Source: Vineibacter terrae
Lineage (GTDB): Bacteria > Pseudomonadota > Alphaproteobacteria > Reyranellales > Reyranellaceae
DNA: 45,465 bases
Assembly: GCF_008039615.1 (NCBI RefSeq)
Contig: NZ_VDUZ01000068.1
Coordinates: 1 to 45,465, forward strand
Reading direction: 5' to 3'
Shown piece by piece: positions 1 through 45,465 of this stretch; within the stretch, counting starts at the first letter, position 1; every line of letters starts with the position of its first letter. Made by a program: the position numbers and the translations under genes. The notes below the pieces were generated by a model. It ran no database searches and was not told the origin of the DNA. It saw only the letters and a program-made list of their open reading frames with translations.

Positions 1-105
1 CAAAAAATCGGTCTGACGATCAACTTGGCGGAAATTACTCATCACAACCACGCTGGCTCGAGCCAATATCAACCCTCGATAATGAATCTCATTCCAGCTC
101 TCGGC

Positions 106-798
106 TCAAGTCCGACAGGCTGCTAGGTTGTCGAGATCTCCCGCGAACTCTGCTTTCAGCAGGTCTACGAGCGAGATCCAGTACACTGAGCGGGTACCGT
201 CGAACAATGGCTGAAGATCGGGATGGGGGGTGCGCTGGTCGTCCGCAGGATGGCTGAAGTCGCGAGTGTTATGAGTCACAAAGGCGAACCGGCTCCGCTT
301 CGATTTCGCGTCTACGATCTCAGAATAGGTCTCAATCAAGACCGCATCGCCAGCGCTGTTCTTCGAACGATGGTATGGTGCCGTTCCGGTGAGTGCGCGC
401 TCGGTGACCCTCTGCTTGATCGCCTTGGTGGTCGACTTCTTGATTCCGGTGGCCAGCAACTCCTCGATCCATTCGATGGAGTCGTTGACCGCTTCGCCCT
501 TCATCGAAATCCGCTGGTCGACCTCGTTGAGTGACTTCAGGGTCTCCGCCTTGTAGTCATCTTCGGCGAAACGGCCGACAGCCTCACGGACAAGTTTGAA
601 GTGCGCCTGCAAGCTACGCTGCGCGTCCTCGGCAACGCGCGCCTTGTTTCGTGCAAACTCATCCTTGACCACGTCCGGCACGATAAACGCAATCTGATGA
701 CTCTTTACCAACTCCAACGCGGCTTGGATGAGCGTTTGCTGCCTGTAATCCTTCGCAAGGTCTAGCCAGACACAGGTATCGACGAGGATGCGGAGCAT
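106..798 (-). CDS. PIN-like domain protein (putative RNase)
   Basis: A 230-residue protein that opens with a typical PIN strand, LRILVDTCVWLDLA, with the first acidic residue at D7. A second acidic position (E47) sits in PDVVKDEF, and later acidic motifs are AGDAVLIE and FVTHNTRDF. Those four acidic sites are how PIN nucleases bind Mg2+ or Mn2+. It is longer than VapC toxins (about 130 residues) because a charged helical insert fills the middle, which resembles the larger PIN/DUF4935-type proteins. The ATG at 798 is chosen because the upstream in-frame residues do not fit the domain. No antitoxin-like gene is visible next to it, so a toxin role is not supported. RNase activity is inferred from the fold only. 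Confidence 0.75.
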   Translation of the reverse strand: MLRILVDTCVWLDLAKDYRQQTLIQAALELVKSHQIAFIVPDVVKDEFARNKARVAEDAQRSLQAHFKLVREAVGRFAEDDYKAETLKSLNEVDQRISMKGEAVNDSIEWIEELLATGIKKSTTKAIKQRVTERALTGTAPYHRSKNSAGDAVLIETYSEIVDAKSKRSRFAFVTHNTRDFSHPADDQRTPHPDLQPLFDGTRSVYWISLVDLLKAEFAGDLDNLAACRT

Positions 799-987
799 GG
801 AGTCATTCCTTTTGTATCGCCAAATCCAGCAGGCCATGTATGGCTAACAAAATGACCAAGACACGCAATAATCGTTACGTCCCGTAGTGGTATCAGGGAG
901 GATTCTTTGACTCTATTCGTATCTCGACCTGAGCCCGCATCAGCACACGTTATCGGATGGTCGCGTGGGAACCGCTGTCCGTGCGAC

Positions 988-1020
988 GCCTTCATGGTTC
1001 GACAGGCTCACCATGAAGGC
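988..1020. repeat. Palindromic intergenic repeat
   Basis: The arms GCCTTCATGG and CCATGAAGGC are perfect reverse complements around the spacer TTCGACAGGCTCA. The core ATGGTTCGACAGGCTCACCAT resembles a repeat seen scattered in proteobacterial intergenic DNA. It is the only copy I see in this window. Confidence 0.65.
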
Positions 1021-1093
1021 TATTTTGATGCGGAGTTCGTCCATGCCGGCGGCAGAGCAATTGGCGTCATCAGGACGCACGGTGCGCCGTTCG

Positions 1094-1124
1094 CGGGAGA
1101 TCCCTCGCTGGCGCTCGGGATGAC
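1094..1124. repeat. Half copy of dispersed palindromic repeat family 1
   Basis: This matches the right arm of the full copies at 8079, 34550 and 36176 (GGGAGATCCCTCGCTG then CGCTCGGGATGAC), with one extra G in the middle. The left arm is missing, so it is a degenerate remnant. Confidence 0.7.
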
Positions 1125-1260
1125 GGGAGGGTCGGTGGGCGGCTGCTTCCGTCGTGCGTGTTCGCTGGGGAGGCGCATGACGCGCCACGGAGTGGCGCGC
1201 CCCCAGCGTCTGTCCGCTCGGCCGGGTGCTCGATGGGATGCGCCGCTTGCGTTGAAACGT

Positions 1261-1308
1261 CCCCCATCCGGCGCTTCGCGCCACCTTCCCCCGCAAGCGG
1301 GGGAAGGT
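1261..1308. repeat. Fragment of CTTCCCCCGC-type palindromic repeat
   Basis: CTTCCCCCGC and GCGGGGGAAG form a hairpin with a two-base loop, and a GGCGCTTCGCGCC hairpin precedes it. It resembles the larger element at 28318-28443 in composition and in lying between genes. Confidence 0.5.
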
Positions 1309-1319
1309 AGTCGATCAGC

Positions 1320-2033
1320 TCACAGCGCGAAGATGCGGCCGAATTCGCTGAGGCCGTCCTTCGGCTGGTGCAGACGGTCCAGGGCGCCCCACAAGGTCGC
1401 GGCGATCGAGTCGATGACGGGGATGTCCAGGCGGGCTTCCAGGCGTGGGGCCAGCGTCGTTGCGTCCATGTTGGTGCAGACGACGGCGATGGCGTCCGGC
1501 TTCTCGGCCGCCACGGCGAGGGTCATCGCCTCGATGTCGGCGAGGGGGACGGCGCAGAAGGAGAAATTGTCCTGCAGGCCGGCGTGGCGTTCGCCGACGC
1601 AGGCGAAGCCGGCCCGGGTGTAGTTGTCGACGATGCGCGCCTGGACATCGCTGCGGTACGGCGTCACCAGTCCGATGCGCGTCGCGCCCAGCCGCGCGAG
1701 CAGCGTGTTGATCGCCAGGATCGCCGTCGTGGCGCTGATGCGGGTCGTGGCCTCGATCAGGTCGACGAGCTGCCGGTCGCGGTCGAAGCCCAGCCAGCTG
1801 GCGGACGTGCCGTTCCAGGCGATGGCGTCGACCTTGGCGTGGGAGAGCAGCTCGGCCGCCTGCAGGATCGGGGCGGTGTCGAACTGGCCCAGCGCTTTAG
1901 GCGACAAGGCGATCTCGGTCACCGGGAAGCGCGCGAAATGCGCGCGCACATCGGCCAGGTGCGCCAGCATGCCGTAGGTCGCCGGCTCCAGCGCGGTGTT
2001 GGACGACGGCGTCAGCATCCCGATCCGGATCAT
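1320..2033 (-). CDS. Asp/Glu racemase-superfamily protein, arylmalonate decarboxylase/maleate isomerase-like
   Basis: A 237-residue protein of the cofactor-independent Asp/Glu racemase superfamily, closest in layout to arylmalonate decarboxylase and maleate cis-trans isomerase. It starts [17 protein letters not shown], the usual opening of that group. The first active-site loop reads NGTSAS (residues 74-79) with no cysteine. The second keeps a cysteine at C186 (AVVCTNMDAT). Maleate isomerases and racemases normally have both cysteines, whereas arylmalonate decarboxylase has Gly at 74 and a single Cys at about 188. The start codon overlaps the stop of the amidase gene (ATGA), so the two are translationally coupled. 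Substrate unknown; a decarboxylation or isomerisation at the end of the cluster's pathway is inference. Confidence 0.8.
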   Translation of the reverse strand: MIRIGMLTPSSNTALEPATYGMLAHLADVRAHFARFPVTEIALSPKALGQFDTAPILQAAELLSHAKVDAIAWNGTSASWLGFDRDRQLVDLIEATTRISATTAILAINTLLARLGATRIGLVTPYRSDVQARIVDNYTRAGFACVGERHAGLQDNFSFCAVPLADIEAMTLAVAAEKPDAIAVVCTNMDATTLAPRLEARLDIPVIDSIAATLWGALDRLHQPKDGLSEFGRIFAL

Positions 2034-3382
2034 GGGAAGTTCTCCCGGAACGCCGCCGGCGGCCGGAAGCCGAATCCCTGCCGCCGTTCGAGCGCCGATG
2101 CAAAGGCCAGAAGATCATGGTCGCGCCCCGGCGCGGCGATCAGCTGGATGCCGATCGGCAGCCGATCGCCTTGCGGCCAGTAGGGCAGCGACAGCGCCGG
2201 GCAGCCGGTCAGGGTTATGATGGCGGTGATCGCCAGGTAGTCGATCAGGCTCTCGAGCGGCCGGCCATCGATCTCCGTCACCTCGCCGGAGTTGACGCCG
2301 AACGGCATCACGGCGGCGGCCGGCGTGACAAGGACGTCGTGACGCTCGAAGAAGGCGACGAAGCGGCGGAACAATGCCGATCGCTCCGCCTCGGCGGCGA
2401 GAAAGGCCGATGCGGCCAGGCCCTCGCCGCGGGCGATGTTCCAGCGCACGGTGGCCGCCAGCTTATCGCCATGCTTGCGGGCGAGCGGGCTGAGGTTGTG
2501 GTGGATATGCCCGGCGCGCAGCGTCGCGAAAGCGGCCATGGCGCCGGCGCAATCCGGATGATCCTCGACAAGGCCGCAGCTGCCGGCGCTCAGCGCCGCG
2601 GCGGCCTCGTCGAAGCGCATGCGGACATCGCGCGCAACAGGCGCGACACCGAGATCGCGCGACACGGCGATCCGCGTCAGCGCCGCCGGAGCGGACGAAG
2701 CGGCGCGCCATGACATCGGATCGCGGGCATCGGGCCCGGCGAGCGCGTCGAGAAGCCGGCCGGCAGCGGCGGCGTCGCGGGTCAGCAGGCCGGCGGTCGG
2801 CAGGCTGTCCCAGGCGATGGCGCGCGTGGGGCTGGGCAGCAGGCCCGCGGTCGGCCGCAAGCCCACGACGCCGCAGAAGGCCGCCGGGGTGCGCACGGAG
2901 CCGCCGAAATCCGTCCCGATCGCCGCCGGCACGAGGCCGGCCGCGACCGCCGCCGCCGAGCCGCCGCTCGAGCCGCCGGAGCTGAGCGAGAGGTCGTAGG
3001 GATTGGCGGTCGAAGGACAGATGGCATTCGCGCACAGCGCGCCGAAGCCGAACTCGGGCGTGTTGGTCTTGCCGATGATGACCGCGCCGGCCGCTTTCGC
3101 GCGCGCGACCAGAACGTCGTCCTTCTCCGGGACATGATCGCGGAACGCGGCCGAGCCGCAGGTCGTTCGAAGCCCCGCCGTGTCGAGAAGGTCCTTGACG
3201 CCCAGCGCCAGGCCGAACAGCGGCCGCCCGCGCGCGCCCTCGGCGTCGAGCGCCTTGGCCTCGTCCAGCGCCGTCGGCGAGAGCGAGATGAAGCTGTGAA
3301 GCTGGTGGTCCTGGGTCCGGCACCGAAGCTGCGCCGTCGCGACGGCCTCCTGGGCCGATGCCGGGCGTTGCGCGTTTCGCAT
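2030..3382 (-). CDS. Amidase (amidase signature family)
   Basis: A 450-residue amidase-signature enzyme that hydrolyses carboxamides to acids and ammonia. The Ser-cisSer-Lys triad is visible: K63 in [11 protein letters not shown], cis-Ser S138 in [12 protein letters not shown], and nucleophile S162 in [12 protein letters not shown], with the expected 24-residue spacing between the serines. No signal peptide, so cytoplasmic. It lies 18 nt after the GntR regulator gene and overlaps the next gene by 4 nt, so regulator, amidase and AMDase-like gene form one operon. Beside hydantoinase and amidohydrolase genes on the other strand it probably acts on a ring-opened amide or carbamoyl intermediate. 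The exact substrate cannot be read from the sequence. Confidence 0.92.
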
Positions 3383-3400
3383 CAGCGTGCCTCCACCGGC

Positions 3401-4147
3401 TCAGCCGGCGCTGCGATTGACGGGAACGACGCCGATATCCTGGAAGATGGCGACGATGTCGTCCGGGTCGGGCGCCGAGCTGCCGAGCTGAAGCCGCAGC
3501 TCGATCTCGTCGAGGTGCCTGTTCATGGCCGCCAGCGCGCCCGCCTTGTCGCCGGCAAGAATCAGGTCGGCGATTCCGGGGTGCGCATCCGGCGAGCAGT
3601 CGGGCGAGCCGGGCACCTCGAAGGTCGCGATCGCCAGCGACGTGCGCAGCATCAGCTCCTTGGCGAAATCGAGCAGGACGCCGTTGCCGGCGAGCTCGGC
3701 GATGAGGACGTGGAAATCCGCGGTCAATGTCAGCGACGCCCAGCGGTCGTTGCGGTCATGGCCGGTCTCGCGCGCGATGTGCCGGCGCAACCTGCCGCGC
3801 GCGTCGTCGTCCAGGTTGTCGATCACCGCCGACAGGGTGGCGGTCTCGAGCATGCGCCGCGCGGCAAAGATGTCGCGCGCCTCCTGGACCGACGGCCGAT
3901 AGATGAAGGCGCCACGATTGGGGTAGTGCGTCACGATGTGGCGCGACACCAGGTGGCCCAGCACCTGCCTGATGTGGATACGCGTGGTTGAGAAGACCTG
4001 GGCCAGCGCATCCTCGCCCAGCTTGGTGCCGGGCTTCAGCCGTTTCTGCGTGATGGCCTTGAGAATCCCCTGAACGACCGGATCGTCGTCCATCGTGCGC
4101 GGCTCCGGGCCGACCTCGCCATCGCGGTCTTTTCGGGGGGCTTTCAT
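3401..4147 (-). CDS. GntR-family transcriptional regulator (FCD type)
   Basis: A 248-residue regulator. Residues about 20-90 form the GntR winged helix (KPGTKLGEDALAQVF, then IRQVLGHL and GAFIYRPS). Residues about 100-235 are a helical FCD ligand-binding domain (ARDIFAARRMLE, ADFHVLIAELAGN, HLDEIELRL). FCD domains usually bind organic acids with a metal. It is the first gene of the minus-strand operon and is divergent from the amidohydrolase/ABC operon across about 200 bp. It is therefore the likely local regulator of both arms, sensing the substrate or an acid product. That role is inferred from position. Confidence 0.9.
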   Translation of the reverse strand: MKAPRKDRDGEVGPEPRTMDDDPVVQGILKAITQKRLKPGTKLGEDALAQVFSTTRIHIRQVLGHLVSRHIVTHYPNRGAFIYRPSVQEARDIFAARRMLETATLSAVIDNLDDDARGRLRRHIARETGHDRNDRWASLTLTADFHVLIAELAGNGVLLDFAKELMLRTSLAIATFEVPGSPDCSPDAHPGIADLILAGDKAGALAAMNRHLDEIELRLQLGSSAPDPDDIVAIFQDIGVVPVNRSAG

Positions 4148-4354
4148 TTTTTCTTATTTAACCAATCGGCCTCGAAATTGGAAGATATCTGACTGCCTAG
4201 TTAGTGACCATTTGAGCAGTTTTTAGTCCACAATATTGGCCTTGATTGGCGCCAAAATTTTACACAAGATAAAACAACTGAGATTCAAGGCGTTTAGTCC
4301 GACCCGCGGCTTGGCACGCGGGTTGCCTTGCAAAGAGGGACTACGGGGAGGGGC
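4148..4354. promoter_or_regulatory. Divergent control region of the catabolic cluster
   Basis: This AT-rich gap separates the GntR gene from the plus-strand operon. It contains a perfect 10-bp palindrome TTGGCGCCAA (4246-4255) and an inverted pair CCAAT/ATTGG (4162-4166 and 4177-4181), both plausible sites for the GntR protein. A weak promoter-like pair for the plus strand is TTGATT (4242-4247) and CAAGAT 17 nt later. None of these sites is proven. Confidence 0.4.
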
Positions 4355-5884
4355 ATGGCAAAGCTGCTGCTGAACGGCGCCTTGATCATGCGCGACGGCC
4401 AGACGGCCTTCGCGCCGGACCCTGTCGACATCCTGATCGACGGTCAGATGATCTCGGCGATCGCACCGGCCGGAACGATCGCGGATGCCGATCGCCGACT
4501 GAATGTCAGCGGCCTGCTTGCAGCGCCCGGCCTCATCAACGGCCATCTCCATTCGTGGGACCATTTCATCAAGGGCCGGGTCGAGAACCTGCCGATGGAA
4601 TTGATGATGGCGCATCTGCGGCCGGCGGTGCCGCTGCCGCTGACGGCCGACGACATCTACCTGCGCACCATGATGGCCGCGGTGGAATCGCTGCGGACCG
4701 GGGCGACGACGATCATCGACGATCTCAGCCTGGGACAGACGTTCGACCGCAGCCATGTCGATGCCGCCTTGCAGGCCTACAAGGACGCCGGCATCCGCAC
4801 CTATGTCGGCTTCTCCATGATCGACAAGGCCGTGGTCGACAGCTGGCCCTTCGTCGAGGAGAGCTTCCCGCCCGAGACGCTGGCCTGGCTCAGGTCCCTG
4901 CCGCGCCCGCGCGGCGATGCGCTGCTGGGCCTGGTGCGCGACCTGGCGAAGGAGCATCATCCCTCGAGCGCGCGCGTGGGCGTGCTGGTCGCGCCGTCGG
5001 CACCGCAGCGCTGCACCGACGACTTCCTGCGCGACTGCCGCCGGCTGGCCGACGAGCTGGACCTGCCGGTCATCATCCATGTGCTCGAGACGCGGCTGCA
5101 GGCCGTGACGGCCGAGATCTTCTGGGGCCGCAGCATGGTCGAGCACCTTGCCGCGGTCGGCTTCCTGAAGGAGCGGACGGCGCTGGTGCATGGCGTATGG
5201 CTCACGCCGCGCGACCGCGCCCTGATCGCCGATAGAGGCGCCAGCGTGCAGTACAATCCCTGGAGCAATGCGGCGATCGGATCGGGCGCCGCCGACTTCC
5301 GCGCGCTGCGCGATGCCGGCATCAATGTCAGCATGGGCTCCGACGGCTGCGGCGTCACCTTCAACTGCTCGATGCTGCTGGCCCTGAAGTTCGGCACCGG
5401 CATCGGCCGCATCCGCAGCACCGACCATCGACGCTGGCCCACCGCCGCCGAATTGTGGGAAGCCGCCACGGTCGGCGGCGCCCGCGCGCTGGGCCGCGCC
5501 CATGAGCTGGGCAGGCTGGCGCCGGGGCAGCGGGCCGACATCGTGCTCTACCGCCAGACCAGCATCGGGCTGGTGCCGCTCAACGCCCCGGTGCGCCAGC
5601 TGGTGCATGCCGAGAGCGGCGGCGGCATCGACACCGTCATCGTCGACGGCGAGCCCGTCATGCAGGCGGGCCGGCTCACCAGGATCGACGAAAGCAGGCT
5701 GGTCGCAGATTTCCAGCGGGCCCACGCCCGGCTGCTCGATCGCATCCAGGCATCCGAAGAAGCTGCCGGCCCGGTCCTGGAAGGCCTGGACAGGCTCTAT
5801 CGACAGTCGCTGCGCCACAAGATCGCTGCCGACACGACACGCGGCGTGATCGATCTGCCCTCGGCGGAGGAGGTCTGGCAGTGA
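4355..5884 (+). CDS. Amidohydrolase-superfamily protein (deaminase/chlorohydrolase-like)
   Basis: A 509-residue amidohydrolase of the cytosine/guanine deaminase and TRZ/ATZ chlorohydrolase type. The mononuclear metal ligands are visible: H64 and H66 (NGHLHSWDH), H242 (IIHVLE), H279 (LVHGVW) and D330 (MGSDGCG). E245 follows the third ligand, as in deaminases. The C-terminus has the usual composite beta sandwich (GQRADIVLYR, DTVIVDGEPV). The ATG at 4355 follows GGGGAGGGGC, a good ribosome site, and the protein starts in the expected beta strand. Its stop overlaps the next GTG start by 4 nt. It likely deaminates or hydrolyses a ring nitrogen substituent of the compound imported by the linked ABC system. 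Substrate unknown. Confidence 0.88.
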   Translation: MAKLLLNGALIMRDGQTAFAPDPVDILIDGQMISAIAPAGTIADADRRLNVSGLLAAPGLINGHLHSWDHFIKGRVENLPMELMMAHLRPAVPLPLTADDIYLRTMMAAVESLRTGATTIIDDLSLGQTFDRSHVDAALQAYKDAGIRTYVGFSMIDKAVVDSWPFVEESFPPETLAWLRSLPRPRGDALLGLVRDLAKEHHPSSARVGVLVAPSAPQRCTDDFLRDCRRLADELDLPVIIHVLETRLQAVTAEIFWGRSMVEHLAAVGFLKERTALVHGVWLTPRDRALIADRGASVQYNPWSNAAIGSGAADFRALRDAGINVSMGSDGCGVTFNCSMLLALKFGTGIGRIRSTDHRRWPTAAELWEAATVGGARALGRAHELGRLAPGQRADIVLYRQTSIGLVPLNAPVRQLVHAESGGGIDTVIVDGEPVMQAGRLTRIDESRLVADFQRAHARLLDRIQASEEAAGPVLEGLDRLYRQSLRHKIAADTTRGVIDLPSAEEVWQ

Positions 5885-6990
5885 CCGACAAGCGCGGCAA
5901 CGACCTGGCGCTGAGCGGCGTCAACCATTGGTTCGGGCCGACGCAGGCGCTCGACGGGGTGAGCCTGCGCATCGACCCGGGCGAGATGGTGGCCCTGCTG
6001 GGTCCGTCCGGCTGCGGCAAGACCACCCTGCTGCAGATCATCGCCGGCTTCCTGCAGCCGACCGAGGGCGAGGTCCTGCTCGATGGCGGCCGCGTCGACC
6101 ATATTCCCGCCAATCGCCGCCGCGTCGGCATGGTCTTCCAGAACTATGCGCTGTTCCCGCATCTCAGCGTCTTCGAGAACGTCGCCTACGGCCTGAGGGC
6201 CCGCAAGATGCCGGGCGCGGCGATCAAGGCGAAGGTGGCCGAGATGCTGGCGCTGGTGAAGATGGGGCATCTCGCCGACCGGCTGCCGAGCCAGCTCTCC
6301 GGCGGCCAGCAGCAGCGCGTGGCGCTGGCCCGGGCGCTGGCGATCGAGCCGGGCATCGTGCTGCTCGACGAGCCGTTCTCGGCATTGGACAAGAATCTCC
6401 GGCTCGACATGCAGATCGAGATCAAGGGCCTCCTGAAAGGCTACGGCGTCACGTCGATCATCGTCACGCACGACCAGGAAGAGGCCCTGTCGATGGCCGA
6501 CCGGATCGTCGTGATGAACCGCGGCCGGATCGAGCAGGTCGGCACGCCCGACATCCTGTACGACCGGCCGGCCACCCTGTTCGTGAACCAGTTCATCGGC
6601 CACGCGAACTTCCTGCAGGCGGCCCTGGTCGCGCCCCGGCGCGTGAAGCTCGAGGCCGGCATCGAAATCGATCTCGCGGAACCTGCCCCGCAGCCGGTGG
6701 GCAGCGCGGTGCTGGTCTCCATCCGGCCCGAGAACATCGCCATCTCGGGCACCAGCGCCGGACCGACCATTCCCGTCAAGGTCCGCATCACCATGCCGCT
6801 GGGCGCGGCGGACGTCATCGAGGCGGTCACGCCCAACGGCGAGACCGTCAAGATCCACAAGACCCGCTCCCCGGCATCCAAGCCCATCGCTTCCGGCACG
6901 GCGCTGGCGCTGAGCGTCGTCGATCCCACCGGCATCGGGATCTTCGCGGCACCGGCGGGTGATCCCGCCTCAACGTTGCACGGACCATAA
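5881..6990 (+). CDS. ABC transporter ATP-binding protein, PotA-like
   Basis: A 369-residue ATPase of the spermidine/putrescine/iron (Pot/Fbp) importer class. Walker A GPSGCGKTT is at 41-49, the Q-loop glutamine at 87, the signature LSGGQ at 139-143, Walker B VLLDEP at 160-165, the D-loop SALD at 167-170 and the switch histidine at H197. Residues from about 240 form the C-terminal TOBE regulatory domain (VSIRPENIAI). It begins with GTG at 5881, overlapping the stop of the amidohydrolase gene. Together with the following binding protein and two permeases it makes a complete high-affinity importer. The linked catabolic enzymes suggest an N-rich small molecule rather than a polyamine. Confidence 0.95.
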   Translation: MTDKRGNDLALSGVNHWFGPTQALDGVSLRIDPGEMVALLGPSGCGKTTLLQIIAGFLQPTEGEVLLDGGRVDHIPANRRRVGMVFQNYALFPHLSVFENVAYGLRARKMPGAAIKAKVAEMLALVKMGHLADRLPSQLSGGQQQRVALARALAIEPGIVLLDEPFSALDKNLRLDMQIEIKGLLKGYGVTSIIVTHDQEEALSMADRIVVMNRGRIEQVGTPDILYDRPATLFVNQFIGHANFLQAALVAPRRVKLEAGIEIDLAEPAPQPVGSAVLVSIRPENIAISGTSAGPTIPVKVRITMPLGAADVIEAVTPNGETVKIHKTRSPASKPIASGTALALSVVDPTGIGIFAAPAGDPASTLHGP

Positions 6991-7001
6991 GGAGAAGCAC
7001 C

Positions 7002-8057
7002 ATGCGGCTTTCACGTCGATCGATACTGGCTGCTGGCTCTGCTGCAACGGCGGCCGCGGCCATGGGCGGCCTTCCCCGGCTCGCGCACGCCGCCGGCTCG
7101 ATCGTGGCCACCACCTATCCCGGCAGCTTCGACGAGGCCTTCAAGGCCGTCGTCGGGCCGGCACTGACCCGGAACAGCGGCGGCGGCAAGGTCACCTTCT
7201 CGCCGCTGTTGAATGTCGACCAGATCGGCAAGATCCAGGCCTCGCGCAGCGCCCCGCCCTTCGACGTCGTCCTGTTCGACGAAGGGCCGCTGATCCCGGC
7301 CATCGAGGCGGACGTCCTGGAGAAATTCCCGGTCGAGAAGTCGAAGAACTTCGCCAGCATCCCGGAGGCCTTTCGCCATCCGCAGGGCTATGCGCCGGTC
7401 ATCACGGTCCAGCTGATCGGCATCGCCTACAACCCGAAGCGGGTCAAGACGCCGCCGACATCCTGGGAAGACCTGTGGAAGCCCGAGTACAAGGGCCGCG
7501 TCGGCCTGACCGGGATGGGCTCCAGCCTCGGCACGGCGTTCATGGTCGAGATCGCGAAGATGCACGGCGGATCGGAGACGAGCATCGAGCCGGCATTCGA
7601 CGCGATCAAGAAGCTGCTGCCGAATGTCGGGGCTCTGGCGGCGTCGCCCGGCGCCCTGGCGGCGCTGTTCCAGCAGGGCGAGATCGATATCGCCTTCAAC
7701 TACTTCAACAATGTCGCGCTGCTGGCGGCCAAGGGGGTCGATATCGCCTTCGCCAAGCCCAAGTCCGGCGCCGTGGCGGTGCGGACCAGCGCCCAGATCG
7801 TCAAGAACAACCAGGACCCGAAGCTGGTCCTCGACTACCTCGATACCGCGATGTCGCTTGAGGTCCAGAAGGGGCTCGAGGCGTCACCCTGGGTGATGAT
7901 GCCGACCAACAAGAACGTGACGCTGACCGGCGCCAACCTCACGGTCGCCAAGAGCGTCGATGACCTGGTGTCGCACAGCGTGCTGCTCGACTGGACGAAG
8001 TTCCAGAAGATGCGCGGCGAATGGATCACCCGGTTCAACAAGGACGTGAAGATCTGA
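7002..8057 (+). CDS. ABC transporter substrate-binding protein, PotD-like
   Basis: A 351-residue periplasmic binding protein. The N-terminus is a Tat-type export signal with the twin arginine at residues 5-6 (LSRRSILAAG), a hydrophobic Ala-rich stretch and a cleavage region ending AHA. The mature part begins GSIVATTYPGSFDEAF and shows the Pot/Fbp binding-protein pattern, with EDLWKPEYKGRVGL near residue 160. It starts 11 nt after the ATPase gene. It should capture the substrate in the periplasm and deliver it to the two permeases. The ligand cannot be inferred from sequence; annotation as a polyamine-binding protein would only reflect family membership. Confidence 0.92.
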   Translation: MRLSRRSILAAGSAATAAAAMGGLPRLAHAAGSIVATTYPGSFDEAFKAVVGPALTRNSGGGKVTFSPLLNVDQIGKIQASRSAPPFDVVLFDEGPLIPAIEADVLEKFPVEKSKNFASIPEAFRHPQGYAPVITVQLIGIAYNPKRVKTPPTSWEDLWKPEYKGRVGLTGMGSSLGTAFMVEIAKMHGGSETSIEPAFDAIKKLLPNVGALAASPGALAALFQQGEIDIAFNYFNNVALLAAKGVDIAFAKPKSGAVAVRTSAQIVKNNQDPKLVLDYLDTAMSLEVQKGLEASPWVMMPTNKNVTLTGANLTVAKSVDDLVSHSVLLDWTKFQKMRGEWITRFNKDVKI

Positions 8058-8078
8058 GCGCCTGGCGGGAATATTCCT

Positions 8079-8163
8079 GTCATCCCGAGCGCAGCGAGGG
8101 ATCTCCTGCGAAAGACGCACGGTGCGTCATGCGCGGGAGATCCCTCGCTGCGCTCGGGATGAC
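8079..8163. repeat. Dispersed palindromic repeat family 1, full copy
   Basis: An 85-bp inverted repeat with arms GTCATCCCGAGCGCAGCGAG and CTCGCTGCGCTCGGGATGAC around a loop containing GAAAGACGCACGGTGCGTC. It lies inside the ABC operon between the binding-protein and permease genes, so it is probably transcribed and folds into a very stable hairpin. Sister copies are at 34550 and 36176, and a half copy is at 1094. Confidence 0.9.
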
Positions 8164-8200
8164 GGATGTGTCTACTCGTTCTGAATAGGCGGGCGTGCAC

Positions 8201-9055
8201 ATGCGGATGCGATCGGAAGCGATGACGGGAATGCTGCCGGCGATGCCGCTGGCGGTCCTGTTCCTGTTCTCGTTCGTGGTGCCCCTGCTGGTCCTCATCT
8301 TCCTCAGCCTGTTCCGCACGCCGCAATTCACCGAGATGGGCTTCGACCAGTACGCCCGGTTCGTGGGCGACGGCTACAACCTCAAGGTCCTGTTCGACAC
8401 GCTGCTGCTGGGGGTGGAAGTCGCCCTGATCGCGCTGGTCCTGGCCTACCCTCTGGGGCTCGCCTATGTCGCGGCGCCGCCGCTGGGCCGCACCATCATC
8501 ACCTTCCTGATCCTGCTGCCCCTGCTGACCAGCTCGGTGGTGCGCACGTTCGCCTGGATCGTCATCCTGGGGCGGGAAGGCATCGTCAACTCGGCCATGC
8601 TGGCGTTCGGCCTCTGGGACCAGCCGGCCCGGCTGCTCTACACCTGGGGCGGCATGGTGCTGGCGCTGGCCCAGATCCAGCTGCCGCTCATGGCGCTGCC
8701 CATCATCAACAGCCTGATGCGGATCGACGGCAACCTGACGCGGGCCGCGGAAGGCCTCGGCGCCAGCCGGTTCCGGATCCTCTTCACGGTGATCCTGCCG
8801 CTGACGCTGCCGGGCGCGATCGCCGGCTGGCTGCTGGTGTTCGCCGCTGCGGTCACCGCCTTCATCACCCAGACGCTGGTGGGCGGCGGGCGCATCATCC
8901 TGATGCCGCTCTACATCTACCAGCAGGCGATGGGCGTGCAGGAATGGCCGTTCTCGGCAGCGCTGTCGCTCATCTTCACGGTCGCGGTCATCGGCATCGT
9001 CGCCGCAGTCGGCGCCGTGTCCCGCCGCTACATGCGAGGCGTCGATGCAGCGTAG
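8201..9055 (+). CDS. ABC transporter permease, PotB-like
   Basis: A 284-residue inner-membrane permease with six predicted membrane segments (the first is LAVLFLFSFVVPLLVLIFL). It has the ATPase-docking EAA loop AAEGLGASRFRILFTVILP around residue 185. The start is uncertain: ATG 8201, ATG 8207 and GTG 8195 are all possible, and I chose 8201. A family 1 palindromic repeat separates it from the binding-protein gene upstream, which may dampen expression of the permeases relative to the binding protein. Its 3' end overlaps the second permease gene by 11 bp, so the two are likely translationally coupled and form a heterodimeric channel. Confidence 0.92.
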   Translation: MRMRSEAMTGMLPAMPLAVLFLFSFVVPLLVLIFLSLFRTPQFTEMGFDQYARFVGDGYNLKVLFDTLLLGVEVALIALVLAYPLGLAYVAAPPLGRTIITFLILLPLLTSSVVRTFAWIVILGREGIVNSAMLAFGLWDQPARLLYTWGGMVLALAQIQLPLMALPIINSLMRIDGNLTRAAEGLGASRFRILFTVILPLTLPGAIAGWLLVFAAAVTAFITQTLVGGGRIILMPLYIYQQAMGVQEWPFSAALSLIFTVAVIGIVAAVGAVSRRYMRGVDAA

Positions 9056-9854
9056 CCCCCAGGACCGGCTCTATGCCGCGACGATCGGCACCCTTGCCGG
9101 CTTCACCATGCTGCTGCTGCTAGCGCCGACCGCCGTGGTCGTGATCATCTCCTTCACCGGCGGCATCACCCTGAAGTTCCCGCCGCCCAGCTGGTCGATG
9201 CGCTGGTATGCGGAGCTGCTGGTGTCCGACGAGATCATCCAGCCGGCGCTCACCAGCCTGAAGGTCGCGGTCATGGCGACGATCGGATCCGGCATCCTGG
9301 GGACGGCGGCGGCGCTCGGCATCGCCCGCAGCCGGTCGCGGCTGGCGCGCATCCTCGATGCGCTCTTCATGTCCCCGATGGTGCTGCCGGCGATGGCGTT
9401 CGGCCTGTCGCTGCTGCTGGTCTTCAACATGCTGGCGATCCGCCTGTCGACGGCGACGCTGGTGCTGGGCCACATCATCATCTGCATTCCCTACGTGATC
9501 AGGATGGTCGGCGCCTCGCTGCAGCAATTGAACCCGGTGCTGATCACCTGCTCGCTCAGCCTGGGCGCAAGCCGCTGGTACACGTTCAGGCGCGTGACCT
9601 TGCCGCTGATCCGCCGCGGCATCATCGCCAGCGGCTTCGTGGCCTTCCTGTCCTCCTTCGACAACGTGCCGGTATCGCTGTTCCTGGCCGATGCCCGCAC
9701 CGAGGTGCTGCCCATCAAGCTGTGGGCGATCCTCGAAGGCAGCCTCGATGTCCGCGTCGCGGCCGTGTCGGGCGTGGTGGTGATCGCGACCCTGCTGGGG
9801 CTGATCGCCGCCGAGCGCTTTGGCGGCTTCGCCCGCCAGGCCGCGAGAAGCTGA
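9045..9854 (+). CDS. ABC transporter permease, PotC-like
   Basis: A 269-residue permease and partner of the preceding PotB-like protein. Hydrophobic segments begin with GTLAGFTMLLLLAPTAVVVIIS. The EAA loop is CSLSLGASRWYTFRRVTLP near residue 175, and the family motif FLSSFDNVPVSLFL follows. It begins inside the end of the preceding gene and ends 6 nt before the deacetylase-like gene, so importer and enzymes are one transcription unit. The family assignment is firm; the transported compound is unknown. Confidence 0.93.
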   Translation: MQRSPQDRLYAATIGTLAGFTMLLLLAPTAVVVIISFTGGITLKFPPPSWSMRWYAELLVSDEIIQPALTSLKVAVMATIGSGILGTAAALGIARSRSRLARILDALFMSPMVLPAMAFGLSLLLVFNMLAIRLSTATLVLGHIIICIPYVIRMVGASLQQLNPVLITCSLSLGASRWYTFRRVTLPLIRRGIIASGFVAFLSSFDNVPVSLFLADARTEVLPIKLWAILEGSLDVRVAAVSGVVVIATLLGLIAAERFGGFARQAARS

Positions 9855-9860
9855 TCCGCC

Positions 9861-10772
9861 ATGACGATAAGGCGTGACCTCCGCGGCTATGGCCGCAACC
9901 GGCCGACGATCATATGGCCCAACGGCGCCAGGGTCGCGGTCTCGCTGGCCGTGAATTTCGAGGAAGGCGGCGAACGCTCGATCGAGGACGGCGATGCGGA
10001 GAACGAACCCTTCGGCGAGGTCATCTCCGTCCAGCCACCCGGCATCCGCGACCTGGTGCAGGAGCAGGTCTTCGACTACGGCATGCGGGCCGGGCTGTGG
10101 CGCTTCCTGGACGCCCTGGAGGCGCGGCGGTTCGGCGCCACCTTCATGATGTGCGGGCGCACCGTCGAGCGGGTTCCCGACCTCGCACGCGCCGTGACCG
10201 ACGCGGGGCACGAGCCGGCCGTCCATGGCTGGCGCTGGGTGGCGCATTCAAGATACACGGACCCGCAGACCGAGAAGGCGGACATCATCCGCACGCGCGA
10301 CACCATCGCGGCCGCGACGCAGGTGAAGCCGGTCGGTTTCATGTCGCGCGGCGGCCAGAGCGCCTGGACCCGGTCCCTGCTGGCCGAGCTCGGCTTCGCC
10401 TACGATTCGAACGCCCTGAACGACGACCTGCCGTACTGGGATGTCCTGGACACGGGACAGCGCATGCTCGTGCTGCCCTACGGGTTCGACACCAACGACA
10501 TGAAGTTCTTCCACCCCAACGGCTTTGTGGAACCGGACCAGTTCTCGCGCTATGTCGGGGCGGCGCTGGACGTCCTCGCGGAGGAGGCGGCGGCGGGGCG
10601 GTCGTCCATGCTGTCCGTCGGCTTCCATCTTCGCATCTGCGGCCGGCCGGCGCGGTTTGCCGCCGTGCAGGCGATCCTGCGCAAGCTGGCGGCCATGGGC
10701 GACAGCATCTGGGTCGCGCGGCGAACCGAAATCGCCGCGCATTTCCGCAAGATGCATCCGATGGACACGTGA
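9861..10772 (+). CDS. Polysaccharide deacetylase-family protein, PuuE allantoinase-like
   Basis: A 303-residue protein of the NodB/polysaccharide deacetylase superfamily, in the branch containing PuuE-type allantoinases. Typical segments are WPNGARVAVSLAVNFEEGGE near the N-terminus, FGATFMMCGRTVER, AGHEPAVHGWRWVAH with the conserved histidines, and a C-terminal MLSVGFHLRICGRPAR. These enzymes act on linear or cyclic C-N bonds and not only on sugars. No signal peptide, so it works in the cytoplasm. Sitting between the importer and a hydantoinase gene, it plausibly opens or deformylates a ring intermediate. A second ring-opening enzyme next to the hydantoinase suggests a two-ring or two-step substrate, which is inference. 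Confidence 0.85.
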   Translation: MTIRRDLRGYGRNRPTIIWPNGARVAVSLAVNFEEGGERSIEDGDAENEPFGEVISVQPPGIRDLVQEQVFDYGMRAGLWRFLDALEARRFGATFMMCGRTVERVPDLARAVTDAGHEPAVHGWRWVAHSRYTDPQTEKADIIRTRDTIAAATQVKPVGFMSRGGQSAWTRSLLAELGFAYDSNALNDDLPYWDVLDTGQRMLVLPYGFDTNDMKFFHPNGFVEPDQFSRYVGAALDVLAEEAAAGRSSMLSVGFHLRICGRPARFAAVQAILRKLAAMGDSIWVARRTEIAAHFRKMHPMDT

Positions 10773-10785
10773 TTGGGAAAAGGCC

Positions 10786-12207
10786 ATGCCGCAGTTCGAC
10801 CTCGTCATCCGCCACGGAACCCTGGCCACCGCCGCCGACGTCTTCGCCGCGGACCTGGGCATCGTCGACGGCAAGATCGCTGCGATCGGCAGCCATCTTG
10901 CGGCCGGCCGGCGTGAGATCGACGCGAGCGGCCGGCTGGTCCTGCCCGGCGGCGTCGACGGGCACTGCCATTTCGACCAGCCCACCAGCGACGGCTCGGT
11001 CATGGCCGACGATTTCTACACCGGCTCGCGTTCGGCCGCCTGCGGCGGCACCACGACCATCATCCCGTTCGCCTGCCAGTTCCGCGGACAGTCGCTGCGC
11101 GCCGCCGTCGAGGACTACCACAACCGGGCGCGCGGGCGGTCGTTCATCGACTACGCCTTCCACCTGATCATCAGCGACCCGACCGAGCAGCTGGTCGGCC
11201 AGGACCTGCCGGCGCTGATCCGCGACGGCTACACGTCGTTCAAGATCTACATGACCTACGACGACATGAAGCTGAACGATCGTCAGGTCCTGGATCTGCT
11301 GACCGTCGCCCGCCGCGACGGCGCGATGGCCATGATCCATGCCGAGAATTCGGATTTCATCGGCTGGCTGACCGACAGGCTGCTCGCTAGCGGCCATGCC
11401 GAGCCCCACTATCACGCCGCGTCGCGTCCGATGGCGGTCGAGCGGGAGGCCACGCACCGGGCCATCACGATGGCCGAGCTCGCCGACGTGCCGATCCTGA
11501 TCGTGCATGTCTCCGGGCGCGAGGCGGTCGAGCAGATCCACTGGGCCCAGGGAAGAGGCCTGAAGATCTTTGCCGAAACCTGCCCGCAATACATGGTGCT
11601 GACGGAAGCCGACCTGCATGGCCACGGCTTCGAGGGCGCGAAATGCATCTGCAGCCCGCCGCCGCGGGACAAGGCCAACCAGGCCGCGATCTGGGACGGG
11701 CTGGCCGGCGGCGTCTTCCACATCGTGTCCTCCGATCATGCCGCGTTCCGCTACGCCGATCCCAAGGGCAAGATGGTGCGCGGCGAGAAGGCACCGTTCA
11801 ACTGGGTGCCCAACGGCATCCCGGGCGTGGAGACGCGCCTGCCGATCCTGTTCTCCGAGGGCGTCGGCAAGGGCCGCATCAGCCTGTCGCGGTTCGTCGA
11901 GCTGGCCGCGACCAATCCAGCGAAGATGTACGGCCTCTATCCGCGCAAGGGCACGCTCGCCATCGGCGCCGATGCCGACATCGTCGTCTTCGATCCCGAC
12001 CGCAAGGTCACGATCACCAATGCCCTGCTGCACCACAATGTCGACTACACGCCCTATGAGGGCCTGGAGGTCACGGGCTGGCCGCAGACAGTGCTGTCGC
12101 GCGGCGACATCCTGGTCGACGCGGGAAGCTTCGTCGCGGCCGAGGGCAGAGGGCAGTTCCTGCACTGCGACAAGCCGGCGCTCGCCAGGCCCAGGGCCGC
12201 CGCCTGA
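10786..12207 (+). CDS. Dihydropyrimidinase/D-hydantoinase-family cyclic amidohydrolase
   Basis: A 473-residue cyclic amidase that hydrolyses the amide bond of five- or six-membered cyclic diamides. The binuclear metal site is complete: H60 and H62 (DGHCHFD), K153 as the carboxylated lysine (SFKIYMTYDD), H185 (IHAEN), H241 (VHVSG) and D317 (SSDHAAF). The ATG at 10786 follows GGGAAAAGGCC. It lies 13 nt after the deacetylase-like gene and 24 nt before the racemase gene. Hydantoinase next to racemase is the arrangement of hydantoin-utilisation operons, but no N-carbamoyl amino acid amidohydrolase is present. The amidase on the other strand may take that step. Confidence 0.93.
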   Translation: MPQFDLVIRHGTLATAADVFAADLGIVDGKIAAIGSHLAAGRREIDASGRLVLPGGVDGHCHFDQPTSDGSVMADDFYTGSRSAACGGTTTIIPFACQFRGQSLRAAVEDYHNRARGRSFIDYAFHLIISDPTEQLVGQDLPALIRDGYTSFKIYMTYDDMKLNDRQVLDLLTVARRDGAMAMIHAENSDFIGWLTDRLLASGHAEPHYHAASRPMAVEREATHRAITMAELADVPILIVHVSGREAVEQIHWAQGRGLKIFAETCPQYMVLTEADLHGHGFEGAKCICSPPPRDKANQAAIWDGLAGGVFHIVSSDHAAFRYADPKGKMVRGEKAPFNWVPNGIPGVETRLPILFSEGVGKGRISLSRFVELAATNPAKMYGLYPRKGTLAIGADADIVVFDPDRKVTITNALLHHNVDYTPYEGLEVTGWPQTVLSRGDILVDAGSFVAAEGRGQFLHCDKPALARPRAAA

Positions 12208-12231
12208 GCCGGCCGCCGCGGCCGATCGACG

Positions 12232-12948
12232 ATGACCCGTGACGGCACCAGGCCGGCGCTGCTGCTCGTCAATCCCAACAGCTCGCAGGCGGTGAGCGGA
12301 CGCATCGCCGCGTTCGCCGCGCCCCGGCTGGACGGCCGCGCCGAATTCGACGTGATCACGTGCGCCGGCGGCCCGGACTATCTTGGGGACATCAAGACGC
12401 TGCGGGCCGGGGAAGCGGCCGCCGTCGCGGCCGTCACCGAACGGATGCGGCAGGGACGGCGCTTCGATGCCGTCCTCATGGCCTGCTTCGCCGATATCGG
12501 CCATCCGATACGGACGCTTTCGGGCAGGCCGGTCTGCAGCCTGCTGTCGGCGTCCCTGGCCGCGGTCGAGGCCGAGGGCCGGCCGTTCGCCATCGTCACG
12601 GCCGGCGCGCAATGGCAGGACCTGCTGCCGCCGATGGTCGGCCAGGCCTTGCCGGCAGGGGCCAAGGCGGCGCTCGCCGCGGTCCGCACGTTCGAATCCA
12701 CCGGCACGGCGGTCGCGGCCGACCCCGCCGCCGCCCTGCCGGCGCTGGAGCGAGCGGTCCTGGCCTGCATCGCGCTCGACAAGGTCGATGTCGTTGTCGT
12801 CGGCGGCGCCGGCCTGGCAGGCCTTGCCGCGCGCATCCGGCGACCGCCCGGCGTGAAGATCATCGACTGCCTCGAAGCGGGCCTTGCCACCGCGCTGTTG
12901 CTGGCGATGGAAATCAGTCGGAGGCCTGCACCCGGGGCAGGCGGTTGA
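12232..12948 (+). CDS. Hydantoin racemase-like protein (Asp/Glu racemase superfamily)
   Basis: A 238-residue protein of the HyuE/Asp-Glu racemase family (opening LLVNPNSSQAVSGRIAAF). The first catalytic cysteine is present at C85 (MACFADIG). At the second site, where hydantoin racemases have a GCAG loop, it reads VVVGGAGLAG (Gly at 192), so the second base is missing. This argues against ordinary two-base racemisation. The protein may be a one-base enzyme or have changed function. It is the last gene of the plus-strand operon. Its final 35 bp overlap the 3' end of the convergent TDT transporter gene, so no terminator can sit between them. Confidence 0.82.
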   Translation: MTRDGTRPALLLVNPNSSQAVSGRIAAFAAPRLDGRAEFDVITCAGGPDYLGDIKTLRAGEAAAVAAVTERMRQGRRFDAVLMACFADIGHPIRTLSGRPVCSLLSASLAAVEAEGRPFAIVTAGAQWQDLLPPMVGQALPAGAKAALAAVRTFESTGTAVAADPAAALPALERAVLACIALDKVDVVVVGGAGLAGLAARIRRPPGVKIIDCLEAGLATALLLAMEISRRPAPGAGG

Positions 12949-13978
12949 GGCGGCTGTCGAGCAGCCCGACAAAAGCCGCGGCCCAGGCGACGAGCGCCAG
13001 GACCAGGAACACCTGCGACAGCGGCACCAGGAACGGCACGTCCAGGATCCGGGTCAGGTGATAGGTCGCCACGCAATACATGCCCAGGGGAAAGACGCCG
13101 CCCCAGTAGAGGGGATCGTACGAGAACGGCACGCCGCGGATCAGGTAGCGCCAGACGCCCAGGACCAGCAGCATGGGGATCCACAGCGTGGCGATGGCCC
13201 AGAAGAACAGCGCCCCCTCCTTCACGAACAGCACGATCTCGCTGATCACCGGCGAGACGCCGGCATGCTCCGCCAGCGTCGCGCCGGCCAGCGTTGAGAT
13301 CGCCACCGCGCCCATGTTGATCCAGTACGGCGGCGTCAGATCCTCCGGCGCCATGCTCGCGAACATGTAGCGCAAGAGGATCAGCGTCATGATCCCGAGA
13401 TACAGCGCCGCGCCGCCCAGCCACAGCACCAGGGCGACGAACATCAGCAGCGCCCGCTGCTCGGCCGCGATGGCGGCGGCGGACGACACCAGCACGGTCA
13501 GGATGGCGACCGACTGGGCCGCCACGACGATGACCAGCCAGCCGCCATTCAGGCCTTCGGCAAGGGCGGGCTTGTCCGGCTTGACCATGAGCGCGGCGAG
13601 CACCCCGTAGGTGATCACGACCCACAGCGCCATGGCCGCGACCCAGAACACGAAGGCCGCGCCGGTGGCGCCCAGCAGCAGGCATTGCGTGCCGAACACG
13701 GCGATGGCCGCCACCATGGTGAAGAAGCCGACGCCGCGGCTGTGGCTGCGGATGTCGGCAGCGACCGCGTCGGGAAAGCGCAGGATGCGCACGCCCGTCG
13801 CCGACACGAGCCCGGCAAGGAAGACGGCGTTGAGCCAGAACAGCGCGGTCGGCACCAGCGCCATGCCATGCAGGCGGGCGGCGATCGACACGATGCCGGT
13901 GGCCATGACGAGGGCGAAATAGGCCGGGTGCAGGGTTTGCAGATCGTCGCGTCGTCCGCGCGCGAAACGGAGTCTCAT
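12914..13978 (-). CDS. TDT-family transporter (TehA/SLAC1-like)
   Basis: A 354-residue membrane protein of the tellurite-resistance/dicarboxylate transporter family, with ten hydrophobic segments. It starts LHPAYFALVMATGIVSIAA, the usual first helix of this family. Other family-like pieces are the mid-protein PPYWINMGAVAIS and the late YDPLYWGGVFPLGMY. The ATG at 13978 is chosen because the longer in-frame upstream part is not membrane-like and lacks homologous features. Members carry anions or dicarboxylates, or are channels of the SLAC1 type. Its 3' end overlaps the racemase-like gene on the other strand. Export of an acid product of the cluster is possible but speculative. Confidence 0.88.
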   Translation of the reverse strand: MRLRFARGRRDDLQTLHPAYFALVMATGIVSIAARLHGMALVPTALFWLNAVFLAGLVSATGVRILRFPDAVAADIRSHSRGVGFFTMVAAIAVFGTQCLLLGATGAAFVFWVAAMALWVVITYGVLAALMVKPDKPALAEGLNGGWLVIVVAAQSVAILTVLVSSAAAIAAEQRALLMFVALVLWLGGAALYLGIMTLILLRYMFASMAPEDLTPPYWINMGAVAISTLAGATLAEHAGVSPVISEIVLFVKEGALFFWAIATLWIPMLLVLGVWRYLIRGVPFSYDPLYWGGVFPLGMYCVATYHLTRILDVPFLVPLSQVFLVLALVAWAAAFVGLLDSRLNRLPRVQASD

Positions 13979-14156
13979 GAACCTATGTCCTGAAGGGGCT
14001 GGGCCGGGCTGTCGCATGCGGGCACGAGTTTGTGCCTTAAAGCCGGGACTGTCATCCCGCACCGCGGGATGCCGTGCGCAAGAGGCACGACGGCACTGGA
14101 CAGGCGCCGCCGGTGGGCGATGATCGATGCCGAAAACCGCCCGCATCCCGGAGAAC

Positions 14157-14909
14157 ATGGCCATGGCGCACGCCACCGAAGCAGCCGGACGCAGCCGCTG
14201 GGCCAGGATCGGCGCCACGCTGGCGCACGAGTTCCGCGAGGTGCTGCCGCCGACGATCTTCTTCTTCGTCGGCTTCAATCTCGTCCTGTTCACCAAGCGG
14301 CTGATGCTGGCCGACTACCTGATCCAGGTCAGCGGCTTCCTGGTGGCCACGACCGGCGCGCTGATCGTGGGCAAGGTGGTGCTGGTCGCCGACAAGATGC
14401 CGTTCCTGCGGCGCTATGACGATGCGCCGCTGATCCGCCCCATCCTGTTCAAGACGATCGTCTACACGATGCTGGTCTTGGCGGCGCGCTTGCTGGAGGC
14501 CTTCGTCCACTACGTGGCTGAGGGTGGCGCGGTCGGCGGCGGCGGCTTCATCGACGACGCCCTGGGCAGCTTCAGCTGGTATCGCTTCAGCGCGACGCAG
14601 CTGTGGATCTTCGTGCTGTTCCTGATCTACGTGACCGCGGTCGAGCTCAACACGCTGCTGGGCGACGGCGAGCTGTTCAAGATCTTCTTCACGCGCCGCT
14701 CCTCGACGCTGAAATCGACGCGGCGGGCGCGCATCCGGCTGCTGGTGCGCCTGTCGCGCCTGATCGACGCCCACCCGATCGAGGCCCTGGGCACCGCCGG
14801 CACGAAGCCGCACGCCGAGCTGACCGCGATCCTGCGCGCCATGGCGCAGGGCGACCGCGACCGCAGCACCAGCCTGCGACCGGCCACGGCGCCCGGCACC
14901 GGGACATGA
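14157..14909 (+). CDS. Uncharacterised membrane protein with four hydrophobic segments
   Basis: A 250-residue protein I do not recognise by name. It has four hydrophobic helices: PPTIFFFVGFNLVLF, VSGFLVATTGALIVGKVVLV, ILFKTIVYTMLVLAARLLEAF and LWIFVLFLIYVTAVELNTLL. They are followed by a basic cytoplasmic tail (FFTRRSSTLKSTRRARIRLL) and an Ala/Pro/Thr-rich end. The ATG at 14157 follows GGAGAAC; an ATG at 14163 is also possible. It is divergent from the TDT transporter gene, and a repeat follows its stop. No catalytic motif is visible. Confidence 0.75.
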   Translation: MAMAHATEAAGRSRWARIGATLAHEFREVLPPTIFFFVGFNLVLFTKRLMLADYLIQVSGFLVATTGALIVGKVVLVADKMPFLRRYDDAPLIRPILFKTIVYTMLVLAARLLEAFVHYVAEGGAVGGGGFIDDALGSFSWYRFSATQLWIFVLFLIYVTAVELNTLLGDGELFKIFFTRRSSTLKSTRRARIRLLVRLSRLIDAHPIEALGTAGTKPHAELTAILRAMAQGDRDRSTSLRPATAPGTGT

Positions 14910-14945
14910 CGCAAATCCGGCGGGGCCTGCTCCCTGCTGAAAGAA

Positions 14946-15061
14946 TTCACCACCGAGGCACAGAGGACACGGAGGGACACAGAGAAGGTAGAAGCGCGCC
15001 TTCGGCGCGCCGTCTCTTCTTCCTCTGTGCGCCTCCGTGATCTCCGTGTCTCTGGGGTGAA
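14946..15061. repeat. Long palindromic intergenic repeat (CACAGAGGACACGGAGG type)
   Basis: An imperfect inverted repeat of about 116 bp. The left arm TTCACCACCGAGGCACAGAG and the right arm, ending CTCCGTGTCTCTGGGGTGAA, pair over most of their length around a GCGCGCCTTCGGCGCGC hairpin. It fills the gap between two convergent genes, where it could act as a two-way transcription stop. Similar CACAGAGACACGG elements are common in proteobacterial intergenic DNA. Confidence 0.75.
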
Positions 15062-15066
15062 TCTTT

Positions 15067-15672
15067 CTAGCGCGGCGGCAACAGCGCGCCGATGAAGGTG
15101 TAGGCGGCGTCCGGCCCGGCGGCGACCAGCGTCCACTCGGTGAAGTCCTCGGCGCTGGTGCAGCTGTTGCCGCCGCCTTGAAGGATCAGGGTGATCCGGG
15201 TGCCATCGCCGTTGCCGGGCTCGAAGATGCCGGTGCCGGCGATCCTTCCCGTCACGCTCCATTCCTTGTAGAGCCGCGGGCCCAGGCCGCCGGGACTCTT
15301 CTCCTGCCGCGGGTCGACCTCGAAGATCGCGATCATTTCGGGCCAGGCCAGCGACAGGGTCCCTGCCCGCCTGTCCCTGTCGCGGAACTCGAAGGTGATG
15401 CCGTCGGCCGTGCGCTGGACGTCGAGGCCATAGGCGCTCATCGTCGCGTGGAGACCCTTGAGATCGCCGGGCTCGGCGTTCCCGGTGACGAGCTCGGCCG
15501 TGGGCGCAAACCGCAGGCGGCCGATCTCGCCGCGCTTGTACGCATCGAGCTTGTCGGTCGCCACATGGCGCTGGCCGACATCCGTGCAGCAGGCACAGGC
15601 ATGCGCGCTGTCCGGGGCCATCATCGCCGCCGCGATCCAGGCCGCGACGGCGATCGGCGATCTCGACATCAT
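15067..15672 (-). CDS. Secreted protein with N-terminal ACACC motif, linked to selenoprotein
   Basis: A 201-residue protein I do not recognise. It starts MMSRSPIAVAAWIAAAMM and has a signal peptide ending about ADS-AHA, so it is exported. Directly after the cleavage site come three clustered cysteines (ACACCTDVGQRH), and a further cysteine sits near residue 165 (NSCTSAEDF). The rest is beta-rich (GITFEFRDRDRRAGTLSLAW, GTRITLILQGGGNSC). Its ATG at 15672 overlaps the stop of the selenoprotein gene (ATGATG), so it is the third gene of that operon. The exposed cysteines suggest a metal-binding protein or a thiol redox substrate of the upstream pair. That is inference. Confidence 0.8.
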   Translation of the reverse strand: MMSRSPIAVAAWIAAAMMAPDSAHACACCTDVGQRHVATDKLDAYKRGEIGRLRFAPTAELVTGNAEPGDLKGLHATMSAYGLDVQRTADGITFEFRDRDRRAGTLSLAWPEMIAIFEVDPRQEKSPGGLGPRLYKEWSVTGRIAGTGIFEPGNGDGTRITLILQGGGNSCTSAEDFTEWTLVAAGPDAAYTFIGALLPPR

Positions 15673-16199
15673 GCGGTCGTCTTCCCACCCTCCAGCAGGC
15701 TCACGATGCGATCGACGGTGGCGTCGGCGAGCGCGTGCAGCTCGGCCGTGGTGCGGTTCTGGATCGGATGCGGCAGGTAGATCAGCGCCGGGTCGAGGCC
15801 CAGCGAATCGCATTGCACCGCGGCGGCATCCGCGAACACTTCGGTCGTGACGTTGACGGCGGCGATGCCGCGTCCGTCCAGATCAGCGATGTCGTGCAGA
15901 CTGCACGATATGCAGGAGCCTCAATCGGCCAGCGCGACGACGGCGACCTGCGCCTCCGCCGCGATCTGCTGCAGCAGCGCCGTCGATGCCACGCGCGAGG
16001 GCGTCGGCTTGCGATAGCGTCTGGACGCGATGCCGCGCTCGTCGAGCCGCGCCTGCAGGCGGTCGATGTACTCGCTGCCGCGCAGCTTGCCGATGTCGAG
16101 CAGCGCCACGGTGGCGCCCTCAAGCGACGCCGGCGGCGGCGTGCGCGGCCGGCGCTGGCTGCCGGTCTCGGCGGTGGGATCACGCATAGAAAGGCTCAT
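15669..16199 (-). CDS. UGSC-family selenoprotein (in-frame UGA read as Sec93)
   Basis: A 176-residue protein if the TGA at 15921-15923 is read as selenocysteine. The reading frame stays open and protein-like on both sides. Before it is the Rossmann-like start ATVALLDIGKLRG and VAVVALAD. After it come GSCISCSLHDIADLDGRGI, TTEVFADAA and YLPHPIQNRT. The motif is therefore U-G-S-C-x2-C, the hallmark I associate with the UGSC (seleno)protein family. A SECIS-like hairpin follows the UGA. The start codon overlaps the stop of the thioredoxin-domain gene, and the stop overlaps the start of the secreted-protein gene, so all three are coupled. If not recoded it would be a 92-residue truncated protein. 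Function unknown; a thiol or selenol redox role is inferred from the U/C motif and its neighbour. Confidence 0.88.
15892..15923 (-). promoter_or_regulatory. Bacterial SECIS-like hairpin after UGA codon of UGSC gene
   Basis: The TGA codon occupies 15921-15923. After 12 nt, UCGUGC (15908-15903) pairs perfectly with GCACGA (15897-15892) around the loop AGUCU. The loop begins 19 nt after the UGA and has G as its second base. This fits bacterial SECIS rules (loop 16-37 nt from UGA, G in its first two bases). It is very close to the E. coli fdhF hairpin as I remember it (UGC-AGGUCU-GCA). Confidence 0.82.
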
Positions 16200-17653
16200 G
16201 GCTTGATCTCCCTGGTCACGGGTTGGGTCTGATCGCGAATGCCGGTGCCGGGCCAGCCGGCCAGGATGCCCGAGAACAGCCCGGCCGGACCGCCGGCGCG
16301 CACGACCAGCAGGCCACCGCGCCAGAACTTGGGCACCATCATGTCGGCGAACTTGGCCGGCATGCCCTCGGCGATGCCCTGGGCGCCGGCCACGAGATCC
16401 TTGCCTGGGCGCGTCGAATTAGCCAGCAGGCTGTCCTCGATGCGGGCGCGGTCCCAGCCGGCGGCGCGGAAGATCGCGTAGTGCTCGGGCGACAGCACCA
16501 GCATCGCCGCCGTCGCGCTGTAGAGCTTGGGGTGCATCACCGCCGATAGCGACAGCGCCAGCGAGCGCGACAGCTCCTCGGCCGTGCGCGAGCGCTGGTC
16601 CATGCAGGCCTGCAGGCCGTAGCCCTGGAACAGGGTCACCGCATTCCTGCCCGGCGCGATGCCGCGCGCCACCGACAGCGGCTGCCAGGCGGGATCGGTC
16701 TCGTCCTCGGCGAAGCAGCAGCTGATCTTGCCCGGCGAGCCGATGGTGGAGCGATCGATCTCGCCCGGCCGGCCGCCGCCGACATTGCGGATGATCAGCT
16801 GCAGCGCGCGACCGATGGTGAGGTTGGCGCGGTTGCCCTGGCCCAGCGCATTGATGCCCCAGTTCATGCCGATGGCGCGCGTGATGGGCCCGTTGACCAC
16901 GATCACCGGGCCGGAGAAGCAGGTGGTGCACAAGAGCCCGTGCATGGTGAAGACCGGATCGAGCGCCGCTTCCACCACCGCCAGCACCACCGGCATGTAT
17001 TCCGGCTTGCAGCCGGCCATCACGGCGTTGATCGCCACCTTCTCGACCGTGCACGGCGCCAGGTTGGGCGGGATCAGGCCGACGACCTCGTCGGGCTTGC
17101 GCGACGTGCCGGCCAGCATGCGCAGGATGCGCGCGTCGGTCGGCGCCACCACCGGCAGGCCGTCGGTCCAGCCGCGATCGAAGCAGGCCTCGGCCTCGTC
17201 ATCGAACTCGCCCAGGGTGACCTTGCGCGCGCCCAGGCCGGGGTTGCCGAAGCGGGCCACGAGATGCTCATGCACGCCCGGCTCGCGGCTCCGGGAACCA
17301 CAGCCGGGCTGGAACCCCGGCAAGCCCTCGCCCAGCCCCTGCAGGCCGGTGATGCGCTCCCATTCGGCGCGATCCCAGCCCACGGTGCGCGCCACCTCGC
17401 AGCCGGCGCTGAAGCGGATCAAGGTCGGCACGGTCTCGATGTCGTGGTGAAACGACTGCTCCAGCGCCGTGTCGTCGATGACCGCGAGGCCGGCCGGAAA
17501 GGCCGGATCGTCCTGCGTGTAGATGGCCAGCTTCTGGTCGCTGCGCGACAGCGCCCGCAGCACCGGCGTCACCAGCTGGCAGGTGTGACACTCCTCCTTG
17601 GCGAAGACGACGAAGCCGTCGGCAGGAGGGGCATTCATGGACACGGTGCCCAT
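16196..17653 (-). CDS. Thioredoxin-domain protein with large uncharacterised C-terminal domain
   Basis: A 485-residue protein. Residues about 10-110 are a thioredoxin fold with the active-site pair C22-H-T-C25 (KEECHTCQLVTPVL) and the cis-proline segment IETVPTLIRF. The remaining 370 residues are a domain I cannot name. It is rich in Gly and Ala and contains several cysteines (LLCTTCFSGP, ISCCFAED) and the conserved-looking stretch INAVMAGCKPEYMPVVLAV. The ATG at 17653 follows AAAAGGATGTTTCG. It is the first gene of the three-gene operon, and its stop overlaps the selenoprotein start (ATGA). It is a natural electron donor or acceptor for the Sec/Cys motif of that protein. No signal peptide is visible, so it is cytoplasmic. 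Confidence 0.85.
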   Translation of the reverse strand: MGTVSMNAPPADGFVVFAKEECHTCQLVTPVLRALSRSDQKLAIYTQDDPAFPAGLAVIDDTALEQSFHHDIETVPTLIRFSAGCEVARTVGWDRAEWERITGLQGLGEGLPGFQPGCGSRSREPGVHEHLVARFGNPGLGARKVTLGEFDDEAEACFDRGWTDGLPVVAPTDARILRMLAGTSRKPDEVVGLIPPNLAPCTVEKVAINAVMAGCKPEYMPVVLAVVEAALDPVFTMHGLLCTTCFSGPVIVVNGPITRAIGMNWGINALGQGNRANLTIGRALQLIIRNVGGGRPGEIDRSTIGSPGKISCCFAEDETDPAWQPLSVARGIAPGRNAVTLFQGYGLQACMDQRSRTAEELSRSLALSLSAVMHPKLYSATAAMLVLSPEHYAIFRAAGWDRARIEDSLLANSTRPGKDLVAGAQGIAEGMPAKFADMMVPKFWRGGLLVVRAGGPAGLFSGILAGWPGTGIRDQTQPVTREIKP

Positions 17654-17746
17654 CGAAACATCCTTTTCGGATCTGGTCGAGCGTACCGAAACCGGCCGAG
17701 CAACGGAAGCGCGGCAGGGCCCTGGGATTAAAGCACCACCCGTGCG

Positions 17747-18058
17747 CTAAAGCTCGAACGATTCAGGATCTGCATTCCAGAAGCTGAGGATGTCGACCGT
17801 GCGCGTTCCTTCGTCGACAGTATAGACAATCCAATACTGGGTTCTCCGACCGACGCGAAACAAATAGGCACGGTAAGGAGCGCCGATCAGCGGGAAGAAT
17901 CCCCATGTCCGCGGCGCCTCTCCGAGATTGAGCCGCAAGATGCGATCGAGGCGTTCAGTCTGCTCGGCAGCGAACACTTCGCTGTAGCTGCGAAGATAAG
18001 TGGCAAACTGATCAATCTGACGAAGGGCAGCTGGATCTATCCGTACACGGAAAAGCAC
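17747..18058 (-). CDS. RelE/ParE-family toxin
   Basis: A 103-residue basic protein with the ParE/RelE fold pattern: FRVRIDPAALRQIDQFATYL at the start, the Arg-rich middle APYRAYLFRVGRRTQYWIVYTVDE, and the end TVDILSFWNADPE. Members poison gyrase or cleave mRNA on the ribosome. It starts with GTG at 18058, 6 nt after the stop of a small upstream gene that is the likely antitoxin. The pair is therefore a compact type II toxin-antitoxin module. Which target it has cannot be told from the sequence. Confidence 0.85.
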   Translation of the reverse strand: MLFRVRIDPAALRQIDQFATYLRSYSEVFAAEQTERLDRILRLNLGEAPRTWGFFPLIGAPYRAYLFRVGRRTQYWIVYTVDEGTRTVDILSFWNADPESFEL

Positions 18059-18064
18059 GAGGCA

Positions 18065-18241
18065 CTACGGTTTGCCGCCCCGGTAGATATTGATCAAACG
18101 ATCCCTGAAGGTCTTTGGATCGTAGTCGATGCCTTTGCCCGCTATGATGCGAGCCTCAGCCTTCTTCAAGGACGCCAGCAAGGCTGCGCGCTCTCTTTCG
18201 GAGAGCACGGGAATTTCCTCCATCGTCGTGACTGGCGCCAT
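18065..18241 (-). CDS. Small antitoxin-like protein of ParE pair
   Basis: A 58-residue protein beginning MAPVTTMEEIPVLSERERAA and ending RDRLINIYRGGKP. It is helical and charged (LLASLKKAEARIIAGKGIDY), like the C-terminal toxin-binding parts of antitoxins. A TAG stop lies 12 codons upstream, so this ATG is the natural start. It ends 6 nt before the toxin's GTG. No clear DNA-binding domain is visible, so autoregulation is uncertain. The antitoxin role is inferred from size, order and spacing. Confidence 0.7.
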   Translation of the reverse strand: MAPVTTMEEIPVLSERERAALLASLKKAEARIIAGKGIDYDPKTFRDRLINIYRGGKP

Positions 18242-18418
18242 AGTCGTCTGCCGACGCCCAGCCTTGGCGTGGTCCTACTTGCCATATTGCAAATGTAGCA
18301 CGCTCGATGGCCCGTTGCAGGCCTGTTCGCGCATCGATGCCCCGACGCGGGTGGGAAGAAAGCCCCAATCGGCTGATCCTGCGGCATTTTCAACGCCTTA
18401 AGCGTGCCGCAATGACGC

Positions 18419-18447
18419 TTGACACCCCCCAGGCCTTTCCCTAGGTT
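18419..18447 (+). promoter_or_regulatory. Sigma-70-like promoter of the ATP synthase F0 operon
   Basis: TTGACA at 18419-18424 and TAGGTT at 18442-18447 are separated by exactly 17 nt. This would give a leader of about 75 nt before atpI. The pair lies in the otherwise empty gap between the toxin-antitoxin module and atpI. Confidence 0.55.
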
Positions 18448-18526
18448 CCGCGCGGCTTTGCGCCGGCTTGACGCATGTGTGTCTGGCTGCGGGTAAGGCT
18501 TGGCGTTGCTGTTCGGAAGCCCTGCC

Positions 18527-18859
18527 ATGGCCGATGAGCACAAGCCGACCTCGCTTGAGGATCTCGACGCGCGGGTAAATGCAGCGCGCGCGGCCCACGA
18601 GCAACGGTCCGGCACCCGCAATTCGGCCGCTGGCGGCAAGCCGCCGTTGACCGGCTTCGGGCTGGCCATGCGGATCGGCACCGAGCTGGTGGCGGCCCTC
18701 GCGGTCGGCGTCGGCATCGGGTACGTGCTGGACCTCTGGCTCGGCACCCGGCCGTGGCTGATGGTGGTGTTCTTCTTTCTCGGCAGCGCCGCCGGCATGT
18801 TGAACGTCTATCGCGCCACGGCTTTCATGGGCCGACGCGGGGACAGCGACGGGGCCTGA
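18527..18859 (+). CDS. atpI: ATP synthase accessory protein AtpI
   Basis: A 110-residue AtpI-type protein. It has a hydrophilic N-terminus (ADEHKPTSLEDLDARVNAAR), then two membrane helices (ELVAALAVGVGIGYVLDLWL and WLMVVFFFLGSAAGMLNVY). AtpI helps assemble the c-ring and handle Mg2+. The ATG at 18527 is preferred over upstream codons because it gives the typical alphaproteobacterial start. It is the first gene of the F0 operon, 31 nt before atpB. Confidence 0.9.
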   Translation: MADEHKPTSLEDLDARVNAARAAHEQRSGTRNSAAGGKPPLTGFGLAMRIGTELVAALAVGVGIGYVLDLWLGTRPWLMVVFFFLGSAAGMLNVYRATAFMGRRGDSDGA

Positions 18860-18890
18860 CGGCGCCGCGCGGATTTTGTTGGGGGATGGC

Positions 18891-19622
18891 GTGGCAGGCC
18901 CACTCGAGCAGTTCAAGATCAAGCCGTTGATCGAGCTCCCCAAGCTGGGCGGCATCGACATCTCCTACACCAATTCCGCTCTGTGGATGACGATCGCCGT
19001 CGCGGTCGTGATGCTGTTCCTGGTGCTGGGCAGCCGGCAGCGGGCGCTGGTGCCAGGAAGATGGCAATCGATGGCGGAGATGTCCTATGAGTTTGTCAGC
19101 AACATGCTGACCGACCAGACGGGCGCCGCCGGCAAGCCGTTCTTCCCGTTCGTCTTCACGCTGTTCATGTTCATCCTGGCGGGCAACCTGCTGGGCATGG
19201 TGCCTTACAGCTTCACCTTCACCAGCCACATCATCGTCACCTTCGGCCTGGCGTTCGTCGTCTTCCTCGGCGTGACGGTGATCGCCTTCATCAAGCACGG
19301 CGTGCACTTCTTCTCGTTCTTCGTGCCCAAGGGCGTGCCGGCGGTGATGCTCATCCTGCTGGTGCCGATCGAGATCCTGTCCTACCTGATCCGCCCGGTC
19401 AGCCTGTCGATCCGACTGTTCGCCAACATGATGGCGGGCCACACCATGCTGAAGGTGTTCGCCGGCTTCGTGATCGGGCTGGGCGTGCTGGGCGGCTGGG
19501 CGCCGATGGCGCTCAACGTCGTGCTCACCGGCTTCGAGGTGCTGGTCGCCTTGCTGCAGACCTACGTCTTCGCGGTACTGACCTGCATCTACCTCAACGA
19601 CGCCCTCCATCTGGAGCACTGA
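18891..19622 (+). CDS. atpB: ATP synthase F0 subunit a
   Basis: A 243-residue subunit a, which forms the proton half-channels beside the c-ring. It has five to six membrane helices and the essential arginine at R175 in PVSLSIRLFANMMAGH. The GTG at 18891 is chosen as start: it follows GGGGGAT and gives the family opening (AGPLEQFKIKPLIEL). It sits between atpI and atpE in the canonical order. Confidence 0.95.
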   Translation: MAGPLEQFKIKPLIELPKLGGIDISYTNSALWMTIAVAVVMLFLVLGSRQRALVPGRWQSMAEMSYEFVSNMLTDQTGAAGKPFFPFVFTLFMFILAGNLLGMVPYSFTFTSHIIVTFGLAFVVFLGVTVIAFIKHGVHFFSFFVPKGVPAVMLILLVPIEILSYLIRPVSLSIRLFANMMAGHTMLKVFAGFVIGLGVLGGWAPMALNVVLTGFEVLVALLQTYVFAVLTCIYLNDALHLEH

Positions 19623-19701
19623 TCAGCCGTTTCGCGCGGCGCCGGGGTCGGGCGCCGTGACGTCAGTCAACGACCAGGGTTAACGAGAAAGGACAAGGAT
19701 C

Positions 19702-19926
19702 ATGGATCTCGCTAGCGCAAAGATGATCGGCGCCGGCATCGCGGTGATCGCCCTCGCGGGCGTCGGCGCGGGCATCGGCAACATTTTCGCGTCGCTCATC
19801 GGTGCCATCGGCCGCAATCCGGCGGCGCGGGGCCAGGTGTTCGGCCTGGGCATGCTGGGCTTCGCGCTCACCGAAGCGGTGGCGCTGTTCGCGCTGCTGA
19901 TCTCGTTCCTGATCCTGTTCACCTGA
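19702..19926 (+). CDS. atpE: ATP synthase F0 subunit c
   Basis: A 74-residue proteolipid that builds the proton-driven rotor ring. Two hydrophobic helices flank the polar loop GRNPAARGQ (RNP at residues 38-40). The proton-binding carboxylate is E58 in helix 2 (ALTEAVALF). AGAAAGGACAAGGATC precedes the ATG. No sodium-binding pattern (such as paired Q/E/ES motifs) is obvious, so the ring is probably proton-specific. Confidence 0.97.
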
Positions 19927-19996
19927 GAACGGACGCCGCGGTCAACCCGGCGGCCATTGCGGCCTCCGGGCGTCGCGGCAGTTCGCGGGAACGGTC

Positions 19997-20488
19997 ATGC
20001 CGCAACTTGATCCGACTTTTTTCGGCACCCAGCTGTTCTGGCTGGCGGTCTGCTTCATCGTCCTCTACGTGCTGATGGCGCGTGTCGCGATCCCTCAACT
20101 CGGCGGCATCCTCAAGCAGCGCGAGGACAAGATCCAGGGCGACCTGGAGTCGGCGCAGAAGCTGAAGGAAGAGACCAAGTCGGTGATCGCGGCGTACGAG
20201 AAGGCGCTGGCCGACGCACGCAGCCAGGCACAGGCCCTGTCGCGTGAGACGGCAGACGCCGCCAGCGCCGAGTCGTCGCGCCGCCAGCAGGAAGTCGCCA
20301 CCCGCATCGCGGGCGAGCTGGCCGCCGCCGAGCGGCGCATCGCCGAGGCGCGCGCCACGGCCATGGCCGGCGTGCGCAACATGGCGGCCGAGGTGGCCGG
20401 ATCGGCTTTCGCCCGGCTCACGGGCGCGCCGGCCGACCAGACCAAGGTGACGGCCGCGGTCGATGCGGCCCTGAAGGGAGGCGCCTGA
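19997..20488 (+). CDS. atpF2: ATP synthase F0 subunit b'
   Basis: A 163-residue peripheral-stalk subunit. A single N-terminal membrane helix (LFWLAVCFIVLYVLMARVAI) is followed by a long charged Ala-rich coiled coil (EDKIQGDLESAQKLKEETKS onward). The opening MPQLDPTFFGTQLFWLA is typical of the b' subunit found as the first of two b-type genes in alphaproteobacteria and phototrophs. It lies two bases before the next b gene, so the two subunits are made together and form a heterodimeric stalk. Confidence 0.93.
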   Translation: MPQLDPTFFGTQLFWLAVCFIVLYVLMARVAIPQLGGILKQREDKIQGDLESAQKLKEETKSVIAAYEKALADARSQAQALSRETADAASAESSRRQQEVATRIAGELAAAERRIAEARATAMAGVRNMAAEVAGSAFARLTGAPADQTKVTAAVDAALKGGA

Positions 20489-20489
20489 C

Positions 20490-21032
20490 ATGTTCGGCAC
20501 CGCCTACGCAGCCGACCCCAAGGGCGAGGCCGGCGGCCATCACGGGCCGTTCTACCACGAGCCGGAGTTCTGGGTCGCGATCGCGTTCGTGATCTTCGTG
20601 GTCCTGATGGTCTGGAAGGCGCGCAAGGCCTTCACCGATCCGCTGGACCAGAGGGCCGCGGCGATCCGCAAGCAGATCGACGACGCCGAGACGCTGCGCC
20701 GCGAGGCGCAGGCGATGCTGGCCGACTACCAGAAGCGCCAGTCCGAGGCCTACAAGGAAGCCGAGGGCATCATCGCCCAGGCCAAGGCCGAGGCCGAGCG
20801 CATGAAGGTGAAGGCCCAGGCCGAGCTCGAGACAGCCATCAAGCTGCGCGAGCGCCAGGCGCTGGACCGCATCGCCCATGTCGAGGCCCAGGCCGCCGCC
20901 GACGTCCGCAATGCCGCGGTCGATGCCGCCATCAGCGCCACGCACCAGCTGCTGAAGGAGCGGCTGGCCGCCGGCCAGGGCGCCGAGCTGGTCGACCAGG
21001 CGATCGCCGAGCTGCCCAAGCGCCTGCACTGA
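20490..21032 (+). CDS. atpF: ATP synthase F0 subunit b
   Basis: A 180-residue stalk subunit. Its periplasmic start is His/Gly-rich (GGHHGPFYHEPEFWVAIAF), one membrane helix follows (VAIAFVIFVVLMVW), and then about 140 residues of charged coiled coil ending in the delta-binding region (ELVDQAIAELPKRLH). It is the last gene of the operon. The F1 genes are not in the window, which fits the split F0/F1 operons of alphaproteobacteria. A strong terminator follows its stop. Confidence 0.95.
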   Translation: MFGTAYAADPKGEAGGHHGPFYHEPEFWVAIAFVIFVVLMVWKARKAFTDPLDQRAAAIRKQIDDAETLRREAQAMLADYQKRQSEAYKEAEGIIAQAKAEAERMKVKAQAELETAIKLRERQALDRIAHVEAQAAADVRNAAVDAAISATHQLLKERLAAGQGAELVDQAIAELPKRLH

Positions 21033-21058
21033 CACGCCACACACCGACACTGTTCTCG

Positions 21059-21098
21059 AAAGCCCCGTGCGGCACCCGCACGGGGCTTTCTTCTTGTT
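21059..21098 (+). terminator. Strong intrinsic terminator of the F0 operon
   Basis: AAAGCCCCGTGCG (21059-21071) pairs perfectly over 13 bp with CGCACGGGGCTTT (21077-21089) around the loop GCACC. A pyrimidine-rich TTTCTTCTTGTT tract follows. It lies 26 nt after the atpF stop. Confidence 0.93.
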
Positions 21099-21171
21099 GG
21101 GTGAGGCTGGCGGCGCTTCGCGCCCGTGCGGCGCTGGAGCGCCACGTCCCGATCTGAACTAAAGTCAACGG

Positions 21172-21672
21172 ATGAGCTCGCTGGCCGAACGCTTTCCACG
21201 CCGCACCATCGGGCTGGCCGTGCTCTGGGCCGCGGCGGCGCTGACCTTGGCGGCCGGACTGGTGCTGCCGGCGGTGCGCGTGACGCGGCTGCGGCTGGTC
21301 GACGAGACGCTGTCGGTCCTGTCGGGCATCGGTGCGCTGTGGCAGGACGGCGCCTGGCCGCTGGCGATCGTGATCGCGCTGTTCTCGGTGGCCTTCCCGG
21401 TGGCCAAGCTCGTCCTGGCGGCCGGGCTGTGGTTCGCGCCGCAGCGCCAGCGCGGACTGCTTCATCCCCTCGTCGCCGGCGCCGGCAAATGGTCGATGCT
21501 CGACGTGCTGGTGGTGGCGATCGTGGTCGCCTCGATGCAGGGTGGCTTCCTGGTACGCCTGCAGCCCGCGATCGGCATCTACCTGTTCGCCGCCTCGACG
21601 CTGCTGGCAACCCTGCTCACACGGCTGATCGACCGCTGGCAGCACCAAGCCGAAACGGATCGCACGCCCTGA
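21172..21672 (+). CDS. Paraquat-inducible protein A (PqiA)-like membrane protein
   Basis: A 166-residue inner-membrane protein matching one PqiA module. It has four hydrophobic segments (including GLAVLWAAAALTLAAGLVLP, LAIVIALFSVAFPVAKLVLA and SMLDVLVVAIVVASM) and the signature KWSMLDVLVVA. PqiA works with PqiB-type MCE proteins in lipid transport between membranes. It is single-module (PqiA of E. coli has two) and lacks an adjacent pqiB gene, so it may act with a partner elsewhere. It is a separate unit after the ATP synthase terminator. Confidence 0.85.
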   Translation: MSSLAERFPRRTIGLAVLWAAAALTLAAGLVLPAVRVTRLRLVDETLSVLSGIGALWQDGAWPLAIVIALFSVAFPVAKLVLAAGLWFAPQRQRGLLHPLVAGAGKWSMLDVLVVAIVVASMQGGFLVRLQPAIGIYLFAASTLLATLLTRLIDRWQHQAETDRTP

Positions 21673-21767
21673 CTCCATCGGCCGATGGAAGGACTCTTGG
21701 CGGGCGCTTGACGCGGATAACGCGCATCGCCATCTTCCCTTTCTACTGTCCGAGGGAGCCGCTGCTC

Positions 21768-22106
21768 GTGAAGATCCCGGTCAAGACCGAATCGATTACA
21801 CGGCATTTGGGACGGGCGTTGGGTGCTGTCGGCAAGATGGATGGGGTTCCGGGGGCTACGGCGCGCGTCGCCATGAGCCTTTTGAGCATGGACGAGAAGT
21901 CCCCCGAAGACCGGATCATGATCGCCTTGCGACCCGGTCCACAGAAGATATCCGATCTGGTTACGCCCGCGGGCGGCGCTGCCGCGCTCCCGCTGGCAAT
22001 CGAGAACCTCCACAAGCTGCGCCTGATCACAACCGAGGATATCGAAGGCGACCTGATCGTGTCCTTGACCCAAAGCGGCACGCAGGTCGCCGATACCCTG
22101 AAATAG
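21768..22106 (+). CDS. Small uncharacterised protein, possible winged helix
   Basis: A 112-residue protein with GTG start at 21768, preceded by GAGGGA. I do not recognise it. The C-terminal half reads like a small winged helix (PGPQKISDLVTPAGGAAALPLAIENLHKLRLIT), then EGDLIVSLTQSGTQVADTLK, as in wHTH sensors and MarR-like wings. The N-terminal half contains RALGAVGKMDGVPGATARVAM. No signal peptide or membrane segment. It stands alone between the PqiA-like gene and a family 2 repeat. Confidence 0.6.
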   Translation: MKIPVKTESITRHLGRALGAVGKMDGVPGATARVAMSLLSMDEKSPEDRIMIALRPGPQKISDLVTPAGGAAALPLAIENLHKLRLITTEDIEGDLIVSLTQSGTQVADTLK

Positions 22107-22147
22107 AGGATCACGCCGGGCGCCGATATCATGGCGCCGGCGAGACT

Positions 22148-22243
22148 CGGGCCGGGCCAGCGACGCTCATGATCCGGCGCCGGCGGCGACACCGACGCTG
22201 CCGCCTGAGGTGCGCCGCAGGAGCGGCGCGGCCCGACCGTCAT
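22148..22243. repeat. Dispersed palindromic repeat family 2, degenerate copy
   Basis: The right arm GCAGGAGCGGCGCGGCCCGACC matches the family. The left arm (CGGGCCGGGCCAGCGACGCTC) is diverged. Inside is CATGATCCGGCGCC, also found inside the copy at 25193. It sits between a plus-strand gene and the 3' end of the MarR-like gene. Confidence 0.7.
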
Positions 22244-22246
22244 CTG

Positions 22247-22807
22247 CTACGCCGCCGCTTCGTGCTCGCGGCACAGCAGCAGCGTATGGTCGGGCTCGAG
22301 CGGATCACGGGTCAGCCCACAGGTGAACGTGTTTCCGACATGCTGCAGGAAGCGGCAGCCACGGCATTGCCCGAAGGTGCGCCGGCCATTGGCCTGTTGC
22401 AGCGCCGACAGCAGCCCCGTCAAGCCGGCCTCCAGTCTGGCGGTGTCCGCACCGCTCGCCGCCATCGCCGCCCGCCACCCCGGCGGCGGCGACAAGGCGG
22501 CCAGCAGCGCCTGCGCCTTGGCCGTCGGCGCCAGGTGCACGACCCGCGCATCATCGCGATCGGGCCGGCGCAACAGCATGCCGGCCTTCTCCAGGGCGAT
22601 CAGGCGCTGCGAGACATTGCCCTTGGTGAGCCCGAGGAACTCGGCGACCGCAATCGGCGTGTCGCTGTAGCGGTTGGCACGGGCGAGATAGGCCAGGGCC
22701 TGCAAGTGCACAGGCTCCAGGCCGTGCGGCGCGCCCAGACGGCGCAGCTCGCTGCGCAGCAGCGCCCCTAGGCGCTCGATCAGATCGAAGACCCGGTCAC
22801 CAGCCAT
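22247..22807 (-). CDS. MarR-family regulator with four-cysteine C-terminal extension
   Basis: A 186-residue protein. Residues about 30-105 are a MarR winged helix: IAVAEFLGLTKGNVSQRLIALEK is the HTH and RRPDRDDARVVHLAPT the wing. Unusually the C-terminus carries four cysteines, C148-x2-C151-x11-C163-x15-C179, with histidines around them (HVGNTFTCGL, CREHE). This pattern could hold an Fe-S cluster or zinc. The ATG at 22807 is followed upstream by a palindrome that also covers the promoter of the divergent secreted-protein gene. It is therefore probably autoregulated and controls its neighbour, perhaps in response to redox or metal stress. That signal is inference. Confidence 0.85.
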   Translation of the reverse strand: MAGDRVFDLIERLGALLRSELRRLGAPHGLEPVHLQALAYLARANRYSDTPIAVAEFLGLTKGNVSQRLIALEKAGMLLRRPDRDDARVVHLAPTAKAQALLAALSPPPGWRAAMAASGADTARLEAGLTGLLSALQQANGRRTFGQCRGCRFLQHVGNTFTCGLTRDPLEPDHTLLLCREHEAAA

Positions 22808-22811
22808 GGCG

Positions 22812-22879
22812 TATTGGTATCGCCAATAAACTATCTTGACAAGCGGCTGCCCGCCATATTGTATCGCAGCGATACCAAT
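22812..22879 (+). promoter_or_regulatory. Divergent promoter with two palindromic operators
   Basis: TTGACA (22836-22841) and TTGTAT (22859-22864), 17 nt apart, form a promoter for the plus-strand secreted protein. Two related palindromes flank it. TATTGG-TATCG-CCAATA lies at 22812-22828, next to the MarR start. ATTGTATCG-CAG-CGATACCAAT lies at 22858-22879 and covers the -10 box. The shared half site is ATTGGTATCG. The layout fits repression of both genes by the MarR protein. Confidence 0.65.
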
Positions 22880-22898
22880 TACTGTTGCGGGAGGAGAG

Positions 22899-23627
22899 AT
22901 GATGAAGGGCGTCGCGCTGTTGGCCATCGCTGCCGGTGCCGCGCTGCCGGCGCTGGCCCATGATCCGATCAAGGCCGCCCCCAGCGCCAAGGTCGCGCCG
23001 GCATTCGACCTGGTGCGCACGGAGGTCGGCGTCGACGGCGACGCGCTGGTCTTCGCGCACGCGACCAGCGGCATGCCGGGGGCGCTGGTCCCCGACCGCA
23101 ACGGCAGGCTCGCGGGCGCGCCGGTGTACAGCTACGTGTGGTCGACCTCGCTCGACAGCGCCGCCGTGGGCTTCGAGCCGGCGCAGGGCATCCTGGCGCT
23201 GGCGGCGGCGATCCATCCCGACTTCGACGACACGCCGCTGGATGACGAGAACGGCGACGGCAACCCGAAGAACGACGGCAAGATGTGGCACAGCCACTGG
23301 GTGGTGCTGGTCAAGGACGCGGCGTGCGGCCCCGCCGGCCTGAAGGTCAAGGACATCCCCAAGGGCGCCACGCCGAAGCTGCCCAGGACCTGGCCCGGCC
23401 TGCCGCTGCTGATCGACAGCCCGGGCTACCGCCCCGGCTTCGGCACCAGCACGGTCGAGATCCGCGTGCCGCTGAGGGACATCGGCGCGCCCAAGGACTT
23501 CAAGTACGACGGCGTCACCGCCGGCCTGCGCGTCAACGCCAACGTGCATGATCCGCTGCTATGCGTGGAGAACGTCTTCAAGGTAGCGTCGGGCGATCTC
23601 AGCCTGCCGGGCCAGGTGAAGCGGTGA
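22899..23627 (+). CDS. Secreted protein of unknown function under MarR control
   Basis: A 242-residue protein with a signal peptide (MMKGVALLAIAAGAALPALA, cut before HDPIKA). I do not recognise the family. The middle has an Asp/Asn-rich loop that looks calcium- or metal-binding (DDTPLDDENGDGNPKNDG), followed by KMWHSHWVVLVKD with paired histidines. Two later cysteines (AACGPAG and LLCVENVF) may form a disulfide. GGGAGGAGAG precedes the start; ATG 22902 is equally possible. Its promoter is overlapped by operators shared with the divergent MarR-like gene. A periplasmic metal- or ligand-binding role is only a guess. Confidence 0.78.
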   Translation: MMKGVALLAIAAGAALPALAHDPIKAAPSAKVAPAFDLVRTEVGVDGDALVFAHATSGMPGALVPDRNGRLAGAPVYSYVWSTSLDSAAVGFEPAQGILALAAAIHPDFDDTPLDDENGDGNPKNDGKMWHSHWVVLVKDAACGPAGLKVKDIPKGATPKLPRTWPGLPLLIDSPGYRPGFGTSTVEIRVPLRDIGAPKDFKYDGVTAGLRVNANVHDPLLCVENVFKVASGDLSLPGQVKR

Positions 23628-23676
23628 GCGGCCAGATGAAGCGGCGCAACGGTGGCCAGGCGAGCGGCCAGGTTTG

Positions 23677-23779
23677 GGTCGGGCCGCGTCGCTCCAGCGA
23701 CGCACCTCAGGCGGCAGCTTCGCTGACGCCTGAGCACAACGCCGGATCATGAGCGCCGCTGGAGCGGCGCGGCCCGACC
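23677..23779. repeat. Dispersed palindromic repeat family 2, full copy
   Basis: The arms GGTCGGGCCGCGTCGCTCCAG and CTGGAGCGGCGCGGCCCGACC enclose two smaller inverted pieces (CCTCAGGCG and CGCCTGAG). It fills the gap between two plus-strand genes. Confidence 0.88.
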
Positions 23780-23806
23780 GTCGTCATACCCGGGGAACAA
23801 GCAGCC

Positions 23807-24280
23807 ATGACACAGATCGGCAGCCCGGCGCCCGAATGGCGCATCAGCGAATGGCTCAACAGCGACGAGATGCTGACGCTCGAAGCGTTGCGCGGCAAGG
23901 TGGTCGTGGCCTTCGCCTTCCAGATGCTGTGCCCGGGCTGCGTGCAGGAGTCGATCCCGCAGGCCAAGCGCGTGCACGAGACGTTCGACGGCAATGCCGT
24001 CGCCACCATCGGTCTGCACACCGTGTTCGAGCATCACGAGGCGATGCGCCCGGTCTCGCTGCGAGCCTTCCTGCACGAGAACCGCATCCGCTTCCCGGTC
24101 GGCGTCGATGCGCATGAGGGCGACGACCCGCTGCCGGTCACGATGCGGGCCTATCGCATGCAGGGCACGCCGACCCTGCTGCTGATCGACGGCGCCGGCC
24201 GGCTGCGGCGCCAGGCCTTCGGCCACGTGCCAGATCTCGCGCTGGGGGCCGAGATCATGGCGCTGATCGCGCAGCGCTGA
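23807..24280 (+). CDS. AhpC/TSA- or TlpA-like thiol oxidoreductase
   Basis: A 157-residue thioredoxin-fold protein with the redox pair C42-P-G-C45 (FQMLCPGCVQE) and the late cis-Pro segment RMQGTPTLLLID. The N-terminal GSPAPEWRISEWLN is the usual start of peroxiredoxin and TlpA-like proteins. No signal peptide, so it acts in the cytoplasm, unlike most TlpA proteins. CPGC resembles bacterioferritin co-migratory and alkyl-hydroperoxide reductase-like members. It stands alone between a family 2 repeat and a promoter. Substrate unknown. Confidence 0.85.
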   Translation: MTQIGSPAPEWRISEWLNSDEMLTLEALRGKVVVAFAFQMLCPGCVQESIPQAKRVHETFDGNAVATIGLHTVFEHHEAMRPVSLRAFLHENRIRFPVGVDAHEGDDPLPVTMRAYRMQGTPTLLLIDGAGRLRRQAFGHVPDLALGAEIMALIAQR

Positions 24281-24402
24281 TCGTCACGGCCTGTCTCCAG
24301 CGCCGACAACTCCTTGTCGACGGCGCCGTCAAACCCGGGCCCCGGGCCGCCTGACGGCGGCGCTCTCCTGCCGGCTTCTTGCTTGCCGGCGCACAGCAAC
24401 GC

Positions 24403-24430
24403 TTGACTTTCATCGTCGCTAAGGTATGAT
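24403..24430 (+). promoter_or_regulatory. Sigma-70-like promoter for the H/C-motif gene
   Basis: TTGACT (24403-24408) and TATGAT (24425-24430) lie 16 nt apart, and the predicted start falls about 18 nt before the ATG at 24455. The spacing and boxes are close to consensus. Confidence 0.6.
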
Positions 24431-24454
24431 TACTCACTCACATTGGAGTGGGCC

Positions 24455-25069
24455 ATGATCACCATCAAGTCGCCCCACATGGGCCTGAACGATGCGCGTG
24501 CTCCAGTACGAGTTCGGATGTGGAATACCTGGGAAGTTTCAGCCACCGACACCAAGCGTCACATCATCGATTGGACCGCCACGGTGGCGCGCGGCGCCCC
24601 GGGCGGCAAGCTCAGTGAAATCGTGATCTCCTGCCATGGCGCGCCCGCCTACCTGCAGCTTGGCGAGGGCTTCGGCGCTGCCGACGCCGACCTGTTCCGG
24701 GGCTGGCGCGGGCTGGTGGACAAGATCTGGATCCGGGCCTGCCTGGTCGGCCGCATCGTCGGCCCTGAGACAGCGGGCCAGGGCGACGGCGCCTTCATCA
24801 CGGCGCTGGGGATGACGGGCAACGGCGATACGTTCATTCGCGCCGTGGCCGCGGCTGCGCAGGCCTATGTCGTGGTCGGCACCGAGCTGCAATCGTCCGG
24901 CAAATACACCCGCGACGCCCCCTGCCCCTTTGGCCAGCTCGACCAGTATGAGGGCCTGGTGCTGAGCTACCCGTCCGATGGTGGCCCCGCCAACTGGACG
25001 CATCGGTACCCGTCGGTCTACAACGCCAATCCGACCACGCTCACGGCCACCCATCCCAACAGCGAGTAG
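24455..25069 (+). CDS. Uncharacterised protein with caspase-like His and Cys motifs
   Basis: A 204-residue protein I do not recognise as a named family. Two motifs recall clan CD cysteine peptidases (caspase, CHAT and related folds). A hydrophobic strand ends in CHG (SEIVISCHGAPAYLQLG, H61), and a later strand ends in Cys (DKIWIRACLVGRI, C96). The spacing and the hydrophobic-strand/HG/strand/AC order fit, but no other protease signature is visible. The C-terminus is Pro/Tyr/Asn-rich (WTHRYPSVYNANPTTLTATH). GGAGTGGGCC precedes the ATG. A peptidase role is a hypothesis from two motifs only. It has its own promoter. Confidence 0.6.
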   Translation: MITIKSPHMGLNDARAPVRVRMWNTWEVSATDTKRHIIDWTATVARGAPGGKLSEIVISCHGAPAYLQLGEGFGAADADLFRGWRGLVDKIWIRACLVGRIVGPETAGQGDGAFITALGMTGNGDTFIRAVAAAAQAYVVVGTELQSSGKYTRDAPCPFGQLDQYEGLVLSYPSDGGPANWTHRYPSVYNANPTTLTATHPNSE

Positions 25070-25192
25070 GCGCAGCGGCGCCGATCGCTTATCGGTCAAG
25101 GGATTGGCCTTCGGCCAATCCCCGGTGGCCGTCTCGCGCAGTTTTGCAGGCCTGCCCCCAGCCCGCGGGCGAACGGCGAACGACGAGGTTCC

Positions 25193-25290
25193 GGTCGGAC
25201 CGCGTCGCTCCAGCGACGTGCATGATCCGGCGCCGCGCTTCGGCGGCAGCTGCCGCCTGAGATGCGCCGCTGGAGCGGCGCGGCCCGGCC
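25193..25290. repeat. Dispersed palindromic repeat family 2, full copy
   Basis: The left arm GGTCGGACCGCGTCGCTCCAG and right arm CTGGAGCGGCGCGGCCCGGCC pair with few mismatches around GCGACGTGCATGATCCGGCG and CGGCGGCAGC. It lies at the convergent 3' ends of the H/C-motif gene and gcvPB. Confidence 0.85.
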
Positions 25291-25296
25291 ATCGTC

Positions 25297-26892
25297 CTAT
25301 TCCGCCGCCTGCTTCAGGGGGCCGTCGCCCGGGCCCTGGTTGGTGGGGCGCCAGCGCAGGATCGGCTTGCGGGCGGCCAGGGTCTCGTCGAGGCGCCGGC
25401 GCGGCGCCAGCAGCGGCGCCGCCTTGAAGGCCTCGGCGGCGGTGCCGGACTTCGCCTTGCGTGCCAGATGCAGCATGGTGTCGCAGAACTCGTCGAGCGC
25501 GTGCTTGCTCTGGGTCTCGGTGGGCTCGATCAGCATCGCGCCATGCACCACCAGCGGGAAGTACATGGTCATCGGGTGATAGCCCTCGTCGATCATCGCC
25601 TTGGCGAAGTCGAGCGTGCTGATGCCGGTGTCCTTGAGGAAGTCGTCGTCGAACAGGCACTCGTGCATGCACGGCCCGTCGAAGGCCGGCGTCAGCTCGG
25701 CCTTCAGCCGCGCCATCACGTAATTGGCGTTCAGCACCGCGTCCTCGGCGACCTGGCGCAGGCCGTCGGCGCCGTGGCTCAGCATATAAGCCAGCGCCCG
25801 CACGAACATGCCCATCTGGCCGTGGAAGGCCTTCAGCCGGCCCAGCGCCTGATCGTCGCCGGCAGCGCCGTCCTCCTCGGCCAGGCGCCAGCCGGCGTCG
25901 TCACGCACCACCCAGGGGCGCGGCGCGTAGGGCGCCAGCCGCGCCGACAGCACCACCGGCCCCGAGCCTGGACCACCGCCGCCGTGCGGCGTCGAGAAGG
26001 TCTTGTGCAGGTTGATGTGCATGCAGTCGATGCCGAGATCGCCCGGCCGCACGCGGCCGACGATGGCGTTGTAGTTGGCGCCGTCGCAATAGAAGTAGGC
26101 GCCGGCCGCGCGCACGGCGTCGGCGACCTCCCGGATGTCGCGCTCGAACAGGCCGCAGGTGTTGGGGTTGGTCAGCATGATCGCCGCCACGTCCGACCCC
26201 AGCGCCGCCTTCAGGGCCGCGACATCGACGCGGCCGTCCGCGGTGGCCGCGATCGGCTTGACGCTGAAGCCCAGCGCCGCCGCCGTGGCCGGATTGGTGC
26301 CGTGCGCCGATTCCGGCACCAGAACAGTCTTGCGATGGCCCTCGCCGCTGGCCGCCAGGGCGGCGGCGATCGCCATCATGCCGCACATCTCGCCATGCGC
26401 GCCGGCGGCCGGTGACATCGCCACGGCCGGCATGCCGGTGAGCGTGGTGAGCCAGCCGGCGAGCGCGCCGATCAGCTCGATGGCGCCCTGCACCGTCGAT
26501 TGCGGCTGCAAGGGGTGCACGTCGCCGAAGCCGGGCAGGCGGGCCATGCGCTCGTTCAGCCGCGGGTTGTGCTTCATCGTGCACGAGCCCAGCGGATAGA
26601 GGCCGCTGTCGATGGCGTAGTTCTTCTGGCTCAGCCGCGTGTAGTGCTGCACCACCTGCGGCTCGGCCAGGCCGGGCAGGCCGATGGCGCCGCGCCGGCG
26701 CAGGCCGCCCAGCCGGTCCTTGACCTTGGGCGGCTCGGGCAGGTCGACGCCGCTGCGGTCGGCATGCGCGTACTCGAAGATCAGCCGCTCCTCGAGCTGC
26801 AGGCCGCGGTTGCCGGTGAACGTCTCGACCGCGGCCACGGGCGCGGTGGCGGCGGCGCGGCGGCCTTGCGAGAGATCGGTCGACTGGACCAT
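25297..26892 (-). CDS. gcvPB: Glycine dehydrogenase (decarboxylating) subunit 2
   Basis: A 531-residue C-terminal half of the glycine cleavage P-protein. It carries the PLP lysine at K297 in MHINLHKTFSTPHGGGGPG and the Gly-rich pocket that follows. Other conserved parts are YPLGSCTMKHNP near residue 100 and VPESAHGTNPAT near 195. Two start codons are possible: GTG 26895, which overlaps the stop of gcvPA, or ATG 26892. With GcvPA it decarboxylates glycine and passes the aminomethyl group to GcvH. It is the last gene of the riboswitch-controlled operon. Confidence 0.97.
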   Translation of the reverse strand: MVQSTDLSQGRRAAATAPVAAVETFTGNRGLQLEERLIFEYAHADRSGVDLPEPPKVKDRLGGLRRRGAIGLPGLAEPQVVQHYTRLSQKNYAIDSGLYPLGSCTMKHNPRLNERMARLPGFGDVHPLQPQSTVQGAIELIGALAGWLTTLTGMPAVAMSPAAGAHGEMCGMMAIAAALAASGEGHRKTVLVPESAHGTNPATAAALGFSVKPIAATADGRVDVAALKAALGSDVAAIMLTNPNTCGLFERDIREVADAVRAAGAYFYCDGANYNAIVGRVRPGDLGIDCMHINLHKTFSTPHGGGGPGSGPVVLSARLAPYAPRPWVVRDDAGWRLAEEDGAAGDDQALGRLKAFHGQMGMFVRALAYMLSHGADGLRQVAEDAVLNANYVMARLKAELTPAFDGPCMHECLFDDDFLKDTGISTLDFAKAMIDEGYHPMTMYFPLVVHGAMLIEPTETQSKHALDEFCDTMLHLARKAKSGTAAEAFKAAPLLAPRRRLDETLAARKPILRWRPTNQGPGDGPLKQAAE

Positions 26893-28238
26893 CACAGCAC
26901 CTCCTCAAGACCAGCGGCGAGCGCCTCGATATCGTCGTCGCTCACCGTCTCGGTGACGGCGACGAGCAGCAGATCGGCGCAGAGCGGCGCGTGCGGCAGC
27001 AACCGCGAGACGGGCACGCCGGCCAGGATGCGCCGCTCGGCCAGCGCCTCGACCACCGGCGCCGCCGGCTTGGGCAGCATCACGGTGAACTCGTTGAAGA
27101 ACGAGTCGTTCAGCACCTTCACGCCCGGCACCCGCGCCAGCCGCTCGGCGGCGCGCACCGCCGTGGCATGGTTGAGCTCGGCCAGGCGCGTGAAGCCGCG
27201 CTCGCCCAGCAGCGTGAGGTGGATGGTGAAGGCCAGCGCGCAGAGGCCGGCATTGGTGCAGATGTTCGACGTCGCCTTCTCACGCCTGATGTGCTGCTCG
27301 CGCGTGCTGAGCGTCAGCACGAAGCCGCGCTTGCCGTCGGCATCGACGGTCTCGCCCACCAGCCGGCCCGGCATCTGGCGCATCAGCTTCTCGCGCGTGG
27401 CGAACAGCCCGACATAGGGGCCGCCGAAGTTGAGGCCGACGCCCAGCGACTGGCCTTCGCACACCACGATATCGGCGCCCATGTCCCCCGGCGGCGTGAG
27501 CAGGCCCAGCGACACGACCTCGGTCACCACCACCACCAGCAGCGCGCCGGCGGCGTGGCAGGCCTGCGCCAGCGGTGCGAGGTCGCGCACATGGCCGAAC
27601 ACGCTGGGGTTCTGCACCACGACGCAGGAGACCTCTTTGTCGACCAGGGCGGCGAGATCCTCGATGCCGTCGGCGTCGACCGGCGCACCGGCGACGCGGA
27701 AGCCCTGCCAGCGCGCCGTGGTCTCGATCACGGCGCGGTAGTGCGGATGCAGGCCGCCCGACAGCACCGCCTTGTTGCGGCGCGTGACGCGGTTGGCCAT
27801 CAGCACGGCCTCGGAGGCACCGGTGCTGCCGTCGTACATCGAGGCGTTGGCCACCTCCATGCCGGTCAGCATCGTGACCTGGGTCTGGAACTCGAACAGG
27901 TACTGCAGCGTGCCCTGCGTGATCTCGGGCTGGTAGGGGGTGTAGGAGGTCAGGAACTCGCCGCGCTGGATCAGATGATCGACGCTGGCCGGCACATGGT
28001 GCTTGTAGGCGCCGGCGCCGACGAAGAACGGCGCATCCGACGCCGCGAGGTTGCGCGCCGCCATGCGGCCCAGACGGCGCTCGACCTCCATCTCGCCCAT
28101 ATGGCTGGAAAGGCCGGCGATCGGTCCCGGCAGGCGCACCGATGTCGGCACGTCGCGGAACAGATCATCGATCGAGCGCACGCCGATGGTCGCAAGCATC
28201 TCGCGGCGGTCGGCATCGGTGAGTGGCAGATAGCGCAT
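26892..28238 (-). CDS. gcvPA: Glycine dehydrogenase (decarboxylating) subunit 1
   Basis: A 448-residue N-terminal half of the split P-protein. It opens [19 protein letters not shown], the standard start, followed by [24 protein letters not shown] and the [10 protein letters not shown]-type motif here reading [14 protein letters not shown]. Having P as two polypeptides is the form seen in Gram-positives, archaea and some alphaproteobacteria, whereas E. coli has a single fused protein. The stop overlaps gcvPB. About 250 bp holding a repeat separate it from gcvH upstream. Confidence 0.97.
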
Positions 28239-28317
28239 CCAGGGACTCCGTCGACCTCTTGTCCTTTCCCGCGCAGGGGCCGCGGAGCGGACACTTCTTC
28301 GGTACTGCGGGCGAACC

Positions 28318-28443
28318 CTCCCCCAACGCAGTTGGGGGAGGTGGCCGAAGGCCGGAGGGGGAGCCGACGAGGTCTATGCAGCTGAGACCACGTCGGCTCC
28401 CCTCCGTCCCTTCAGGGCACCTCCCCAGCACAGCTGGGGAGGA
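28318..28443. repeat. Large palindromic intergenic repeat (CTCCCCCAAC type)
   Basis: An imperfect inverted repeat. The left part CCTCCCCCAACGCAGTTGGGGG is itself a hairpin, and GAGCCGACGAGGTC faces GACCACGTCGGCTC. The right end is CTCCCCAGCACAGCTGGGGAGG, another hairpin. It fills the gcvH-gcvPA gap inside the operon, so it is transcribed and may slow polymerase or stabilise the upstream mRNA. Confidence 0.8.
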
Positions 28444-28485
28444 AAAATATGTCCGCTCCGTAGCGTGCACGCGGGAAGAAGGGAA

Positions 28486-28863
28486 CTACGCCAGGCTCTT
28501 CACGAAGGCGTCGTACTTGGCCTGGTCCATCAGGCCGTCGAGCTCCGACGGGTCGGCGAGCCGGACCATGAAGAACCAGCCCTTGCCGGTCGGCTCCAGG
28601 TTCACGTCGCCCGGCGCGTCGGCCAGCGCTGAATTCGCGGCAACGACCTCGCCCGACACCGGCGTATAGATGTCGCTCGCCGCCTTCACCGACTCCACGA
28701 CCGCCACGGCCTCGCCCTTGGCGATGGTGCGGCCGACCTCGGGCACCTCGACGAAGACCACGTCGCCCAGCTGCTCCTGGGCATAGTCGGTGATGCCGAC
28801 GGTGCCGACGCCGTTCTCGATGCGGATCCACTCGTGCTCTTCGGTGTATTTCACTGTCGTCAT
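28486..28863 (-). CDS. gcvH: Glycine cleavage system H protein
   Basis: A 125-residue lipoyl carrier protein. The lipoylated lysine is K60 in AVVESVKAASDIY, and the opening YTEEHEWIRIENG is characteristic. The ATG at 28863 follows GGGGGAGAGC. It shuttles the aminomethyl group from P- to T-protein. It lies 11 nt after gcvT. Confidence 0.98.
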   Translation of the reverse strand: MTTVKYTEEHEWIRIENGVGTVGITDYAQEQLGDVVFVEVPEVGRTIAKGEAVAVVESVKAASDIYTPVSGEVVAANSALADAPGDVNLEPTGKGWFFMVRLADPSELDGLMDQAKYDAFVKSLA

Positions 28864-28874
28864 GCTCTCCCCCT

Positions 28875-29999
28875 TCAACCCCGCCAATAGGTGTGCTTCA
28901 CGAACGGCATGGGCACGATCTCGGCCGTCACCGGCTTGCCGCGCACGCGCAACGCAAGCTTCGTGCCCGACGCGGCCTGCGCCCGATCGACGTAGCCCAT
29001 CGCCAGCGGGCCGTTGAGCGACGGGCCGAAGCCGCCGCTGGTCACCTTGCCCACCACGGCGCCGGCCGCATCGATGATCTCGGTGCCCTCGCGCGCGATG
29101 GTGCGGCCTTCCGGCCGCAGCCCGACCCGCCGTCGCGGCGCGCCCGAGGCGATCTGGCGGATGATGATCTCGTCGCCCGGAAAGCCGCCCTTGGCGCGGC
29201 GCTCCTTGCCGATGCTCCACACCAGGCCGGCCTCGACCGGCGTGGTGGCGGTGTCGATGTCGTGGCCGTAGAGGCAGAGGCCGGCCTCCAGGCGCAGCGA
29301 GTCGCGCGCGCCCAGGCCGATCGGCTTGACGCGGTCGTCGGCCAGCAGCAGGCGCGCGATGCGCTCGGCGGCCTCGGCCGGCGTCGAGATCTCATAGCCG
29401 TCGCAGCCGGTGTAGCCCGATCGGGTGACGTAGCACTCCACGCCGTCGATCATCACGAAGCTGCCGGTCATGAAGGTCATGGCCCGCACCTGCGGCGCCT
29501 GCCGGCCCAGCACATCGGCCGCATCCGGGCCCTGCAGGGCCAGCAGGCCGCGCGCGAACATCGGCTCGATCTCGACATCGTCCGACAGGTGCTGGCGGAT
29601 ATGCGCGAGGTCGGCGTCCTTGCAGGCGGCGTTGACCACCAGCAGGAGATGATCGCCGGTGCTGGTCACCATCAGGTCGTCGAGGATGCCGCCCGCGGCG
29701 TTGGTGAGCTGGGTGTAGCGCATCTGGCCGGGCTGCAGGCCGGCGATGTCGCCCGGCACCAGCCGCTCGACGGCAGCGGCGGCGTTCTTGCCCGGCTTCG
29801 CCGTGAGCCGGATCTGACCCATATGCGAGACGTCGAACAGGCCGGCGGCGCGGCGGGTGTGCAGGTGCTCGTTCAGGATCCCCATCGGGAACTGCACCGG
29901 CATGTCATAGCCGGCGAACGGCACGAGCTTGGCGCCCAGCGCCACATGCAGCGCATGAAGCGGCGTGCGTTTCAGGGAGTCGGACGCAGGATCGGCCAC
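28875..29999 (-). CDS. gcvT: Aminomethyltransferase (glycine cleavage T protein)
   Basis: A 374-residue T protein that transfers the methylene group to tetrahydrofolate and frees ammonia. Family segments are FAGYDMPVQFPMGILNEH (about 25-45), FDVSHMGQIRLTAKPG, the folate-site region RSGYTGCDGYEIS and the late YVDRAQAASGTKLAL. It is the first gene of the operon, and a tandem glycine riboswitch covers its leader. Expression should rise with glycine. Confidence 0.97.
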   Translation of the reverse strand: MADPASDSLKRTPLHALHVALGAKLVPFAGYDMPVQFPMGILNEHLHTRRAAGLFDVSHMGQIRLTAKPGKNAAAAVERLVPGDIAGLQPGQMRYTQLTNAAGGILDDLMVTSTGDHLLLVVNAACKDADLAHIRQHLSDDVEIEPMFARGLLALQGPDAADVLGRQAPQVRAMTFMTGSFVMIDGVECYVTRSGYTGCDGYEISTPAEAAERIARLLLADDRVKPIGLGARDSLRLEAGLCLYGHDIDTATTPVEAGLVWSIGKERRAKGGFPGDEIIIRQIASGAPRRRVGLRPEGRTIAREGTEIIDAAGAVVGKVTSGGFGPSLNGPLAMGYVDRAQAASGTKLALRVRGKPVTAEIVPMPFVKHTYWRG

Positions 30000-30048
30000 C
30001 GGTCACCTCGACACATAGAGACGCGCCAGCGGACATGCGCCGGCCACG

Positions 30049-30250
30049 CCCCCTCTGTCCGGTGACCTGAAAGATTGGTCGGCCGCGCAAGCGCGCCCGA
30101 CTTACCTCGTCGGTGGATCGCGCCGGCCAACCCGGTCGCGACCGCTTTCCAGAGTGCCATCCCCCCGCGGTCCGGTGGCCTGAGAGTTTCCGGGGCGGTT
30201 GCTCCTTCGGCGGCACGAAGCGGTGGCAACGTGCGCTCTCCCACGGGGAT
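30049..30250 (-). ncRNA. Tandem glycine riboswitch upstream of gcvT
   Basis: Two aptamers are readable on the minus strand. The first (about 30250-30168) has GGGAGAGCGC, CGCCGAAGGAGCAACCGCC and ACTCTCAGGCCACCGGACCG. The second (about 30166-30049) has ATGGCACTCTGGAAAGC, CCGACGAGGTAAGTC and ATCTTTCAGGTCACCGGAC. The paired CGAAGGAGCAA/CTCTCAGG-type cores and the short linker are those of the cooperative glycine riboswitch. It ends about 50 nt before the gcvT start codon. Confidence 0.93.
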
Positions 30251-30265
30251 CATCTGGCGGCCGCG

Positions 30266-30294
30266 ACCATAGACGCGGCGTCCGATCGGCGCAA
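30266..30294 (-). promoter_or_regulatory. Putative promoter of the gcv operon
   Basis: On the minus strand TTGCGC (30294-30289) and TATGGT (30271-30266) are 17 nt apart. They would start transcription just upstream of the first glycine aptamer. Only moderately close to consensus. Confidence 0.45.
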
Positions 30295-30426
30295 CGGGCC
30301 GGGCTGCCGGCGCGTCCGGTTTGTCCGTGGAAAAGCCGGCGCGGCGCGCGAGTCACGAGGCGTTTCCTGCATAATACCTCCAAACGTGAACGCCCGGCCG
30401 GCATGCGCGATTCCGGCTATGCTACA

Positions 30427-30441
30427 AAATCGTCACGATTT
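30427..30441. promoter_or_regulatory. 15-bp perfect palindrome, candidate TetR operator
   Basis: AAATCGT-C-ACGATTT is a perfect palindrome 62 nt before the TetR-type gene. A further half site AAAATCG lies at 30456-30462. Size and position fit an autoregulatory TetR operator. Confidence 0.6.
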
Positions 30442-30502
30442 CCGGGGCTTGGCGTAAAATCGGGCCTTCCCTAAGCGGCCGCTCACCAGTAATAATCTTG
30501 CC

Positions 30503-31078
30503 ATGGGCAAGGCGGATGACACCAAGAAGCGCGTTGAGCGCGCGGCATTGACGCTCTTCATGGCGCGCGGGGTCGCCGAGACGACGACGCGCGAGATCGC
30601 AATGGCGGCGTCGGTCGCTGAAGGTACCATCTACCGGTACTTTCCAAGCAAGGACGCGTTGGCGCTGGAGTTGTTCACGCGCCACCACGTGGCGTTGGCG
30701 GAAGCGCTGATCGAGGCTCATCGGCCGCACAAGAAGCTGCGGCAGAAGGCCGAGGCGATCGTGCGCTGCTACTGCGACTGGGCCGACCGCGACTGGACAA
30801 CTTTCGCATACCATCTGCTGACACAGCACCACTTCCTGGCGAGCCTGTCGGAAGACCTGCCTAATCCAGTGGATGTGGTGCGCGATGTCATCGCCCAGGC
30901 CATCGCCGCCAGCGAGATCCCCAAGCGCGATGTCGATGCGCTGACGGCGTCGGTCGTCGGCGTCGTGCTGCAGGCAGCGACATTCAAGGTCTATGGCCGC
31001 ATCACCGGCGCGCTCACCGACCATGCGCCGACCTTCGTCGAAGCCGCCTGGGCCGTGCTCAACGCCAAGCCGGGCTGA
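30503..31078 (+). CDS. TetR-family transcriptional regulator
   Basis: A 191-residue regulator. Residues about 8-55 form the TetR DNA-binding domain (RVERAALTLFMARGVAETTT, then REIAMAASVAEGTIYRYFPS). The rest is a helical ligand-binding domain. It stands alone and no obvious effector transporter or enzyme is adjacent. Target genes cannot be named beyond likely autoregulation through the palindrome upstream. A family 2 repeat follows its stop. Confidence 0.9.
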   Translation: MGKADDTKKRVERAALTLFMARGVAETTTREIAMAASVAEGTIYRYFPSKDALALELFTRHHVALAEALIEAHRPHKKLRQKAEAIVRCYCDWADRDWTTFAYHLLTQHHFLASLSEDLPNPVDVVRDVIAQAIAASEIPKRDVDALTASVVGVVLQAATFKVYGRITGALTDHAPTFVEAAWAVLNAKPG

Positions 31079-31080
31079 AC

Positions 31081-31165
31081 GGTCGGGCCGCGCCGCTCCA
31101 GCGGCGCTCCGGCCCGAAGGGCCGGATCATGATCATGAGCGCCGCTGGAGCGGCGCGGCCCGACC
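31081..31165. repeat. Dispersed palindromic repeat family 2, full copy
   Basis: The arms GGTCGGGCCGCGCCGCTCCAG and CTGGAGCGGCGCGGCCCGACC are perfect reverse complements. The centre has GGCCCGAAGGGCC and ATGATCAT palindromes. It lies between convergent genes (TetR and lipoprotein), where a hairpin on either strand could terminate transcription. Confidence 0.92.
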
Positions 31166-31167
31166 AC

Positions 31168-31707
31168 CTACCGCCGGCCGCCGGTGCGGTTGTACTCGAG
31201 CTCCTCGTGTGTCGGCAGCAGGCCGACGGCCACGGTGTAGGCGCCGCCCGACTGGCCCTGGGCCAGCGGGATGTTGAGCGACAGCTGCTCGGACGAGCCC
31301 TCGCGCGTGCGGTTGCCGGCAAACTTGTAGTCGGCCGCGAAATTGCGCCCCTGCACGATGGTGCCGGAAGGGTTCAGGATGCGCACGAAATAGCCGACAT
31401 TGGCGGTGCGGTCGGTGAGCGCCGGCCCCTGCGAGACCACGATGTTCAGCGTCAGCTCGACGTAGACCGCGTTCTTGCGCAGATCGCACGCAATATCGAC
31501 CTTGCCGAGCTCGGCCTGGAACAGCACATCCGTCCGGTCACGCCCGCCGCCGGGCTTGAACCGGGTCAGGTTGGCGGCGTCCTGCACCCGCATGGCTTGC
31601 GGGCATCCGGCACGCAGGTCGGAGATCTCCTGGGTCGAGGGGCCGCAGCCGGCCAGCACACTCACGAGAATCCCCGGCGCCACCAGGGGAAGCAGGCGCA
31701 ATGTCAT
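31168..31707 (-). CDS. Putative lipoprotein
   Basis: A 179-residue protein with a lipoprotein signal: LRLLPLVAPGILVSVLAG followed by the lipidated C21 (lipobox VLAGC). The mature part is beta-rich (VDIACDLRKNAVYVELTLNI, GYFVRILNPSGTIVQ) with two further cysteines. I do not recognise a named family. It probably sits in the outer membrane on the periplasmic side. Confidence 0.8.
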   Translation of the reverse strand: MTLRLLPLVAPGILVSVLAGCGPSTQEISDLRAGCPQAMRVQDAANLTRFKPGGGRDRTDVLFQAELGKVDIACDLRKNAVYVELTLNIVVSQGPALTDRTANVGYFVRILNPSGTIVQGRNFAADYKFAGNRTREGSSEQLSLNIPLAQGQSGGAYTVAVGLLPTHEELEYNRTGGRR

Positions 31708-31752
31708 CGATGATCCTTTCCGGGGGCCGGACGGCCTGTGGGCGGCGAGGTT

Positions 31753-31992
31753 CTATACCGTCTTGTGGGTGCCGTCACACATGGGCGCCTTGCCGCTGTG
31801 CTTGCAGGCGCAGAACCAGACGTCGCCCGAGGTCGCGGGCGTGAACTTCACCGGCGAGAATTCGGAACCTTTGTGGCTGCCGTCACAGAACGGTTGCTTG
31901 CCACTCTTGCCACAGGCACACCACCAATAGTCCTTGCCGGCCTCGACGGCCATCTTGATGGGTGCCTTGGCCGCGACAACAGGACTGGCCAT
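31753..31992 (-). CDS. Double CDGSH iron-sulfur protein
   Basis: A 79-residue protein with two CDGSH Fe-S modules. The first has C25, C27, C36 and H40 (CACGKSGKQPFCDGSH). The second has C61, C63, C72 and H76 (CACKHSGKAPMCDGTH). Each 3Cys-1His set should bind a redox-active 2Fe-2S cluster. The ATG at 31992 follows GAGGAAG. Bacterial members are small soluble electron carriers or Fe-S donors. It stands alone, divergent from ispH, whose product is itself a 4Fe-4S enzyme. A functional link is only suggestive. Confidence 0.93.
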   Translation of the reverse strand: MASPVVAAKAPIKMAVEAGKDYWWCACGKSGKQPFCDGSHKGSEFSPVKFTPATSGDVWFCACKHSGKAPMCDGTHKTV

Positions 31993-32097
31993 GGGTTGCT
32001 TCCTCACGATTAGGCGGTCTGATAGGGTGCGATGCGCCGCCGATGCGCATCGATCCTAGAGGATCGCGCGCAACCGGTACAAGCGAACCTTCCGTCG

Positions 32098-33051
32098 ATG
32101 CCACCCGTCGCCACGCCGAAACTGACCATCCTGCTCGCCAGTCCACGCGGCTTCTGCGCCGGCGTCGACCGGGCGATTCAGATTGTGGAACGAGCCCTGG
32201 AGAAGCACGGCGCCCCGGTCTATGTGCGCCACGAGATCGTCCACAACCGTTTCGTGGTGCAGAGCCTGGAGGCCAGGGGCGCGATCTTCGTCGAGGATCT
32301 GGCTGACGTCCCCGATGACCGGCCGGTGGTGTTCAGCGCCCATGGCGTGCCCAAGTCGGTGCCGGCCGAGGCGACGCGGCGCCACATGCTCTACATCGAC
32401 GCCACCTGCCCCCTGGTCTCCAAGGTGCATCGCGAGACGGAGCACCACCACGCCGGCGGCCGCACGGTGATCCTGATCGGCCACCGCGGCCATCCCGAGG
32501 TGATCGGGACCATGGGCCAGCTGCCGCAGGGCGCGGTGCTCCTGGTCGAGGATGTCGACCAGGCCGAGCGCGTGCAGGTGGACGATCCCGACAACCTCGC
32601 CTTCGCCACCCAGACGACGCTGTCGATCGACGACACGGCCCAGATCGTGGCCGTGCTGCAGCGACGCTTTCCGCGCATGCAGGGGCCGCGGCGCGAGGAT
32701 ATCTGCTACGCCACGACCAACCGCCAGGCGGCGGTCAAGGCGATCGCCGCGGCCTGCGATGCGATGATCGTGGTCGGAGCCCCAAATTCATCGAACTCGA
32801 TGCGGCTGGTCGAGGTGGCGCGCAGCTATGGCTGCCCCAAGGCGATCCTGGTCCAGCGCGCCGCCGAGCTGGACTGGCGCTGGCTGCAGGGCGTGTCACG
32901 GCTGGGCATCACCGCCGGCGCATCGGCGCCCGAGACCCTGGTCGAGGAGTTGATCACCGCCTGCCGCGCCCGCTATGACGTCACCATCGAGGAGACGCGG
33001 GTGACGAACGAGAACACGGTGTTCAAGCTGCCGCGCGCACTGGTGGCTTGA
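32098..33051 (+). CDS. ispH: 4-hydroxy-3-methylbut-2-enyl diphosphate reductase
   Basis: A 317-residue IspH, the last enzyme of the MEP isoprenoid pathway, making IPP and DMAPP. The three cluster cysteines are C20 (SPRGFCAGV), C104 ([11 protein letters not shown]) and C203 ([10 protein letters not shown]). The start at 32098 gives the usual short N-terminus; upstream in-frame codons are possible but add a basic unrelated stretch. Its stop overlaps the thrB start (TGATG). Confidence 0.97.
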
Positions 33052-34010
33052 TGGCTGTCTACACTGAAGTTGCCGACGACCAGCTCGATGCCTTCCTGGC
33101 CGAATACGACATCGGCGAGCCGCAATCGTGCAAGGGCATCGCCGAGGGCGTCGAGAATTCGAACTACATGCTGGCGACGACTCGCGGCACCTATTTCCTG
33201 ACGCTCTACGAGAAGCGTGTCGATCCGCGCGACCTGCCGTTCTTCCTCGGCCTGATGGACCATCTGGCGGCGCGCGGCATCCCCTGCCCGACGCCGCTGC
33301 ACGGCCGCGACGGCCGCGCGCTGCGCACGCTGGCCGACCGGCCGGCGGCGATCATCACCTTTCTGCCCGGCCTGTGGCCGCGGCGCATCCTGGTCGACCA
33401 TTGCGGTCCCGTCGGCACGGCGCTGGCGCGACTGCACCTGGCGGCGTCTGATTTCGCGCAGAAGCGCCCCAACGCGCTGTCGGTCGCCGGCTGGCGGCCG
33501 CTGATGGACGCATCGCGGGAGCGGGCGCACGAGGTGGCGCCCGGCCTGGCCGACGAGCTGCGCACCGATCTCGCGGCCCTGGAGCGCGACTGGCCCGCCG
33601 ACCTGCCGGCCGGCGTGATCCATGCCGACCTGTTCCAGGACAACGTGCTCTTCCTGCACGACAAGCTGAGCGGCCTGATCGACTTCTATTTCGCCTGCAA
33701 CGACCTGCTGGCCTACGACATCGCCGTGTGCCTGAACGCCTGGTGCTTCGAGCCCGACCGCAGCTTCAACGTCACCAAGGCGCGGGCGCTGGTGGGCGGC
33801 TACCAGCAGGTGCGGCCGCTGTCGGCAGCCGAGCGCGCCGCCCTGCCTCTGCTGGCCCGCGGCGCGGCCATGCGCTTCCTGCTGACGCGCCTGTACGACT
33901 GGCTGCACACGCCGCCCGGCGCCATGGTCAAGCGCAAGGACCCGATGGAGTGTCTCGCCTGGCTGCGCTTCCACCGCAGCATCGCCAGCGCCGACGGCTA
34001 CGGCCTATGA
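33051..34010 (+). CDS. thrB: Homoserine kinase (ThrB, choline-kinase fold type)
   Basis: A 319-residue kinase of the type II ThrB group common in alphaproteobacteria, which has an aminoglycoside-phosphotransferase fold rather than the GHMP fold of E. coli ThrB. Motifs are the opening [20 protein letters not shown], the catalytic loop [14 protein letters not shown] and the metal-binding LIDFYFA. It phosphorylates homoserine in threonine synthesis. It overlaps ispH and rnhA by one and four bases, so the three genes are one operon. Confidence 0.95.
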
Positions 34011-34495
34011 CCGGCGCCGCGCCGCAACGTCCGGCCGTCGAGATCTTCACCGACGGCGCCTGCAGCGGCAATCCCGGCCCGGGCGGCTGGGGCGCGCTGC
34101 TGCGCTTCGGCGACGTCGAGCGCGAGCTGTCGGGCGGCGAGGCCGCCACGACCAACAACCGCATGGAGATGATGGCGGCGATCATGGCGCTGGAGGCGCT
34201 CAAGCGGCCCTGCGCCGTGCGCCTCTTCACCGACAGCATCTATCTGCGCGACGGCATCACGAAGTGGATCCACGGCTGGAAGCGCAACGGCTGGAAGACG
34301 GCCGACAAGAAGCCGGTGAAGAACGTCGACCTGTGGCAGCGGCTGAACACGGCGCTGGGCACCCACGGCATCGAGTGGCACTGGGTGAAGGGCCACGCCG
34401 GCCATCCCGAGAACGAGCGCGCCGACGCCCTGGCACGGGCCGAGATCAAGAAGCTGCGCCAGGCGCAGGCGAAGAGCCGGCCGTTGACGGGCTGA
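34007..34495 (+). CDS. rnhA: Ribonuclease HI
   Basis: A 162-residue RNase HI with the full active site D16 ([16 protein letters not shown]), E54 (NNRMEMMAA), D76 (FTDSIYL) and D140 (ENERADALA). The basic handle region [20 protein letters not shown] and the HxGHxGH-type [11 protein letters not shown] are also present. It removes RNA from RNA-DNA hybrids. Its ATG overlaps the thrB stop (ATGA). Confidence 0.97.
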
Positions 34496-34549
34496 CGCCG
34501 CCGGGACCGATCGAACGAGTAACTGCAATCGCCGTTCGCCGAGACATCT

Positions 34550-34634
34550 GTCATCCCGAGCGCAGCGAGGGATCTCCTGCGAAAGACGCACGGCGCGCCA
34601 TTCCCGGGAGATCCCTCGCTGCGCTCGGGATGAC
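34550..34634. repeat. Dispersed palindromic repeat family 1, full copy
   Basis: Same arms as the copy at 8079 (GTCATCCCGAGCGCAGCGAG and its complement). The loop reads GAAAGACGCACGGCGCGCC. It lies just after rnhA. Confidence 0.9.
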
Positions 34635-34643
34635 AGTCACAAC

Positions 34644-34679
34644 GGTCGGGCCGCGGCGCTGGAGCGCCGCGGCCCGACC
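34644..34679. repeat. Dispersed palindromic repeat family 2, minimal copy
   Basis: GGTCGGGCCGCGGCGCTGG and its partner GCGCCGCGGCCCGACC fold back directly with almost no loop. It is the outer stem of family 2 without internal sequence, placed ten bases after a family 1 copy. Confidence 0.85.
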
Positions 34680-34680
34680 C

Positions 34681-34714
34681 AAAAAGACGAACGGGGCGGC
34701 CGCGTGGCCGCCCC
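34681..34714 (-). terminator. Intrinsic terminator of the Cys peroxiredoxin gene
   Basis: GGGGCGGCC (34693-34701) and GGCCGCCCC (34706-34714) form a perfect 9-bp stem around GCGT. On the minus strand the hairpin is followed by GTTCGTCTTTTT, a fair T-tract. It lies about 25 nt after the peroxiredoxin stop. Confidence 0.8.
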
Positions 34715-34738
34715 GTCGCTCGAAGGATCGTGCGCGGC

Positions 34739-35221
34739 TCACAGGGCCTTGAGGATGGCCTCGCCGCTCGACACGTCGTAGGCGCCGGGCGCCTCGACGT
34801 TCAGGGTCTTGATGACGCCGCCATCGACGATCATGGCGTAGCGCTGCGAGCGCTTGCCCATGCCGAACTTCGAGCCGTCCATCACCAGGCCCATCTTCTC
34901 GGCGAACTCGCCGTTGCCGTCGGCCAGCATCATCACCTTGTCGTCGCTCTTCTGGTCCTTGCCCCAGGCGTCCATCACGAAGGCATCGTTGACCGAAACG
35001 CAGGCGATGGTGTCGACGCCCTTGGCCTTGATGGCATCGAAGTTGGCCACGAAGCTGGGCACGTGCTTGGCCGAGCAGGTCGGCGTGAAGGCGCCGGGGA
35101 CCGCGAACAGCACCACTTTCTTGCCCGGGCCGAACAGCTCGTCCGTCGGCACCGGCTTGATGCCGTCGGCGCCCTTGTGCATGAGGGTTGCGCTGGGAAC
35201 CTTGTCGCCTACCTTGGCCAT
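34739..35221 (-). CDS. Peroxiredoxin, Prx5 type, Cys form
   Basis: A 160-residue Prx5/AhpE-like peroxidase that reduces hydroperoxides. The peroxidatic cysteine is C49 in the signature VPGAFTPTCSAKHVP, and a second cysteine is at C74 (DTIACVSVND). The ATG at 35221 is chosen because it aligns residue for residue with the neighbouring Sec paralogue. It has its own terminator and lies 134 bp after that paralogue on the same strand. Electron donor unknown; glutaredoxin or thioredoxin are usual for the family. Confidence 0.93.
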   Translation of the reverse strand: MAKVGDKVPSATLMHKGADGIKPVPTDELFGPGKKVVLFAVPGAFTPTCSAKHVPSFVANFDAIKAKGVDTIACVSVNDAFVMDAWGKDQKSDDKVMMLADGNGEFAEKMGLVMDGSKFGMGKRSQRYAMIVDGGVIKTLNVEAPGAYDVSSGEAILKAL

Positions 35222-35270
35222 GACGTCCTCCATGGGATGAACTGGGGCCGCAGATCAGCACGGATCGCGC

Positions 35271-35301
35271 CAAAACAAAAGACGGGATCACGCGGATCCC
35301 G
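35271..35301 (-). terminator. Intrinsic terminator of the Sec peroxiredoxin gene
   Basis: CGGGATC (35283-35289) and GATCCCG (35295-35301) form a 7-bp stem with the loop ACGCG. On the minus strand CTTTTGTTTT follows. It separates the two peroxiredoxin genes into independent units. Confidence 0.78.
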
Positions 35302-35355
35302 CCTTGTCATGTCGACGTCAAGCGGGGCCCGACCGGCCGCCGCGTCACAACGACG

Positions 35356-35838
35356 TCACAGTCCCTTGAGCACAGCCTCGGCGGCAGAGACCTCGAACAT
35401 GCCCGGCTTCTCGACGTAGAGGCCCTTGATGACGCCGTCCTCGACGACCATGGCATAGCGCTGCGAGCGCCGGCCCAGCCCGTTGCGGGTGGCGTCCAGC
35501 ACCAGCCCCATCGCCTCAGTGAACTCGCCGTTGCCGTCGCCCAGCATCATCACCTTGTCGCCGGTGCCCTGGTCCTTGGCCCAGGCCCCCATCACGAAGG
35601 GGTCGTTCACCGAAATGCAGGCGATCGTGTCGACGCCCTTGGCCTTGATCGCATCGTGGTTGGCCAGAAAACCTGGCACATGCTTGGCGCTTCAAGTCGG
35701 GGTGAATGCCCCCGGCAGCGCGAACGCCACGACCTTCTTGCCCGGCGCGAACAGCTCCCCGGTGGTGATTGCCTTGGGCCCTTCCGGACCCAGGAACCGG
35801 AGCGTCGCCGCCGGGACCTTGTCTCCTTCTTTCGCCAT
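35356..35838 (-). CDS. Selenocysteine peroxiredoxin, Prx5 type (in-frame UGA read as Sec49)
   Basis: A 160-residue peroxiredoxin if the TGA at 35692-35694 is read as selenocysteine. It aligns without gaps to the Cys paralogue next door (111 of 160 residues identical by my count). The UGA falls exactly on its catalytic C49, giving PGAFTPT-U-SAKHVP. Reading frame, length and both halves are intact, and a SECIS-like hairpin follows. Sec peroxiredoxins are a known selenoprotein class with faster peroxide reduction. The start used here is ATG 35838 (MAKEGDKVP). A longer in-frame start at 35964 with a better ribosome site is possible. If UGA is not recoded, annotation pipelines would call a truncated or broken gene. 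Confidence 0.92.
35663..35694 (-). promoter_or_regulatory. Bacterial SECIS-like hairpin after UGA codon of peroxiredoxin
   Basis: TGA is at 35692-35694. After 14 nt, GCCAG (35677-35673) pairs with CUGGC (35667-35663) around the loop GUUUU. The loop begins 19 nt after the UGA, and its first base is G. A U bulged just below the stem (35678), with a further G-C pair outside it, recalls the bulged U of the E. coli fdhF element. Confidence 0.78.
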
Positions 35839-36304
35839 GTCAACCTGTCCCTTCGCGGTGCGCGCACGGCCCTCCGCACGCTGCACATCGCCAACGTAGT
35901 AACGCACCTGGCGATTGTCCATCGCGTGGCATTTGGCACCGGCGGCGGCGGCGTAGGCTCGCATGGGCAATATCCTTTCCATGCGGTGCGGTGACGGTGG
36001 ACGGAATCTCAACCTCAGCGAAGGCGGCACCGGCGGCGTCTTCGACGCCGTGCAGACATCCCCGTCAGCATCGCCGGCTGTCGGCTGTGCGATCCCGAGC
36101 TGCCGCCCATCGACTGAGCCGGGCGGGCCGCACGGCGATCGCATAGGGCGTAACCGCCGCGCTGCCGCCCTTCCCGTCATCCCGAGCGCAGCGAGGGATC
36201 TCCCGCGAATGGCGCACCGTGCGACTTGCCGCAGGAGATCCCTCGCTGCGCTCGGGATGACGGGAAGGGTCATAGGCGGCCGCCTCGCCCGCGAGGACAG
36301 CTGG
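35839..36304. other. Gap between Sec peroxiredoxin and Rieske oxygenase genes
   Basis: The first 126 bp (35839-35964) could code a 42-residue N-terminal extension of the Sec peroxiredoxin, with AAAGGATATTGCCC before its ATG, but it does not resemble the family. Beyond it I see no gene. A family 1 repeat lies at 36176-36261. No convincing promoter boxes stand out. Confidence 0.5.
36176..36261. repeat. Dispersed palindromic repeat family 1, full copy
   Basis: The arms GTCATCCCGAGCGCAGCGAG and the complementary right arm enclose CGAATGGCGCACCGTGCGAC. The arms are identical to the other full copies, while the loop differs. It lies between the end of the Rieske gene and the Sec peroxiredoxin leader. 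Confidence 0.9.
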
Positions 36305-37657
36305 TCAACCCGCGCGTCGCAGCAGTGCCTGGTCCCGGTAGAGCGCATTGGCATCGCCCAGCGGATCGCCGAAGCGCTCGGTCATCACCTCTGCCAGCTT
36401 CTTGTCGCGATGCGCCACCCAGCCACCGGATCGCACGGTGTAGGCGTCGGGCCGTGCCGCTTCCGGCGGCTCGCGTCCGTCAAGCAGGCCCTTGGCGCCC
36501 TCGAGCATCAGGCGGCGGAAGCGCATGATGGCGAGATCGGTCGGGCCCAGGATCTCGCGCGTGCGGTCATGGATCAGCCCCTGGCTGTCCTGGATGCAGG
36601 CATCTTGCTCCGACACGCCCTGGATACCGCTGTAGCTGCGATAGCGCTGCTCCTCGCGATCGATCAGGTACTCGTTCGACCGGTTGCGCAGCGGCACGTA
36701 GCTCGCATCGACCGCCGCGTGCACGCCGTGCCCGGCAGCGAACTGCGCCCGTTCCTGCCCGGTCAAGGGGCGATCGGGATTCCATGAGTAGGTGTAGATC
36801 CAGCAGCTCGTGTCGCTGATCGGCACCCAGGTCTGGCCATAATGCGTCTCGCCCGGAAAGGCTGCCGGCGCGAACGAATGGTTGGGCACCAGGAACTGCG
36901 TGATGCGCCAATAGAGCTGGTCGTCGTCGGCCGTGCGCGCCGCGCCGATCAACAGCCCGGCGGCATGCTGCGTCACCTCGAACCGCGGCATGGGATCGTC
37001 GCGCACCCAGCGCACGCGGTCGTTCCTCACCGCCTGGTCGCCCATCGCGGCGCCCTTCATGAAGCGCTCGGCATCGGCCGACGCCTGCGGCACCACCATG
37101 TGCAGGAACGAGAAATGCGCCGTGTCGATGCCGCCCTCGACCGACTGCGCCCAGTTGCACTCCTGCAGCTTCTTGCTGACATAGCGGTGCGCCGGCGGCA
37201 GCAGCGCGAACTCCAGATGCGGCAGCTCGGGCATCTGCGCCGCCGGCCCCATATAGGCCCAGACCAGCTCGCCGAACTCGCGGGTCGGGTAGGCCCTGAT
37301 CGACACCTTGTCGCGGAAATTCGACTCGCGCGGCAGGGTCGGCGTCTCGAGGCACTTGCCGTCGACGTCGAACTTCCAGCCGTGGAAGACGCAGCGCAGG
37401 CCGCATTCGCCGTTGCGCCCGAAATAGAGATCGGCGCCGCGATGCGGGCAGCGTGGCTCGACCAGGCCGACGCGGCCGCTGCTGTCGCGGAACGCCAGCA
37501 GGCTCTCGCCCATGACCTGCACGCGCCTGGGCGCGCCATCCGGCTCGGCCAGCTCGCGCGACAGCAGCACCGGCTGCCAGAAGCGGCGGAAATAGGCGCC
37601 CATCGCGGTGTCTTGATCGGTGCGGGTGAGCAGCTCGTTGTCCTGTCGGCTCAGCAT
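36305..37657 (-). CDS. Rieske-type aromatic ring-hydroxylating oxygenase, alpha subunit
   Basis: A 450-residue oxygenase subunit of the phthalate 4,5-dioxygenase/vanillate demethylase class. The Rieske 2Fe-2S ligands are C70, H72, C89 and H92 (EPRCPHRGADLY and LRCVFHGWKF). The mononuclear iron region is GGIDTAHFSFLH with D178, H181 and H186. It uses O2 and electrons from a separate reductase, which is not in the window. The gene is divergent from an IclR-type regulator, the usual arrangement for aromatic degradation genes. The substrate is probably an aromatic acid or ether, but cannot be fixed from sequence. Confidence 0.92.
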   Translation of the reverse strand: MLSRQDNELLTRTDQDTAMGAYFRRFWQPVLLSRELAEPDGAPRRVQVMGESLLAFRDSSGRVGLVEPRCPHRGADLYFGRNGECGLRCVFHGWKFDVDGKCLETPTLPRESNFRDKVSIRAYPTREFGELVWAYMGPAAQMPELPHLEFALLPPAHRYVSKKLQECNWAQSVEGGIDTAHFSFLHMVVPQASADAERFMKGAAMGDQAVRNDRVRWVRDDPMPRFEVTQHAAGLLIGAARTADDDQLYWRITQFLVPNHSFAPAAFPGETHYGQTWVPISDTSCWIYTYSWNPDRPLTGQERAQFAAGHGVHAAVDASYVPLRNRSNEYLIDREEQRYRSYSGIQGVSEQDACIQDSQGLIHDRTREILGPTDLAIMRFRRLMLEGAKGLLDGREPPEAARPDAYTVRSGGWVAHRDKKLAEVMTERFGDPLGDANALYRDQALLRRAG

Positions 37658-37754
37658 CGGGCTTCCTCCGGTCTCAGCTTTGTCTGGATCGTCACACGCC
37701 GGTGTTTCAATATTCCAGACACCGTTCGACTATGCGGAACGCCAGGAGCGCCTC

Positions 37755-38573
37755 ATGCCGCGACGCAGCGCCGTGCCACGGCGGGTGCCGGCCGCCTTCG
37801 CCGAGCACGCCGGCGATCGCCAGTTCGCCACCACGCTGGCGCGCGGGCTGGAGATCCTGCGCTGCTTCACGCCGCAGCAGCCGGTGCTGAGCACGGCCGA
37901 GCTGGCGCAGCGCACCGGCCTGCCCAAGCCGACCGTGTCGCGCTTCACCTACACGCTGTCGGGCATGGGCTATCTGCAGCCCGACCTGCCGGCCGGCCGC
38001 TACCGGCTGGGGCCGGCAGTGCTGTCGCTGGGCTACCCGCTGATCGCATCCTTCGCGTTCCGCCAGGTCGTGCGCCCGGCGATGGAAGCGCTGGCACGCC
38101 AGGTCAGCGGCTCGGTGTCGCTGGGCCTGCGCGACCGCACCAACATGGTCTACGTCGAGACCTGCCGCAGCGCCGCCACGTCGTCGTTCCAGCTCTCCGA
38201 TATCGGCATGACGCACCCGATCGCGGCGACGGCGATCGGCCGCGCCCACATCGCCGGCTGTTCGCCGGCCGAGCGCGCCGCGCTGCTCAACGAGCTGCGT
38301 GTCAAGACGCCCGAGCTGTGGCGCCAGCACGCGGCTTCGGTCACCCAGGCGCTCGCCGCCTTCCGCGACAAGGGATACTGCGTGTCATACGGCGACCTGC
38401 GGCCCGGCATCTATGCGCTGGCCACGCCGATCGGCCGGCTGCCGAGCCGCGAGCTTCTGGTGCTCAACGCCGTCTCGCCGTCATGGACGCGGCGCGCGGC
38501 ACAGTTCGAGCCGACGCTGGCGCCGCTGCTGCTGCGCTGCGCCCACGCGATCGCGGCGCAATTCACCGCCTGA
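37755..38573 (+). CDS. IclR-family transcriptional regulator
   Basis: A 272-residue regulator. Residues about 20-80 form the winged helix (TLARGLEILRCFTPQQPVLS, AELAQRTGLPKPTVSRFTYT). Residues 95-270 form the IclR effector domain (SGSVSLGLRDRTNMVYVETC, HPIAATAIGRA). The ATG at 37755 follows CAGGAGCGCCTC. It is divergent from the Rieske oxygenase gene across 97 bp and most likely controls it in response to an aromatic compound. Confidence 0.9.
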   Translation: MPRRSAVPRRVPAAFAEHAGDRQFATTLARGLEILRCFTPQQPVLSTAELAQRTGLPKPTVSRFTYTLSGMGYLQPDLPAGRYRLGPAVLSLGYPLIASFAFRQVVRPAMEALARQVSGSVSLGLRDRTNMVYVETCRSAATSSFQLSDIGMTHPIAATAIGRAHIAGCSPAERAALLNELRVKTPELWRQHAASVTQALAAFRDKGYCVSYGDLRPGIYALATPIGRLPSRELLVLNAVSPSWTRRAAQFEPTLAPLLLRCAHAIAAQFTA

Positions 38574-38798
38574 AACGGCCGGCAACAACACCGCGACCGG
38601 CGCGTTGAGCGGACGGCCCCGCCAGACTTCGAATCCCCTGCAGGCGGGATCAGGCCGGGCGCGTGCTTCCGGATATCCGGACATGCGTCCGGCGACCTCC
38701 GCCGGATTAAGGAGATTGTGAGGCAGCCGGAACAGCCGGCGGCGTGCTGCCGTTGACGCGGCATGCCGCCGCCACGGACGGGCCGGAGACCTGCCGCC

Positions 38799-39068
38799 AT
38801 GAGCAACCGAACAGACAGCCTGTGGGGCGATTTCCATCAGGCGACGCTCGACACGCAGACGTGTCGCGCGCAGCTACGCGCCTTGCACCGGCTGCGGTCC
38901 GATGCGCGCGCCACCGGCAGCGACATGCTGGACGTCGAGCGCCTGCTCGCCGCCAAGCGCGTCGAGCTCGACATGCTGGAAGCCGTGCGCAACCGCAGCT
39001 TCGCGGAGATCATCGATTTCCTGTCCGGCGAATGCAATCGCACCCCGCAGCGAACGCCATCCCTTTGA
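38799..39068 (+). CDS. Small uncharacterised helical protein
   Basis: An 89-residue protein starting MSNRTDSLWGDFHQATLDTQ, charged and mostly helical (SDMLDVERLLAAKRVELDML), with no membrane segment or signal. I do not recognise it. It has a long gap upstream containing a TCCGGATATCCGGA palindrome (38668-38681), and the VapBC pair lies downstream on the other strand. Confidence 0.55.
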   Translation: MSNRTDSLWGDFHQATLDTQTCRAQLRALHRLRSDARATGSDMLDVERLLAAKRVELDMLEAVRNRSFAEIIDFLSGECNRTPQRTPSL

Positions 39069-39149
39069 GGACATTGATCGGCAGCGGCCTTGTCCACGAC
39101 CGGCACTGTCAAGACGTCGACGGCGGCGGCACGCCAGGACAGTAGGCGA

Positions 39150-39515
39150 CTACAGTCTGTATGGCGTGCGGACACCCGGATCGTCCTCCGGGAAATCCTT
39201 GACGTTGCGGGTGACGAGCAACATGGCGTGAGCCTGCGCGGTGGCCCAGATCACCGCGTCGGGCAATTTGATCCGATGATCGCGGCGAAGGCTGACCGCA
39301 CGCTCGGCAATCCGCTCGCCGATGCCAACGATTTCGAACCCGCCCAGAAAATGACGCGTCGCAGCCTCAAGGTCTGCGCTGGCGCCGACCATGACCTCCA
39401 TCCACGTGATGACGCTGATGGCCTTCTGCGAGTAGCGCCGAAGCTCGGCACGCGCTTCGGGAACGGCATTGAGGTAGTCGACCAGGATATTGGTGTCGAA
39501 CAGCGCCTTCACCAT
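39150..39515 (-). CDS. vapC: VapC-type PIN toxin
   Basis: A 121-residue PIN ribonuclease toxin. The acidic metal-binding residues are D7 (ALFDTNILVDYL), E40 (ITWMEVMVG), D86 (KLPDAVIWATA) and D107 (TRNVKDF). It overlaps the upstream antitoxin gene by 7 bp, as is typical for type II pairs. VapC toxins cleave tRNA or rRNA; the target here is unknown. Confidence 0.93.
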   Translation of the reverse strand: MVKALFDTNILVDYLNAVPEARAELRRYSQKAISVITWMEVMVGASADLEAATRHFLGGFEIVGIGERIAERAVSLRRDHRIKLPDAVIWATAQAHAMLLVTRNVKDFPEDDPGVRTPYRL

Positions 39516-39724
39516 TCCTGACGCACCTTCTCCTGATAGGCCAGACCGTCCATCTTGCGTCTGCCCCAGAGGCCGAACGCATCACCCTCGACCTTCTTTC
39601 GGCGCTTGGCGAGATAGTCGTCGATCGCCTCCCTTATAAGGGCGGCACGCGAGCGCTTCTCTTCTTTCGACAGCTCGTCGAGTTCCCGGATCTGGCTGTC
39701 GCCGACATCGATCAGTGTCCGCAT
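39509..39724 (-). CDS. vapB: Ribbon-helix-helix antitoxin of VapC
   Basis: A 71-residue RHH (CopG-like) protein. The N-terminal strand TLIDVGDSQIRELDEL and helix SRAALIREAIDDYLAKRR are the DNA-binding part. The tail WGRRKMDGLAYQEKVRQEW should block the toxin. It begins at ATG 39724 just downstream of an AT-rich repeat-containing control region and would repress its own operon. Confidence 0.92.
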   Translation of the reverse strand: MRTLIDVGDSQIRELDELSKEEKRSRAALIREAIDDYLAKRRKKVEGDAFGLWGRRKMDGLAYQEKVRQEW

Positions 39725-39772
39725 GGGAATCCATTTCGATATATGATATCGGCAGTATATATATTACATCCC
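39725..39772 (-). promoter_or_regulatory. AT-rich promoter/operator of vapBC
   Basis: An unusually AT-rich stretch for this genome with repeated ATATAT blocks (CGATATATGATATCG and GTATATATATTA). It directly precedes the vapB start and is the likely site of VapB binding and of the promoter. No exact palindrome beyond CGATATCG-like pieces is clear. Confidence 0.5.
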
Positions 39773-39836
39773 CACAAGGCAACAGGGCCGCGCCCATGCC
39801 GGCACCCGGCCCTCGTGCCCGCTGGCGGGAATGGCC

Positions 39837-41966
39837 TCAGCGGCCGGCGGCCTTGTCGAGCGCCTGCATCACGGCGTCGATGCTCAGCAGCTCGGGCAAG
39901 GCGATGCCCTGCGGCGCGCCCGGGCCGTAGACGATGTTGAACGGAATGCCGTAGCGTCCGTTGGCCGCGAGGTATTGCGCGATCGCATCGCTGGGGCGGG
40001 TCCAGTCGATCTTCAGCGACACCGCCTTGGCATCGGCGAGGCGCTGCACGACGGTGTCGGCGTTCAGCACCAGCCGCTTGTTCACCTGGCAGGTGACACA
40101 CCAGTCGGCCGTGACGTCGACCAGCACCAGTTTGCCGCCCTCGGCCGCCTGGCGCACCTGGGCGGCGATGTCGCGCGTCGCGTCGAGCCGGGTCCAGCGT
40201 CCGTCGACGGCAGCCGCGGCCGGCACCGTGGTCGACGCCAGCATCGCCGGCAGCACCGTGGCTGCCAGCGCCGCCAGGACGGCGGCCGGAACGGCGGCAC
40301 GGCCGACCCGGCGACGCGCCACGAGCAGCGCCGACATCAACGCCGCCGCCGCCACCGCCGCGATCACGGCCTGGGTGCCGGCAGCCCCCATCAGCACCGA
40401 CAGCAGCCACACCGCGGTGGCGAACAGCGCCAGCGACAGCAGCTTCTTCAGCGTCGCCATCCAGGCGCCCGGCCTGGGCAGGCGCGCGGCCAGGCGCGGG
40501 AACGCCGCCAGCAGCAGGTAAGGCGCCGCCAGCCCGATGCCCAGCGCCAGGAACACCGCCACGATCTCCAGGGCGCCGCGCGACAGGGCGAAGGACAGGG
40601 CGGTGCCCACGAAGGGCGCCGAGCAGGGCGTCGCCAGCAGCGTGGCGAAGGCGCCGGCGACGAAATGACCCGCAAGCTCGGAACGGCCGGCACGCTGCTC
40701 GCCGGCCACCGCGGTCTCTGCCAGCCAGCTCGGCAAGGGGATCTCGAAGACCCCGGTGAGGTTCAAGGCGAACAGCAGGACCACCACCACCATGAAGGCG
40801 ATGAAGGCAGGCTGCTGGAACTGGATGCCCCAGCCGACGGCAAGGCCCGCCTGCTTGAGCGCCACCGCGGCCCCGGCCAGCACCAGGAACGACGTGATCA
40901 CGCCGGCCGCCGAGGCCAGGAAGCCGGCCCGCACGCGTGCCGGCGCGCTGCCGCCATGGCCGATGGCGCCGAGGACCTTCAGCGACAGCACCGGCAGCAC
41001 GCAGGGCATCAGGTTGAGGACCAGGCCGCCCAGCAGGGCGACCAACAGGATCGACCACAGGCCATCATCCGGCGCGCGACCGCCGCCGGCTGCGGACGCC
41101 GCCGGCATGGCGCCCGTCGCGGCGCGCACCGTGCCTTCGACCGACTGGTCGGCATCGACCAGGGTGAGCACCATGTCGCCCGCCGTGAGGTCGGCCGCCT
41201 TCAGCTTGTCGCCGACCAGCACCGACGTGATCACGGCGCGGCGTCCGCCGTCCTCGAGCTGCACCGATGCCTCTTCGGCGACGATGACCTTGGGATGCTC
41301 GACGAACAGGTCCGGTTTCTTCAGCGGCTGCGTCGCGTGCACGACAACCGACAGCAGCACCGCCTGCTCGCCCACCTTGCCGCCCGGCGCATCGATCTCC
41401 GAGACGGTCGGTGTCGCGAACGTGGCGCTGTCGGCGCCGGTTGCGCGCGGCAGCGCCGCCATCGCGGCAGCGATCAGCGGCGCTTCGGCGCTGGGCGTCG
41501 CGGCCGATGCCGGCAGGTCGAGCGCGAACGTGGCGGTGTACGGAATGCAGACATCGTCGCAGGTGAGGTAGTCGACCTTTGCCTTGACCGACAGAGGCTT
41601 GCCCGGATCGGCCAGCGTCGCCTGGATCGGCAGCACGACCTCGTGCTTGTAGCCGATGGTCGAGAGGCCGGAGACGTCGAACCGCAGCGGCGCCGGCCAC
41701 AGCGTCCGGGTGCCGCCGAGATTGGCCGAACCGCCCCAGTCGACGCTGGGCGGAAAGCCGGCGTCGCCCGGTGCCCGCCAGTAGACCTTCCAGCCCGGCT
41801 TCATCCGGAACTGCAGGCCCAGGGTGACGCTGCGGGAATCGCCCACGCCGTCGACGGCCGAGATCAGGCGGACCTGGGTCTGGTCGGTCCGCGCCCAGTC
41901 CGAGCCGGCCGCTTGCACCGTCCCCGGCAGGAGCGCCATCGCCGCGATCGCGACAGCCGTGAACAT
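39837..41966 (-). CDS. DsbD/ScsB-family thiol:disulfide interchange protein
   Basis: A 709-residue membrane protein that carries electrons from cytoplasmic thioredoxin to periplasmic proteins. After a signal peptide (FTAVAIAAMALLPGTVQA), the N-terminal periplasmic domain has C136/C140 (YLTCDDVCIPY). The membrane domain holds the paired cysteines C322 (LMPCVLPV) and C448 (ATPCSAPF). The C-terminal thioredoxin domain has C623-V-T-C626. All six redox cysteines are present. The start at 41966 gives the signal peptide; start codons slightly upstream are possible. It lies between VapB and YqgE and is not in an operon with either. Confidence 0.93.
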   Translation of the reverse strand: MFTAVAIAAMALLPGTVQAAGSDWARTDQTQVRLISAVDGVGDSRSVTLGLQFRMKPGWKVYWRAPGDAGFPPSVDWGGSANLGGTRTLWPAPLRFDVSGLSTIGYKHEVVLPIQATLADPGKPLSVKAKVDYLTCDDVCIPYTATFALDLPASAATPSAEAPLIAAAMAALPRATGADSATFATPTVSEIDAPGGKVGEQAVLLSVVVHATQPLKKPDLFVEHPKVIVAEEASVQLEDGGRRAVITSVLVGDKLKAADLTAGDMVLTLVDADQSVEGTVRAATGAMPAASAAGGGRAPDDGLWSILLVALLGGLVLNLMPCVLPVLSLKVLGAIGHGGSAPARVRAGFLASAAGVITSFLVLAGAAVALKQAGLAVGWGIQFQQPAFIAFMVVVVLLFALNLTGVFEIPLPSWLAETAVAGEQRAGRSELAGHFVAGAFATLLATPCSAPFVGTALSFALSRGALEIVAVFLALGIGLAAPYLLLAAFPRLAARLPRPGAWMATLKKLLSLALFATAVWLLSVLMGAAGTQAVIAAVAAAALMSALLVARRRVGRAAVPAAVLAALAATVLPAMLASTTVPAAAAVDGRWTRLDATRDIAAQVRQAAEGGKLVLVDVTADWCVTCQVNKRLVLNADTVVQRLADAKAVSLKIDWTRPSDAIAQYLAANGRYGIPFNIVYGPGAPQGIALPELLSIDAVMQALDKAAGR

Positions 41967-42159
41967 CCTTATACGCAGAAGCGATGCCACATCCGTACTC
42001 CGACGCGGCCACCGCCGCGCATCTTCACCCCGCCTGCAGCGGCAGCCTTGACCATGACAATACACACCGTAGATATGCCGAAGGCGCAATCGCGAAGCTT
42101 CACAAGCGCGTGTCGACAGCGGCATTGCGCTGCGGCCCGGAAAGCGGTAGCGAAGCCAT

Positions 42160-42750
42160 ATGCCCAAACCCGCAGCCACATCGGGCTACATCGCCGGGCA
42201 GTTGCTGGTGGCGACCCCGGCGATGCCCGACCCACGTTTCAAGCAGGCCGTGATCTACATGTGCCTGCACGACGACAAGGGTGCGCTGGGCCTCGTGCTC
42301 AACAAGGCGCTGGCCTCGCCGACCCCGGCCGAGCTGTTCCAGCAGCTCGACATCGATCCGCCCACCGAGGGCGACCTGCGCTACACCATCTGGGGCGGTC
42401 CGGTGGAGCCGGAGCGCGGCTTCGTGCTGCACAGCCTGGACTACAAGCGCGAGGACACGGTCTCGGTCGGCGTCGAGCGTCTGGGGCTGACCGCGTCGCT
42501 GGAGATCCTGCGCGACATGGCCCGCGGCGCCGGCCCCGCCAAGTCGATCCTGGCGCTGGGCCATAGCGGATGGGGGCCGGGGCAGCTTGACCAGGAGCTG
42601 CAGGAGAACGGCTGGTTCGTGGTGCCGCCCGACGACGCGCTGATCTTCGACGAGGACTACGACGGCAAGTGGACACGCTCGCTGGCCAAGCTGGGCGGCA
42701 AGCTGGGCACCGACCCCGGGATGTACTCGTCCACGTTCGGCCGCGCCTGA
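42160..42750 (+). CDS. YqgE/AlgH family protein (UPF0301)
   Basis: A 196-residue protein of the YqgE/AlgH family. Family parts are GQLLVATPAMPDPRFKQAVI, the LVLNKAL turn, IWGGPVEPERGFVLH and the late ALGHSGWGPGQLDQELQ. Function is not established; AlgH was linked to alginate regulation and YqgE genes often neighbour redox genes. Here it is divergent from dsbD. Confidence 0.93.
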   Translation: MPKPAATSGYIAGQLLVATPAMPDPRFKQAVIYMCLHDDKGALGLVLNKALASPTPAELFQQLDIDPPTEGDLRYTIWGGPVEPERGFVLHSLDYKREDTVSVGVERLGLTASLEILRDMARGAGPAKSILALGHSGWGPGQLDQELQENGWFVVPPDDALIFDEDYDGKWTRSLAKLGGKLGTDPGMYSSTFGRA

Positions 42751-42931
42751 AGGTCTTTTCTACCCAGGACTGCCATCTTGAGCGCGGCGCATGATCTGCC
42801 GCGCAAGCCGCGCCGCGCGCCATTCGCGATATTGCGGCGCAGCGAAGAGGCTGGGCCTTAATCCGCAGTCAAATCAATATCTTGTATTAAATTTCTGAAA
42901 CAATTCCCAAAATCAGGTGACAGCCCTGCCC

Positions 42932-43081
42932 GGACAGCGTACCGTTTGTGCGTTGCGAAGGGAGGCGGGCAATCCTCCAGCGGGCTCCGATCCCTCTCGG
43001 ATCTACCGGCGACGACGGCGTCAGCGCCGCCAGTACCGGGTGCCGCCCCGCAACCTTCGCCGCCGCTCGGAATGCCCTGTC
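42932..43081 (+). ncRNA. ssrS: Structured RNA candidate, possibly 6S RNA
   Basis: A 150-nt stretch folds into a long rod. The outer stem is GACAG (42933-42937) with CTGTC (43077-43081). Asymmetric open strands of about 17 nt follow. An inner stem pairs GCGAAGG (42955-42961) with CCTTCGC (43054-43060), continued by GCGGG (42965-42969) with CCCGC (43047-43051). Small hairpins sit at the tip. Closing stem, central bubble and terminal arm are the plan of 6S RNA, and GCGGGCAATCC recalls the E. coli segment GCGGGCCAGUCC. It has an AT-rich leader and its own terminator. It could instead be a leader of phoH. Confidence 0.45.
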
Positions 43082-43082
43082 G

Positions 43083-43114
43083 ACGCCTCCCCCTCGGGAG
43101 GCGTTTGTCGTTTG
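43083..43114 (+). terminator. Intrinsic terminator after structured RNA
   Basis: CGCCTCCC (43084-43091) pairs with GGGAGGCG (43096-43103) around CCTC, followed by TTTGTCGTTT. It directly follows the closing stem of the RNA candidate and lies 45 nt before the phoH start, so the RNA would end here. Confidence 0.75.
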
Positions 43115-43158
43115 GCGTCCCCGGCGACCCGTAGCCCAAACCTGTAGCGGAGTGGTTC

Positions 43159-43902
43159 ATGGCCAAGCGCACCGCGCGTCGCAGCCGTCCTGAAACCGAC
43201 GAAACCGGGAGAGTGCACAGCCTTTTCTTCGATTCACCCCGCACGGTCGTGCCCTTCGAGGCACCTGAAAGAGAACAGAGCTACATCCGCCATGTCCGCC
43301 CGCGCAGCGACAACCAGCGCCACCTGATCGAGGCCATCAGCAGCAAGCCACTCACCGTCGCGCTCGGCCCCGCCGGCACCGGCAAGACCTACCTCGCCAT
43401 CACCGCCGCGGTGGAAGCGCTGGAGCGCAAGCGCATCGGCCGCATCGTGCTGTCGCGCCCTGCCGTCGAGGCGGGCGAAAGCCTGGGCTACCTGCCCGGC
43501 GACATGCGCGAGAAGCTCGACCCCTACCTGCGCCCGCTGTTCGACGCGCTGAACGACCGGCTGGGACCGAAGCGGCTGCGCGCCTGGCTCGACGACGGCA
43601 GCATCGAGATCGCGCCGGTGGCGTTCATGCGTGGGCGCACGCTGAACAACGCGTTCGTGCTGATCGACGAGGCGCAGAACTGCACCTACGGCCAGCTCAA
43701 GATGCTGCTGACGCGGCTGGGCTGGCACTCCACCATGGTGCTGACCGGCGATCCCGACCAGACCGATCTGCTGCCCGAGCTGTCGGGCCTGAACGAGGTC
43801 GCGCGCCGCCTCGAAGGCCAGGAGGAAATCGCGGTGGTGCGGCTCACCCAGGCCGATGTGGTGCGCCACCCGCTGGTGGGACGCATGCTGGGGGTGCTTT
43901 AG
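43159..43902 (+). CDS. PhoH-family ATPase
   Basis: A 247-residue PhoH-like P-loop ATPase. Walker A is GPAGTGKT at 70-77, Walker B VLIDEAQN at about 171-178, with QLKMLLTRLG and the sensor LTGDPDQTDL after it. The N-terminus is basic and lacks a PIN or KH domain, so it is the short form. PhoH proteins are linked to RNA metabolism and phosphate stress; the role here is unknown. A terminator upstream means it needs its own promoter after 43114 or read-through. Confidence 0.92.
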   Translation: MAKRTARRSRPETDETGRVHSLFFDSPRTVVPFEAPEREQSYIRHVRPRSDNQRHLIEAISSKPLTVALGPAGTGKTYLAITAAVEALERKRIGRIVLSRPAVEAGESLGYLPGDMREKLDPYLRPLFDALNDRLGPKRLRAWLDDGSIEIAPVAFMRGRTLNNAFVLIDEAQNCTYGQLKMLLTRLGWHSTMVLTGDPDQTDLLPELSGLNEVARRLEGQEEIAVVRLTQADVVRHPLVGRMLGVL

Positions 43903-43905
43903 ATT

Positions 43906-43933
43906 TTTCCTCTCCCGCCTGCGGGAGAGGTGA
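43906..43933. repeat. CCTCTCCCGC hairpin repeat
   Basis: CCTCTCCCGC (43909-43918) and GCGGGAGAGG (43921-43930) form a perfect 10-bp hairpin between the convergent phoH and DUF3500 remnants. It is a short member of the C-rich hairpin type seen at 1261 and 28318. Confidence 0.7.
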
Positions 43934-43936
43934 AGA

Positions 43937-44478
43937 TCAGCGATGCGGCTGGCGGCGGTAATGGTCCGCCAGCGCGTCGCGGCCGAAATCGGCAGCCAGA
44001 TCGCGCCACACGGAATGGACATGGTTGGCGTCGTTCTGGCTGTTGCCGACCTCGATCAGCGTCGCGGTGCCGTGCAGGCGGAAATAGTAGGCCCGGCCAT
44101 GCCGCCGCGGCCGAGGCCGCTTTCCAGCACGGTCATCGCCCGCGCGCGCTGGCTTTCGGACATGTCACGCAACGCCAGCCCGCGCCGCGATCGCGGCACA
44201 TAGTGCCAGTTCTCGCGCTCGGCATCGGCGAAGGCGATGACCGCCTGCGCCCGCCGCTTCTCATCGAGCATCGCCAGCCAATCGATCGCCGCCCGCGCCA
44301 TCCGCTCCACGACCTGCGCCTCGGCCACCACCGGCACCTGCGATGCCAGCAGGCCGGCGCCAGCCGCCAGCACCGCTCGCCGCGTCGGGGCATGGCGAGG
44401 CGATGCCGTGTCATCGTGGCGATGATGGTGATGGTGGTGCGCGTGCGGATGCGGCCCGATCACCCCGTCATGCGGCAT
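43937..44478 (-). pseudogene. Decayed DUF3500-family protein gene
   Basis: The N-terminal 115 or so residues are readable: a His-rich start (HPHAHHHHHHRHDD), a Tat signal (PTRRAVLAAGAGLLASQVPV), then ERENWHYVPRSRRGLALRDM as in DUF3500 proteins. In another frame the last 50 residues are also DUF3500-like (YYFRLHGTATLIEVGNSQND, then NHVHSVWRDLAADFG). The middle of the family (roughly 200 residues, including its metal-site region) is missing, and the two parts are out of frame around 44095-44100. An internal deletion with frameshift is the simplest reading. In-frame translation would give only a 140-residue truncated product ending at 44056. Confidence 0.75.
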
Positions 44479-44552
44479 GACATGCCTCCCGGGATTTTCC
44501 GCACGCGCCAGCAGGGAGCGCCTCCCTCGCTGGTCCGCGCTCCCGGCCGCGG

Positions 44553-45197
44553 CTAGGCCGTCGGCTTGTACTTGATGGTGCAGCCGTAGGCCTGCGTCAC
44601 CGTGTGCGCGATCGGCTGGCCTGCCCCCAGCTGCTGCAGCGCGTCCTTCACGTAGGGCGTCGCCTTGGGCACGTCGCCGATGCTGGTCGAGCGGATGCTG
44701 TCGATGCCGCCCATGTAGGCGAGCGTGCCCTTGGGATCGATGACGAACATGTGCGGCGTCACGCGCGCATCATAGGCGCGGCCGATGATGCCGTCGGGGT
44801 CGAGCAGCACGGCGGCCGGCACCGCATTGCGCGCCTTGGTGAGATCGTTGGCCTGGGCAGCGCTGACATAGCCTTGCGAATCCGGCATCGAGGAGATGAT
44901 GCTCAGCCACACGATGCCCTTCGCCGCCGCGTCCTTCTGCAGCGCCTGCATGTTGCCGGAGCGGTAGTGCTTGCCGACATATGGGCACTCGTGGTTGGTC
45001 CACTCCAGCACCACGGTCTTGCCGCGGTAGTCGGCCAGCTTGCAGGGCTTGCCGTCGCTGCCGACGCCGCTGAAGGCCGGCGCCGCCACCCCGACCTGCG
45101 GCCGGGCCAGCGCCAGGCGCGGCAATGCCAGGGAAGCCGCCGCGCCGCCCAGGGCGGCGAGCGACGCACGACGGCTGAAACGTGCTGAGCTGAGCAT
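44553..45197 (-). CDS. Tat-exported redoxin-domain protein
   Basis: A 214-residue protein with a Tat-type signal (FSRRASLAALGGAAASLALP, cut after ALA). The thioredoxin-like domain has the single active-site Cys C71 in NHECPYVGKHY instead of a CxxC pair, plus the cis-Pro segment RVTPHMFVIDPKG. The only late cysteine is near the C-terminus (AYGCTIKY). This CP(F/Y)VxKHY form is common in periplasmic redoxins related to AhpC/TSA. It is next to the decayed DUF3500 gene on the same strand. Substrate unknown. Confidence 0.88.
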   Translation of the reverse strand: MLSSARFSRRASLAALGGAAASLALPRLALARPQVGVAAPAFSGVGSDGKPCKLADYRGKTVVLEWTNHECPYVGKHYRSGNMQALQKDAAAKGIVWLSIISSMPDSQGYVSAAQANDLTKARNAVPAAVLLDPDGIIGRAYDARVTPHMFVIDPKGTLAYMGGIDSIRSTSIGDVPKATPYVKDALQQLGAGQPIAHTVTQAYGCTIKYKPTA

Positions 45198-45239
45198 GAG
45201 ATTCGCCTCCTGTTGATGTCCGATACCGTCCGGAGCGCC

Positions 45240-45465
45240 TAGTACCTGTGCCCAGAGATTATGACTCTTTGGCTGCGTCTGGATAGGCGCGAGCGAGCTT
45301 TGTGCGAGCGCGTTGGGTGGTGAACATCCATTTGATGGGAGCGGCTGTCGCGTTTCGCTGGCGCTCCCAGGCGGCGATTTCGGCGTTGAGCGTGTGGCGG
45401 TCTGCGATGCGGCGGTCGAGGCACTGGCCGCGCAGCACGCCGATCTCGATCTCGACCATGTTGAG
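45240..45465. mobile_element. IS630-family insertion sequence, 3' end only
   Basis: The window ends inside an IS630-type element. The transposase C-terminus is on the minus strand. A TA at 45240-45241, the target used by this family, is followed by GTACCTGTGCCCAGAGATTA as the probable inverted-repeat end. The other end is beyond the window. Confidence 0.65.
45259..45465 (-). CDS. IS630-family transposase, partial
   Basis: The last 68 or so residues of a transposase, continuing beyond the right edge. NMVEIEIGVLRGQCLDRRI and IAAWERQRNATAAPIKWMFT are typical of the IS630 C-terminus, where the last catalytic acidic residue lies (EIEIG segment). Ends at TAA 45259-45261. Whether the element is intact cannot be seen. 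Confidence 0.88.
   Translation of the reverse strand, partial: LNMVEIEIGVLRGQCLDRRIADRHTLNAEIAAWERQRNATAAPIKWMFTTQRARTKLARAYPDAAKES

Follow-up and report, generated by a model that had tools for sequence, protein, structure and literature searches.

A UGSC-Family Selenoprotein Gene of Vineibacter terrae and Its Conserved Partner Gene: A Putative Thioredoxin-Coupled Reductase

The window analyzed in this study is a 45,465-nucleotide stretch of Vineibacter terrae DNA (contig NZ_VDUZ01000068.1). The data support the gene at 15669–16199 of its minus strand as a genuine UGSC-family selenoprotein gene, the in-frame UGA (15921–15923) apparently being decoded as selenocysteine (Sec) at residue 93. 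On balance, the Sec93 UGSC protein and the product of the gene immediately upstream probably form a unit that works as a thioredoxin-coupled reductase, in the manner of the Sec subunits GrdB and PrdB; we infer the chemistry, and the role of the partner as substrate subunit. The original prediction had described a real selenoprotein of unknown function; the first part held, and the second can be narrowed to what would most likely be a thioredoxin-coupled selenol reductase.

The UGSC family was described in 2008 from ocean metagenomes, and its 255 Sec sequences (beside 21 with Cys) place it, in that one survey, among the commonest selenoproteins in environmental metagenomes; the same paper described a UGSC fusion to a domain named Unknown_1 and suggested a thioredoxin-like fold (PMC2398784). 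A 2026 review lists UGSC among the families with largely uncharacterised functions (PMC13188914). The UGSC literature searched (the portions covered of PMC2398784, PMC13188914, PMC9312934 and PMC9402790, with subscription papers mostly outside the search) gave no function, partner gene or relationship to GrdB, and likewise neither the thioredoxin of the partner nor a flavodoxin-like fold. The window gene adds to a family known since 2008; the partner, the electron supply, the kinship with GrdB and PrdB and the fold are apparently unreported in that literature, though Unknown_1 could be the partner itself.

The in-frame UGA and its recoding

Direct reading of the minus strand from 16199 to 15669 gave a frame of 176 codons plus stop with a single interruption, the TGA at 15921–15923. 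Read-through resulted in a product of 176 residues (M...ALAD-UGA-GSCISCSLHD...TTA-stop) with the motif U-G-S-C-I-S-C, in agreement with the predicted U-G-S-C-x2-C, in which Sec93 is followed by Cys96 (codon 15912–15914) and by Cys99 (codon 15903–15905), completing U-x-x-C-x-x-C. A search against UGSC models, proposed together with the prediction, gave a match to PF24696 (Pfam) at 115.6 bits, with a cut-off of 25 and an E value of 3.4e-33, spanning residues 5–170; the frame is protein-like on both sides of the TGA, as had been claimed. The NCBIfam equivalog NF041046 scored 103.2 bits, below its cut-off of 125, and the protein was therefore filed under PF24696 as a divergent member. The start/stop overlaps reported for both gene ends were found as two ATGA sequences of 4 bases each: the stop of the upstream ORF (16196–17653) sits within the UGSC start (16199–16196), and the ATG of the downstream ORF (15672–15670) overlaps the UGSC stop (15671–15669).

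Seventy-six of the 77 listed UGSC places were retrieved, the remaining one (G205:C121) lying at a contig end. The Sec column contained TGA in 73 of these genes and a Cys codon in the other three (L093, L113 and L112), and residue 93 is thus conserved as Sec or Cys among the homologues. The family search read through stops and so had no bias toward Sec, while the profile search of genome contigs, which back-translated Sec as Cys, returned three Cys-type loci and is uninformative on the frequency of the Sec form. In the family alignment (A3) Cys96 is invariant; the third Cys, Cys99, is replaced by Trp or Ala in some UGSC subtypes.

Identity after the TGA was at least as high as before it in all eight pairs of close UGSC homologues (two of them pairs of fused genes, whose post-TGA part includes the partner domain), and the post-TGA differences in these pairs were concentrated at third codon positions. 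The window gene and five relatives shared 49–59% identity before the TGA and 49–58% after it. Selection at the protein level is apparently as strong downstream of the TGA as upstream. A sequencing error at this codon is very unlikely, since TGA occupies the same place in three paralogues of the host genome and in 69 genes from other genomes, and the hairpin described below fits.

The Sec machinery for which a search had been proposed is present: in the assembly examined (8.76 Mb, 135 contigs), selA, selB, selD and tRNA-Sec were over cut-off, all on one contig (C5), and ARAGORN reported a tRNA-SeC with anticodon tca. The same genome contains four UGSC genes with exactly one TGA each. UGSC was found in 28 of the 289 genomes of the class and in five of 398 genomes of the phylum, two of these five being among the 28. 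Of the 28 UGSC genomes, 27 had selA over cut-off, versus 14 of the 261 others (Fisher p ~1e-26, uncorrected for kinship); the exception, G011, is 77% complete and has four TGA-type genes with neither selA nor selB over cut-off. In four genomes, G575 (L111), G123 (L129), G091 (L130) and G057 (L095), a UGSC gene lies less than 7 kb from selA or selB. This distribution suggests that UGSC travels with the Sec machinery.

Among the genomes with Cys-type genes, selB was not found over cut-off in G413 or G543, while both selA and selB are present in G246. Only the clade of the window gene was used from the UGSC tree, which has long branches; the G413 gene falls within this nine-row clade (support 100/97), a position that would fit, as expected, replacement of Sec by Cys after loss of the machinery. 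The G543 gene (L112:8087–8422) has Cys at the Sec column and a TGA about 30 codons later, and is probably either a decaying gene or the product of an assembly error.

Automatic annotation was expected to split such genes, and two public records display this mis-annotation. The UGSC CDS annotated on plasmid p2-T1 of Acidovorax sp. T1 (L158) stops at the TGA, and on pFER4 of Paracoccus ferrooxidans (L163) two hypothetical proteins are annotated in place of the one gene. An annotated selB is located about 4.5 kb from the split gene on pFER4.

A SECIS-like hairpin was found at 15892–15908 of the minus strand, with a 7 bp stem (UCGUGCA/UGCACGA), a 3 nt loop, GUC (15899–15901), starting with GU, and 19 nt from UGA to loop, all within the published criteria for bacterial SECIS elements (PMC13188914, section 5). 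The 40 nt hairpin stretch was calculated at −10.8 kcal/mol. Taken alone it is unexceptional, with z scores of 0.00, 0.13 and −0.39 against dinucleotide shuffles of three window stretches, and 37 of 300 synonymous versions of its sequence folded equally well; tests of the hairpin in individual sequences were for the most part non-significant, the signal emerging at the level of the family. No SECIS family of Rfam was found at gathering score in the window, nor with a permissive search around the UGA.

The codon and folding tests were extended to 75 genes (73 Sec and two Cys, L112 being left out). Under synonymous codon randomisation z was negative in every one of the 73 Sec genes, and was +0.49 and −0.41 in the two Cys genes. 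The family mean z was −1.64 at the hairpin versus −0.51 to +1.06 at 21 other offsets, this sliding-offset control being run on 40 randomly chosen Sec genes of the 73. Ser at +7 was encoded by AGT in 45 of 45 genes and Cys at +7 by TGT in 16 of 16, whereas the partner ORFs used these codons for 65 of 1,530 Ser and 78 of 556 Cys residues; both codons preserve the GU of the loop. A base pair of the stem occurs as C-G in 48 genes and as G-C in 13; the UGxCTPAV type (12 genes) forms another stem in almost the same position. Judging by codon use, synonymous codons are chosen so as to preserve the hairpin across the family, a signal that offers a simple and strong check on Sec codons. The Sec machinery, the TGA shared by 73 of 76 genes and the kept hairpin bear out the prediction of a real selenoprotein.

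The partner gene, its electron supply and its neighbours

The gene immediately upstream of UGSC (16196–17653, minus strand) encodes a protein of 485 aa with an N-terminal thioredoxin-like domain and a domain with the signature GWxDGLPxVPPT; no Pfam family matched this protein at E ≤ 1. The conserved partner domain (16199–17218, minus strand; GWTDGLPVVAPT...) is about 340 residues long. An ORF comparison found it adjoining or fused to UGSC in 73 of the 76 genes, always on the same strand and with a gap of at most 212 bases; the three genes without it are L067, L077 and L132. At the level of gene order, UGSC and the gene preceding it were thus shown to make up a conserved two-gene unit. The 97 partner copies all agree at several Asp, Gly, Pro, Arg and Glu positions, and one Cys is present in 96% of them.

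Three arrangements of the unit were observed. The partner may stand upstream, often with an N-terminal extension carrying CxTC (26 loci; CHTC in the window); UGSC may be fused to the front of the partner, as in 14 genes, one of them in the host genome (contig C41); or UGSC may be followed by partner copies. The natural fusion of the host genome was modelled as a single chain with pLDDT 91.3 and pTM 0.92. Foldseek returned nothing in the PDB for this model at E ≤ 0.001, and searching the PDB by sequence, with UGSC or with the fused alignment, turned up no significant relative. At this locus (L119:5151–9108), the fused gene encodes 582 aa with TGA at the Sec column and a Cys directly before Sec (MGCUGSC), and after it come another partner copy and a thioredoxin-reductase-like gene; this natural single-chain version might lend itself to expression and crystallisation. 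Longer partner proteins occur beside aconitase X and DUF126 genes in Vibrio europaeus pVEu (L162) and Sporomusa termitida pSPTER (L166), and no match to the UGSC profile was found in these two stretches.

The thioredoxin-like domain of the window partner (17372–17605, minus strand), with CHTC at 17579–17590, matched the NCBIfam thioredoxin model at 3.4e-5, below its cut-off. Single extension sequences match thioredoxin weakly; a profile built from 15 of the 26 extensions picked up 47 different sequences in the PDB at E ≤ 0.01 (best 9.9e-7), every one of which bears the name thioredoxin. Nine loci that lack the thioredoxin fusion have a thioredoxin-reductase-like gene on the same strand, and all four of the genes tested matched TIGR01292 at 6.2e-53 or better, below the cut-off of that model. 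The gene order is trxB-trxA-partner-UGSC on a plasmid of Arthrobacter sp. ERGS1:01 and partner-UGSC-trxB on one of Roseovarius sp. THAF8, and trxB is found three genes before the partner on one of Variovorax sp. SRS16. The UGSC-partner pair often appears to carry its own electron supply, either as a fused thioredoxin or as a thioredoxin-reductase-like gene.

The neighbours of the thioredoxin-fused type (137 proteins scanned with Pfam) belong to common families only, led by short-chain dehydrogenases (eight). Near the other types (109 of 233 candidates scanned), pyridine-nucleotide oxidoreductases were found in 11, together with TRAP, tricarboxylate and ABC transporters and CoA-transferases. 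These transporter and CoA-transferase genes, seen around some relatives, hint that the substrates may be small organic acids taken up by the cell. Two UGSC genes (Natrinema and Arthrobacter) lie near phosphosulfolactate synthase and two partner genes (Vibrio and Sporomusa) near aconitase X, too few cases for naming a substrate. The partnerless UGSC gene of L132 adjoins a fused hydantoinase/oxoprolinase-type protein resembling caprolactamase subunits, a possible substrate hint.

Downstream of UGSC in the window, the ORF at 15067–15672 (minus strand; 201 codons), ATGA-coupled to the UGSC stop, has a signal-peptide-like start. It gave no Pfam match and no tblastn match in the other fetched loci, and was for the latter reason excluded from the unit. 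Elsewhere in the window, tandem aptamers of the glycine riboswitch type scored 68.7 and 38.9 bits at 30051–30253, and a candidate ParE-like toxin at 17747–18058 fell slightly short of its cut-off of 23 with 21.4 bits, both on the minus strand.

Relationship to GrdB and PrdB and predicted fold

TIGR01917, which models the Sec subunit of glycine reductase, was matched at E ≤ 1 by 27 of 53 UGSC proteins (best 3.7e-5), and the sarcosine, betaine and D-proline reductase models were matched by 20, 10 and 3 of the 53, respectively. No curated cut-off of PF07355, TIGR01917 or TIGR04483 was reached by UGSC; the window protein itself scored 13.6 bits with TIGR01917 (cut-off 602.2; E 0.023) and had no match to PF07355 at E ≤ 1. 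Comparison by hhalign with a profile of PrdB-like proteins (18 sequences from the same class) gave an E value of 3.5e-5 and a probability of 71.6%, with the Sec columns aligned. The U-G-S-C-I-S-C of the window protein fits U-x-x-C-x-x-C, the motif given for GrdB (PMC13188914). These matches point to UGSC as a remote relative of the Sec subunits of glycine and D-proline reductase.

The host genome also contains a PrdB-like protein (L145:1261–2469, contig C49) with an in-frame TGA at SPV-U-PFCTR, which resembles marine PrdB selenoproteins and is likely a further selenoprotein of this genome.

The model of the window protein (pLDDT 93.5), in which strands alternate with helices, places Sec93 immediately ahead of a helix. 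Eighteen PDB structures matched it at E ≤ 0.001, mainly of flavodoxin-like, TIR, SIS and related folds, with TM scores of 0.36–0.48. There was no thioredoxin among the 50 PDB structure matches listed, which speaks against the thioredoxin-like fold suggested in 2008; the fold of UGSC is predicted to be flavodoxin-like.

Proposed reaction, alternatives and comparison with known systems

For D-proline reductase, it has been proposed that the Sec of PrdB attacks a substrate carbon, that a Cys resolves the selenoether and that reduction of the Se-S bond follows; in glycine reduction, NADPH is used via thioredoxin reductase and thioredoxin (PMC3091704). By a comparable route, the partner domain would bind and activate a small substrate, and the Sec93 selenolate, at the start of a helix in the flavodoxin-like alpha/beta domain, would attack it with departure of the leaving group. 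Cys96 would resolve the selenium adduct to give a Se-S bond, which the CHTC thioredoxin domain of the partner would reduce, to be recharged in turn by thioredoxin reductase. With a partner, an electron supply and a mechanistic relative, what was a hypothetical redox protein becomes a testable two-component enzyme. A broader proposal, to which we give slightly less than an even chance, is that UGSC and the GWxDGLPxVPPT partner constitute an unrecognised branch of the glycine/D-proline reductase superfamily. Such a branch would amount to an autonomous module that has thioredoxin and thioredoxin reductase fused to it or encoded nearby and a new substrate-binding subunit replacing the pyruvoyl proteins, its up to eight diverged copies per genome reductively cleaving different small molecules.

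The UxxC motif would also suit a selenol peroxidase or a general thiol-disulfide oxidoreductase, acting in antioxidant defence or repair and not as a cleaver of specific metabolites. The linkage to thioredoxin and thioredoxin reductase would be equally useful to a peroxidase, and peroxidase activity of GrdB is, by its title, the topic of a paper cited in PMC3091704. An obligate and highly conserved second protein would be superfluous for a simple peroxidase, however, the up to eight diverged copies per genome (G187) suggest several substrates, and the predicted fold of UGSC is neither thioredoxin- nor peroxiredoxin-like, so that we regard this explanation as unlikely. Still less credence is given to the partner as the catalyst, with UGSC merely an electron relay or regulator. 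The partner is the larger protein and is strongly conserved (residues identical in 97 of 97 copies, a Cys in 96%), and some types have two partner copies per UGSC; but Sec is the proposed attacking nucleophile in the related GrdB and PrdB (PMC3091704), and a thioredoxin relay is already there as a separate domain.

A reading of the UGA as a plain stop codon, or as the result of mutation or sequencing error, leaving a truncated 92-residue protein or a pseudogene, appears extremely improbable. The frame does end at 15921 if recoding is disregarded, and the window hairpin is non-significant by itself; against this stand the TGA that 73 of 76 genes share at this codon, four such genes in the host genome, the presence of the Sec machinery, the selection seen after the TGA and a codon choice that favours the hairpin.

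Within its own family (PF24696/NF041046), the Sec93 protein has the full-length match and Sec in UGSC at the conserved column, but it is divergent and remains below the NF041046 cut-off. With GrdB, GrdF, GrdH and PrdB, UGSC shares Sec in U-x-x-C-x-x-C and, if the partner has the role proposed here, a second protein on the substrate side. The thioredoxin/thioredoxin reductase supply described for glycine reductase (PMC3091704) would have its counterpart in the thioredoxin and thioredoxin-reductase-like genes that accompany UGSC. UGSC is smaller, at about 170 residues, compared with C. sticklandii GrdB (Sec at 350 of 436) and PrdB (Sec at 152 of 242) (PMC3091704), and its partner matched no GrdE/PrdA-type models in the scans. 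The GrdE family PF09338 was found in none of the 289 class genomes, with the control silent too; the substrate side may differ from that of glycine reductase. The thioredoxin-fold UxxC selenoproteins likewise combine a UxxC motif with thiol redox chemistry; in UGSC, however, the predicted fold is flavodoxin-like, and thioredoxin is instead a domain of the partner.
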